From Owenia fusiformis (lineage: Eukaryota; Annelida; Polychaeta; Sabellida; Oweniidae): a stretch of DNA of 64,000 nucleotides. Numbering within the stretch: the stretch's first letter is position 1; every line of letters starts with the position of its first letter. The stretch covers positions 22,988,822 through 23,052,821 of the forward strand of contig CAIIXF020000008.1 of the NCBI GenBank assembly GCA_903813345.2. Direction: 5' to 3'. A program made the translations under genes and the position numbers. Positions 1 to 64,000 of the stretch are shown here, piece by piece. Under the pieces are notes generated by a model. It saw only the letters and a list, made by a program, of their open reading frames with translations. It was not told the origin of the DNA and did not search any database.

Positions 1-276
1 TTGTTGATATTTGTGAATTTTTTCTTTCGGAATGCACATTGCTGGATCAAAGAACATTGCCTCTTTCGAGATACACGAAAAGTGTATTGCTAATACTTGA
101 CATCGTTCGGATATTTGGATGTGATTGACGTTTTTGTTAATCTCCATTGAACCACTGTAACTTCCAACTTAATTTTTGAAAGCCAAATATGATAGTCACG
201 AATTGATATTTAAGTCACATGTTGATGCATACATCATGTATGTACATTAACTGTCAAATGCATGCCGACTTACATT

Positions 277-338
277 TATATAAATATCCACAGTTAACTC
301 AAATCATCAATTCTCGAAACGGTTTATCAAATAACCTG
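277..338 (+). promoter_or_regulatory. Possible TATA promoter and short leader exon
   Basis: A consensus TATATAAA lies at 277-284. About 55 bases further on, CCTG|GTGAGT is a good splice-donor match (GT at 339-340). This could be the core promoter and non-coding first exon of a plus-strand gene. No coding exon could be linked to it in the next 5 kb, so it may equally be chance in AT-rich DNA. Confidence 0.2.
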
Positions 339-342
339 GTGA

Positions 343-2970
343 GTTTAATGTTTCATTTTAATTTATAATTATGGTATCGGATTTGAGTATGATATTAGTC
401 GAGGCTTAAACAAAGCAATAAAATTGCGTGAAACCTTTTGTGAAAATTTGAACAATTTTTCAAGAATTCTCCTTCAAAGTGTTACCACAGTGCTCCCCGG
501 GAGTAGAAATTTCGTCTTGTGTAATCAAAATAATAGCGGGTGGTTTGAATTTTTGTTTGAGTTTATAGCCCAGCATCTATAAATTTAAAAACGTGTCGCC
601 TCATTGAGAGGTACATGCAGATTTTGGCGATCTATCATTCTAAAAGGCTAAATTTTGTGCAAAAACAGGAGTTGACACGCTTACATTTGGAATTGAAATT
701 TCCTACATAATTGTCGACTCATGTTTAAAAGTCATGAAAACAAGGTTGAACACAAAACAATGACCTAATTACTGTCTATTTAGCATGGGATCACTTAGGG
801 AAATATTATTCATGACTTAAATCGTTAACAGTTAAGTTGTATCCCAAGAAACTTATCAATTTAGAAATGCAAAATGTTCAATTTTGTTTTTCAATTATAA
901 AAATGGCACCTGTAGAGAACAACGTTTACAAAATCATTTAAAACGGAGATATTTACTTATGTAACATTCGTTGGCATGTGTCAGCGAGTAAACAAGAAGA
1001 ATATCCATATGATTCTATATCTTGTTCCCAAAGGAGTTTGTTAAGGAGCGGTATATCTTAACGTACTTTTATCATCCCGAACTCAAATATTTCGAATACT
1101 TATTTCGAGAACGCTTTGTTGAGAATGGATTCGAGATGTACTCAAAATTAATACGTTAAAATGTGTATTATCGTCTTAATAACCACCTCACAAATTATTT
1201 TGGAAATCAAAGATGTACGATTTTTGAGATTTTTATTTTCGAATGTTGACTTACTTACTTGGCTTGACTGATAAGTATGATGTTACTTTATTGACTTGAA
1301 GTACACATCATACTTATGTCCGATCATAAGTTCGAATAATAGTTTTGTTTCAAATATATGACAATATACGAGACCAATGTTAATCCTACCAGGGGGAATT
1401 GGACCTGTAGGCCTTACTATTATTTATACTCGTACATCTGTACATAATTATTTCTGTTTTGGAAAACTCGATATGAGATGTATATTTCTTAGATTTCCAA
1501 AGAATTCTACAAATATTTGCTTTTTGTTGCTTTTTTATCTTTACATCCTAATTTCAATCACCACCATCATTTTTCAAAGGAGTTACCTTGAAATATCAGA
1601 ACGTCATGCTATTCTCATACTTGTAGAACTTAATGTGACTGACATTCAGCATTCATTAAGTAGTAGAAAAATAATTTGCAACATTGGCGACAAAATGTTT
1701 CTAGTTTCCTGTTGAATGTAGAGTCTGGGGGTGGGTGCATGGGGTGAAAAACAGTGGCTAAAACAATAGTATGTCAAATTGTCATAAAATTAATTTAAAC
1801 TCAGATTTTATCCCTTTAGCCAACCACCTTCAAAAATAGATATATTTACCCGATCATTTAATTACATTTGGATTGACACAATTGATTTGAGGCATGTTTT
1901 TGGCCATTGAGTTGCCAATATCCTTCAATATGAATCACCATTGCGTGTCGCTCAGTTAATGATACAATTCTACTGTTATTCAAAATAACCTGTGCTGCGA
2001 TTGTAAAAGTGCATGGCATTGCATTGATCGATGATGAAGGTTCTGAACTGACCATGTTTAACTGGCACTGTACATGGACATTTATTCCATAACAACATGT
2101 TTTTTAAATAACCTCTATGTTTTTCGAATATTTATAGAAAAATGAATGCATTATTGTAAAAATCTTTGTTGTCAAATGCACTCTGAGACATAAGAATGTC
2201 ATCTTCAGCATGCTACCTTTAATAATGTGAAATATAAACTGTTATTGTAAATAGTTAATTACAATGAAGCAATTTCAGCAAAATATACTTACAGTGTACT
2301 TGTATTCTGATATGTGCTGTGGTCAGTTTTTCAAATACCTAAGAAACTATGACAGTACAAATTGTATAAATACAGGTTTTGTAGAAGTTAAATGAAATAA
2401 TATTCATTATTCAAACCTTTGTTGTATAAGAATAAATAATGACCCATAATATCCATCATAATCCTTTTTAATTACCCATGACACTCAGTGAATAGCAGTA
2501 AAAGTTCAATCCTGAACACATAATTTTCATTTCATTTACATATGCATCCATAAGCCTTACTTTTCAATGAATGTAATCCTGGTAATTTTTTCTGTTAATG
2601 ACTGAAAAATAACTTTTACTTTTTATTTATATGTTAAATACCAAAAATAGATCTAGGGAAAAACAACGGGTAACAGGATTTTTATTAGATATTTTCTCCA
2701 AATATTAACAAACTAATCACAATTTGATTCAGTATTACAGTATTGTATTGAATACTCAGATTATTACCCAATGAATTATCATTTTTTCGAATTCTTTAGG
2801 ATATAAAACATGTAAAAGCAGGAATTATCCTGTTTATTTGCAATACATTTTTTCTAATTATTTGCAGTAACTGAGATATAAAATATCATTTATGATTTAG
2901 ATTAAGAAAACAAAAAATGAATAATGATTTTTGCTAATTGCTCATGTTTTAGTGCACAAAGAAGACCAGT
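343..2970. other. Non-coding stretch, nothing recognised
   Basis: AT-rich sequence with only short, unrelated open frames. The longest, at 1377-1715, has no family motif and no clear splice context. I see no exon, RNA gene or mobile element here. Confidence 0.5.
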
Positions 2971-2974
2971 ATTC

Positions 2975-3160
2975 CTGTTTAATATAAAAACATGATTATG
3001 ACTCAGTTTACATGTTTAATATAAAAACATGATTATATCTCAGTTTACAGTTTTAATATAAAACATGATTATAACTCAGTTTACATGTTTAATATAAAAA
3101 CATGATTAAAACTCAGTTTACATGTTTAACATAAAAACATGATTAAAACTCAGTTTACAA
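2975..3160. repeat. 37-bp tandem repeat, five copies
   Basis: Five head-to-tail copies of a unit of about 37 bases built on TGTTTAATATAAAAACATGA followed by a CTCAGTTTACA part. Copies differ by a few substitutions and the third is one base shorter. The unit contains a near-palindrome (TGTTT...AAACA). It is non-coding. Confidence 0.85.
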
Positions 3161-3646
3161 TCTTTACAATTGAATTTCTTCTCTCAGAATTAAATAGAAA
3201 ATGTAGACTAATAAGTACAGGTACTAAATAAGATTAAATAAAATACAACTGTACAAGGGCAAGGGCTATTATTTATCACATATTTATCTACATTCAACAA
3301 TCAATTTAAGGTACTTCTTGTAACGGAAGTACAAAAAGCTGGCTATATTTGTAAAGTAATCATTACAATTAATGCTTGCCTTGGGAAATGATATTTCATT
3401 CAACTGGGATCACGGGCATCTTGGATTTCCAAGGTATGATGTTTTCATACATTGTGATTGAAAATCAAACTGGGAAACGAGCATGGATCACGGGGTGGTG
3501 ATCGAAAAGTTTTGTTAACGTCTAGCATATATGAGAATGTCGTTGTTAAAGGAAATTTCAAGATTTTCTCACAATTAATTTTTTAAACTGCTTATTTGCA
3601 AACAAAATAAACCAGCACATACAATTACAAATTCAATCACGAAATT

Positions 3647-3738
3647 CATTGTTTCCAATATTTGTTAATGAGGCAATGTCATGAATATCAAAGTCATTTA
3701 TTATTTTTGATAAGAGTAACGTTTAAATCTCAGTGAGG
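3647..3738 (+). repeat. Direct repeat, copy 1 of 2
   Basis: About 92 bases, starting CATTGTTTCCAATATTTG and running through a conserved GAGGCAATGTCATGAA block. It recurs in the same orientation at 4279-4376 with few differences. The second copy is about 630 bases away, which suggests a local duplication or two remnants of one dispersed element. Confidence 0.75.
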
Positions 3739-4278
3739 AATTAAGGCAGAATGCACCAACAAGTAACACAATACTGCAAAGGGACACTACATAGTCTATG
3801 TACTTTTTATTTTGATTAAATAAAAATTACATTGAACAATTTCAGCCTATCAAGGGATTCCCAAATCAATCCATGATGTCATATGGACCATGGAGCTGTT
3901 GGTTCAAATCTTAAATTAAAATCAATGTATCTCAGAAAGTACATGGCTTATGGTCCTGAAATTGCATCTTTGTGTTCTGATTGGCCAGAATGTGATTCGT
4001 GTGAACAACATGTAAAGATGTATTTTGACTTCAAATGTCATTCAGGATCAAAAAAGATATAAATAAATCATAAAGACAAAATAAAAAATGATTTCTAACA
4101 AAGTAGCATATAATGTTATACTTAAAACATCATTAATTCAATTTGTGTTCCATAAAATCTTATCTAATTGCTTTTCCTACGTGGATTGCTATTAAATGAA
4201 AACTTTTTTTATTGCAAGCAATAATTTTCTTCAAAGCTTGATAGTTTTTCTTTTGAATACTGGTATTTGATTAAATGT

Positions 4279-4376
4279 CATTGTTTTCAATATTTGTTAA
4301 TGAGGCAATGTCATGAATGTCAATGTCATTTATTATTTTTGATAAGAGTAACGTTAAAACTCTAAATTTCAGTGAG
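4279..4376 (+). repeat. Direct repeat, copy 2 of 2
   Basis: Partner of the repeat at 3647-3738, same orientation, with a small insertion near the right end. The DNA from here to 5212 is otherwise non-coding. Part of 4540-4700 resembles the dispersed family also seen at 13440-13735 and 28058-29560 (family D), recognisable from the 'gaagcaag' and 'gatgattttcaaaaa' blocks. Confidence 0.7.
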
Positions 4377-5212
4377 AAATTAAGGTTTTTGAGAAATGAC
4401 ATGGGACAATACAAAAAAGACGATACAGATATGAGATCACAATTTTTGTCAAAGTTGCTCCCTTAAAGGGGGGATTAAGCTCTTACTAGACGACGTATAG
4501 ACAATATGATGCAGGTCTTTTGCAATTAAACTGACCTAAACAATTATAAAAGCAACTTTTTGACCTTTTGAACATCAATGATTGTCAACCAAAGGTCAAA
4601 TTTCAAACATAAGGTCAGATTTTAACTCCTGAGAACTTTTAGATGATTTTCAAAAATTTGATCAATTTGAAGCAAGCTGTTACATTCAAAATGGCAGATT
4701 TATCAAGAAATTCAAAACGACTGCCATGTAGTTTAGCCAATCCAGAAACTAATGATATTTTGATACTAGTCTACTCTTGCATCTGTAAACATTTCAACTT
4801 GAACAGGTAAGCAGTTTTCCTGGAATTTTTATGACAAGATTTGATGTGGCACCCACCCACAGTGTCCACGCCCATTAGCCAAAGATGACGGCAATATAGC
4901 ACTTTTTAAACTGCAATAAAAATGTGTGAGAACTTGAAAAGTTGTTTCTTTTCAGATTCAACTAAATAAATATGAGATCAAAATATTGCAACATATTATT
5001 GGATATTTTGTGATTCTAGGACACAATTAACACCAAACAGAACAGCGTTGCTTTGGAAAGAGTTGATCGATCTCAGCAGGTTCCTGTGTGAACCAAAGTT
5101 CATACATTCTGACATAACCTACATATAGAATATTCAAACACAATACTTGAATTATTTATAAAATCATTATCTAATTCAAATCACATTAGATTACATTAAC
5201 TATTTCATCAGC

Positions 5213-8200
5213 TCACATCACTTGACAGGCAGAATCAACAATTGTCTTTACATATTTGGACAACTGGTTAAATGATTCCATATAGAAAATGTTATCATCT
5301 CCATCTCCAGTCGCTATAGCCCGCCATTCGTCCTGTCCAGCTAGACCTTGTAGTTTAATGTTTGGCAAAGCAATAACAAATGATATTATTCCAGCCGCTT
5401 GGTTGAGCTTAGCTTCACGAAGAGTCTCCTCTTTCATATCATTCGGCCATGTTTCTCCATCAGTGATAACAATCATGACTTTCTATAATATTACAAAATA
5501 CTACCATTGGTACTTGTCCAACACAGGGAGGTACTTTCATTTAAAATACCAGCCATTTTGTTCAATTTATTTTTCAAATACATGTATATGTCTGCATAAC
5601 AGGTAATTAATCATAAAACCATCATATTTCTAATATATAATCCATTAGATTTTATTTACTCCAAAATTTGAGAGTATACCAGGGTGTTCTTGACATACAT
5701 TAGGTAGACCACAGTTATGTATGTTTATCATACTTACTGTTCTATCAGGCCTTAGGCCATTATCTTCATGGAAATATTCTTCCCTGGCATTTTTCAGTGC
5801 AAGCCAAGTTGAAGTACCACACTCGCTTTGTGGCACATCTAATTGCATCTCATCTACAGCTTTGAGGAGCTGGAACACATACGAGTAGTATATTATTATT
5901 ATTTTATTTACTTGGTGGCACACCTCAAAAGGGTACTATACATATATAAAACATTTTACAATCAATCTTTCAATTTGATATAAACTTTGTTTAAAAATCT
6001 CTTGGTAAGAGAATCAAATTTAAAACCAATTTCATGCCCATAATTCAAAAATACAATTAATTTTGGTCACCCATAATGGATATCTTTAAAACCCCTGAAG
6101 GAATTACTTATCTTTCTTGCACATTACTTTATCTTTCTTGCACATCAAGAACGAGGAGAGGAGAATATGTATATATATTGCAAACCTTGATGACATCATT
6201 TTGGGGTTATCAAATGACTTAAAAGCAAAGGAATTTGAGATTAAAGGGACACTACAGAAAGGTACACATGATTCTAAATGGATTGACTGTGCCTATGAGA
6301 TTCTCCTTAACAACATAAGTGTAACCAGGCTGGACTAAAATGGATTCATGATCATATTGCTGAATTCATGAAAGATGTACCAGACAGAGTACTAACATTA
6401 CAAGCAGATATACAACATGTTGTTTAAAGGTGTAGCTTGTACTTCACTCACGTAATATGTGATGGACGCAATTGTCTGCACTTCAAGATTTTCTTTAAGA
6501 CCTAAGAAGTGACTTTCACTTAGTCTAAGTAGATCTATACAATCGCAATCACAAATAAGCACCTTTTCAGGAAATCCTGGAGTGAGGTTTGTGAAGTGGA
6601 GTGAGCTTATTTTCAATGACATTGTCTATTTCTTAAGGTAGTCCATTTCATCCCCTCCAAGACAAGTAAAATACAGAAATATGAAAACTTACATTTTTTT
6701 TCCTAGGGTATGAATTTAAATGTGCTACTGGAATAACTGACTTGGCGAAGGTAAGGATGCCCACTTGTGTAAGGACGGATCTGATTGGTAGAGATCTAAC
6801 GGCTCGCCATATGAACTTTTGCACTTTTTTCTTATCAGCCATTGTAATACTGCAGGATATGTCCACATTGAATACGAGTTCTATTCCACAAATTTTGACA
6901 TCAATAGGTACTAAAATAAAAACAAAAATTGGAATGTGGATGTTTGGAATGAAAATAGGTAAAAGAAAAAAATTTAACAATTCAAATCAAAATAATTCAA
7001 AGCGATATATAATAACATTATTTTAATTATCAACATGCATACAATATGAATTTCTTTAGCACATAATACGTATAGATCCTCTTTTAACTATGCACACTTT
7101 TCTAATAATTAAGGTCTCTATCCTCTATTCCACGTTTTCATTTGCGTGAAGGAACACAGTTTCAATACACAATATGAAACAGTCATGAGGAAATGTATTG
7201 ATGAACTTCATTAAAAGTAAACTTACATATTCCTTTATCTGCCAGACTCCGCTTACATAGTTGACTTGGTTGTGTGCAGGGATTAGAACTTGATCCTCTC
7301 CCCTTGAAGTCGTACCTTTAGTTTAAACAAAGTTGATTTTGATGATATGCATGTATTCCATATGATGAATTACTACCAAGTGTAACTTGAGATGAAAATA
7401 TGTAAGTTTGACAACTATATTTATCATCGATTATAAAACTGGAAGTGTGTTCTGTGACATCCGTGTGTGAATATTTCAATTATTCAGATTTTGCCATGGA
7501 TTTGATTTTAAATGCTTCTAAATGATCTTCTAATGCTTACTATGATTTCTATTAGTAATGTTTTGACTTTCCTGCTTCATAACATTATCAACATTTACTC
7601 GACTCAAAATTTCACTTCTAATCTATTGTAATAAAGAGGAGCTGAAAGTTGTCATATACAACTTTCAATCCTCAGTCTTAATATGGCTTTTCAAGGTTCA
7701 ATAGCCGAGTCTGAATGGACCTCCATGCATATAGTATATAAAAATATAATCATCAGAGAAGGTTTTAAACTATGAAATCGAATTTTGAACCATTTTATCG
7801 GCTGTATTTTACAATGTGCCTTTAAAGGATATATCCTAAGTCAAGAGTAATTTCAGACCTGCCAGTATAAATTTTTGTTACCTTTCTACAATTAATATTG
7901 CCAGTAGTTACATTTAGCCCACATGTATGGCATTATTTTTGCTTCTTTATTCATTAAATTCAAATATATTCGATATATGAAATATTTATATTCGCTAAAT
8001 CATTTTTCCATTCGGTAAAAACGTTTATTTGTTTGTTACAGCAAATTAAGTTTTCAAAATAGCCAATTGCTTAATACTATGTGCATTAAATTACATATTT
8101 CATTCGTTAAATGATATTTTTTGCGTAAATTGTTATGGTATTCCTTAAGAGTAACACATTATATGCACAATATTGAATTTCTATTTGAACCCTACCGAAA

Positions 8201-11200
8201 TAAGTTTGCCTATATTTACCAAATGGTTTATTTTTCTATGACATAGTTAATGCATTTTACCGAAAGCTAATTTGCTATTTACCGAATGCAATAAAGTAAT
8301 ATTCGATAACTTGCGTTGTTGTTCGATATTTTGTCACGTGACTTCGAGATTTGCAAAATGGCCGCGCAGCTATTCTACATAGTACAAATATATCACGTGA
8401 TTGAAAGTCTCGTAAATTATCGAAAAATAACGAAATTTATCGAATGTGGCATTCGGTATTTACCGAATATAAATAAGTTAAATACCGAATGTACAAATAA
8501 TTAATTGAATTATACGTGCGTTAAGGAAAACAAATTTGCTGCATCACACAAATACATGTATAAATATAAAATGTAAATTGTCAATACAAAGAACAAGTGA
8601 AACTATTTAGCGAATATAAATTGTATAGATTATTACATTTGATAAAATAAAAAAACATTCGATAGATTGGGTAAAGGTTTGGTAAATTGTTTGTTTCATT
8701 TGGTATTTATGGAATATTAATGTACCGAATAAAGAAGCAGTTTAAACACCATACACATGGTTCTATCCCTATATTTTGATTTAACCCATGCTCTTTTATG
8801 ATGTGTTTTATGATTTTGTAGTACCAAAAACAAAAGTTGGAAAGCCATCTTAGTCAGACTTAATCTTAAATCTATTTTTACAAGTTTTTAGTTTTTTTCT
8901 ATATTTTGCGTAAACAGGAGGGTGTTTTTATATGGGTGGACTGACTTTTTCATTTCAGCCCTTAGCACAGGATTTTTTCTGTGTTTTCATTTACAATCAA
9001 TTTATCATGCCAAGAATCATTATTTCTGTCAATTTCATGGAAATCACTCCACTATGTTTGAAATCAATTCAAAGGATTGGTATCGATATGGTGAACTTTT
9101 TGAACACACGTTCGTTTATAAATCAGTTATCAAAAAATTCTAGAAATTTTACACATTGTCAATTTAATGGTCATCTTTTGAATGGTAACAATATATTGTT
9201 TTAGAAAACACATCAATCATTATAGTTCTTGGTATCATATGTTTAGAATGAAATGAAACATCTTTCCGAACCTCATTGGAACAAAACGACATAAACACAA
9301 CATGTTTATAAAAAAACAGTTATATAAAATATTTCTAAATAATTTTTGAATTAAATTGTTGTCAATCAGTCAACATTACATAAAGTACCGTGTTTTTTTA
9401 CAGAATGTTTTCAATAATTGGTTTATGAGAAAAACATTGATAAATTCAGTTCATCATATCGATACCTATCCTTTAGTCATTTTTCAAATTGAGCTCCCTT
9501 ATAAAAATCGAGTTTTCAAACTTATATTTTGAAATTCTTAGCAGTGAAAAATTGCATGATGGGAAGTTACTTAATGTTATGGTTCTCAAATTCAAAACAA
9601 AAAAAGAATGAAGAAAAATTGCCAAGGAGAAGTTAGTATAAAGAGTTTGTGCGCTACTAATGGAACATATGATCTTTGAAATGCTGTTTTCTGTGCGACT
9701 CGTTTTTTTGCTCCAACATTTACACAAAACAAACTTTGTATTGATGTGTGTGAGTAACACATTTTTATGAGCTTTGCTCTTTTTTCTTCTTATTAGCTTT
9801 TCAAAGTGGATCTTTCAAGGCAAAATCAGACCAAAATCGTTTCAATTTGAGCAAAATCTCTATAATTCCTTATTTTCAGAATTTCTTTTTCCATACAGTT
9901 TTAATTTTTTCTAGTACCGTTGTAATTTGTTATTTGGGATATCTATGCATTTTGCACTTTGAGTCTTTAGGTATTTAGAAGAATGGAGGGAGAGTGTTAA
10001 GTATTGGCTTTGTATAAAAAAAACTCCTACCTCGCATCCATCTACCCATGTACGTGGGACATGATACAGTCTTTGAAGGGTTCAATTTTAAAGGTTATTA
10101 AGAAGATTATTAGAATCATTATTAGATTTTTAGAAGTTATTAAACCTTAGTTTATGTTGAATTATAGATGCATTAATGTACCCATATGCCTTTATTTATG
10201 GATATATCAACTGTCTAGCCATAAAATAAAGCCGGAATTGCAATAATGTTAAAGGAATTTGGGTGAGACAAGTGACAAAATATTGCTTCTTGGACGAGAT
10301 CAAATTTGACATGTTCTTTAACCTACCTATTTTGCAATTTAATTAACAATCAACGCAAGTATACATACCATATTTAAGCAGATATTGGACAAATTCAAAA
10401 ACATAATTTTTGATTGATCGATTATAAAACCTGAAGTGTGTTCTGTGACGTACGTGTGTGAATATTTCAATTATTCAGATTTTGCTGTGGATTCGATTTT
10501 AAATGCTTCTAAATGATCTTCTAATGCTTACTATGATTTCTATTAGTAATGTTTTGACTTTCCTGCTTCATATAAAGAACATTATCAACATTTACTCTAT
10601 AATTAAGCATAGAATGAGAATGAGTAATAATCTTTAAAAAATTAAATATTGCACCCTTCAAATGGACTGTGTCAAGAATTTCTGCAATTCCGGCTTTATT
10701 TCATGACGTGACAGATGACAAAATCATAAATAAAGGCATATGGGTGGATTAATTCATCTATAATTCATCGTAAACTGATTTAATAACTTCTTAAAAAATT
10801 GAACCCTTCAAAGACTGTACCATGTCCCATGTACTTGGGTAGGTGGGTACGAGGTATGAGGTTTTTATACAACGCCTAAAATATTGGAACCAATCATTCC
10901 AAAACGTACCTTTGTTTTGAAAAAGAATTGAGATATCTGCATATTAGATATAGAAGCTTTAGAAGATTTGAGATGCAAAATGCTCAAATGCCTTAGAAAC
11001 AAAAATATTGAACATTTTTGCAATATAAAATTAAAAATTAAAGGATTATCCTGAAATAAGTCAGACCTTGTGGTGGTGATCTAATAAACCAGGGGGCATT
11101 AATAAGAAATTTGTTAAGTTAGGAATTTGTAAAGTCCATTGTTCAAGTTTCTGTAAATGACCCCCAGGTAGCTAAATTAGTTTTTTGTACCACTTACCTT

Positions 11201-12769
11201 CTCTTAAACATCAGACTGACTTGCTTGCCATCAGCACATTCCTTCTGTTCATATTTCTTGTCAACACATTCCATGTAATGGCAGTTGTCAGGTTCAAAAT
11301 CATCATCCTCTACATCATAGATGTAGCGAAAGTCAAATGGGTTGCACTCCCCTATAAAAACAATCTCATATGTTTTAAATCTCCATATAATTTATATCAG
11401 ACACTTCATGGATGAAGTGGAAATCATTGACTTTGCACTTCCCTAAGAATATAATCTCAAATGAGTATTTGAGAAATTGCCTTCTACTTTGTAGTACTTG
11501 CGCAAATTGAAAAAAATCACATATCAAGAAAAAAATGGCAACTCCACAAAGCAGCAAAACCCAATTCAAACAAATATTATTATAATAATAAAATAACTCT
11601 AATATTTTCAATTTGAGTATTCCATAGCCATACTTTGAAAAGTTCTTTAATTACTGCAAATACCAATTCTAAAGAGATTTTTTCTTGCACTATAAGAAAA
11701 TTTCCAGTTTTCCTATATCAAAAATGTTTTCTGTTTCCAAGCATTGTAAAACTTAAAGGAGAACTGTATATTAGCAGCTGAGGGTGAAAATATTCTATCA
11801 TTTTCTAAAATGATTTTCAACCAGTATAATATATAACTTAGCAATACATCATCTCAAAGTTTTTCATCAAACACCCTGAGACTCTTTTCAACTTACTAAA
11901 AGCAGCATCTCGGGCTTCATCTGTGATGTGGAATCTCTCATTCTTGAAAACATGGAGAAATTTGTTCCGAAAAGTCTTCTTTTTTGCTCCTTTTTTCTTT
12001 TTAGGCTCATCTTCTTCAGATAGGACATAGACAAACACACAGAGTGTCAGCACAAGAATATGCTTCAAATCCTGGAAAAGAGCACAACTCCATGCCAAAT
12101 GGTATCCAAAAGATTTTAGCCTATCAATAATGCAACCAATATAATGATAATAATGATACCAGAATGGGATTAACATGCTACAGAACCTTACAGAAGATCA
12201 GTGGTAAATGTGTCCAAAGAATTAAAAAAGAATTGAATGAACTGTGACTGTTTTGGAACCATGATTTTTCTAAATACAAATGTATTACTGGAAAAAAGGA
12301 ACTAAACCCTACAGTACATTTTACTCCATACAATATAAAAGTGGGGTAGCACAATAGCAGATAAAATCATGGGTCTTTAATCCTTTGGATATAACCTATA
12401 GGAACTGTTATTATATTAAGGAGACAGTGATCTACATGCATAATAGAAATTATTATAATAGAAAGCTTGCTATAGAGATAGGAATATGTTTTGGTCGGGC
12501 TAGAATATATGAAGAAAACTGAAATGTTGCTTTATTTCTCAATTCATCAAATACAAGAGAATACAAGACCCCAACATCAAGCACAAGCATATCCAAAACT
12601 TGTTCCACTAAATCCACCTTAAATGTACCATATTCATCAAAAGCATATGTGTCATCAAACAAATTACATATAAATAATTTAAATGAAGATACTGTTTATT
12701 ATGCAACCAATCATTACACAATCAAACATATTTATACTGGGTATTTAGTATAAATAGAAAACTTACCAT
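5213..12769 (-). CDS. Secreted VWA protein with chitin-binding-like Cys region
   Basis: Complete seven-exon gene; the joined CDS is 1041 bp, 346 residues. Coding exons: 12767-12769, 11897-12071, 11198-11351, 7227-7315, 6693-6910, 5738-5869, 5213-5482. All introns are GT-AG and phases agree. Exon 1 contributes only the ATG. Residues 2-19 form a hydrophobic signal peptide, followed by a Lys-rich stretch (EPKKKKGAKKK). A Cys-rich region has Cys 62, 83, 88, 98, 124 and 131; the CHYMECVDKKYEQKECADG spacing resembles a type-2 chitin-binding (peritrophin-A) domain. A von Willebrand A domain covers about 150-346 with a complete MIDAS: D157-x-S159-x-S161, T232 and D265 (ITDGE). VWA domains bind metal-dependent protein ligands, and VWA plus chitin-binding modules recur in mollusc shell-matrix proteins such as Pif, though there the VWA comes first. 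An extracellular matrix role is inferred. No family symbol is justified. Confidence 0.85.
7415..7605 (+). repeat. Intronic repeat shared with 10425-10585
   Basis: About 185 bases in intron 3 of the VWA gene closely match 10425-10585 in the same intron and orientation, for example the shared block AATGATCTTCTAATGCTTAC. The other copy sits in the loop of the inverted-repeat element at 10001-10884, so this is probably a deletion remnant of the same element family. Confidence 0.75.
7940..8739. mobile_element. 800-bp AT-rich element with 13-bp TIRs
   Basis: Perfect 13-base inverted ends, TGCTTCTTTATTC at 7940-7952 and its complement at 8727-8739, enclose an unusual interior packed with ATTCG, CGAAT, TTCGGTA and TACCGAA words. 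It has no transposase and no obvious target duplication. It is probably a non-autonomous DNA element inside intron 3 of the VWA gene. The open frames inside are not protein-like. Confidence 0.55.
10001..10884. mobile_element. MITE/foldback element with ~200-bp inverted arms
   Basis: The left arm (10001-10242) and right arm (10683-10884) are inverted copies. Both carry TTTGAAGGGTTCAATTTTA-like and GCCGGAATTGCA blocks, and the outer ends read TTGGCTTTGTATAAA and its approximate complement. The 440-bp loop holds the segment also found at 7415-7605. It is non-coding and lies in intron 3 of the VWA gene. Superfamily unknown. Confidence 0.7.
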
Positions 12770-14485
12770 AATTTAATAATATGTCTGTATGTATCATAGA
12801 AGATCCTGACTTCCAAAGTAATGGCACTTCTAATGGAATGGTTTTAACCTTATTATTATCTGTGACGATGGTGGTCAGGGATAATTTAACTTTATGTATT
12901 TTCTATTGTTTTATCTTCTATCGTTCATCATTCCTGAATAGTTATATGCCATAACTGTACTTACTTATTGTTTTATGTTAGAGCCAATTAACTGAAATGT
13001 AAACAACTTTAAAATGCTATTATTTTTTAATTTTCTGTTTGACTCACTGCCATGTCTGCTTAATTTAATTCATATTAAGAGATTCAATTGAAAGAGTTGA
13101 TGAACATATACTTATTCTAATTATCATGGTTTATTTAAGGAATAAAGGCAGAGATTCTATGATTTATGGCGCAATGTATGACCGAAAAATTTATTCTGTT
13201 CATTGTTAAAAGACCGAAATCGGGTAGCCATTGAGGACTTTCCAGAATGAAATCTGAGGTCTTTGCCATAAATCATTAAGGTCTTTGTTACGATTCTAAT
13301 ATGATAAACGAGCAACAAAAACAACTTTTTAAATAAATGGTCATATATGGCCCAATATAAACCAATAAATCAATTGTTCTAGTTATTGTGAATTCACCCA
13401 TCATATTAAAACAAAGGCATTAACATGTCACCACCTAGTTGCTCACAATATTATGAGTTCAATTTTAAGTCAGATTTGAATTTCTGAGAACTTGAAGATG
13501 ATTTTGAAAAAATAAGTTGGTCAATTTGAAGCAAGTTGAAAAAAGACCTTTTTGACCTTGAGAAGGTAATTGAAAGTCAAATTGTTTTTGACCTTGAGAA
13601 TGTCATTGAACGTCAAATCTATAGTCAGATTAAGTTATTGGAAGATGGCGATCGCCAACCAACAACCGCGGACAGCCATAAAAAAATGGAGACCATAACA
13701 ATATGTCACCACTTTTGGTGGTGACATAATAAACAATATGGTATGCTTAATACCATGAAAACATAGTACATTGTATGCCATAATACCATAGTATGCCATA
13801 ATACCATGGCAATGAGTTGATGGTTGGCTGGTTAGATTTCAGAAAACAATGGTTTTTATAAAATATATATGCAAGTTCTCTTTTTTAAGACCACAAGTGA
13901 ATGTCCCATAAACAGAACAGACAATTATATTAATGAGATAGAAATACAACAAATATCATCAATTTATTGTACCTCTGATCGCAATTGATTCTTGACCAGT
14001 CTCAGTTCTCTACCTTTTTATATTCAATCTATACCTAGTGCCATGTGTATCTGTCCTGTCTTGTAAAAAATGTTTTAAATCATCAAATGGAAAGTTTGGA
14101 GATTCTATCACAATTTTCTGTATAAAGGTGACAGTCTTTTTATATTATGTATGTAATAACCTGAACTTTTCAAAAATGGGACTTTCGTTTAGTTAGTCAA
14201 TATTGTCAAGTATCTCTTTTGAAATGCGTAATCTGTTAGAGATGACTTTTTGTTGTGTTACTTCACAGAATATTCCCATAACTAAGTTGGGATAAGGAAT
14301 AATATGAAAAACATGGATTAAGAGAAGTGATTAATATATAGTGAATGCAGGTTTAATATGGAGAGTATATGGTTCTCTCTAAACTTTTTCACATTTCAAT
14401 GTTGACTATACTGTAAAAAAAGAGAAAGGAACTGAAAACATTTTTGGAGGATTGACAAAAATAGAAAGGGGCTTGGAAAATTTTA
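12770..14485. other. Upstream of the VWA gene; no gene seen
   Basis: Contains the 5' leader and presumed promoter of the VWA gene (transcribed leftward), but I cannot fix a transcription start. About 13440-13735 is a copy of dispersed family D (see 28058-29010), reduced to its central part with the 'tttttgaccttgagaa' words. The rest is unique AT-rich sequence. Confidence 0.5.
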
Positions 14486-14995
14486 TGAGGAACTGTAAAA
14501 ATGAGAATGGGACACAGAACATTTGGTGAGGAACTGTAAAAATGAGGATGGGACACAGAACATTTGGTGAGGAACTGTAAAAAAGAGGATGGGACATAGA
14601 AGATTTGGTGAGGAACTGTAAAAATGAGGATGGGACACAGAACATTTGGTGAGGAACTGTAAAAATGAGGATGGGGCACAGAACATTTGGTGAGGAACTG
14701 TAAAAATGAGGATGGGACACAGAACATTTGGTGAGGAACTGTAAAAATGAGGATGGGACACAGAACATTTGGTGAAGAACTATAAAAATGAGTATGGGGC
14801 ACAGAACATTTGGTGAGGAACTATAAAAATGAGTATGGGGCACAGAACATTTGGTGAGGAACTATAAAAATGAGTATGGGGCACAGAACATTTGGTGAGG
14901 AACTATAAAAATGAGTATTGGGCACAGAACATTTGGTGAGGAACTGTAAAAAAGAGGAAGGGCACAGAAAATTTGGTGATGAACTGTAGAGAAGA
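14486..14995. repeat. 41-bp minisatellite, about 12 copies
   Basis: Head-to-tail copies of a 41-base unit of the form GAGGAACTGTAAAAATGAGG-ATGGGACACAGAACATTTGGT. Copies vary at a few sites (ggg[ac]cac, act[ag]taaaaa). Because 41 is not a multiple of 3 and the minus strand lacks stops within a unit, all three minus-strand frames stay open and give overlapping 74-145 codon ORFs with the same YSSSPNVLCPIL-like words. I regard these ORFs as artefacts. Confidence 0.9.
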
Positions 14996-16190
14996 GAAAA
15001 GGAAATCTTTACCTCCTGTTCTAGAGGTAACTGTTCAGATTTCATTCAACTAAGTTAACTGATAGAGTGTTGCCTGCTAAAGTATTTTTGACCTTAAGAA
15101 TCTATAGCCTAGTTTCTTAGGTGAATTAAATAGGTATGGGTTAAAAAATACAGTTCCATTTGTTTCTTCACCTTCTTACAAATACCATAGAGAAAAAATA
15201 ATAGTCTTCAAAATAAATAACAGACATTGATCCTGTGTAGGGGTCCAATAAATAAACCAACTTAAAAGGCAGCTTGGCAATATAGAAAATTGTATTAATA
15301 ATTATGGAAATTGTGAGACATTAGTTCCAGTTAACTGACTTTTTTAATTAATCAAAAGTCAAGATCCTATAAATATAAATACCATTGATGCTAATAATAC
15401 TCAAAGAAACAATAATTTACAAGAAAAACATCTATAAATAATAAAGTAAGATTAATATGCTCAATTCTCTGTTTCTTTATGATATCTCGATAATCTGGCC
15501 ATTGAACTTGATAACTGACAATATAATTAACACATAATCAAAATAATAAAAAATTGCAAGTGATATGAAAAACATTTACATATTGGACTTTCATGTTTTA
15601 AAAACTCTGAAACTCTGAAATTTATATTCCCAATCTTGGATCACTGCATTCATTTGACAAATCATCAAATCTTATCACAATTAAATTTATTCTTTTCAAT
15701 TTTGAAAGATCTTAACTTTACATCTTCATCTTGAAGAAAACAGTATGTGATGTCATGCATCATTAAGAATCATCAATGACTGGTTTTATCAGCAGTGATA
15801 ATTATCAAATTAATATTATTTAATTACACATGGAGAGAATCTAATGGGCTCACATGCTTTAGATGTATCTTAAGTAATGGACGCTTTTTTACACGGAACC
15901 GACATGACGTCAAACATTCTGAGGCTATTTTAGATTGTTTAACATGCAACACAGTTGAACAAAACAAACCATTATGGTAATAAATTACCCCATTTTGTTA
16001 TGCCATACAGTAGTTGATTTTGAATATTTTATCATCACTATGAGTTCATGCCACATTCATTCTACAGGGCCCTCTACATAGGTTCCATGAAGTGCTACAT
16101 GTACATAATTCCTCATCCTCTTATCTCAAGATTATGAGACAAGGCTGAATCCATTCTCTGACATGGTAGCAAGATATGCAGTTGCACGGG
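14996..16190. other. Non-coding stretch, nothing recognised
   Basis: Unique AT-rich DNA between the minisatellite and a decayed transposase. A 61-codon frame at 15795-15980 shows no family resemblance. Confidence 0.45.
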
Positions 16191-16194
16191 TTGT

Positions 16195-16480
16195 TTTATT
16201 TCATCAATGTCTATATAAATAAGTCACATGTGGGCAGATCTGGACAATATGGTGCATTGGCCAAGGGCTCAATTTTGAGGTCCAGGGATATTGCTTTTCT
16301 GAACATTTTGAGGATTGTTGGCAGGTGCATTGTACATGTGGAGTAGGGTGTTCCCTTCTCTCACCAACCCCTTCTTCCACAATGCTTTCTCAAATTGACC
16401 TGCAAACCACGACCATACAACACTGACATCGCAATACTTACTGTTTGTGTGTTACCAGTCAGCAAAATATTTCAAACAAC
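16195..16480 (-). pseudogene. Decayed mariner-type transposase fragment
   Basis: The minus strand reads LLHMYNAPAN and then, after a frame change, NAPYCPDLPTCDLFI. This matches the HMDNAPAH ... PYSPDLAPCDFFLF core of mariner transposases, around the second and third catalytic Asp. The second Asp appears as Tyr, an in-frame stop and a frameshift lie between the two blocks, and a stop follows DLFI. No terminal repeats were found. It is not obviously the same subfamily as the mariner at 61148-63111. Confidence 0.5.
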
Positions 16481-16746
16481 GCAACACTTGTTGCCAAACT
16501 GGCTAAAAACTGAATATGTGACGTAAATGTGGGTCCCGGGGTACCTGTACCTCCTTCACGGAAATAAGGATGTATCAACATGTATTATATATTTTGTCTT
16601 CAAACCTTCAGAATTGATAGATAATTGAATGATGTATCACTGGTATAACTTTGAGTGGATGTACATACATGTATAAAGCATGAATAACAGGATATCTACT
16701 TCAATCAAGTTATGAGATTAGAACTTTGAACACTATACATTATTGC

Positions 16747-17060
16747 CCCAGGGGGGGGGGGGTACTCCCATATATTGGCTATATGGGGACGTGGCGCTCA
16801 AGTGGGTCACTTTTTAGCGGATAAATCCCTAAAAGTGGGTCTGGTTTTTGAAAAATCCTAAAACTGGGTACTGTTTTTGAAAAAAATCTCCGGAAGTGGG
16901 TCTTGTTTTTTAAAAATTACCTTGAGGTGGGTCTATTTTTGAAAGAAAATCCCTAGATGTGGGTCCATTTTTAGAGAAAAAATCTCTAGATGTGGGTAGA
17001 TATTTTGAGTCTCAGCGGCACCCCCTGTACAAAAATTTGACCAGTACCCCCGGCCCCGGG
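16747..17060. mobile_element. hAT-like MITE with 8-bp target duplication
   Basis: The 314-bp element is flanked by identical octamers ATTATTGC at 16739-16746 and 17061-17068. The ends are G/C-rich imperfect inverted repeats (CCCAGGGGGG...GGTACTCC versus GGTACCCCCGGCCCCGGG, reading inward). The interior has about six diverged units of roughly 30-35 bases built on 'aaatccctaaaagtgggtctg'. An 8-bp duplication is typical of hAT-superfamily insertion. No coding capacity. Confidence 0.7.
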
Positions 17061-18213
17061 ATTATTGCAGGCAAGGGGCTATCTTATAAGTTTAATTTAA
17101 ATCTGTAATTTATATTGTTGATTTAATGGATATTTGGTATGATCATGTCAATAAGATAATTGGAGAGTAATGGGCCAGAATATAACAAAAAAATGAATGC
17201 TTACTGAATAATTAAAGACTACAATCCTTTCAATTAATGAGGCAAAGTTAAAGATTGATTAACAATTAGTTGCACTGGAGAATAAGATTAGATCAATGCA
17301 TAATTTAAAAAAATTACTAACCCACTTCTTAAAAGTTTTTATCTTAGCCAGGAGTCAGTGGTCTAGCAACAGTAACTGATAATAATTGATATTAAAGATG
17401 AACTACTGTAGAATCTTGTGCAAAATTTTTCACCACATAAATGTGCATTATGTGGTGAAAAAATGGAATTTAAGTTATCAAAAATTACATTTTTATGAAA
17501 AATGATGGCCATTTTGAAAATAAGGGGCCATCTTGAATCATCTGGTATTTAAGTTATCAAAGGTTACATTTTTTACAAAAAATGGTGGCCATATTGAATT
17601 GAGCAGCCATATCGAAAATCCTCTCTAGAACAGAGGTCCTTCACTCATATGGGGTGAGCCTATAGAATTTGAATCAAATCTGTCAACCAGTGTTTGAGTT
17701 ACCGTCTGGACACACAAACAAATGGGCAAACAAACGATAACACATGGTTCCAAAGGCACTAGGGATGTCTCTCTTACAAGGACAATGCTTTATGAGGTTT
17801 TGTGGATTATCAATGTATTGTTTATAACTCAACAACTCTTATGATTTACATTCAAACTATTTTTGTTCATCATATTTTATTGGTATTGAAACAATGCATT
17901 TCCATAAGTAATCTTATTCCACATACTACTATCTCATATTAGAGATAATGAAGACTTTTTGCATTGAAGAATAATTTCAAGTACAATTTTGATTATAATC
18001 ATCTTTAATAAAATTACCCATCTAAACTTCTTTGAGAACACCATTCTAAATTCAGTTTGAAATTGAGTTGAGAAATGTGTAATGGATTGGAACATAATTA
18101 AGATGTTCATGTTCAAAATAATATAACTTCTAGGAATATCATTTCAGCCTCATATTTAGATTATGGCACATTCATAGCTCATATAAAATTACAACTACTT
18201 GATGTATCATTCT
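17061..18213. other. CRLS1 downstream flank, no further gene
   Basis: The 3' flank of CRLS1, probably including its 3' UTR at the right-hand side. About 17420-17790 is a diverged copy of the family A repeat (see 52617-53280): it shows 'aaatggtggccat' and 'gtctggacacacaaac' words. A 60-codon frame at 17934-18116 is not protein-like. Confidence 0.45.
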
Positions 18214-21200
18214 TCATGATTCCTTTGGTTTCTTTGCAATTACAGTCTTTGTATTAATAAGTTTAAATGTCTTTTCTTTCTGAAACACATATCCTAATCC
18301 TGACCACACAGTTGTCACAGCAGTCACTCCCCTAGAACACAAAAACAGAAAAAACATCTGAGAAAAAGTTAATGATGGCCCAGTTCTTTTACATCTATTG
18401 TTACATCCCTTCCATTATAAGAGCAATATCTACCCCAAATCTTCTGTTGAATGAGAGAAAAAAGGATTGAATCTTGGAAAAATTTACGTTACATATTATC
18501 CCACTCAAAATTACATTGACAATTTAAGGGCAATAAAAGTTAATACTTCAAAAAATTAAAAGATGAAGATTATTTTGATCAAAAACAAAAATATTTGAAA
18601 AATTCAATTTTTGGAAAAAATGAAAAATTTTGGATAATTGAAAAAAAATGAAAAATTTTCAAATTCATACTTCCTTGTTTTCCCAAATTTCCCCATAGGT
18701 TTAACATGAGGATTTTCACACCTATTTTTCAATAGATATATTCATTCATAGTACAGAAAAAATTATCAGAAACGATTGAGCCCCTATTAATCTTAATATA
18801 ACAGATATTTTTTTCATTGTATTGATTCATAGCGTGGTGAAAATATTCCGGAAGAAAAGGTCAGGTGATCAGTTGACTAGTCGTCATATTGGATCCACAT
18901 AATTTCATTCGACTTTCATTCCAATCTTACCACACTACAAACTGAAACATCGATGCAAAAACAGAATAAAAGTACTCATCAGCAGTTGACCAAAGAAGAC
19001 ACGTCGCTATAATCTAGGTCAATCGGTTCAGTGTCCGAAAGCAAATCTATAGTACTCGTTTCCGAATTTTATTGTTCATTGTTCAAGGTTTTCTTATACT
19101 CGTTATACTGACCAAGTATTCTGATGGGGTCATTGTTTTACTTAGCGTGCGCGTGTAAAAACAAAATTGCGTAATTAGTTTGATTTAGAACTTTTGGGTC
19201 AATAGCTACGCGAAATGTATTGTTGGAAAATATTAACCAATCAAATTTTGTCCTTTTTGAGGGCTTTTCAAGTACATATTTTTGTACCTTCTTGATTAAA
19301 GAGCGAACCACGAAAGGGAAAATTTATCAGTGACTTTCAAAACATACTGAATCACAAACCCCACCATTGTGTAGAGGGCCTAGGCTAACAATCTGATAGC
19401 AGCTAGTCAAAATGGCAAAATGAACCACTTGCCAGGTTATTTCCTAAATGCAATGAAAACTGAATCAAAAGTCAACCTGACAATGACCATTAGACCAACC
19501 CCTAAATACAACTCAAATCCTGAATACATAAATTAAAGGTTGTCCATATTCTTTAGTTCATTGTAGTAGTTTAGAACTTACCACAAGGCTTGCATAGCAG
19601 GATGGGCAACAAAGTCAAATATGGGAGCAATCAGACTGAGAGCAACCAGGTTCAGCTGTATCAGTGTGTTGATCTGAAATAAACAACTTGTGAAATTATT
19701 GTGTTGTAAGTCTAAAAATCCCCCAAAATTTCATGTGCAGTAAAAATAACAGTTGAATACCAAAATAAAATAAAACTTATAGTGAAAAAAGTGAAAACAT
19801 TGTTTATTTTCCATCACTGCGACAGCTTAAATACAATATGTCCAAGAGGATAGGCTGGTGACAATTACTTTGTAGAATTTCGGACCAAATTACCACCTAC
19901 TTCAGCACATATGTATACTGGTATATCTAGGCAATAAAAAGGTGATTTCCCTAAAATGAAGCAAAAGTAAGAGCCTGGACCAATGTTGTTACCAGTATGG
20001 ATCTGGTTACCCTAAGAATGATATTACATTAGTTTGATGAAGGGTACATTACAGATATATTCCTGCATGAACAAATGGTCATGTCGTAATCATAAAATTT
20101 GAAATCATATGTCCGCCATTTTTCCACATCACAATTTGAATTGCGAGCTTTAGTCTTATTACCTCACCAAAAATTCCAAAACACACATAAAGTGATCAGT
20201 GTATTAGTTCTTCTGGAACGCTAACTTAGAATTTACAGCCAGTTACTAATGTCAGACGTTAACGACATTTCATCCAGTTTTCGAACATCGCCATTTTTCT
20301 TGGAGGCATTTTGTTTTAATTTTAGACGAAATCCTGATGAAATCATGTCATATCTCATCAAGGAGCCGAGCTGTGTCCGGTTTGATTAATGATTTATTTA
20401 TCTGGCGATTTTTAAAATATTCAATAAATTTATGACACCACGGCCACCTTTTTTCAAATAGAGTTCACAGTATTCCAGATGCAATCCCCTCTAGCCAAGT
20501 ATTGGCTAGAGACTCGAGTAAGCCTAGGTTTATGAGGTACACTTTTTGTTGAGATGTGTAATCCACTAAAATATGTGCATATGAGGATATGTACAATAAA
20601 ACATGAACATGAAAGAGCAACAATGAAATATTTTGGAATATTGCTTCTTGAAAATTGTGGCTGGCAAAGACCCCTTCAAGAAAGAAAGAATGATATCATT
20701 CACTGGACTCAAATTGTGATTCTTACTAAATGTCAAATTTCAAACAAAACATGAAAAAATATGATGGAGATAATACAATAAGATCAATTGCAACATATTT
20801 TACATGTACTATCTGATTTGGGAACAATTCAAATGATACAGACTTATATATTGTCAAAAGTATGATACTTTGACAACACAAAAGCTGATTTCTCCAAGGA
20901 GGCAAAAGAAATTAAAAGAGACCATTGGGGTAAATTACCAGTATTGACCCCAACAATTGAAAAGATTTAGATTTATTAACCTTATAACACGTACATACCC
21001 ATAAATATTTAAGTATGTACAAAGCAAAATTGAAAACAGTATAATGACACACACAATATTTCATCAAACTATATGAGCATTAGTTCAGACAACGTCAAAA
21101 AATTGCTGACAGATGGTCATACAGAATGACAGACAGACAGAATGGGTGATTGTCAAGGCTCATCAGAGGAGTGGGTGATTGTCAAGGCTCATCAGAGGAG

Positions 21201-24200
21201 TGGGTGATTGTCAAGGCTCATCAGAGGAGTGGGTGATTGTCAAGGCACATCAGAGGAGTGGGTGATTGTCAAGGCTCATCAGAGGAGGGATTTTTCTCAA
21301 GGCTCATCAGAGGAATGGGTGATTGTCAAGGCTCATCAGAGAAGAAGGTGATTGTCAAGGCTCATCAGAGGAGGGATTTTTCTCAAGGCTCATCAGAGGA
21401 ATGGGTGATTGTCAAGGCTCATCAGAGGAGTGGATGATTGTCAAGGCTCATCAGAGGAGTGGGTGATTGTCAAGGCTCATTAAACGAGTAGGTGATTGTC
21501 AAGGCTCATCAGAGGAGTGATTGTTCTCAAGGCTCATCAGAGGAGTGGGTGATTGTCAAGACTCATCAGAGGAGTGGATGATTGTCAAGGCTCACCAGAG
21601 GAGTAGGTGATTGTCAAGGCTCATCAGAGGAGTGGGTGATTGTCAAGGCTCATCAGAGGAGTGGGTGATTGTCAAGGCTCATCAGAGGAGTGGATGATGG
21701 TCAAGGCTCATCAGAGGAGTGGATGATTGTCAAGGCTCATCAGAGGAGTAGATGTGTCAAGGCTCATCAGAAGAGTGGGTGATTGTCAAGGTTCATCAGA
21801 GGAGTGGATGATTGTCATGGCTCATCAGAGGAGTAGATGTGTCAAGGCTTATCAGAGGAGTGGGTGATTTTCAAGGCTCATCAGAGGATTTGGTGATTGT
21901 CAAGGCTTATCAGAGGAGTGGGTGATTGTCAAGGCACATCAGAGGAGTGGGTGATTGTCAAGGCTCATCAGAGGAGTGGATGATGGTCAAGGCTCATCAG
22001 AGGAGTGGATGTTTGTCAAGGCTCATCAGAGGAGTAGATGTGTCAAGGCTCATCAGAAGAGTGGGTGATTGTCAAGGTTTATCAGAGGAGTGGATGATTG
22101 TCATGGCTCATCAGAGGAGTAGATGTGTCAAGGCTCATCAGAGGAGTGGGTGATTTTCAAGGCTCATCAGAGGAGTGGGTGATTGTCAAGGCTTATCAGA
22201 GGAGTGGGTGATTGTCAAGGCACATCAGAGGAGTGGGTGATTGTCAAGGCTCATCAGAGGAGGGATTTTTCTCAAGGCTCATCAGAGGAATGGGTGATTG
22301 TCAAGGCTCATCAGAGGAGTGGGTGATTGTCAAGGCTCATCAGAGGAGGGATTTTTCTCAAGGCTCATCAGAGGAGTGGGTGATTTTCAAGGCTCATCAG
22401 AGGAGTGGGTGATTGTCAAGGCTCATTAAACGAGTAGGTGATTGTCAAGGCTCATCAGAGGAGTGATTGTTCTCAAGGCTCATCAGAGGAGTGGGTGATT
22501 GTCAAGACTCATCAGAGGAGTGGATGATTGTCAAGGCTCACCAGAGGAGTGGGTGATTGTCAAGGCTCATCAGAGGAGTGGGTGATTGTCAAGGCTCATC
22601 AGAGGAGTGGGTGATTGTCAGATTCAGAGAATTGGATGATTGTCAAGAATCATCAGAGGAGTGGATGATTGATAAGGCTCATCAGAGGAGTGGATGATTG
22701 TCATGGCTCATCAGAGGAGTAGACGTGTCAAGGCTCATCAGAGGAGTGGGTGATTGTCAAGGCTCATCAGAGGAGTGGGTGATTGTCAAGGCTAATCAGA
22801 GGAGTGGATGATTGTCAAGGCTCATCAGAGGAGTGGGTGATTGTCAAGGTTCATCAGAGGAGTGGGTGATTGTCAAGGCTCATCAGAGGAGTGGATGATT
22901 GTCAAGGCTCATCAGAAGAGTGGATGATTGTCAAGGCTCATCAGAGGAGTGGGTGTTTGTCAAGGCTCATCAGAGGAGTGGATGATTGTCAAGGCTCATC
23001 AGAGGAGTGATTGTTCTCAAGGCTCATCAGAGGAGTGGATGATTGTCAAGGCTCATCAGAGGAGTGGATGATTGTCAAGGCTCATCAGAGGAGTGGATGA
23101 ATGTCAAGGCTCATCAGAGGAGTGGATGATTGTCAAGGCTCATCAGAAGAGTGGGTGATTGTCAAGACTCATCAGAGGAGTGGGTGATTGTCAAGGCTCA
23201 TCAAAGGAGTAGGTGATTGTCAAGGCTCATCAGAGGAGTGATTGTTCTCAAGGCTCATCAGGGGACAAGTGGGTGATTCCATAGATTCACCACGTGTAAG
23301 TTGGTAAAAAAAATAACAACAAGTATCTCTCAAAATGGCTAAAAACCAAAAAGGAGGTAGTATTATATACATGTACATGATGAACTTACCTTACTAATTA
23401 ACAAAGGTGTAAATTCAGTGGTTGGATGACTCACATCCCAAAACCTCTTGAAGGTTTTCTGAAAACAAAACAAAAAAAACTAGACAACAGAAATGCCAAA
23501 GCATAGCAAATCCCATTGAACAGCCATGGCTGGCATTTTTACAAACAAAGTATATAGCAAAAAATGGCAGTAGCCATTTTTCAAAATGGCCATCTTCTAC
23601 CAAAAGTGTCATCAGACAGTGTGCCATGCTTATTGTATTCACATACCAAATATGAACAAAATCGCACCACTACTTTTCGAGTTATAGTAAAATATGTTAA
23701 AATGGTGGCCATTTTTCAAAATGGCTGCCTTCTACCAAAAATGGCATTAGACAGTGTGCCATGCTTATAGCATTCACATACCAAATAAAATCAAGGCTCA
23801 TCGAAGGATTTTTAAATCTACTCTTATAGGGTATATGTGTACAAAATATGATCAAAATCGGGCCAACGGTATTTGAGTTATCGCCCGGACAGACGGATTG
23901 ACGGACGTACGGACAGACAGACGGAAGGAGGCATTCCCTATATCCCTCCGACCTTCGTTCAATGGGATAAAAATATTCAAACAGTGATGCATAATTTGCT
24001 GATTTCTAGTTTATTTATTGATATAATATACAATTTAGAATACATGTACACAGGGGTTTCATTAGCAGCAGGCAACAGGCAATTTTCACCGGTTGTTTTT
24101 CAAAATTGCCTGTTGTTTTCTATTTAGGGACTTTTCAACTTTTCCATGTTAAATTTATGATTTCCATTAATTTTGCCTGTTGTTTTAATCTATTTAGCCT

Positions 24201-27200
24201 GTTGTGAGAAAGTCAAGTGAAACCCCTGTGTACATTACTGTTGATGTACTCAAATCACATCACATTTCATATCATGTCTATCTAACCAAGTATAGGCCAA
24301 TTCAAAGTTAAATATGTGTTTTATGTTATAAAAGGAACAATATGAAATGAACATTGAATTGCTTTATAATATTGTGATATATTTAGAGGTTATGTCACTA
24401 TGACATGAAATATGCCTCCCAATATAGGCCGACCTTGGGAGGCTCTATATTTGGGCAAGAACGAAGGCATATTTCACGTCATAGTGACATAACTGATGTA
24501 TTACATGCCTTTGTTCCCATGGTTACTTTGTATCAATGACGTGACGTCATGATATTATCATGGTTATTAAAGAAATCTAATATCAAAACGAGGTAAGCGG
24601 GCTATATCGGGGTAATCGGGCAATATCGGTGGATATAGCTCGCTAACTTTCCCATTGACTTCCATACAAATGCTTCGCTAGGTATGTAATACATGAATAT
24701 ATGATGTAGATGACAGTGGACCTTTATCGGGTTAAATAGTATGAGTAGTACAATTCAATTAACACTTGATTAAACGATAATTTCTCTTCAGTGTAAAACC
24801 ACTGTCATAGAGCTGGGTGAACTTGTTGACATTGTGAAATGAAAATCAAATATCCTTGTTAACTGATTACAAGAAGGTAATGTTCTGTGAGCATGTAAAT
24901 CAATTGAGGAATTGATGTTTCAGTATGTAATGTGTTACTCACTGGTGGGGGTAGGGAGATGTATCTCACCCAATGGGCTGCAATAATCAAGCCAATGTCT
25001 CTGCATACTATCAAGGCTGTCAGTGGATCTGAAAAAGGAGTTTCAAGACATATCCATAAATGTACAGCTACACCCAGAACAGAGACGTAACAACACAAAA
25101 AATAGCAATTATGATTTATAAAGCAAAATTTTAACATTGAAATGTTTGATACACAAAATGTAGACATTGGGTATATCGAGGTTATGTGACCAATAAATAA
25201 ACATGTTGTAAAGATATAATGTTGAAGGTGTGTTTATTGGTATGGAGTAGAATACCTTCCACTTTTATTGGAATATACGACATATTCATTACTAATGAGG
25301 AGACAGTCTTCAGTCAGATTTGAGAGAGCTGAAAGTTAATTGTCAATCAAGAAGGTGTTCTAAAATCCTTCAGAATATATATCTTGTTTATTTATTGTCT
25401 ACTAGCCAACATGGATGTTTGAGTTATAGTTATGATTATCAAGTTTATCCTGAGAAATATATAATGTCAACTCAAGTTTATAATTTAAGCCCAAAGAATA
25501 TAATTTATCTATGATAGATATGTCATCTCTCCCAAAGGTGTAAGAAATATTATCAATACTTAAGTAAATATTGATTTTGTACATAGTCCCTTCTTGTAAT
25601 ATCAGTGCTTCTTATACATTTAAGAGTAATAAAAAAGTTAAATATGTAACTTACAAGGTATTAAGTCAACCACTGTGAGAGAGATGACTAGAAAGGTCAT
25701 CATTATCTTATCTGCTAGTGGATCCAATACACTTCCAAAGTTTGAATGTTGACTAGGAAACCTTCGAGCTATCTGTCCATCCAGCTGAAATATTTTAGTA
25801 TTTTAAGCAGATTGAAGACCCATTATCCATTTCATCTATTTTATATTCAAAATCAGTTTTTATCAACAAATTGATTTAATATTTAAATATTTCAAATTGA
25901 GCTGCGATGTAAAAGATAAAAAATATCATTTTGACAACATAAAGACCTAAAATGCTTTTTAAATTATGTTAATAGACCTGCTTTAGCAAGGCCGAGTTTC
26001 ATATTATTTTTTGAAAGAAGATACCATATTTAACTTTAAGATTGTCTTGGAGCAAATCTAAATTGAGATTATTGTTGTTCAATATTTACCATATCAGTGA
26101 CACCTGCAGCGATGAAGAGGCCAGTTGCTAAGGGATACTGTTGATCTATGATTAGGTAGGCTAGAACGGGTGCTGCGACAACTCTAGACACAGTCAGCAG
26201 GTTGGGTATTGTCCAGATATTCTCATGCTTAAAAACAAACATTCTTGATGCACAATTTTATGAATTTAGTCAGTGAATTTAGTCAGTGAGGGGAATTTAT
26301 AAAACATAACAAATACTAATTTACTGAAGTACTTCAAGTTAATCTTGAAAATATCATGTCAGCAAAAGTGATATAATATTTGAAATCTTCATGTAAAATT
26401 ACATCTAAAAATGTGGTTTCAAAAATTGTTTGTCAACTTTGAAAATTAAATTTTCTTTGAAATTTGACTTCTTGGTAGGGGAGATTCCCAATAAGGATGC
26501 AAGAACAATTCAACAAAACCACAATTATCTGTAGATAAATAAACGAGGCATGTGCACCTAATATGACGGGAAGATCCTCCATGATTTTTCTTGTTTTAAA
26601 AAAGGGAGGATCTTTGAAATCACCTTAAAATTGATCTTTGACTAAAATACTGTATCTTATCGAACACATATAATTAAAATCTGAACACAAATAATTCACT
26701 TCTGGAGTTGCATAATTTGGGCATACAAATAAGGCCTGCATTAATAATTAGATGGATTCGACAACCAAAGAAGGTGCTTTTTAAAACAGACAGATACTTA
26801 AACTACAGGAGGTTTTTTGCTGGTGACTGGCAATTTTGATGGAAAATTAAGCTAAATTGCATGTTTTCACATTAGCATAAAATAGACTATATCAACAACC
26901 TATGCGCTAGGTTACATGAATATGGGATTTGTGAAGCCAATGACAAAATATTCCAATTGCACCCTACCAGGCTCCCCTAGTGACCACTAGAATATTTGGT
27001 TAGATGACTGGTACAGATTATGTGACAATTACTGGACAGCACCCCGAGATATCTCGGGGTCGGTCACATACTGTATGGAGGGGTTGAATTATGATATGGC
27101 ATATATATGGTATAAGGTATGGCTTTCCACCAAAAACACCCAAAAAGGGAGATATGTCCTTCTAATAGACCCTCTCTATTTCCTTCTTTCTATACCCCTT

Positions 27201-30200
27201 TGCATATCATTATCAGAAAGCCCTTGCATTTTTACTTTCACAAGGGACAAAAACAGCTCCTTGTACAACATTGTTAACAAATTATTCTTCATTTAATTTC
27301 ATCTTTCAATCAAAATATTCCCCTACCTCTCCCTGCTCTCTCTTTCCTGACCCACTTTTCAGTATCATTCATCAGGTTTTACCATGTTAAACATAAACTA
27401 CCCTATTTCAATGGTACATTTTCTCTTAATATGATATATACTTGACTTACAGCACTATTATAATTATTTTGCTCTTTGATCAATAGATGTTACACAGTTG
27501 ATATGTCTTCAGAAGAGCTTAGACTAAGATTGGATTACATCTTTATCAGATGAGAACAAGAACTTCCTGGTATTACTTTGATACCAACCATCTCTTAATT
27601 TCAAAGTTCCCTGATCATGATGTCTAAAATTTGATATCACAAACCTGGATCTGAAGTCTATATATTTCTCAGTATATTATTTATACCGGTAATTTTGGAC
27701 TTCAAAATCAGTATATTTTTAAGCAGATTTTAGTACTTAAAAATTCCTTAAAAAGTCAGTATATTCTTCAGTTCATAAATATTCTGAATTTTATATTAAA
27801 AAGTAAGTATATTTTCAGTACATTTATCACTGATCTCCACAGGATTTTTTCTCAAGTGGGTGCACAATTCTCATATTTACACTTCAGACCAAAATTGGTC
27901 AAGTTATGCCCATTTTCATGATAACTTTCAAGTGGGTGCTAATGGATTTCCAGGTGGGTGCTAGCCTATTTACAAAATCTCAGGTATTGCTGCGCCTACT
28001 TGCTTTAATGCTGGGGAGATCACTGTTTATAATATACTGAATTTTATACTTAATGAAAGGACCCACAGTCCTGTGCTCACACAGTTTGGAACCTTCAGAG
28101 GTTCTGACTTTCAAACCAAAATATTGATTTGGATTTGTAGTCTCGAACTTTGAGAAACTTAGATAGCGCAGTTGTGTGACCTAGTTTGATGACCTTTGAC
28201 CTTGAAAATTTTACTTAGTCAGAGCTCAGTAAGGTCTTTTGTGATTAAGCTGACCAAAATTTACATCCAAAAATCAATTTGAAAATCAACTTTTTTTACC
28301 TTTCGAATGTCACTGAAGGTCAAGTAAAGGTGAAATCCTAAAACTAATGTCAGATTTGAACTCCTTGCAACTTGTAGATGATTTTCAAAAAAAAATTGGT
28401 CAAATTGAAGCAAGTTGAAAAATAACTTATTTTTACTGTTTTTTGACGTCATATATCTCAAAAATGGTAAAAATTTGAAGCTGAAATATATTGAGCAATA
28501 TGTAGGGAATGCTTAAATCTAGTAGTAATGTAATTCATTGCAAGAAATGATCAAGTATAAGGCAAACTTTGAGAAACTTGTCAATCACAAAACCTGCCAT
28601 TGACTTTTTACAAGAGAGAGTTTCCTGAAAATGAGCTTTTTGTCAAATTTTATAGAGTAAACACCAAAAACTGTAATTCCAAGAGCTTTGAAATCTTCAG
28701 AGGACATAAGTTGCATATAAAGCAACTACTACAAGTTATTTGAAAGTACTTCTTCAACAAAGTGTCTAGTATTTACAGAAAATTTGACTTTTTGACGTCA
28801 AAATCAGCAATTTCTTGGAAACCGGGCAAACTTGGGAAATGGCGATGATAGATCAAATAGGCATTATGGATATGCATAAAATGAATGTGGTTATGACTCA
28901 ATCCGAATAGCAGTTTTAATTTGTGCGGCCAATGTTGACGGACGGACGGACGGACCAACGGATGGACCAACGGATGCCTGGTCGATCCCATAGGCTCACT
29001 GTGTGAGCCAATAAAGGACCCACAGTCCTGTGCTAACACTACCACAGTGTAGAACCTTCAGAAGATTTTCAATCAAAGTTATTGATTTTGATTTGTAGTC
29101 TCGAACTTTGAGAAACTTAGATAATAGCACAGTTTGTGACCTAGTTTGAGGACCTTTGACCTTGAACATTTTACTTATTCAGAGCTCAGTAGGTCTTTTG
29201 TGATTAAGGTGACCAAAATTTACATCCAAATGATCAATTTGAAAAATCAACTTTTTTGACCTTTCAAAGGTCACTGAAGGTCAAATCTCAAAACTAAGGT
29301 CAGATTTGAAATCCTGGCAACTTTTGTAGACGATTTTCCCAAAAATATTTGGTCAAATTAAAGCAAGTTGAAAAATAACAATTAATTTGACGTCAAAATC
29401 AGCAATTTCTCGGAAACTGGGTGAACTTGAGAAATGGCGATGATAGGTCAAACAGGCATTATGGATATGCATAAAATGAATGTGCATATGACTCAATACG
29501 AATAGCAGTTTTAATTTGTGCAGCCAATGATGATTGACTTCATACATGAGAAAGTTCCCTGAAAATGAGTCCTACTTTTTGTCAAAGGACAGGTGGCGGT
29601 AAACCCCTCTTTTAGCCCCCCTACAAAACAAGTATATATTGACATGGAATTGAAGAGGAAATATGACTTATTACTTAATATGTGATTTCTGAGAATTTAG
29701 ACATTTGACCTTGACATTAGGGTGGTTTAAAGGTCAATTTTGAAAGATGCTATTTTTGTCAAAATTTTGCCGTTTTCTAATAAAAGAAATGAAAGCAATT
29801 GGCTTAATTTTGATTTTGACTGATAATAAGACATGTGAATGGAAATAAAAATATTTTTAATAAATTCTCACAAGCAATTATATGAAAATCTTGAGAATAA
29901 ATCCCCTTATGGGCATTTTTGGGGGACTAAATTTTCTTGTTTCAAAAATGAATGTTATTGTTGCCTTTTGAGATTCGAGCAGTATCCTAATAGAAGCATG
30001 TTTTAAGAATTGGGATGTGATTATTATTTTAAATGCCCATGACATGGACATTTATAATGTATTACATTGGAATTTGAAATTAAATGTCTGTATGGAGACT
30101 TAGTTTTAAAGTTATTTGCCAATTTGCAGTTCCCATATTTGAATTTCAATATATCATAAAATATAAGGCAGCATCATTTATAAATGGCATGACACTCAAA

Positions 30201-33200
30201 AGATTGCCTAAAATAATTTCTACTTATTCCCTATTTAGAAAAACACTTAGGCCATTCAACAATTTTTTATAATTAATGTCACTAATTTCTATGTTTTCAG
30301 AAAGAAAAAAAATGTTCCCATGTACTATGTACTTGTAATGCATATAAATGACAGAGGGAATTGTGATCATGAATTATATTGTATTGAAATGAGTTCCAAG
30401 ATTGACTAAAAACTACATGTTTATAAGCTTTAGTATTGTCTTCATTCACAAGGTCATCTGAATCAAGAGGTGTTACTTGCTTTTCCACTAAGTGTTGTTT
30501 TTTTTTGTTTTTTTATTAAAATATTTATTCACAAAAATAAAACAAACATATTTACAAAACATATCAAGTATTTAGTTTTGAAATAATATTATCAATTGCA
30601 TGGTTAAAAATACCTGTTGACATATGATCCAATAATCTTTTATAAAATATGATACTTGATTTAACTTTTAACTGTAAATTACAATTTAAAAGTGATTGTT
30701 CATCTTCAGAGTTTTTTGACCATTCCGAATGGATTGTTTTTGCAGTAATTGCTATGATTAAATTTTTTATTACAGATACATTATTATTTTCACTAAATCC
30801 TAAAACAATATGTTTCCATTTTATGTTCAAATTTAAACTGGTTCCTATAGTATTCCATATGTCGACAGATTTCTTGCACTCATACAGCATATGTTCCATG
30901 GTGTGATTTTTATTACAGTGTACACATTTTGAAATAACTTGTCTGTTCCATTTATTAACAATATAACCACAAGGAAGACAATTATTTACAATTTTAAAAT
31001 TCAGTTCTGCTAAATATTTACATGGCATTTTCAAAATCTTCTGATTATATACATCTTTATAAAATTCACAATCACTAGGTGTTTTAAATTGCCTACTCCA
31101 AAAAGCTTCAGTATAATTTCGTTTTCTTATTTTGTTAATTAAAATATTATAAAACAACTTTGACTTTTTGTTAATTATATAATGGTACTTATTGTTAGCA
31201 AGGAAGTTATATTTATATTGTATATTTGTAAAGTTTGCATACAGTGTATCAACAGTATTTGTTATACTTCTCATTATATTTCGAATGACTGAATATTCAT
31301 AAAACCAATTTTTTTTGTCTTTAAGACGGTTAAATACATAGTGTTCTGATAAAATATTTCCATTTTCATCAAAGAAATCTTTCACATATATGAAGCCTAC
31401 TTTTACCCAGTTTTTAAAAAGAATGACCTTATCTTTCCATTTAAAGTTAAAGTTAAGCCAAAGCACTTCATTAAAAATGCTGTTATTATTAATTTTCTTT
31501 TTATCTTTGCACATGTTAAAATCTATAAAAATGTTCCTGTAAAACAAAGATTCTTTAAAGATATTATCAGTAGTGTTTGTTTTCAAAAAATCTTTAACTT
31601 GAAACCCCATTTGATTTATATAATATGTAGGAATGCTTTTCCATGCACTTGTGCTATTTATCAATCTGTGTACCCAGGCACATCTTAGACTGGCAATTTT
31701 AGTGTCTATATCAACTAAATTAAGACCCCCATCTATAGTTTTTCCAATTATAACATCTCTTTTTACACATTCCCTTTTCCATAAAAATGCAAAGATCATT
31801 TTTCTTAATTCTTTTTTCACCCATTCTGGAACATCTAGAATTGTAAAATTAAAGATAAATTTGGAAATGGCTAGTGAATTTATAATGTGAACTTTTCCAA
31901 ATAAACTCAATTTTCTTTTTTTCCAGGATTCAAAAAGTTTTTCCATGTCTTTTATTTTTGGTTTCCAGTTTAATTCTTCACAAAGCTTCTCGTTATGACC
32001 TATGTATACTCCTAAACATTTTATAGGGTCGTTTGTAAATTGTATTCCGTGTATTTTACTGTTTTCCTGTTTTTTAAGATTTCCTAACAAAATTCCCGTA
32101 GTTTTCCCCAAATGTAATTTTAAACCTGAAACCTTTGAAAATTGTTTAATTGTTTCCAATGCATGAGAAATAGAGTTTTCATCTTTCATAATAAGTGTCG
32201 TATCATCTGCATGCTGAATTATTTTCAGAACATTTCCATTTATATCAATACCACTTATATTTTCATTTTGTAAGATTGCTTTAGATAAAAATTCGACACA
32301 GAGATTGAATATCAAAGCCGATGCTGGGCAACCTTGCCGTATGCCTTTTTGTAGTTTAATTTCTCTTGAAAGATGTCCATTGTTTTTTATTACCAGTTTT
32401 GGGTCATTGTAAAAAGTCTTGATCATTTTTATGAATTTTGGACCAAAATTTAGTCTTTTCAAAATTCATCATAAAATCCCAATTCAAACTATCAAATGCT
32501 TTTTTGAAGTCAATACACAATAATAAACCATTTACTTTATTATAATTTGTGTAATCGAGAATATCTATTAAAAGTCTTGCATTTGTACCAATAAAACGAC
32601 CATTAATATATGCTGACTGATCTACATTGACTAATTTTTTAATAACTTTTTGAATCCTGTTTGCAATTACATATGCCAAAATTTTATAGTCATAATTAGC
32701 TAGACTTATAGGACGATAATTTTCAAAAAGTTCTCTTTCCCCTTTTTTAAATAATAATGACAAAATAGATTGTTTCATAGATTCTGATAACTCACCATAT
32801 TCAAAACTTTCAATTGCTACATCAATAAAAATATCTTTGATTTGTTCCCAAAAAGTTTTATAAAATTCAGGTGTAATACCATCGTTACCAGGGCTTTTGT
32901 TATTCTTAAGATTATGTACGGCTGCATATAATTCTTCTTCAGTAACATCATTTTCACATTCTTGTTTTTCATTGTTATTAAGTACATGTTCTATATTTAC
33001 ATTATCTAAAAAATCAGTTATAAGTTCCTTTTCAAGTAAATCACTGGAATACAAATTTTCATAAAATTTAGCAGATTCTTCTAAGATATCTTTATCAGTA
33101 TATGCAAACCCAGAGCTTGTTTTTATTTTTCTGATTACATTGTGTTTCTGCCTTGTCTTTTCAAGAGAAAAAAAATATTTAGTACTTTTTTCACCTTCTT

Positions 33201-36200
33201 CCATGTATTTTGCTTTTGACCTTACAAAGTATCCATTGATTTTATCATCATATAACTTATTAAGTTTTGATTCATTTTCTAATTTGAGTATGTCAAGGCT
33301 TTTTCTGACTTCAGCATTTGAGCATTTTTCTATAGCATTAGATAATTCATCAATTTCCTTTTGAACATGTGACATCACATTTTGTTTTAATCTTGATTTG
33401 GTTATTGCATACCCTATGGATGTCCTTTTGATTTTGCTTTTTAAGATTTCCCAAAATATTCGTTTTGACTTTACATATGAATATTGATTTTTAACCCACT
33501 GTATACACTCATTTATTTTGTTACAATATGTATTAACACTAAGTGTTGTTGCATTTTCACTATATATATCAAATAATATATAAAACCCTTTAAATAAATA
33601 AAGGTTTTGTAGTTTTTAATATAAGGCCCTTCATCAGAATGCCAACATATAATTAATTTTGAATGGCCTAATCTGCACATGCAGTTATGTAGTGTACATG
33701 TATGCCCAGGTTAGCAGCCATATTGAAAACATAAACCAGTCAGCCTTATTTTCATCACAAAAGTTAAGTTTTAGTGGTGAGCCCACACTCCCACAACAAT
33801 GATATTTGCAGAGAAGCTACTTTACAGTCTCTGCATTATACAGTTTCAATATCTTTTTTGTGGGAGAATGGGCTGATGGTTAAATTTTTAACGAAAGGAA
33901 ATGAGCACCATGCTAAAACTTGATGATAAAGTGAACAAAAAATGACAATGCAGTGTTCGCGTTGACGCCGTTTTTTCTCGTTTTTACGGAAATTTCAAGA
34001 GGTCGGACGGAAAAATCAGAAACAACTTACGTCCCTGGGACGCAAAGATTCTACACCACCATCAGGTAACTTTTACTGCAGCGTAGAAGTGATAAAACAT
34101 GATTGTCCGAAGAATTTTCAAATCGTCTACTTCCTTGATCTCGATAATGTTTATGTCGGCAAATCTGATTGGCTACCGAAGTGTCTCAGTATATTCGCGG
34201 GGTTTCTAGTCTGAAACGCAGCATTTGATTGGCTATGGTGCCCTCCGAGTCATTCCGGAGTATACCAAAGCTGGATAATCTGTTGTACGCAAAAATTAGT
34301 TTCAAAATTTAGAATTGGGATTTGTTTTTCACGATAATCTTAATTACTTCCACTAGGAACCGTTAGATATCGATCTAATGTTATACATCAATATAATTAG
34401 ACTCCAGATGAAAATCTGGAGTCTATTGCTTTTGCCAGTTTTCTTTATTATTAGACTCCAGATGAAAATCTGGAGTCTATTGCTTTTGCCAGTTTTCTTA
34501 TTATTATTATTCATTCTTTCTTTCTTTCTTTCTTTCTTTCCGAACACTTTTTCTCAGCAACTAGAAGAAGTTACTTTAACCTACTTACATGGCTAACATA
34601 GCCCATCAACCTAGTTTCTGGGAAATTAGGTCAAATTTTTATCTAGGTCAAAGGTCAAGAACTAGGTCAAATTTAGGTCAAATCAACATTCTGTCAATTA
34701 TCTTCGTTGTTAATTGTGATAACTCCTTCATCTTTTTTTCAACATGTAGCTTAGAAAAAAACAAATCGAGAGTGTGCCATCCGTTTTTTAATTACTCTTA
34801 GCGATTTTGAGATATGGCGTCCGGAAAGTAGGTCAAACTAAAAAAGTTCTCCAAATTTAGCATATGAGCTATGAAATAAGGGTAGAATTTTCTCAGGAAT
34901 CCGAATCTGCAAACCAAATTTCGATCCGACTTCCCGTTTGGAAGTTATGGCGATTTGAAAGCTCAAAAATTGCTAAATTTGGTGCCCCATGTTAAGTCAA
35001 TGGGAAAAAAGACTTTTTTAATTGTAAAATATGAGATATAGACAGAGTGCAGCTTAACATAATGAATTCCTATAAAAGAAGGGTACCCAAAAGCTACCTA
35101 GCTTCAAAATTTGGACACCAAAATCCCAAGGTCAAAATCTAGGTCAAATTGATAGTTTTTCCTAATTTTTACGATTCTGACACTACACTTAAATGATTTG
35201 CTTCTAAATTTTGTATACAGGTAGCAAAGAGTGTGCTAATAATGTTAGCCTTTTGCCGTCAGGAAGTATTTTGACCCACTTTTGAGATATGGTGTCCGAA
35301 AAGTAGGTCAAAATAAAAAATTCTCCAAATTTAACATATGAGCTATGAAATAAGGGTAGAATTTTCTCAGGAATCCGAATTTGCAAACCAAATTTTGATT
35401 CGACTTTCAGGTCGGAAGTTATGGCATTTTGAAAGCTCAAAAATTGCTAAATTTGGTGCCCCATGTTATATCAATAGGGAAAAATATCTTTTTGAAGTGT
35501 AAAATACCAGGTATAGACTGAGTACAGCTCAACATAATGAAAGTCTATAAAAGAAGGGGACCTCAAACGGCTACCTAGCTTCAAAATGTGGACACCAAAA
35601 TGCCAAGGTTAAAATCTAGGTCAAATTCATAGCTTTTCCTTAATTTTGCGATTCTGACATTACACTTTAATAATTTGCTTCAAAATTTTGTATACAGGTA
35701 ACAAAGAGTGTGCTAATAGTGTTAGCTTTTTGCTGTCAGAAAGTATTTTGACCCACTTTTGAGATATGGTGTCCGAAAAGTAGGTCAAAATAAAAAGTTC
35801 TCCAAATTTAACTTATGAGTTATAAATTAAGGGTAGAATTTTCTAAGGAATCCAAATCTGCAAATCAACTTTCAATCCGACTCCCAGTTTAGATTCTATG
35901 CCATTTTAAAATTCACATTTGTTTAAAATTCACATTTGCCAGTATCCACAATGCAGATCCATCAAATATACTTTCAACAATTCCTACTTACCTACCTACC
36001 TACATACCTACTTGGCTACCTACTTAGCTACCTACTTCTCAGCTACCTACTCAGCTACTTACTCAGCTACCTACTCAGCTACTTACTCAGCTACCTACTC
36101 AGCTACCTACTCAGCTACTTACTCAATTACTTAATCATCTACGTACTCAGCTTCCTACTCAGCTCTTTACTCAAGTAAATCAATCTGGAGTCTTAAATTG

Positions 36201-39200
36201 AACTTTGTTCAATTTACCAATCTAGTTATTCTTCCTCTTCCTCCTTACAAGATTTCTCACCAACTAGAAGAGCTTACTTTAAGCTGCTTACATGATTAAC
36301 TAGGGAATGTATCTGGGATGATGGGAAATTAGGTCAAATTTTTATCTAGGTCAAAGGTCAAGAACTAGGTCAAATCTTGCATTTTCAACATTCTTTCAAT
36401 TATCTTCGTCGTTATTTATTGAAACAACTTTGTCTTTTTTTCATCATGTAGCTTAGAAACAGCTCTTTCAAAGATATGCCATCAGATTTTTAATTACTCG
36501 TACCGATTTTGAGATATGGCGTCCGGAAAGTAGGTCAGAACAAAAAGTTCTCCAAATTCAACATGTGAGCTATGAAATAAGTGTAGAATGATCTCAGGAA
36601 CCTGAATCTGCAAACAAAATTTCGATCCGACATCTAGTACGGAAGTTATGGCGTTTTGAAAGCTCAAAAATCGCTAAATTTGGTGCCCATGTTAAGTCAA
36701 TGGGAAAAAAGATTTTTTTGAAGTGAAAAATACGAAATATAGACTGAGTTCAGCTAAATATAATGGAAGCTTTTGAAAGAAGGGGACCTCAAAAGGCATC
36801 TAGCTTAAAAATTTGGACACAAAAATGCCTAGGTCAAAATCTAGGTCAAATTCAAAGTTTTCCTTATTTTTGCGATTCTGACACTACACTTGAATTATAT
36901 TCTTCGAAATTGTGTATACATGTAGCCAAGAGTGTGCTAATAGTGTTAGCCTTTTGCCGTCAGGAAGTATTTTGACCCACTTTTGAGATATGGTGTCCCA
37001 AAAGTAGGTCAAAATAAAAAATTCTTCAAATTTAACTTATGAGTTATGAATTAGGGGTAGAATTTTATCAGGAATCCGAATCTGCAAACCATATTTCGAT
37101 CCGACTTCCGGTTCGGAAGTTATGGCGTGTCCAAAAAGTAGGTCAAAATAAAAAAATCTAAATTTAACGTATGAGTTATGAATTAGGGGTAGAATTTTGT
37201 CAGGAATCCGAATCTGCAAACCAAATTTCGATTTGACTACTTGTTCTGAAGTAATGGCGTTTTGAGATCTCAAAAATCGCTAAATTTGGTGCCCCATGTT
37301 AAATCAATGGGACCGAATAATTTTTTGAAGTGTAAAAATACGAGATAAAGAATGAGTACAGCTAAACATAATGAAAGCCCATAGAAGAAGGGGACCTCAA
37401 AAGCTACACTTTCCTTCAAAGTTTGGACACCAAAATACCTAGTTCAAAAGATATATGAGATATGGTGTCCGAAATGTAGGTCAAAATAAAAAATCTCCAA
37501 TTTTAAAGTATGAGTTATGAATTAGGGGTAGAATTTCCTCAGGAATCCGGATCTGAAATTAAAATTGCAATCCGACCCCCGGTTTAGATTCTACGCCATT
37601 TTGAAGTTTGAAATTCGCACTTGCCAGTATTCACGATGCAGATTGATCAAATATACTTTCAAAAATTCCTGCATACCCTACTTTACCTCTCTACCTACTC
37701 AGCTACTTATTTGACTACTTACTCAATTACTTAATTAGTTATTACTTACTTAGCAACTTACTCAGCTACTAACTCAGGTACTTACTCAGCTACCTACTCA
37801 GCTTTTTACTCAGTTACTTACTCAGCTACTTACTCAACTACTACTAAGGTACTTACTCAGCTAATTACTCAGTTACTTACTCAGCTCTTTACTGATCTAT
37901 CTAGGTAAAATAAATCTGGAGTCTTAAATTGAACTTGTTCAATTTCACAAATCTAGTTATTTAATGATAGCTCGTTTTTCATCTAAAAGTCGTCAGAGTA
38001 AGGAGAAATGTTAGAAGAAACAAAAAGTTCACGACCTTGACACGACCTTGAAGATCGCTGGTTGGTAAAATGTGAAAACAACTCTTAATTTGAATATTTC
38101 TTTCATTCATTTCGGAGAATTTTGATATAACATTAGTAAAGAATTGTGTGAAAAGGACCAAATGATAGATATTTATCGGGAGAATGCATAGAATTACAAT
38201 ATATGTCATTTTTATCCAGTTTTAGCGGAAGCACTCTATTATCGCCCACTTTACTTTCACTTTATAACAAAATATGAGGGACGCAAAAAAAATTAGACGG
38301 GACTCACATTTTTCAAATGTGTTGCGTCCCTGGGACTCAGAAATTTAAATGGCTAGCGTGAACACTGCAATGTTTTCCAGATTTGCATTGTTAAACTTCA
38401 TACATAGCTAGACTAGAGGGGGGTAGGTACGAAAAATTTCCAATGAACATGCGTGACACATACGGGATTCGCGTGACAAATACGAACAAATTGCGTTCGG
38501 TTTTTCCCGGCGTTCGTATTTTTACCGTATCGTAAACATATTTCGAAAAAATTTCTGCAGAAATATTTTTGCTTGACAATTACCAGGTAAAATGCATATT
38601 TTGCGTGACATTTTCTGTCACGCAAAAAAAACTGGCGTGACTTCAAATTCTTCAGCAAATGCGTGACAAATACGCAAATTGCGGGACAGTTGACAGGCCT
38701 GTATGTGTAGCGCGGCCAATTTTGGCTTTGAGCATAAAACATGGAAATTGGTCAATCTGAGAGGAAAAAAACATGGAAAATCGTGTTTGAAAGTACCCCT
38801 TTTCAGTCAAAATTCAGTCTTTCTTAAAAAAATTGTATCAAATTCGTTAAATCTGCAGTTGCTAAGGCCTGGAACAAATCACTACAAAAATCATTTTTTA
38901 GTCAATTATAAGTCTCAGAGGAATTAAACATGGAAACCTCCAATTTTGAGAGGAAATTGACATGGAAGAAATGCTCAAAAATGGGGTCTTTGGGGCGGCA
39001 CATAGGTATTAAGAAGTATATTGGAGTTGTTTTTTTTTGTTTTTTTTTAACATATTATTTATTTCCTTCATAATCAAAAAATACACAAAATATCTACTAC
39101 CAATCGCCATAGGCATTCTAGGTAGTTTAAATTACAATAGAGGATTAATTACAGTAATCATAGATGGTTTATTGGTAATGTGAGAGGTTGGGAGGGTGGG

Positions 39201-41493
39201 GGGTGGGGGTTGTCACAAGATACAAATGAGAAAAACATTAATTTGATGGAAACTTATAACAGGCCTGTACAAATTGCATCACTATATCTATCAGGATTTT
39301 CTGAGAATCAATAGTGAGTTCATTTTCATAAATTAAGTATTTGACCTGTTCTGTCTTACTAGAAATAAGTTGAGTATCAAACAATAAATTTTGTTCACGA
39401 AGTGCAGTCATCATTTTATTACGTTCATGGGTATGGCGAGGGCAGGTTAGAATGAAATGCTTTGTGTCTTCAGTAGAGCCACAGAGGCATTTGTTGTCAA
39501 TTATTCCAGTAAAATTATGAGTAAAGAAATGGTCTTTAAGGGCAAAATCAACTCGAAGCCTATTTAGCAGTTTTTCGTTGGTTCTACTTAGATTTAGTTT
39601 TGTAGTTGGTATGAAGTTTGAAATAAGGATAAATATCTGTTTAATAGAGCTTTTGAATCTAGAAATGGTTTGAATTTCACGAAAAGTCTGGCTTAGTTGG
39701 TTCCAATCATTTATAAGTTTTAAAACTGGTGCTTTGGAGAGTCTCATTGAGATATTTCTTGGGCAGGAAAAGGGTAAAGAGTGTCTTAAAATTCTAGTTG
39801 CTTGGTTGCGATGTTGGTCAAAAAGACTATGGACATAATAAGGCACTTCCTTTCTTACAATTTTGAACATCAGTCTTAGATTTTTTTCGTGTCTTTTGTC
39901 AGTAAGCGATTTCCACTGTAAACATTTTAAAGTTTTTGAGGTGTTTGAGCCATGCAGTACCCCAGCACATATAACAGCAGCTTGGTAGTGGATTTTATCA
40001 AGCTTTGACAAGGCCGCCAAGGATGACGATCCGTAAATGGAGCTACAATAGTCAAAATGAGACGCCAAATATGAATTGTACATTATTTCAAGATGGTGCG
40101 ATTGTATTTTGTTTGATATGAGCTTCAAAGGATTTAACAGTTTTTGAACTTTATTAGACAGATAGTTTATATGGTCATTAAAAGTCAAATTCTCATCTAA
40201 GATGAAACCCAGGTGCTTGTGTGATTGCTTTTGGGGGATCATTTCACCATCAAAGTAAAGCGGAGACATTTGAATATTTTTTTTGTCGGGTTGAGCGAAA
40301 AACTAAATGAGCACTTTTAGATGCTTTAAATTGGAGTGAACCCCCCCGGGAGTAAACACCAAAAACTGTAATTTCAAGAGCTATGAAATCTTCGGAGAAC
40401 ATAAGTTGCATAAACAGCAACTACTACAAGTTATTTGAAAATCATATTTCAACAAAGTGTCTAGTATTTACTGAAAATTTGATCTCGGAAACCGGGTGAA
40501 CTTGGGAAATGGCGATGATAGGTCAAATAGGCATTATGGATATGCATAAAATGAATGTGGATATGACTAAAAACTAAATCCAAATAGCAGTTTTAATTTG
40601 TGCGGCCAATGTTGACGGACGGATGGACGGACCAATGGAGGGACGGACCAATGGAGGGACGGACCAACGGACGGACGTCATTTGTTGTTGCTGCATTAGT
40701 GTCTTCATTCGTTGTCTTCTTTCTTTGTCTTGATTTGATTGTGATGTTAGTTATCTTTCTTCAGGGTCCACAGACTTGAGACTGCGCGTAGGTGGGTTAA
40801 ATGGACGGACGGACCAACGGACGCCTGGTCGATCCCATAGGCTCACGTTGTGAGCCAAAGACTACTGAAAACACTCCTTTCAGCCTGAATTTATTCTTTT
40901 CTTTGCAATTCCAATGAACAGAGCTGATTTCTGTCAGCTCGGTAGAGTAATTTGTTTAGGTTTTATTGACGAAAATAAGACATTGAAATGGAATTTACCT
41001 TTTCCTTTATTGTGGAACCAGATATTTTTCTACCTTCATCTCCAGGATAGGCTTCCTTTTGCTGCGTATTTTTTATTGCTTCATCTTTGATTGATTGTTG
41101 GTCCTTCAAGGAACCGGTACTGTAATGTCGCAGAAATGGTTTTGAACTTGTTGACAGGAGTGGGTCAACGAAGCAAGAATCATATATACACCTAGTGTCA
41201 TTTCTAAGTACACTGTTAAGGTATCTCCATGGAGATATGTATTTTGTTATCGCTGAGTTGGAATTTGCACAAGGTTTGAACTTTATTTTTGTATTCAAGG
41301 AGAAAATGTTCTTTGGGAATCGTTTAACGAAAATTCCCTTTGCGTTTGTACTTGCCAATTGTTCCTTTACATTCTTAATATAATATCCAATCTGAAACCC
41401 CGTGTATTTAATGCATTTCTCAGAGTATGTGTTCTTGAAGCTCGAAAATAAAACTTTTTGAATTTGCAATCCACTTTTCATGGGCGCAGACAT
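18214..41493 (-). CDS. CRLS1: Cardiolipin synthase (mitochondrial)
   Basis: Joins CDP-diacylglycerol and phosphatidylglycerol to make cardiolipin at the mitochondrial inner membrane. Seven coding exons: 40999-41493, 26090-26227, 25655-25784, 24943-25028, 23390-23458, 19582-19673, 18214-18331; 1128 bp, 375 residues, all GT-AG and in frame. Exon 1 encodes a long basic, Ser/Thr-rich presequence; RHYSTG near residue 121 looks like a processing site. The start has A at -3. ENIWTIPNLLTVSR opens the CDP-alcohol phosphotransferase domain. The catalytic motif runs from D210 to D236 (DMLDGQIAR, nine residues, then GSVLDPLAD), split by the exon 2/3 junction. Several hydrophobic membrane segments follow (ALIVCRDIGLIIAAHW, LVALSLIAPIF). 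It is longer than the ~300-residue human protein because of the N-terminus. Intron 1 is 14.8 kb and filled with transposons. Confidence 0.95.
18650..19325 (+). repeat. Dispersed repeat family C, copy 1
   Basis: About 680 bases matching 45565-46345 in the same orientation 27 kb away. Shared blocks include CATACTTCCTTGTTTTCCC, AAAAAATTATCAGAAACGAT, GATTCATAGCGTGGTGAAA and GTGATCAGTTGACTAGT. It lies in CRLS1 intron 6. No ORF or terminal repeat was found; type unknown. Confidence 0.75.
19674..21140. other. CRLS1 intron 5, unique part
   Basis: Intronic DNA between exon 6 and the satellite. I see no repeat family or exon. The 66-codon plus-strand frame at 20554-20754 has no recognisable domain. 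Confidence 0.4.
21141..23272. repeat. 29-bp satellite, ~73 units, with higher-order structure
   Basis: About 2.1 kb of head-to-tail 29-base units read as GTGGGTGATTGTCAAGGCTC-ATCAGAGGA. Variant units recur in ordered blocks: 'gagggatttttctcaaggctc', a short unit 'gtagatgtgtcaaggctc', and 'attaaacgagtagg'. The block near 21237 reappears about 975 bases later near 22212, and the block near 21691 about 286 bases later near 21977, so stretches of units were duplicated together. The array lies in CRLS1 intron 5. ORFs here (such as 21237-21437) only reflect stop-free units. Confidence 0.95.
23479..23972 (+). repeat. Dispersed family A repeat copy
   Basis: Copy of a family seen also at 52617-53280, 54025-54515 and 58391-60048. 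It starts near 'gccaaagcatagcaaatcccattgaac', holds an internal near-duplicate (CAAAATGGC ... ACAGTGTGCCATGCTTAT twice), passes a GACGGAC-rich run, and ends CCTTCGTTCAATGGGATAA. The ends TCCCATTGAAC and GTTCAATGGGA are mutual inverted repeats. It lies in CRLS1 intron 4. Confidence 0.8.
24044..24235. mobile_element. 192-bp element with perfect 18-bp inverted ends
   Basis: ATGTACACAGGGGTTTCA at 24044-24061 is exactly complementary to TGAAACCCCTGTGTACAT at 24218-24235. The interior repeats GCCTGTTG words. It is probably a small MITE. It lies in CRLS1 intron 4. Confidence 0.7.
24389..24694. repeat. Double inverted repeat (hairpin) element
   Basis: Two consecutive palindromic structures. Arms at 24389-24417 and 24465-24493 pair over 29 bases with one mismatch (core TGTCACTATGACATGAAA). 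Arms at 24495-24510 and 24680-24694 pair over 15 bases with one mismatch (ATGTATTACATGCCT). It is probably a foldback element or two MITEs side by side in CRLS1 intron 4. Confidence 0.7.
26228..28057. other. CRLS1 intron 1, 3' part; no feature seen
   Basis: AT-rich intronic sequence upstream of exon 2. A 73-codon plus-strand frame at 27075-27296 is not protein-like. Some GGTGGGTGC-type words near 27850-27960 may be an old repeat, but I cannot assign it. Confidence 0.4.
28058..29010 (+). repeat. Dispersed family D repeat, copy 1
   Basis: Starts AGGACCCACAGTCCTGTGCT and carries many TGACCTTTGACCTT and GGTCA words. It ends with a GGACGGAC run, then GTCGATCCCATAGG and a hairpin GGCTCACTGTGTGAGCC. 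It is immediately followed by a second copy beginning with the same start. Short ORFs on either strand are not protein-like. Confidence 0.8.
29011..29620 (+). repeat. Dispersed family D repeat, copy 2
   Basis: Restarts at AGGACCCACAGTCCTGTGCT directly after copy 1 and follows the same order of blocks, but is shortened: it lacks part of the middle and the GGACGGAC tail. It is a tandem or nested pair in CRLS1 intron 1. From about 29620 to 30485 the intron has no recognised feature. Confidence 0.75.
30500..33536 (-). mobile_element. 5'-truncated L1/Tx1-like LINE
   Basis: A non-LTR retrotransposon on the minus strand, the same sense as CRLS1, inside its intron 1. It is flanked by identical 14-base target duplications CACTAAGTGTTGTT at 30486-30499 and 33537-33550. 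The 3' end is an A-rich tail (T-rich on the plus strand from 30500). The 5' end is cut off inside the region before the reverse transcriptase domain, as is common in target-primed insertion. The truncated copy is about 3.04 kb. Confidence 0.92.
30564..33378 (-). pseudogene. LINE reverse transcriptase ORF, one frameshift
   Basis: Two overlapping frames, 32404-33378 and 30564-32462, form one ORF2-type protein interrupted by a single frame change near 32450. The first part has KSPGNDGITPEFYK, YRPISLANYDYKILA, DQSAYINGRF and IDFKKAFDSLNWDF. The second has GIRQGCPASALIF, the catalytic QHADDTT (usual form YADD or FADD), and a C-terminal C-x2-C-x7-H-x4-C knuckle (CVHCNKNH...HMLYEC). These features fit the L1/Tx1 branch. 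The open frame continues upstream of the first ATG to about 33530, where the element is truncated, so there is no endonuclease. Polymerise-and-insert activity is not expected from this copy. Confidence 0.9.
33551..34390. other. CRLS1 intron 1, unique stretch
   Basis: Intronic DNA between the LINE and the HINE-like array. No exon or clear repeat end. The part near 33950-34330 is more GC-rich (for example 'cgttgacgccg'), which may mark an unidentified insertion. Confidence 0.4.
35985..36176 (+). repeat. (CTACCTACTCAG) microsatellite, first unit
   Basis: Irregular run of CTACCTACTCAG and CTACTTACTCAG dodecamers, led by a (CTAC) stretch. It forms the microsatellite block of the first HINE-like unit. 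ORFs across it (35919-36134, 35936-36178) are Tyr/Ser/Thr or Leu-rich artefacts. Confidence 0.85.
36195..36225 (+). other. Helitron-like 3' end, first unit
   Basis: A nine-base-pair stem AAATTGAAC/GTTCAATTT with a 3-base loop (36195-36215), six bases, then CTAG at 36222-36225. Directly upstream at 36183-36193 is ATCTGGAGTCT, complementary to the left-end AGACTCCAGAT. Confidence 0.6.
37680..37900 (+). repeat. (CTACTTACTCAG) microsatellite, second unit
   Basis: More degenerate copy of the same microsatellite block, with ACTCAGCTACTTACTCAGCT words broken by variants such as 'aactactactaagg'. It belongs to the second HINE-like unit. Confidence 0.8.
37926..37956 (+). other. Helitron-like 3' end, second unit
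   Basis: Stem AAATTGAAC/GTTCAATTT with a 2-base loop (37926-37945), seven bases, then CTAG at 37953-37956, preceded by ATCTGGAGTCT at 37914-37924. The same architecture as at 36195-36225, and both are followed by TTAT. Confidence 0.6.
38415..38703 (+). repeat. Dispersed family B repeat, copy 1
   Basis: About 290 bases running from a G-rich GTAGGTACGAAAA end to CAGTTGACAGGCCTG. It is rich in GCGTGACA and TGTCACGC words that can fold back. Further copies are at 41872-42135 (inverted) and 58550-58853 (same orientation). ORFs at 38391-38579 and 38413-38742 only reflect this repeat. Confidence 0.8.
39028..40329 (-). mobile_element. Second 5'-truncated LINE (jockey/CR1-like tail)
   Basis: Minus-strand LINE 3' end with an A-rich tail (T-rich on plus at 39028-39048). 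The octamer ATTGGAGT lies on each side (39020-39027 and 40330-40337) and is probably the target duplication. About 1.3 kb survives, covering the end of the reverse transcriptase and the C-terminal region. It lies in CRLS1 intron 1 in the sense of the gene. Confidence 0.75.
39238..40269 (-). pseudogene. LINE ORF2 C-terminal fragment
   Basis: A 343-codon open frame lacking the catalytic RT core. It begins with PLYFDGEMIPQ and SHKHLGFILDENLTF, the stretch after the RT palm in jockey/CR1-type elements. It continues with YNSYLASHFDYCSSIYG (thumb) and a Cys/His cluster CLCGSTEDTKHFILTCPRH near the C-terminus. The frame upstream of the first ATG continues with a likely one-base shift in an A-run near 40280, then the element ends. 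It cannot encode a working enzyme alone. Confidence 0.8.
40345..40862 (+). repeat. Dispersed family D repeat, 3' part
   Basis: Starts GTAAACACCAAAAACTGTAA, which corresponds to the middle of the copy at 28058-29010. It has an expanded GGACGGACCAA run, interrupted by about 120 bases of other sequence, and ends GTCGATCCCATAGG and GGCTCACGTTGTGAGCC. It lies next to CRLS1 exon 1. Confidence 0.75.
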
Positions 41494-41871
41494 CTTGGAA
41501 ATAGTCTCAAACTTTAAAAATAATTTTATGAAAAGGAGAATATAGATATGATATTAAAGATTATTATATAGGGTGAAATGATAAAAATATGTATTGTGAA
41601 AGATCATTTCATCAAGTAGGTCATTTATTGAAATGACTGTAATAAATGCTATTGCTCTCATAATTTTTGTGTGGCGTGTCATAGACATATTTAGGTTCGA
41701 GACTATTTGACAAGTCACAAAATTTAAAAATGCAGGTAAGTTTTTAGTTTATGTTTGTTCGAACATAGTTAGATCAATTTCTTAATGATATATCTGAGAA
41801 AATTACAATTTGATAACTCGAGCCAATTTTTGACTTGAAGTAATTCCATCTGGAACACCGTGAACCAGGCC

Positions 41872-42135
41872 GTCCAACTGTCCCGCAATTTGCGTATTTG
41901 TCACGCATTTGGCTGGTAAATTTGAAGTCACGTCAGTTATTTTTGCGAGACAGAATATGTCACGCAAATACGCATTTTATGTAATTATTGTCAAGCAAAA
42001 ATATTTCTGTAGAAGAACTTCAAAAAAGTGATTGCCGATACAGCAAAAAACGAGCGCCAAAAAAAGCATTTCGTTCAGACTTTTCACGAGGACACTGTAT
42101 ATGTCACACATTTTCATTGAAATATTTCGTACCTA
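41872..42135 (-). repeat. Dispersed family B repeat, copy 2 (inverted)
   Basis: Reverse-orientation copy of the repeat at 38415-38703. It begins GTCCAACTGTCCCGCAATTT and ends TTTCGTACCTACC. It is more diverged and lies 380 bases upstream of the CRLS1 start codon. The DNA from 41494 to 41871, which should hold the CRLS1 5' leader and promoter, shows no motif I can name. Confidence 0.75.
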
Positions 42136-42292
42136 CCATATGTATAGTAATTTTCATTACTTATACATTTAGAGTAGATATTCATCTTTCATTCCATAAG
42201 AAGAAATATAAGATATTGACGGAGTGGGAGCTGTTTACTCAGTTCGAGAGCCATGTTAGATTTTGAAACTTATGGGTCTCAAACGGGGAAGT

Positions 42293-42804
42293 GGACAGTG
42301 GACAGAAATAGTGACCTGTGAAACACGAATTAAGTCGATCAGCGGCTTACTTTTGCTCTCTAACTCTTTCATACATCATCCTTCCATGCAAGTATTGAAG
42401 CGCTGAAGTACTTCCTTTTCGAATAAGACATGTAATTGTTAGTCGAGTGAATGTTTTTACTGCCAAATTCCAATATGGCGTTTTCTGCTTGGACATTTTC
42501 GTAAATCTCCAGAGGTTGTCCGAACCTAACTCATTCTCAAAATTCATTTCGTTTGTTGCATCATGGGCTTTCAACTAGAATTAAAAGCTCATGGTTGCGT
42601 ATCTCGCTCAGGAGCACCGCCATATTGGAAATAGGTCTAAAAAACATTCACTCGATGAACTTTTTACAAGTCTTGATCTAAAGTATTTCAGCGCTCTAAT
42701 ACTTACACGGATTGATGATACTGATGCAAGACACAGTTAGAGACCAAAAGTAAGCCGCTGAAATCTTTATTCACGTTTTAAAGGTCACTATTATTCAGCT
42801 GTCC
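42293..42804. mobile_element. ~510-bp MITE with ~110-bp inverted arms
   Basis: The ends GGACAG/CTGTCC open inverted arms that share ATAGTGACCT and CAGCGGCTTACTTTTG. The arms pair imperfectly, with about 80% identity by eye. A 75-codon ORF at 42347-42574 lies within and is not protein-like. Confidence 0.65.
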
Positions 42805-42900
42805 AAATGCGCCGTGGGAAAGCTATTATATCAAAATCCAAATAGCTTTCGCAGGAAGTAAGGAGCTGTTACAATGACTTCTACTTTTAGCAATTTTCAG

Positions 42901-43455
42901 AACGTTTCGTCATGGGCTTTCAATTAGAAGGGTATGCAACTCTGTGTCATAACATGAGACCTTCAAAATGAGCAACGCCACGCTTCCCTTTTATGGTAAT
43001 ATTTCAAAAAGTATTGGATAAATGTATATGTTTTCGTATTATTTTGAATAAAAATCAATTTTCAATATGATTTAAGCATAAAATATATTCAGTATCGTAT
43101 AAAAGTAAACAAAAAAGACCAATAAGAATAAGAGGTATCAAGATATTCACTTTGAGTATTGCATTGTGGGTAATTATTCAAGAACACATTCCAATTAAAA
43201 ACATAATTTGTTGGAGAATGTTCACTTTCTGTATTGTCATAATTATGATGAATTCCATTTTTTATGATAAATTATCAACATATATGGAGATAATCATATT
43301 TTCATTTTTGAGTTATTTCTTTAAATCATCAATAAAAAGTACAAAATAAGATTTTCTTGGAATTTGTACATTCTCCAATTCTGAAAACCAAGGCAATGCT
43401 TATGTATGAAATATGGGAAGTTGCCTACCCTTCTAGTTGAAAGCCTATGGTTTCG
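42901..43455. mobile_element. ~555-bp element with inverted ends
   Basis: CATGGGCTTTCAATTAGAAG at about 42911 pairs with the inverted copy at 43417-43455 (28 of 31 bases by eye). A further half-copy, CATGGGCTTTCAACTAGAA, occurs at about 42563 inside the neighbouring MITE, so the two elements may be nested or related. The 65-codon frame inside is not recognised. Confidence 0.6.
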
Positions 43456-44221
43456 TCCAGTGTATTTAAAGAGAGGCCCAACTTAAATCAAATACAATAA
43501 CATTGCCGTTTTTTTGCTTATTACTTGAAAGCATAATGCATTTTTATTATCATCTATTAATATGACGAATCGATTGCAATATGATAGAACGCTTATTATA
43601 CCCTAGTTAGGGTTTATTTTGTATACAAATGTAAAATATCTACTAAGAGTTGAGAGGTTTCTCCAGATATATCGTTGTTACGGAAATGATGTCACATTAT
43701 ATTGGATTTCAACAAGAGAGGGCTAAAAGTTTTATGTCATCAATATACGTTGGATGATATGGAGACATTCTTTGTGACATTTGTTTTGGGGGATTCATGA
43801 CAACAGCCAAACACTTTCACTTTCATTATTAGAGCATTTTGACATTCAATTGGAAATCGAAAGTGCATTTATTAGGTTTAGATAAAGATGCATTATGCCA
43901 TAGGTTTCTCCCCCAGACAATCAATGATGTCCTTTTGTTATTGCTCATATAATATCTCACATACCATGGATATATCTTGAGAATAACTTTTGGGTATATT
44001 ATTGCCGAAATATCGGAAATAATCAACAGAACAACCAAACTCCAGAATTAAACACAATCAATTCCTCGGCTAGCGAGGGGACTCCCATTGAGTCACACAA
44101 GCGCCCACAAGCGCCTTGAACCAGGCAGCCATTCAGGTTTATGATGAACAAATTCAATGACCAATCAGATAACAGGAGGACTTTCCCGGTATATTCAAAC
44201 TTTAATTTCTTCGAAAATAAT
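43456..44221. other. Intergenic stretch, nothing recognised
   Basis: AT-rich DNA between two MITEs upstream of CRLS1. No exon, RNA gene or element end was seen. Confidence 0.4.
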
Positions 44222-44223
44222 TA

Positions 44224-44657
44224 CTGTACGCCCGGTATTATTCGCGTGCGATTAACTTTCGCGCTTTTCGCGAGGGTGTTAAAATCGCGAAAAATTATCG
44301 TCGCGAAATTGCCAATTAAATCCCCGGGAATTTGTTTTTACCCGGGGCTCTGATGCATTTCGTTTTGTCTACTAGTTTGGATCGAGTTATAGTACTTCAA
44401 TAGTACTGTGCAACTCCATGACTTTGCTATGCGCATGCGCGGCAATGAAAGAGCACGTGCGCACGATTGTTCACGTGATCGTAGCCTGCATTTTGATTGG
44501 ACATCATATACTGGGGAATGTACTGGGAACTGAATTTCATATACTGGGGAATCCCCGAATACGATAAAATACAGTATTCGCGAAATTTAATAGCCGCGAA
44601 AACGTGTTTTCGCAAAATTCGCGAAATTAAAGCTCGCGAATAATACCGGGCGTACAG
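44224..44657. mobile_element. 434-bp Tc1/mariner-type MITE, TA duplication
   Basis: Perfect inverted ends CTGTACGCCCGGTATTATTC (continuing to 23 bases) at 44224 and ending at 44657, flanked by TA on both sides. The interior is strikingly rich in TTCGCG/CGCGAA, unlike the surrounding AT-rich DNA, and can fold back. No transposase. The TA flanks suggest Tc1/mariner mobilisation. Confidence 0.85.
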
Positions 44658-44659
44658 TA

Positions 44660-45560
44660 GATCAGCCAGCACAATCGCAAAATTAACACTGAAAGAGGGG
44701 GATTTGGGACTTCTTCTTTGGTAAGTAGATGGGTATATATTGAATGATATGTTTATCTGTACATTCATCGTAAAAAAAGTATATTTCACCCAGAGCTCAT
44801 GTTGACACTAACTGATAGTCAAAATTTTATTGGATGAAATAGGTTCAAATGCTCGTATTAAATCCGGGTATTAAATTCTTCAATGTACTTACTTAAATGT
44901 GGATCAACCGAGTTACATGGCGTCAAGTGTTTAGTTACTCTTATCATATGCTACGACCCAACTTATGTTGTGGTCGTACGATACAGCCATTGTTCAAGAA
45001 GTGTTTCTACAACATTGGAGAAAGTACCACGTACTGTACACTAAATGACCTGCCTCAATTACCTTTGCATGCTTTCAACTTCACTTCTTAAAAGAGAGCT
45101 TCGTCTTCACTCTTTCAGTTTACAATAAATCTCTGAACTCACTGAGCCATTCAGAGTTTGTTGTTGAAATATGGACAACTTTCTCTATATGGTCATTTCC
45201 TCTGACGTTGTTGTATAGTTGATGAGGAAGCATTTAGCATGTGTTCCTTCCAGCACGCTGATTGGTTGACAGAAGATCAGCGTGGTAGGGTTTAAAATGA
45301 TTTATGACCTGGTCTGTCACAGGCATAGGTCATTGGGGCAGGGCTACTAAACTAATATAGTCTATACTAAGCTGAGGGTAGTTTAAAACTAGACTCTGCA
45401 CGCAGGGTATACCTCAATACATTCCTGAGTTACTTAGATTCTTATTATGTAGTTGAATTCCCAGTTGTCGTATTCGTTGTTCCCTCTTCAAAAGAGGAGA
45501 CACGAACGATTTGCCTTATAAGGTCAAAATATTTCCCATGATGCAGTTCGCAGAGGAACA
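44660..45560. other. Intergenic stretch, nothing firm
   Basis: Between a MITE and the family C repeat. Short frames at 44427-44789 and 44897-45091 have no family motif. Nothing else was recognised. Confidence 0.4.
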
Positions 45561-45564
45561 AATA

Positions 45565-46345
45565 CATACTTCCTTGTTTTCCCCCAAACGTTTAACATGG
45601 GGATTTTCACATCTATTTTTCAATCTATATGTTTGTTCATATTCCGGTACGGGAGTACAGAAAAAATTATCAGAAACGATTGATCTCTTATATTATATTA
45701 ATCTTAATATAACAGATATTTTTTCCATTGTTTTGATTCATAGCGTGGTGAAATCTATGATTGAAAAGTGAGAAAATATTCCAGAAGAAAAGGTCATGTG
45801 ATCAGTTGACTAGTTGCCATATTGGAAAAAATAATTTCAATCGACTTTCAACACTCTCATTCCAATCTTAGCACACTGCTAACTGCAACATCGATGCAAC
45901 AACAGAATAAAAGTACTCATCTTCAAATTGCATTATAGAGTTATGTTGAAAACCCACAAACAACTGAGCAGTTGACCAAAGAAGACGCATTGCTATTATC
46001 TAGGTCAATCGGTTCAGTGTCCGAAAGTAAATCTATAGTACTCGTTTCCGAATTTTATTGGTCATTGTACAAGCTTTTCTTGATTATACTCAGTTTACTG
46101 ACCATTAAAGCAATGACAAAGAACAATACTTCTGATGGTGCCATTGTTTTATTTAGTGTGTGGGTGTAAAAACAAAATTACGTAGTTAGTTTGATTTAGA
46201 ACTTTCGCATCACCCAAATAGCTACGGGAAATGTATCATTGGAAAATATTGACCAATCAAATTTTGTCCTTTTCGAAGGCTTTTTAAGTACATATTTCCG
46301 TACCTTCTCGATTAAAGAGCAAACCAAGAAAGGCTTAATTGTATG
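45565..46345 (+). repeat. Dispersed repeat family C, copy 2
   Basis: Same-orientation partner of 18650-19325. It is slightly longer, with insertions near 45640 and 45930-45980. It lies in the CRLS1-GNPNAT1 intergenic region. The frames at 45511-45771 and 45972-46169 lie in it and do not look protein-like. Confidence 0.75.
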
Positions 46346-47427
46346 GGTTTATCAGCATACTTATCAAGATGTCGGAAGACGAATCTAGTTACATGTACTT
46401 TAGTAATTTTATTTTGTCTATTCAAGATGTTCTAACCTTACAGCCTAAATAATCTAAAAATATCTATATTTTGATATCAAAAACATATTAAGATATCGAT
46501 ATCATGTACTTCAAAAAGCATTAATGAAAATTATTGTAAGGATTAAGAGAGTGGTCATATGTTATGGGTTTACTGATGTCATGCTACTATATATAGAAGA
46601 TATATTATGTTACTGGCCTAGATGTATTGTAGATTATTTTACCATAGAATGCTTTGAGATTATCCCTTGTTTCTAACTGTCATTCAAAGCTTAGCTTTGG
46701 GCTATGTACATTACTTCATAATCTGTACAAACAAACCTGTATTGTCACAACAGCTTAAATCCAGTTTTATATGATGTCAATTTCAACATGATTTATGTTA
46801 ATTCTGATATTTTAGAATTAGAATTATAGCATGATAAAAAAGATAAGAATTGACATAGATCTTATTTTATGTTTTATGTACAATGTACTGATAATTTAGA
46901 ATTACTTTTACAGCACATGTGATTAATGCGTTTTTTGCTGTACATGTACAATACATATACTATGAATCTTGTATGCATTTAATACACAACAAAGTGTAAA
47001 ATTCAACAAGTTTCGAGTGGCTGTTATCAGCTCATCTAAAACTTCAAGTGATGTCATAATGTAAAGGCTGGAACATTATTATTGTATAGATTCAGTTGTA
47101 CCTTATAGAGTTCATAACTTCATGTGTGTTTCTTGCTTGAGCATGTATGAGTAAACCAAATGTATAACTGTAGTCATATTTTGTTTTACAATCATCAATC
47201 TCTGTTAACCTTACACCTACCACTATTTGAATATAGAATTTACAAAATCACTTGCAGAGAAGATTGTACTACTAGATATGAAGGTTAAGTGTTCCACCCC
47301 AGTTTCTTTACCTTTGGATGTATCCTAATTGTAAATTAAATTCAGTCATTAGATATACACCTGAACATATGATTCAACATTTTGAATTGTTTCATTTAAT
47401 TTATAACACACCATTGAAAAAGAGAGA
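46346..47427. other. Upstream region of GNPNAT1
   Basis: AT-rich intergenic DNA that should contain the GNPNAT1 promoter. I see no TATA box or element at a position that could be tied to the first exon. Confidence 0.4.
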
Positions 47428-47721
47428 ATGTCGAGTGAAAGGATAAAAGTGATTCAAAACAACCTAAGGGGCTGTGCAAAGGTAAATTGTAAAACCATTT
47501 TTAATTAAATCAATGGGTGTAAATTATATTCAATATTAGTATGTAACAGCTGTGTTGAATTATTTCATATCATCTCAGAAAATTAAAAACTGTGAGGTAT
47601 TCTTTCAGATAGGTTAAGAGTGTAGTGAACATGTTTAACACGAGTAGATCATTCGTACATAAGTGTATATGAACAGCTGAATCTCAATATTAGTTCAGAA
47701 CTACTTAGCATTTCTAGAAAA

Positions 47722-50438
47722 ATGAATGGAGTAAAAAATAACATTGGAGAGGTAAATCTGCTAAATCATCATGAACTGTTAATAAATCTGTTTTACTAAG
47801 GTTTCATGTAAAATATTTCTTTGGTTATAATAAAACAATCTGAGTTTATAGTAGACTTGTGTCATTCTGACAAATATGTTCAAATATGCCATATTTACAC
47901 TATAAGTACTGTTCATATACATATAATGGTAGTTGTGAGAGAGGTTAAACTAGATCATCTAATTTTACTGTTTACTGGGCATCTGATTATATTGTTACAT
48001 ACAAATAGGATATATGGTTGAACATTAATAATCGGGTAAAATATATAATATAATATAAAATATATTTTTCTAGGTGGCATATATTATACGTTTTACAAAT
48101 ACCAGATATGACATTGTACATTTACATATAGTAGATGTACTGTCTTCTCCCTAACTGGAAAATGTGTGGCACTTGCCCCACATGAATTTTGGCTGTGCCA
48201 CGCTGACTGCTGCTGATTGATCTTGCGTCACATATGAATTAACAGCGTTACCTTCTAGACTTGTTTGACAGAATTTTATTCACCCCAACCAGGTGGTGGC
48301 TCTAGTTTTGGCGCCATGCAAAAAATTAAGTTTCAAGACCTGGTCCAAGTCCTAATTACTTCCAGGTCATCACCCTGTCTGTTATGTCAATCATTTAAAA
48401 TATAGGGTTTTTACCAAGGTTTTTTCTATTGCCTTATTACCCCCACCCCCTTCATCTGGTAAGAAGACAGGCTTACAAAATTGAAGGAGAGGTTATTGTC
48501 AAAGTTAAATAATTTAAGGGGGGGAGCTAGTCGTAACAGCAAAAAAAATCCTGGTTCATTTTCTGCTGAGAACCTTATACATCCTTCATGATTCTAGAAT
48601 TGCATTCATGATTTGTGTATATTTCACTTTTTCAGAATGGCTTAGATGATTCTCTATTGTTTCCTAGTCGTCTACTAGAGGAATTAGATTGGTCACAATG
48701 TTCAGCTCAATTCAAACCTGCAATCTCAGCTACTGCCCCTGGAGACAATCTAATTCTAAGACCTCTCCAAGCATCAGATTATGACACAGGTGAACTATTG
48801 TGTTTATTAGGGCCACACCACTTAATAATATAACAGTACTGCTCTCTCCTAGCTTTCTGCAAGTCTAGAGTTGAAATGGCGAATTATGCAAGTGAAATTA
48901 GTAAATTCTCCCAAATGCCAAGTGCTTGGAATTTGGCTGTATTTCTCAGCATTCCTAATAGGAAATAAGACAATCATCCTACTTCTATCAACCTTATCAG
49001 CAAGTACATGTAGGTCATTGGAGTGAGAAATATTTTTTCAAAGGTATGATAAAAGTGACAAAATTCATATCTTATTATATACATACCGGTATGTACATGT
49101 AGCTCTTCCTCATTGTGATACATATCCTTGAATGACCTGCAATTAACTATTGAAAGACTACGAATGTGCCACCAATAAGTTGACAGATGGAAGGACAGAC
49201 ATGGATAGACACACAGGGATGGGTGATTACAATAGCTCACCATATGAACAAAGAACCAGTCTTTGCAATAATCTGCACGTCTTTATAGGAACCTATGTGT
49301 ACATTGATTCTCCTGGGTGGGGATGTTTAGAATTTATTAGGGCAGGATCACAATTCCTCAGCATTCCTCATTTTTGATGATCTGTTTGCAGGCTTGTAAT
49401 AATGTAATGTTGTTACACAATGGAAAAACATTTCTGTGTTAGACAAGTAGTAGAATGAGTTCACAAGTCCTGAAAATTGTTCCATTTGGGCATCCAGGTT
49501 CCAACATATTTTCTGCCTCTCAGTGCTTATGCTTCTAAGTGTCTATTGTGCTATTGCTAGAAATAATAAAGTAACATTTCTCTCATTCATCTGATTTTGT
49601 TTGCAGGATTCCTCCAGATTCTTGGTCAGCTAACCTCAGTGGGAGATGTGTCCAGGGAGATGTTCCAGTCCAGGTTTGACAGCATGAAGGCCTGTAAAGA
49701 TACTTACTATATCTTGGTTCTAGAAGATATATGCACTAGTCAGGTCATTGGGGCTGCATCCCTTATTGTAGAGCAGAAGTTTATACACAGTGCAGCTATG
49801 GTAAGTGTAAAGTTTGCTAGTGCCATTTAGGCTATGTTTGTTTCACAAGTCCCTTGCAAGATGATTTCTCTATTGTTTGTTAGATAATCATCAGAGTTCA
49901 CCACTATTGTATGTTTGCAGAGGGGTCGGGTAGAAGATGTGGTCGTCAGTAAGGACTACAGAGGGAAACAACTTGGAAAACTGTAAGTATCTGGGGTCAA
50001 TTATTTCAGTATGGTTATTAAAATTCATTAAAAGTCTACTTCTACTTCAGCAACATATACTTGAGGGTTTTGAAGTCATTTTCAAGTAGCTTTGTATTAT
50101 AAACAATGGATTATCACAGAAGCATCATAGTAGTACTTGTGATTTCACAACAAATAGAACTATTATAATCAAAACACAATATTGATGAAGTGTATACTAG
50201 TATGTAATGTAGATTTTGCTCATATAATACTCTATTTCTGTAACTCAGATATTTTACTTGAAGAATGTAAATAGATGTTTCAATTTTCAGGCTTGTTCAG
50301 ACATTAACACTGCTAGCCAAACATGTTGGCTGTTACAAAGTGACTCTAGAGTGCAGTGATGACAATATCAAATTCTACAATAATTTTGGATACGAAAAAA
50401 GTGCAGAGAACTATATGGTGGCAAGGTTCAAAGATTAG
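47722..50438 (+). CDS. GNPNAT1: Glucosamine 6-phosphate N-acetyltransferase
   Basis: GNAT-fold enzyme that acetylates glucosamine-6-phosphate with acetyl-CoA, a cytosolic step of the hexosamine pathway to UDP-GlcNAc. Firm exons: 48636-48789, 49607-49800, 49921-49982, 50291-50438 (TAG); GT-AG joins keep frame and give 185 residues, matching the ~184-residue animal enzyme almost end to end. Landmarks: LLEELDWSQ near the start, LRPLQASDYD (strand 1), GQLTSVGDVS, IVEQKFIHS, RGRVEDVVVSKDYRGKQLGKLL (split here as RGRVEDVVVSKDYR and GKQLGKLL; acetyl-CoA loop), LECSDDNIKFYNNFGY and the C-terminal ENYMVARFKD. The start codon lies in a short upstream exon. I chose 47722-47751 (ten codons, MNGVKNNIGE, donor GAG|GTAAAT). 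A second in-phase candidate is 47428-47481 (MSSERIKVIQ...). Only a transcript can decide. Confidence 0.9.
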
Positions 50439-52616
50439 GATAACCCCTCTTATATTGCTCAGAATGCAGGAATTCAATCATGTTTATCAGGATTTTAATT
50501 TTTTGAGATCTCTAGTACATTCAGGGGATTCAATAGAAGGCAAAACTAACAGAGCTAAAGATATATTATATTTGAGGTTCAAATCCTCAAAACAAGATGC
50601 CCTTTGATTAAAACAACAGGTGAAATCACCTCCTTTTATTGAAATTGCTGAATATGTATGTTTTTATGGGGGTGTAAGTGGTTTATGTGGATCAGTTATA
50701 TAACGTTGAACCTCTGAATACATAGTCATGAAGAATATAAAACAAGAAGAGTGAGTTTGCAGTACTTTGAAAACAATGTATTTATTGATTCCAAATATTA
50801 TAGGCATGGATGTTTTTGGAATCCGATATAAATTATATGATTTAATATCGATGCAATAATTTTGGACATGTGAGCAGCTGAACAAATGTAAATGGACATA
50901 GTTTTCAAAAGATACTTAGTCTTTTTTTATTTTTTATTATTGTGGAACAAGCTTTATTTCAACCCAATTTTGCAACAATCAGATCATTCTGGTTGTTGCC
51001 TCGACTTATTAACTGACAACTTTACATAATTGTAACATCCTGGTTCGAGTTAAATTGTATGAATTGGAGAACTCAGTTGGGCAAATAGGAAGCATCTCTT
51101 CATTCTTTCCGGAATATGGGACCTTCCAAAGATGACTTGTATTGGCAGAATCTTGCTGTACCTGTAATATATTTCATGGCATAGGTACAGCCATACTGTC
51201 TCATTCCTGTATATATAATGCAGACTTCACTATATAGGATATTATCATATTAGCAGGTAACCATGGTAACATTCCATATTCTGTTTCTGAATGTGAGCTT
51301 AGTCAAGTGCAAAGTTGTCAAAAGTTGACTATCGCCATCTAAAATGTAATAAGAATTACTGTTACATATTAAACCATATTTTAGTTGCATCAGCTGTATA
51401 TAACATGTAATGAGGAGGTATACTTCATTTTTTGGTATTATATTGTTATTATCTTAGTAGCAAGATGTGATATTTATCATATACATTTATATATTCTTTT
51501 TGTGTTGTTTGAATACTGATCTGCTTCAATGCATAATTGTTGGTTGTTACTCTGGAATTGTTTTTGGTATGTTACACAATTCCTAGAAAATCACTATCTA
51601 CTAGTACTTGAAGTTGAACAATGATTTGCAACTAGATTGTAAAATAAGATGGCTCCAAAAGATGGATCTCTGTATCTTTGGAGTGGTTTCAGATGTTACT
51701 TTTGTGGTACACAGTGCACCTTTGCTTGCAAAGTACAATGTATGTGTGTATAATTTATTTATAAAATAAATTATGAAAGGCAGTAGTTAATCAATCAAAA
51801 TGTTAAAATAGGCCTATTGTCTTCATAAAATTGTAGCAGCATGCGTATCATGTTTCCTATAATCACCAGGGAATTGGCTATTGATGCATCAGAATTTTTA
51901 AATGAATGTAGTCATTCCTAAATCTAAATGAGGGAACAGTACATAACAATTATTTTTAAATGTAATGTTTAAAACATTGGCTAGTTTGAAGTGTACAAAA
52001 CTTTAATTCATATTAGAATCGTAACAATGACCTTGTTTCTATGATTCATGGTAAATACTGCATGATTTAGATTTTATTCTAGCCATTGCTGAAGACCATG
52101 GTGAATATATTTCATCAAAGACATGTGAATGCCTCTTGAAAAGATTCTTGAATATACAACTTTAGAATGTATTCATTTTATCAGTATGTCTACCTAGAAC
52201 ATATAGCACATGTAATCAGGGTAATTTATTCTAAGCTAGCATGGGAGTATTATATATGTTGAAATCAATATTGAAATCTTCAGTTATGACTTGTTGTAAC
52301 CAATTGGAGAATTACTTTTAGGTCATTCAATGTTAAAATGTCAATTGCCAGTAAATACTACAGACACATTTTCTAGAATCTTATTTTCTGCACCATAATA
52401 GCGGAATTTCCAGTTTTAAAGGTTCGACTTTTTATTTCCAATTTCTGTAGATTTATCAAATATCCCATTTTATCAAAGTTTCCTATTATGTGCAGTTTCA
52501 ACTTGCACAATAAATTAGAATTCTTTACTAAAGTGTGTTCAAAATTCTTACTGGATAATGGTGTCGAATTTTCAGTGTAACAACATTTGATAATGTTTAT
52601 GAGGAAATAATATAAA
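50439..52616. other. GNPNAT1 3' UTR and intergenic DNA
   Basis: Long AT-rich stretch after the GNPNAT1 stop. Several AATAAA-like sites occur, so the 3' UTR end cannot be fixed. No other gene or repeat family was recognised. Confidence 0.45.
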
Positions 52617-53280
52617 ACCAGAACAACGGCAACGCCAAAGCGTAGCGAATCCCATCGAACATTTTTCAAAAGGGGCACCTTCTACCAAAAGTGTCATTAG
52701 ACAGTGTGCCATGCTTATAATATTCACATACCAAATATGAACAAAATCGCTCTACTACTTTTCGAGTTATAGTAAAATACGTTAAAATGGCGGCCATTTT
52801 TCAAAATGGCCACCTTCTACCAAAAGTGTCATTAGACAGTGTGCCATGCTTATAGTATTCACATACCAAATATGAACAAAATCGCTCCACTACTTTTCGA
52901 GTTACAGCAAAAATCGTAAAATAACGAGTAAAGGCCGCCATTTTTCAAGATGGCTGCCATGTGCTTTTTAATATCTACATTTCTAGCTTTATTAATGTCC
53001 TATATAATTTTTTTTACATTTAAAACATATTGCTATTACAGTTTTACATATTGCACCTAAATTACTGTAAAATCGGCACTAAAATGGCCGCCATTTTTAA
53101 ATGAGTGGCCATTTTGAAAATCGGCTTTCAAGCAGAACTTCTATCCCCATAGGGTATATGTGTACAAAATATGAATAAAATCGGGCCAACGGTATTTGAG
53201 TTATTGCCCGGACGGACGGACGGACGGACAGGGGTGTTCCCTATATCCCTCCGAACTTCGTTCGATGGGATAATTAAAAT
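52617..53280 (+). repeat. Dispersed family A repeat, fullest copy
   Basis: The best-preserved copy of the family. The left end GAATCCCATCGAAC and right end GTTCGATGGGATAA are inverted repeats. It carries two tandem near-copies of a ~135-base block (ATGGCCACCTTCTACCAAAA ... GTGCCATGCTTAT), CCGCCATTTTTCAA palindromic words, and a (GACG) run before the right end. It is non-coding. Type unresolved: a MITE or foldback element is most likely from the inverted ends. Confidence 0.8.
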
Positions 53281-54024
53281 ATAGACACTGTTTGTACTAT
53301 GATTCAAATGAATAAATCATGTTTAGATGGTTGAAGGAGTCGGAACATTTTAATAATATTTAGCATTTTTGCAACTGTGAACAAACATTCTTGTTGTGTA
53401 AAAGTGCTGATTTGTAACAGTGTCATGTACAAAATAATCTCAGCTGAATATTTACACACAGTATATGTATATGCTCCATCTTGTTGAAACAAAATGAAAT
53501 AAAAAGTCATCTAAAGAATATTTTTGTTCCTACTTCACATAAATATAAAAGAACAAACAGGTGATATTATATTAATGAGTGAATAAATATTTATTTTAAA
53601 TTGACATGTTGTTTCTACACATCCCGTTTTATATCATTTTTGTGTTTTACTGGTATTTTTCTCTTCAAATGTAAATATTTATCCCTGTGATTTCCTTCAC
53701 AATTTCCTCTGATGGGTGAATTTGATTTGTCAGTTCCATTTTACTAAGGAACTTGATTGCCAAATAGTCTCTTTTCCATCCATGGCCGAAACAATACAAA
53801 CTATCAACTGACATGCTAAAATAAACAGGAATCTGATTTATTAAATGGCATTCATGGATTAAAAATCTTAATTTCTCACAAGAAAACTAGATGCGCTCAC
53901 ACATGTTTTTCTTTTTATTATGACTTAATCTGGGTTGATATTTTGTATTAAGATGGAACATTAACAATGATTCAAACTATGCAAAACTTGAAGTTAACAT
54001 TTCTTTTAAGTGAACTAGGTTAGG

Positions 54025-54515
54025 TAACTGCAATGGCAAGGCATAACAAATCCCATCAAACATCTGATGAGTGTCAGACAACACTGAAAATCCTGTCTCA
54101 AAGTGGCCACCATAGATGTATTGTCAACATGCATGTATTTACTTAACAAATATCAACAAAATCATTCTATTAAATTTCCAGTTATAGAATAAAGAAATGT
54201 AAAATGAAACGTATAATGGCCTCAATTTTCATAATGGCTGACATATATAGCCTACTGAGATGACATCTCATGCTTTCAAACTCATGCATATGAAACATCA
54301 ACAAACCCATTCCGTGGCCATTTTTCAAATAGCTGTTTTTAGGCAAGTTATTTGTCGAAAGAAAATGCTCCAAAGAATTTTAGTTTTATGCTTCAAAGTA
54401 TTCAATATTAGGCCAACAGTATTTGAGAAATTGCCTGAACAGACAGACAGACAGACAGATGGATGGACAAATTAATGGATGAGGAATCCTCTATATCCCC
54501 CAAACTTTGTTGGGA
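54025..54515 (+). repeat. Dispersed family A repeat, diverged copy
   Basis: Same order of blocks as 52617-53280 but heavily diverged: GGCAAGGCATAACAAATCCC at the left, a GACAGACAGACAGACAG run, and CCAAACTTTGTTGGGATAAT at the right. An old copy just downstream of the NDUFAF1 stop. Confidence 0.65.
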
Positions 54516-54677
54516 TAATGATTTGAATGTAAATGAGGACAAATCAAGGATGTTGCTTCAAATAGGCTTCACTGTATATTCTTAACAATCGTATTAAAAG
54601 GAATCTGATAAAAACAATTAACATAAGTAAGATTTATATAGTAGGCCTATACTACAATGTAGTGCACAATATATGCA

Positions 54678-56704
54678 TTAACTTCCAGGAACTCCTTTGT
54701 CAGTTTGATACATTTCATATGCAAATTTCTCCTGGTGCATGTGATCACAGTAAGCAGCAATAAAGTCAATCTCCAGGCCAAAATCTCCAGGCTCCCCTAA
54801 CTGTGTGATACTCATATAGGTAACCTTATGGAGGATCTCTGTCAGGGGTTGCTGTCTGTCCTGTATGCGTCCTTTAGCACTGTGGAAGAACTTTGAGAAA
54901 GGGATCTGAAATATATATATGATCATGATGCTGTAACCTGAAGTGTTTGGTAATGTAATATAACTTGATTGGTTTTGCACTTGGAGTGTAGAGGAATATA
55001 ATTTTAACTAGATAATCACAACACCAAATTGTAAAAATTCCCATTGAACTTCTTGTAAATGGAAGACAAAGCTGCTAAAAATCAGGTCGCTTAGAGAAAA
55101 CAAAAATGTAATATACACAGATCGACGAAAGTGTTTGTTTGATAGAATTTATATTAATACCATCATGTTACATAGAGATATAGGAGACTCAATTAACCAA
55201 TGTTCTTCTGAGATAACGAAGATTTAATGTATCCCCAATCCCATCACGATAGCATGGTGATATAATGATATCCCCATGTTAAGTCAATAGTGCATTCCCC
55301 ATGTCAATACTGCTGAAATCCTCATGTTTTCAGAAAACACTGGTTGATTAAGCCTTAATCAGTAGAAATGGGTTACTGAGTATTTCTAAAACCAATCACA
55401 ATTGGTTAGAAAAGGGATTATTTAACAGGAAGTTTCACTTGGTTTTCAAAGCTTTTGGTTACATATTATGTAATCAGAAGTAATATCAAAGCAACTTCAT
55501 TGTATCTTATTAAATTTAATACACCTGTATATTCTAATATAAGGAATACAATGAGGGACTGCACATGTGATAAGCCATAAAATGACGTGACAATTGGCAT
55601 GACCATTATGGAATATCTTACCTTAGCTGTCTGCCAGTATGGACCTCCTCTAGTGAACAAGGCAAATTGAAATATGTTATTCCAAGTTATATCAAAGAAA
55701 CTATCCACTCCAAGGTTGAGAATATATGTCCTACCATCTCCACGAGCTCGTATCATTAGGTGACTAAATCCTGTCCAGTCATATGTATCGGCTCGCTGGA
55801 AAGATCTCTGGAAAAAGAAAAATGGAATTTGTTTTCATCCAGCAAAATGACCAAGAGACCGACTGCACACTTCCTTGTTCCAACTTACAAAAGGATCAGG
55901 TATGGTATTGCAAACAATATTGAACAGCTTTATTTTTGACAAGGAGTAAGTTGTATTTTTAGATCAAACATTCCTCATTCTACATCAGAACAATATATAA
56001 TTTTCAATTGGATTTTACCGATAGAATGTGGATTAGGAGCCCATCTTGTCAGTTTTTCAAAAAGTTCTAATTTTTGGGCAAAAGAAGATAGTAAAATTGT
56101 GATTGCTACTTTTCGAAAGTTTCCCCTTTCTTAAGACTACTGGGTAAAATTGCTTTTCTCACATTCATGCAGCTAATCTTTTACTATGAAAATGCAGTAT
56201 TCTCACCAAATTTCTAGGAGATTTTATATTGCAGTACCCTGCATATTTGTTAATTCCAGTCTTTGGAACAGTTCTATCAATAGTGCCATGAAAGTATCCC
56301 TTTCTGTTCTCATTCAGGCTAAATAAACATTTGCTTTTTCCTTCATTATTGTCACCATCTGAGGTGACGGTCCATTTTTCAATATCCTCCTGTGAATTAA
56401 AACTCCACACTTTTTGGAATTCACCCTGGTCAAAACCAAATATCATGTCTGCTTTCTCACATTTGAATTTTTCAACAGTTTCTTGTCCAAATAACTTCAT
56501 TTCATCTTTCATCATTCCGAGACCAGTTTTTATATGCTCCTTTGGTGTTTTCTTATTGTCTTTCTTGTAACCACTTTTACGATCTTTCTCCCATAGGATG
56601 ATGCTATTTGAGAGAGCAGATGTACGAAACGAAGACCATCCATTGCACTGTACAGCTCTTGGAAGCAAAATGAGACCCCTAGAAGCAGCTAACATGTTCC
56701 TCAC
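54678..56704 (-). CDS. NDUFAF1: Complex I assembly factor NDUFAF1 (CIA30)
   Basis: Mitochondrial chaperone-like factor of the complex I assembly (MCIA) machinery. Three exons: 56207-56704, 55622-55807, 54678-54905; all GT-AG and phase 0; 303 residues (human protein 327). The first ~40 residues are Arg/Ser-rich with few acids, as in a matrix-targeting peptide (MRNMLAASRGLILLPRAV). The CIA30 domain starts near residue 97 with KVWSFNSQEDIEKWTVTSD. It continues with GYFHGTIDRTVPKTG, YAGYCNIKSP, FQRADTYDW, LMIRARGDGRTYILNL, FTRGGPYWQTAKIPFSKFF and GRIQDRQQ, and closes with LEIDFIAAYCD and EKFAYEMYQTD. It is transcribed toward GNPNAT1 and diverges from the retrocopy at 56926. Confidence 0.95.
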
Positions 56705-56914
56705 TTTTTAGCCACACCTTGCCATTGGAAGAATCACCTGAAATAAAAACAAATCCAGATTTTTAAGTACATACTTCAGTGCATTGGTACTACTTAGGGA
56801 TGGGATGAGAAGGTAGTGTTCACTTCTTGGACCAACTGACTGATGAAACATGTTGTTCATTATTCAATTTATTTGTTGACAGCTTAGCAGAAATACTGAT
56901 TTTGAGCAACATCA

Positions 56915-56925
56915 ATGTTGATAAT
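56915..56925 (+). repeat. Target-site duplication, left copy
   Basis: ATGTTGATAAT, identical to 58321-58331 directly after the poly(A) tract. With the preceding A the match is 12 bases. It brackets the retrocopy. Confidence 0.75.
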
Positions 56926-58320
56926 GTTGATGGAGTGGCAAGGTCAAGCAAACAAGGAAGCAGAGGAAAAAAGTGCTCGTAAAAAAAGCTAAAAATCAGT
57001 GAAATATATAGAACATTGCAGAAAATAAGAAGAAACAATGATTCCTAAGATTGTTGAGCATCTGATTAGTGAGTTACAGGACGAAGGGTGCATTCTAGGA
57101 GGATATAAGATAAATTCAACAAACAGTGGAACAACTATTACATTGGAATATAAAGCACACCATTTTTACAACCCAAGGTCACAAACCATTACCAAGTCAC
57201 CAAGTAGACTTATTAGAGATGCAAATAGGATTAGTGATTACAATTCTAACAAAAAGCTGTTGAGTGAATCAAAACACCATGAACAAATAGGATTATGTGA
57301 ACAGTCAACACCTGTGAAGCCTGTACTAAATGGAGACTTGTTTAAAAACTGTAATAATGAAAACAGTGAAATTGTAAACAATAATAATGAAACTGGGGGT
57401 GATTATAGAGACGACAGTGGATTTAATTCAATATTGCCGAATTCGGGAGACAGAATCAAAAAAGTGAATGTCAGGATGCAAACAGATGTTAAACAAAAAA
57501 GACACCAATCAAGTGCAACAGAGTTAAAAGTGCAACATGTTGCCACTAAAACAAATAATTTGGATAAAAAACACAGAGGCTGCAGTGTCAACATCAAGAA
57601 ACAATCTGACAACAAATCAGCACAATGCGAAAATAACAAAGTTTCCAAACTGACAAACACTGATTCGATTTCAACACGTGATGTAGCAGGACTTACTAAC
57701 TTCAGCCTCGCAACATGTAGGGAAAGATATATGCGCTTCCTTGATGATTTAGGAGATGATCATATGTATGATTCAGATGCCTATGATTATGTGATGAAGA
57801 CAAACAAATAATGATGGACAAATACTAGAAAAATTAACAATATGTGATAAACTTTCGAATTCATGACAAGAAATGAGCAAGATGAATTAAGGGATGCAAA
57901 TGATTTTTCTTTAAGTGACTGAGTTTTTGAGACGATGAAGATCATTAATTAAGACTCGATCTATCTGGAAATCCAGTGGTGTTGAGCAATTATATCAAAT
58001 CAACTTCTCTTAACTTTTTAGACATATCAAGATGATCCTTTTAGCTTGTCAAGCTTTTCTTATTATAATTTGCTGTATTATGTATGAAGAATAAATATAT
58101 GAAAAAAAACAAAAAAACATTGTATGTATCAATGTCAATTTTATAGTGTTATTTAGTAAACTGGTCATTGTGTTTGCAAAGGTTTTGAATATATTAAAGT
58201 ATGCTTTTTGGTATGATTTTCTTTACTTTTATGAATATGTGAATAATATAACTGAAGGAATATGCCAGAATGTAGTACGGAATAAAATTGAATTAGAAAA
58301 AAAAAAAAAAAAAAAAAAAA
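56926..58320 (+). mobile_element. Processed retrocopy with poly(A) and target duplication
   Basis: An intronless cDNA-like unit: a ~112-base leader, an intact ORF (57038-57811), a ~485-base 3' UTR with AATAAA at 58281-58286, and 25 A residues at 58297-58321. The 11-base direct repeat ATGTTGATAAT (56915-56925, 58321-58331) flanks it. This combination is the signature of LINE-mediated retroposition of an mRNA. It sits 221 bases upstream of the NDUFAF1 start codon, in the opposite direction. Confidence 0.72.
57038..57811 (+). CDS. Uncharacterised intronless protein (retrogene)
   Basis: A 257-codon intact ORF; not recognised. The start is set by an in-frame TAA four codons upstream (57026). The N-terminal ~45 residues look folded (VEHLISELQDEGCILGGY, TTITLEYKAHHFY). 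Residues ~50-220 are hydrophilic, rich in Asn, Lys, Ser and Asp, with a poly-Asn tract, and are probably disordered. The C-terminus has a compact acidic end (CRERYMRFLDDLGDD, YDSDAYDYVM). No signal peptide, membrane segment or catalytic motif is visible. It lies inside a unit with a poly(A) tail and target duplication, so it was probably copied from a spliced mRNA of a parent gene outside this window. The uninterrupted frame suggests a recent insertion or selection. It could borrow the divergent NDUFAF1 promoter region; that is inference. Confidence 0.65.
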   Translation: MIPKIVEHLISELQDEGCILGGYKINSTNSGTTITLEYKAHHFYNPRSQTITKSPSRLIRDANRISDYNSNKKLLSESKHHEQIGLCEQSTPVKPVLNGDLFKNCNNENSEIVNNNNETGGDYRDDSGFNSILPNSGDRIKKVNVRMQTDVKQKRHQSSATELKVQHVATKTNNLDKKHRGCSVNIKKQSDNKSAQCENNKVSKLTNTDSISTRDVAGLTNFSLATCRERYMRFLDDLGDDHMYDSDAYDYVMKTNK

Positions 58321-58331
58321 ATGTTGATAAT
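58321..58331 (+). repeat. Target-site duplication, right copy
   Basis: ATGTTGATAAT immediately after the 25-base A tract, identical to 56915-56925. Confidence 0.75.
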
Positions 58332-58390
58332 CAGCAAAATCTTTTGAGTCAATAAGGGGCAAATAGTTAATTCACTGATCCACACCATTA

Positions 58391-59105
58391 AACTAGACAA
58401 CAGCAACGCCAAAGCGTAGCAAATCCCATTGAACAGCCATGGCTGGCATTTTTACAAACAAAGTACATAGCCAAAAATGGCAGCCATTTTTCAAAATGGC
58501 CACTTTCTACCAAAAGTGTCATTAGACAGTGTGCCATGCTTATAGTATAGGGGGGGGGGGGGGGGGGGGGGTAGGTACGAAAATTTCCAATGAACATGCG
58601 TGACATATACGGGATTCGCGTGACAAATCCGAACAAATTGCGTTCGTTTTTTCCCGACGTTCGTATTTTTACCGTATCATAAACATATTTTGAAAAATTT
58701 TTTACAGAAACATATTTCCGTGACAATTACCAGGTAAAATGCGTATTTGCGTGACATTTTGTGTCACGCAAAAAAAACTGGCGTGACTTCAAATTCTTCA
58801 GCAAATGCGTGACAAATACGCAAATTGCGGGACAGTTGACAGGCCTGCTATTAGCTGCCATGTGCTTCTTTAATATCTACATTTCTAGCTTTATCAATGT
58901 CCTATATAATTCTTTTACATTTTAAACATATCGCTATTACAGTTTTACATATTGCACCTAAACTACTGTAAAATCGGCACTAAAATGGCCGCCATTTTCA
59001 AATGAATGGCCATTTTGAAAATCGGCTTTCGAGTAGAACTTCTACCCCCATAGAGTATATGTGTACAAAATATGAACAAAATCGGGTCAACACTATTTGA
59101 ATTAC
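58391..59105 (+). repeat. Family A repeat, left part, split by insertions
   Basis: Begins GACAACAGCAACGCCAAAGC and AATCCCATTGAAC as in other family A copies. It is interrupted at 58550-58853 by a family B element with a G tract, resumes at 'tgccatgtgcttctttaatatc', and is broken again at about 59106 by a LINE fragment. The right end lies at 59986-60048. Confidence 0.8.
58550..58853 (+). mobile_element. Family B element with 22-G tract, nested in family A
   Basis: Starts with 22 consecutive G residues (58550-58571), then GTAGGTACGAAAATTTCC, and ends CAGTTGACAGGCCTG. It matches 38415-38703 closely. It replaces or interrupts family A sequence between GCCATGCTTATAGTA and GCTGCCATGTGCTT, giving a clear insertion boundary for family B. 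Confidence 0.75.
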
Positions 59106-59985
59106 TCAATTCAATTCAATTTATTCATTCAAAATTACATCATACAACATTTCATCAATTACATGAAAAAGACACCCCAAGGGGCGTATATATTCCATGG
59201 GACATAATATTTAAAAGTAACGTTTTAGTCAAAGATCAAAAGCTTAATGAATCAAAATGAAAGAGAAAAATGGAAGCATAGATTATCATTGGTATTTACT
59301 GATAAGATCATTCTTTATCAGTTTTTCAAATTTCTTTATATATTTTGCCTTTTTGAAGTCTTTAGCCAGTGAGTTATACAGTATGGAAAGTCTGCAGATT
59401 CTGTTACAGTTTTCTGCACAAAAGTGAGCGTTTGAAATATTAATGTCAAAAATATTTAATATTTTGAACTTTTTGAAGATGGGACTTGAATGAGCAGTTC
59501 TTTCAGAATTTGTCATTATTCTTAGAAATTTCTTTTGCAAAATAAATACAATAGTCTGTTTAAGTGATTTTTAGTTGCATTGCCCCATAAAATGTTTCCA
59601 TAACTTATATATGAATATACTAAAGAATAATAGGTAGTCAGCAAGGCATTTAATGTTAGTTTGTGTCTAGTTTTATATATTAATCAAATTAAATTTGAAA
59701 TTTTGGTACAAAGTGCATTCATATGAGCAGCCCATGTTAACTTGGAGTCAATGATTACTCCTAGAAAATTAATATTATTACCCTTTCTATTGATTGATTA
59801 TTTATTTTTACTTCAAAGTTGTCAATTTTGTTGATTCTTTTGTCAAAAAACATAAATTTTGTTTTTTCTACATTGAGTGTTAATCTGTTAGATGTCATCC
59901 AATGATGAACCTTCTTCAATTCCTCATTTATATCATTTTCTAAATTATCAATAAAATATTTGTGTCAATATTTGTGTTTATTGCC
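59106..59985 (-). mobile_element. 5'-truncated, decayed LINE fragment
   Basis: The minus strand encodes LINE reverse-transcriptase C-terminal words: HHWMTSNRLTLNVEKTKF, INFLGVIIDSKLTW, YYSLVYSYISYGNILWG and, in the frame at 59286-59540, QKKFLRIMTNSERTAHSS. Frameshifts and stops separate them. The 3' end is a short (TTGAA)-type simple repeat near 59106-59125, as in CR1/jockey-like elements. It is inserted in the family A repeat, whose TATTTGAATTA-like sequence appears on both sides. It encodes no complete protein. Confidence 0.8.
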
Positions 59986-60048
59986 CAGACGGACGGAGGC
60001 ATTCCCTATATCCCTCCGAACTTCGTTCATTCGATAATTAAAAAATAG
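59986..60048 (+). repeat. Family A repeat, right end
   Basis: Resumes after the LINE fragment with TTATTGCCCAGACGGACGG and ends CCCTCCGAACTTCGTTCATT-CGATAATTAAAA, as in the other copies. It closes the element opened at 58391. Confidence 0.75.
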
Positions 60049-60271
60049 AACAGTCAGGCACTAAGCAAACATCAGGCACGTAGCCAAGATTTGCCAAGGG
60101 GGATTCACTTTTGACAACTTTTGCCTAAAAATGGCCAAACTCACTTGAAAAGTGCTCAGAATATTACTGCTTGATTTTGAAAGTATTTTCACTCAAACCT
60201 CCTCCCAGGCTATGGGCCTGAACATGGTGTTGTTCAAAAAGTAAAAAATCACCACTCAAAACATCACATCA

Positions 60272-60391
60272 AAGGTGGTAAGCGACATAAATAGATGTAT
60301 ATGTCTATTATCTCTAAAGCTCTGGGGAAAGAGGGAAAGCCCCAGAGCTTTAGAGATAACAAACATAATTACGTCTCTTGCTTACCACCTT
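60272..60391. mobile_element. 120-bp hairpin element
   Basis: A near-complete palindrome. The outer arms AAGGTGGTAAGC (60272-60283) and complement (60380-60391) and the inner arms TTATCTCTAAAGCTCTGGGG (60308-60327) and complement (60340-60359) are perfect. The loop is 12 bases. It could be a tiny MITE or a hairpin RNA source. No target duplication was identified. Confidence 0.65.
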
Positions 60392-61145
60392 CGTTTGTTC
60401 AAATTTTCACCGACTAGTTTCCAAATACTACACTTCGATGTGATGTTTTAATTGGTGTAGGCATATTCAGTACACCTTTCTTTATCTTGAAGTGAAATAA
60501 GAAGCTATGATATGACATAATATCCTTTGAAGCATATTTCGAAAATTTTGAGGCCACCATTTTGTTTGTCGATTTTGACCAATCGGAGATGTAATCTCAA
60601 TACAGATTTATATCATCACTCATTTGTGTCATTGTGATGGGAAGAAATGAATGAAGGGGGGAGTAGCTGAGTTTCGCAAACAAATCTAGAAGATTTATTT
60701 TTTCAAGAGGAAGTTTACAATCAATGCATCAGGATGCATTCAATTAAGACCGCCTCCTTAATGAAAATACTACACATAAAGTGGTGAAAAAAACGAACTT
60801 AAGTTGAAAGATCGCAACGTTCGCTACTTTGTTCAATTCAAGAAATCTCCAAGGGGCTGCAAATGGGAAATTTTTTAGATTTTATAACCTCAGAATACTG
60901 CCTTCAGTGTCATGTTTGGCTGAGTTCCACAATGTAACCTAGCACGATGGATGACATAGAACAAACTGGTAAGTAAACACATGGAAACATGTATCGACCT
61001 TGGGGAAGATGCCTCCTTATAAGTGGAGAAGTGTTTCATGATTTCAGTGCACACTTTAAAATGAGTTGTAATCCATAGATCCATTTTTTAAATGTTAAGG
61101 TTCAAATTGTATTCTATTCAAATTATATCACTGTTAAACTACATG
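60392..61145. other. Intergenic stretch, nothing recognised
   Basis: No exon or repeat family could be assigned. The minus-strand frame at 60890-61084 has no known motif. Confidence 0.4.
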
Positions 61146-61147
61146 TA

Positions 61148-63111
61148 CTTGGGTCAGTCAAAAAGTTCTGTTTATTTATCTCTAACTTTGTCATTTTGAG
61201 GAATTATTTCTTGATATTTGGTACACCTATAGAACATACATTGGTACAAATATTGACTAGACATTGTATCTCAACTATCATTGGTTACTGAAAAATGGTT
61301 GCTATGGTAACAGAAGGGTGATGTATTTGGTTCAACCCAATTTTATTGATTTTCGTACACTGTTATTAACGTATACATAAAAATATTGGGTGAGACTTGA
61401 GATAATGTATGCGGCGCCAGTCAAAATTGAAACTTCTGATTGGGTTCGAAGCCGAGATGCCCGGATATGTCCCAGCAAAAGCCGGAATTCACGTGATTTT
61501 TCACGAAGAAGGGGTGGAGTTTAAGCGAGATTCATCGAGACTTCTTCGTGTCAATCGTGTCAATCCCTGCATTGCTTATTGTTAACTCCACCTTTTTGCC
61601 CATATATGGAGATGGAGATGCCACTTGCGAGCGTGAACAGTTCAGTCTAGAAATAGAAATTTCTTAAGCGATGTCTTTCTTCAATTTTTCTACACGATAT
61701 CTCGATAAATAGTGGACATATTTGTACCATTCTTTCGTCAAAATGAGGGTATCGCTGGAATACATATTTCCAATCTGTTGGTCAATAGATTTATTCATTG
61801 ATACTGGCAGGAATTAGATCGTAATAAACATGCTAAAATTGTAAAACTTGTATTACATGAAATATATTTTAAACTGTCTCAATATTTAAAAACTCCTTTC
61901 TAACTAAGTCCCCGATGTCATATCTAAGTTTAATTTAGTTATTTAGCCTTCAAAATAGTCGCCTCCTGCAGCAATGACCTTTCGGTGCCTTTCTACCCAG
62001 TCTCTGAAGACCCCTTTGAAACCGCCAGCCGACAATTCATTTAAACGTTTGCGCACTGCTGCCCGCAGAGCCTCATCAGAATCAAACCGGATCCCCAGAA
62101 GACCCCTCTTTAGATTGTTGAAGAGGTAAAAGTCACAAGGAGATGCGTCTGGGGAGTATGGTGCTTGTGAAATCCTGCTCCATTGGAGGTCTTCTAAGGC
62201 AGTCTTGGTAACATTACTTGTATGGGGACAAGCATTGTCCATATGGAAGTGTGGCTTAAACCCTCGCCGTCTCTTCTGACGTATGGCCCTTCTTGAGTGA
62301 GGAATCTTGGAACCCATTTTGAGGCTACGTAACGCTTTCTCAATACTTTAGTGATGATCATATGACATGAGCCATAAGAAATATTCAGAATGGATCTTAT
62401 GAAATGTGCCTATCTTGCTCAATCAACTCTTGTATTTTCTCAGCATTGTCCTCATTCACAGAACTCTCGGGCCTGCCAGTCCGTGCTGAATCAGACAGTT
62501 TATCCAGGTTTCCAGACAAGAAGTCATTGTACCATCTACGGACAGTATTATACCTTGGAGCATCCTGTCCAAAAGCACATTTAACAAGTGAATATGTCTC
62601 TTGTAGTGTTTTCCTGTTTTCTACCATACACTGTATCAAGTTTCTTTGCTTCCACTTTAACAACTCGCTAGGAGAATCAATATTTGACATGATTTTTTCT
62701 CAAAATCCATTTTTCGCTTTTTCGTCTTTTCATCGTGAAAATCATCTATGTCAGCTGAAAATTGTCACATTTGAATATTTCCTTGACTGTGATGTCATCA
62801 AGACAATAGAATTGGCATCAAAACCTGTAAATTTGCACAATCTGATATTTTAACATGAAAAACTGTTCAATGAATTGATGCCAAATAAAATTAATTAGGC
62901 ATTAAAAATATGACGTTTTTTAGCTGAACCGTGTACCCCACAATTCTGTTACCATAACAACCCTATTTCAATAACCAATCATTGTTGAGATACAATATTA
63001 AGCCAATAGTTTCACAAATATATGTTCTATAGATGTACCAAATATCAAGAAGTAAATCCTCAAAATGACAAAGTTAGAGATAAATAAACAGAACTTTTTG
63101 ACTGACCCAAG
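61148..63111 (-). mobile_element. Defective mariner with ~190-bp terminal inverted repeats
   Basis: The ends CTTGGGTCAGTCAAAAAGTT at 61148 and the complement ending at 63111 are flanked by TA (61146-61147, 63112-63113), the mariner target duplication. The inverted match is near perfect for ~90 bases and continues diverged for ~190. A minus-strand transposase relic lies inside at 61943-62690. About 550 bases between the left TIR and the ORF (61380-61930) have no transposase similarity and may be untranslated element sequence or a nested insertion. Confidence 0.93.
61943..62690 (-). pseudogene. Mariner transposase, frameshifted, internally deleted
   Basis: The N-terminal part (62397-62690) carries the helix-turn-helix with TVRRWYNDFLSGNLDKLSD and TGRP. 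After DRHIS the frame breaks, and translation in another frame continues with NISYGSCHMIITKV and KWVPRFLTQE. The C-terminal part (61943-62317, real similarity from FKPHFHMDN) has HMDNACPH and PYSPDASPCDFYLF; exactly 34 residues separate the two Asp, the DD34D mariner spacing. About 90-100 residues between KWVPRFLTQE and HMDN, which should hold the first catalytic Asp, are missing. Total span 748 bp versus about 1035 for a full transposase. Inactive. Confidence 0.9.
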
Positions 63112-63113
63112 TA

Positions 63114-64000
63114 TTTATCTGCTTTAAATGGGCTTATTAGCCTTTAGCGGATTATTGATGTAGATGTAGGTAACATTACATCATTTCGTTATTTTAACCA
63201 TATGAACTGGTCACCATAATAAATGATTTGACTATAAAGATAGTACACACTAATAAACAGCCTAAAAACTATAGTAAAATTTTAAATGTTTGTGAGTACT
63301 TTGAATTTAAAAAATAAGCATTCAAATGACCAAATTGAAACAGTTTATGTAAAAATAGAAACATTTATCCTAACTTTTGTATATTTTAGTTTGTTTTGTA
63401 GTTTAGCTATCATATCTGTGTCCTCTTATATTTTGATACTTCTCTGCCATGATATTTTCGGAAAAATTAACATGGCTGAAACTCCCTAAATTACAAAAGG
63501 CCACAGCTTTGCTGCACATTATACATTACTAGAGTCCATTTCACTGTTTAACTGCGTCAGTAAAAGCTAAAAAATAAGAAATCAAAATGTCATTTTGCAA
63601 TAATATATGGAAAAATATATTCCTATTGTACATGAATGACATTTGTATATCTTGGATAACCAAACCCGTCTGGCCCAGTTATCTACTCTTGATATCGTAG
63701 ATCTGGGCCAGACTCGATCCAATGCAAAAAATGGGGTATTTACTCGGGAAAAAACACACTGGTTTTTCAATGTATAATACGTGCTGATAAATGAATAAAC
63801 ATCATAAAAATCACTTACGTGTTTGTTCCTTGTATCAAACTTTGTATTTATATTAGGTTTCCATCGCTGGATGACGGCTAATAAATAAAAATAAGAACGA
63901 AACGTCTAAACGCAGCAAAAAGAAAAATTCTTCTGCAATCTGTTCGTGATCTCGTAGAATATCGAGAAGTCTCGACTGCTTATTTCGTTCAGTACTACAT
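63114..64000. other. Right flank; hairpin, no gene seen
   Basis: Non-coding DNA to the window end. A hairpin with perfect 11-base arms GTCTGGCCCAG/CTGGGCCAGAC lies at 63668-63678 and 63703-63713, with further pairing inside (ATCTAC/GTAGAT). The last 200 bases are a little more GC-rich and contain a donor-like CACGTAAGTGA on the minus strand near 63815; they may include a leader exon of a gene beyond the window. Confidence 0.4.

Follow-up and report, generated by a model that had tools for sequence, protein, structure and literature searches.

Poly(A) tails, 5' truncation and target-site duplications of 9-17 nt at pyrimidine|A targets indicate target-primed reverse transcription of the LINE type. 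SVA and LAVA are mobilised in trans by LINEs and, like 3'-transducing L1 elements, can carry 3' flanking sequence when the first polyadenylation signal is bypassed. SVA and LAVA are not known to rely on a protein of their own. HAL1 (half-L1) elements also require the LINE machinery in trans. HAL1 elements of mammals are L1 derivatives of several origins that encode ORF1p only (PMC5753468). The Entamoeba repeats ERE1 and ERE2 have a single ORF without significant transposase hits, which evolves in ERE1 with an omega of 0.47-0.49; terminal inverted repeats are present in most, and their authors saw a likeness to DNA transposons (PMC2657916). Among the open-licence PMC papers listed for a few wordings, none has a title or abstract opening on a comparable element.

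The window, which is the whole stretch of 64,000 nucleotides of Owenia fusiformis DNA that was analysed, carries near its 3' end a unit that is probably a fairly recent insertion of a non-autonomous retroposon, one with a low copy number and a protein-coding gene, which a LINE mobilises in trans. A HAL1-like lifestyle is the best reading of this element by analogy, and HAL1 is its nearest known kind. Like HAL1, the focal family is non-autonomous and encodes one protein that is not a reverse transcriptase (RT). Unlike HAL1 with its ORF1p, it has no detectable ORF1 homology in comparisons with the ORFs of seven LINE loci, a narrow sample. With SVA, LAVA and 3'-transducing L1 it would share mobilisation in trans by a LINE and the uptake of 3' flanking DNA, and it differs from SVA and LAVA in carrying a constrained ORF. 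It resembles ERE1 and ERE2 in being made of repeats with a single ORF, and departs from them through its poly(A) tail and its duplications of the LINE type. Processed retrogenes and retropseudogenes have the same form as the unit, an mRNA copied without introns and bearing poly(A), an AATAAA and a target duplication. Unlike these, the family has no intron-bearing parent among the matches found, related families have the same habit, and a retrocopy was apparently the template.

The intact 257-codon ORF (57038-57811, + strand) starts with ATG, has 0 internal stops, lacks introns and encodes 257 aa. It lies in a retroposon body of subfamily A (56926-58117, + strand) delimited by alignment to other copies. 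The other A copies that are long at the 5' end begin aligning at 56937-56941, so that approximately positions 56926-56936 are an extra 5' stretch of the focal copy. At the end of the body, in 58090-58117 on the + strand, lie the AATAAA that belongs to the family itself (58090-58095) and, after it, an A-rich stretch of composition A8 C A7 (58102-58117). A foreign segment follows (58118-58296, + strand) with the AATAAA that was used (58281-58286), and then the poly(A) tract of the focal insertion (58297-58320, + strand) with 24-25 A's, 1-2 of which are common to the target-site duplication. The two copies of this duplication, AATGTTGATAAT, are identical over 12/12 nt. The 5' copy occupies 56914-56925 and the 3' copy 58320-58331, its first A common to the tail; no strand is assigned to them. 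In a chance control of 3000 random placements within the window, comparing stretches of 25 nt and 15 nt set 1.4 kb apart, the longest exact match was 10, seen once, and a match of 12 never occurred. A run of about 20 G's is found just 3' of the insertion, at 58551-58571.

A preliminary description made from the window alone had already recognised the uninterrupted intronless ORF, the downstream AATAAA with about 25 A's and the retroposition of an mRNA, and the tail, AATAAA and target duplication confirm this. Its 11-base direct repeat is indeed a perfect repeat flanking the unit, with a length of 12 nt. The earlier AATAAA at 58090-58095 was absent from that description, while the multi-copy status of the unit and the foreign nature of 58118-58296 were outside what it could see.

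A search of the 498-Mb assembly (525 contigs) revealed relatives of the focal unit at 30 loci, with DNA identities of about 70-98%. The protein search gave 64 matching stretches at E <= 10, which were grouped into loci by hand, yielding 28 loci at E <= 1e-5. The DNA search added two, both 5'-truncated, and all 30 were fetched. Subfamily A1 comprises the focal copy and L002, L004 and L008, 97-98% identical to it, while subfamily A2 (L003, L013, L014, L015) is 84-86% identical to the focal copy and subfamily B (L005-L007, L020-L027) 71-76% over the main stretch. Nine B copies (L005-L007, L020-L024, L026) are nearly alike, with pairwise dN of 0.005-0.027 and dS of 0.007-0.065. Two kinds of short sequence, GAGTTCA or TATAAA, precede the common start GTGGTAAAC of B copies. 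Comparison of the two types (L020, L022, L024, L025 versus L021, L023, L026) gives a hint that transcription starts at alternative sites or that 5' ends were joined on. In 731 shared columns, 10 substitutions are private to the focal copy, compared to 4, 6 and 7 in L002, L004 and L008. It thus carries the most private changes among close sisters, suggesting an insertion that is fairly recent and not the youngest. Beyond its 5' extra stretch and its foreign 3' tail, nothing was found that distinguishes it from these 97-98% identical sisters.

An own target duplication of 9-17 nt together with an A-rich tail is present in 19 of the 28 copies examined (L049 and L050 lie outside this count), as found in search stretches of about 100 and 240 nt that are wider than those of the chance control. 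Duplications of just 9-10 nt, as in L007, L013 and L016, are weak; for L013 the automated pick in the control was an internal repeat, and the flanking repeat came from the wider search. No convincing duplication was found in 8 of the 28: L002, which lies in a tandem repeat, L015, L018, L019, L026, L028, L031 and L032. L029 and L030 are 5'-truncated A copies on different contigs that share their flanking DNA, and the duplication of L030 was therefore not counted as independent; this insertion was probably amplified as part of another repeat or by segmental duplication. Among the 19 copies, the base preceding the target site is C in 10, T in 8 and A in 1, and 18 have a duplication that begins with A, giving a pyrimidine|A pattern. 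Truncation at the 5' end accompanies a duplication in L004, L008 and L029, and occurs without one in L002. The combination of poly(A), 5' truncation and duplications at pyrimidine|A sites points to LINE-type target-primed reverse transcription.

The 3' end of the focal unit probably holds a trace of its origin. Long sister copies match only to about 58117, with AATAAA at 58090 followed by A's. The extra 179 bases (58118-58296) are an internal piece of another repeat, termed R: a search with this segment gives 39 matches, counting its own, and at 20 other loci the match covers 166 bases or more with 86-99% identity. None of these 20 loci coincides in position with a locus of the family. R extends on both sides of the segment in 3/3 loci read (L010-L012), with flanks ...TTTCCATATAA|CATTG and GAATTAG|AATATATTG..., and the segment ends 10 nt after the AATAAA of R, precisely where the focal poly(A) begins. 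Internal repeated stretches of R vary among its copies, and L010 (3.2 kb) has no ORF longer than 152 residues. By its sequence the extra segment is probably a 3' transduction, and R would then have flanked a source copy. The presence of R sequence with R's own AATAAA makes it likely that the template of the focal insertion was itself a transcribed retrocopy, inserted earlier in R. The A8 C A7 stretch is the probable tail of the source copy; it is interrupted by a C, in contrast to the uniform terminal tract, which would suit an older tail already resident in the genome. This difference also speaks against a template switch between two RNAs, a possible alternative given that no source locus was found in R: in the assembly the 18-base junction is exact only at the focal locus, with eight one-mismatch places elsewhere. 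If the segment was transduced, the absence of the exact junction elsewhere implies that the source is lost, polymorphic or unassembled.

Weak matches of the protein search (E 0.005-1.6) led to two more single-ORF families, C/E and D. The N-terminal part of about 70 residues is common to A/B, C/E and D, with 11 invariant positions in six sequences. C/E and D are retroposed too, as A tails, duplications and common 5' starts are found in the copies read. The duplication adjoining the tail has 13 nt in L034 and 14 nt in L036, and similar duplications were seen by eye in L033, L039 and L048. The start TAGATCAGGCAGAAC recurs in the C copies L033, L034, L035 and L047, and TGGTCCCTTACTGGACAGG in the D copies L036, L038 and L048; L037 carries the latter with two differences. 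A motif resembling AGCTCCYA, recognised by eye in the 5' UTRs of C, D and E (L033-L039), is a candidate internal promoter or RNA signal. On either side of the C copy in L035, in the opposite strand, are pieces that we take to be LINE endonuclease, and the D copy of L036 is flanked by what presumably are pieces of a DIRS-type pol, suggesting that these C and D copies inserted into other elements. In L023 (C3:10682300-10687600) about 2.5 kb separate a C/E copy from a B copy of opposite orientation. Positions 6131-6424 (+ strand) of the window hold a fragment of family D, covering roughly residues 281-396 of the protein; the window thus has members of two of these related families.

The preliminary description took the focal unit for a processed retrogene and proposed to look for a multi-exon parent in the same genome. 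The family of 30 loci, with an intron recognised in none, does not support a single copy of a spliced cellular parent. No intron-bearing parent of the focal family was found among the protein and DNA matches in the assembly, a search limited by assembly gaps, withheld stretches and short exons, and none of the related families C/E and D among their own matches. Several split matches were rejected as introns because they come with inverted repeats or with short duplications of the kind left by DNA transposons. The large gaps of L016 and L017 look like insertions, with a 4-nt repeat in the former and inverted repeats in the latter. L033 has the inverted repeats GGTAAC...GTTACC and TTAACCCT...AGGGTTAA, a CAGGGTGGG...CCCACCCTG unit between TA dinucleotides fills the gap of L048, and in the first gap of L047 lies a unit that has inverted repeats and a short repeat of its target. 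The interruptions of these five loci mostly look like DNA transposon insertions, in a classification that leaves out gaps 2 and 3 of L047 and the deletions in L018 and L019.

Is the ORF maintained by selection? Comparison of the focal copy with 11 B copies gives dN/dS values (NG86) of 0.29-0.41 at dS of 0.6-0.8, taken from a pairwise table of 19 sequences from which pairs with fewer than 100 codons were dropped. A neutral ratio of nonsynonymous (N) to synonymous (S) changes of 2.99, with kappa 2.24, was obtained from 70 singletons in 765 3' UTR columns taken as neutral. Fixed differences between A and B (33 N : 26 S) depart from this ratio (p = 0.0011), as do all singletons (85 N : 47 S, p = 0.0046), counted in 17 sequences with the frameshifted L025 and L027 left out; fixed differences between A1 and A2 (23:13) give p = 0.094. 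Ratios of fixed differences and singletons show no significant contrast (Fisher p = 0.33-0.41). Neutral decay after insertion is not claimed, singletons being about as constrained as fixed differences, a pattern that fits several constrained source lineages or low power. The private codon changes of the focal copy, 4 N : 2 S, give a binomial p = 0.47 against the neutral ratio, with low power. The family ORF is under coding constraint and this constraint is not particular to the focal copy. The dN/dS comparison that the preliminary description had suggested for its retrogene thus revealed constraint between subfamilies, but nothing specific to the focal copy.

These data can also be read as serial retrocopies shed by a germ-line-transcribed host gene that is now intronless, lost or unassembled, the copies being mostly pseudogenes and the constraint that of the host gene. 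This explanation accommodates the low copy number (30 loci), the constraint on source lineages and the small number of copies that keep the full ORF from the conserved ATG (5/28: focal, L003, L005, L006 and L021), and assembly gaps, withheld stretches or short exons could hide the parent. We consider it unlikely, as the matches include no intron-bearing candidate, several source lineages would be required (A1, A2 and B, plus C/E and D) and the R segment suggests that a retrocopy served as template. We privilege the mobile retroposon and infer that the unit under selection is the element, not a host gene.

The first 75 residues of the encoded protein are basic (pI 9.2). Residues 1-80 are predicted to fold as alpha-beta-beta-beta-alpha, with a pLDDT of 82 in the best of five single-sequence models and 56-72 in the others. 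The remainder is predicted mostly unstructured with very low confidence, and the whole-protein model has a pLDDT of 38. The order of secondary structure elements recalls the double-stranded-RNA-binding domain (dsRBD). Foldseek gives no match of the N-terminal domain at E <= 0.001: the best hit is a nucleotidyltransferase (E 0.036), and a Loquacious dsRBD1 entry ranks 25 with a non-significant E of 0.28. In VIA-align all Z scores are below 8, led by inositol-phosphate synthase and COMMD proteins, and no dsRBD figures among the 50 matches listed. The predicted dsRBD fold is thus a lead only. A PDB sequence search with the N-terminal profile has nothing below E 0.39, Pfam has no match to the focal protein better than E 0.14, and the best Pfam hit for seven A1 members is Ndr (E 0.0054), in one member only. 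The IMG/VR scan returned 22 pattern hits, of which 0 were confirmed. An RNA-binding, cis-acting role is suggested by the constraint and by analogy to ORF1p, and we tentatively propose that the element protein may bind its own RNA.

No RT-like ORF was seen inside the focal unit nor between the copy ends in 11 + 7 other loci. The helper would be an L1-like LINE with a poly(A) tail. A search for RTs in the genome gave 5343 candidates, of which 150 were scored, and seven LINE loci were read. In L041, whose two frames (307 and 1261 aa) read as L1-like, the tail counts 32 A's and the duplication, at CACC|AA, 13 nt. Among nine further loci with a similar RT, taken by RT score, the 5' stretch reached the element start in three (L053, L057, L059), one of which gave a recognisable 11-nt duplication at GT|AA; for the remaining six the placement missed the end or the copies were shorter. 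The L041-type targets fit the pyrimidine|A pattern, which, with two sites only, is nothing decisive. The family could also be an ORF1-only derivative of a LINE of the same genome, a HAL1 in the strict sense, to which the tail, target duplication, 5' truncation and constraint on a single non-RT ORF would all conform. Comparison by pairwise blastp of seven family proteins with the forward-strand ORFs of at least 60 residues from the seven LINE loci produced a single hit, of E 0.79 and inside ORF2, which within this sample of seven loci speaks against such a derivation, a reading that we hold to be unlikely.

Outside the element, on the minus strand (55466-56704), lies the NDUFAF1-like gene noticed in the preliminary description and now supported by Pfam. 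Two ORFs cover consecutive parts of the CIA30 domain: 56165-56704 (-) matches with E 1.1e-6, above the Pfam cut-off, and 55466-55753 (-) with E 6.2e-5 and 23.5 bits, just under the cut-off of 24. The likely NDUFAF1 ATG is at 56695, and 218 nt separate it from the first base of the duplication, which lies upstream; this is close to the 221 bases reported before. A single processed retrogene with a gained host function and a promoter common to NDUFAF1, such as the bidirectional promoter that the preliminary description thought possible, would agree with the intact ORF, tail and duplication and with the head-to-head position 218 nt from that ATG, but is very improbable for a member of a multi-copy family that otherwise resembles its 97-98% identical sisters and whose private changes (4 N : 2 S) are, at low power, not distinguishable from neutral. 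Since the focal copy belongs to a mobile family, its nearness to NDUFAF1 is most simply incidental, a chance placement.

The mobile retroposon that we favour could have reached this site as follows. A copy of the element would have inserted into repeat R, as an earlier retrocopy. A transcript from this R-located copy would have run beyond the family's own AATAAA into R and been cleaved at the AATAAA of R. The polyadenylated transcript would then have been reverse transcribed at a nicked AT-rich target by target-primed reverse transcription, for which a LINE would have supplied the endonuclease and reverse transcriptase in trans, leaving the poly(A) tail and the 12-nt duplication. The encoded protein might bind its own RNA and favour its own copying, as ORF1p does in LINEs. 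A broader proposal is that A/B, C/E and D are LINE-dependent families that each encode an RNA-binding-like protein unrelated to ORF1p, with cis-preferential access to the LINE machinery and element-level selection, an arrangement previously undescribed in animals. We regard this broader proposal as rather doubtful.

An intact intronless ORF with a tail and a target duplication beside a gene is not alone proof of a new retrogene. The R segment marks one retrocopy that probably gave rise to another, which is of use in telling a mobile element apart from a host gene that sheds copies. If the protein is kept by and for the element, the family would represent a second route to gene retention besides ORF1-only LINE derivatives and, if true, this would bear on the competition among RNAs for the LINE reverse transcriptase.
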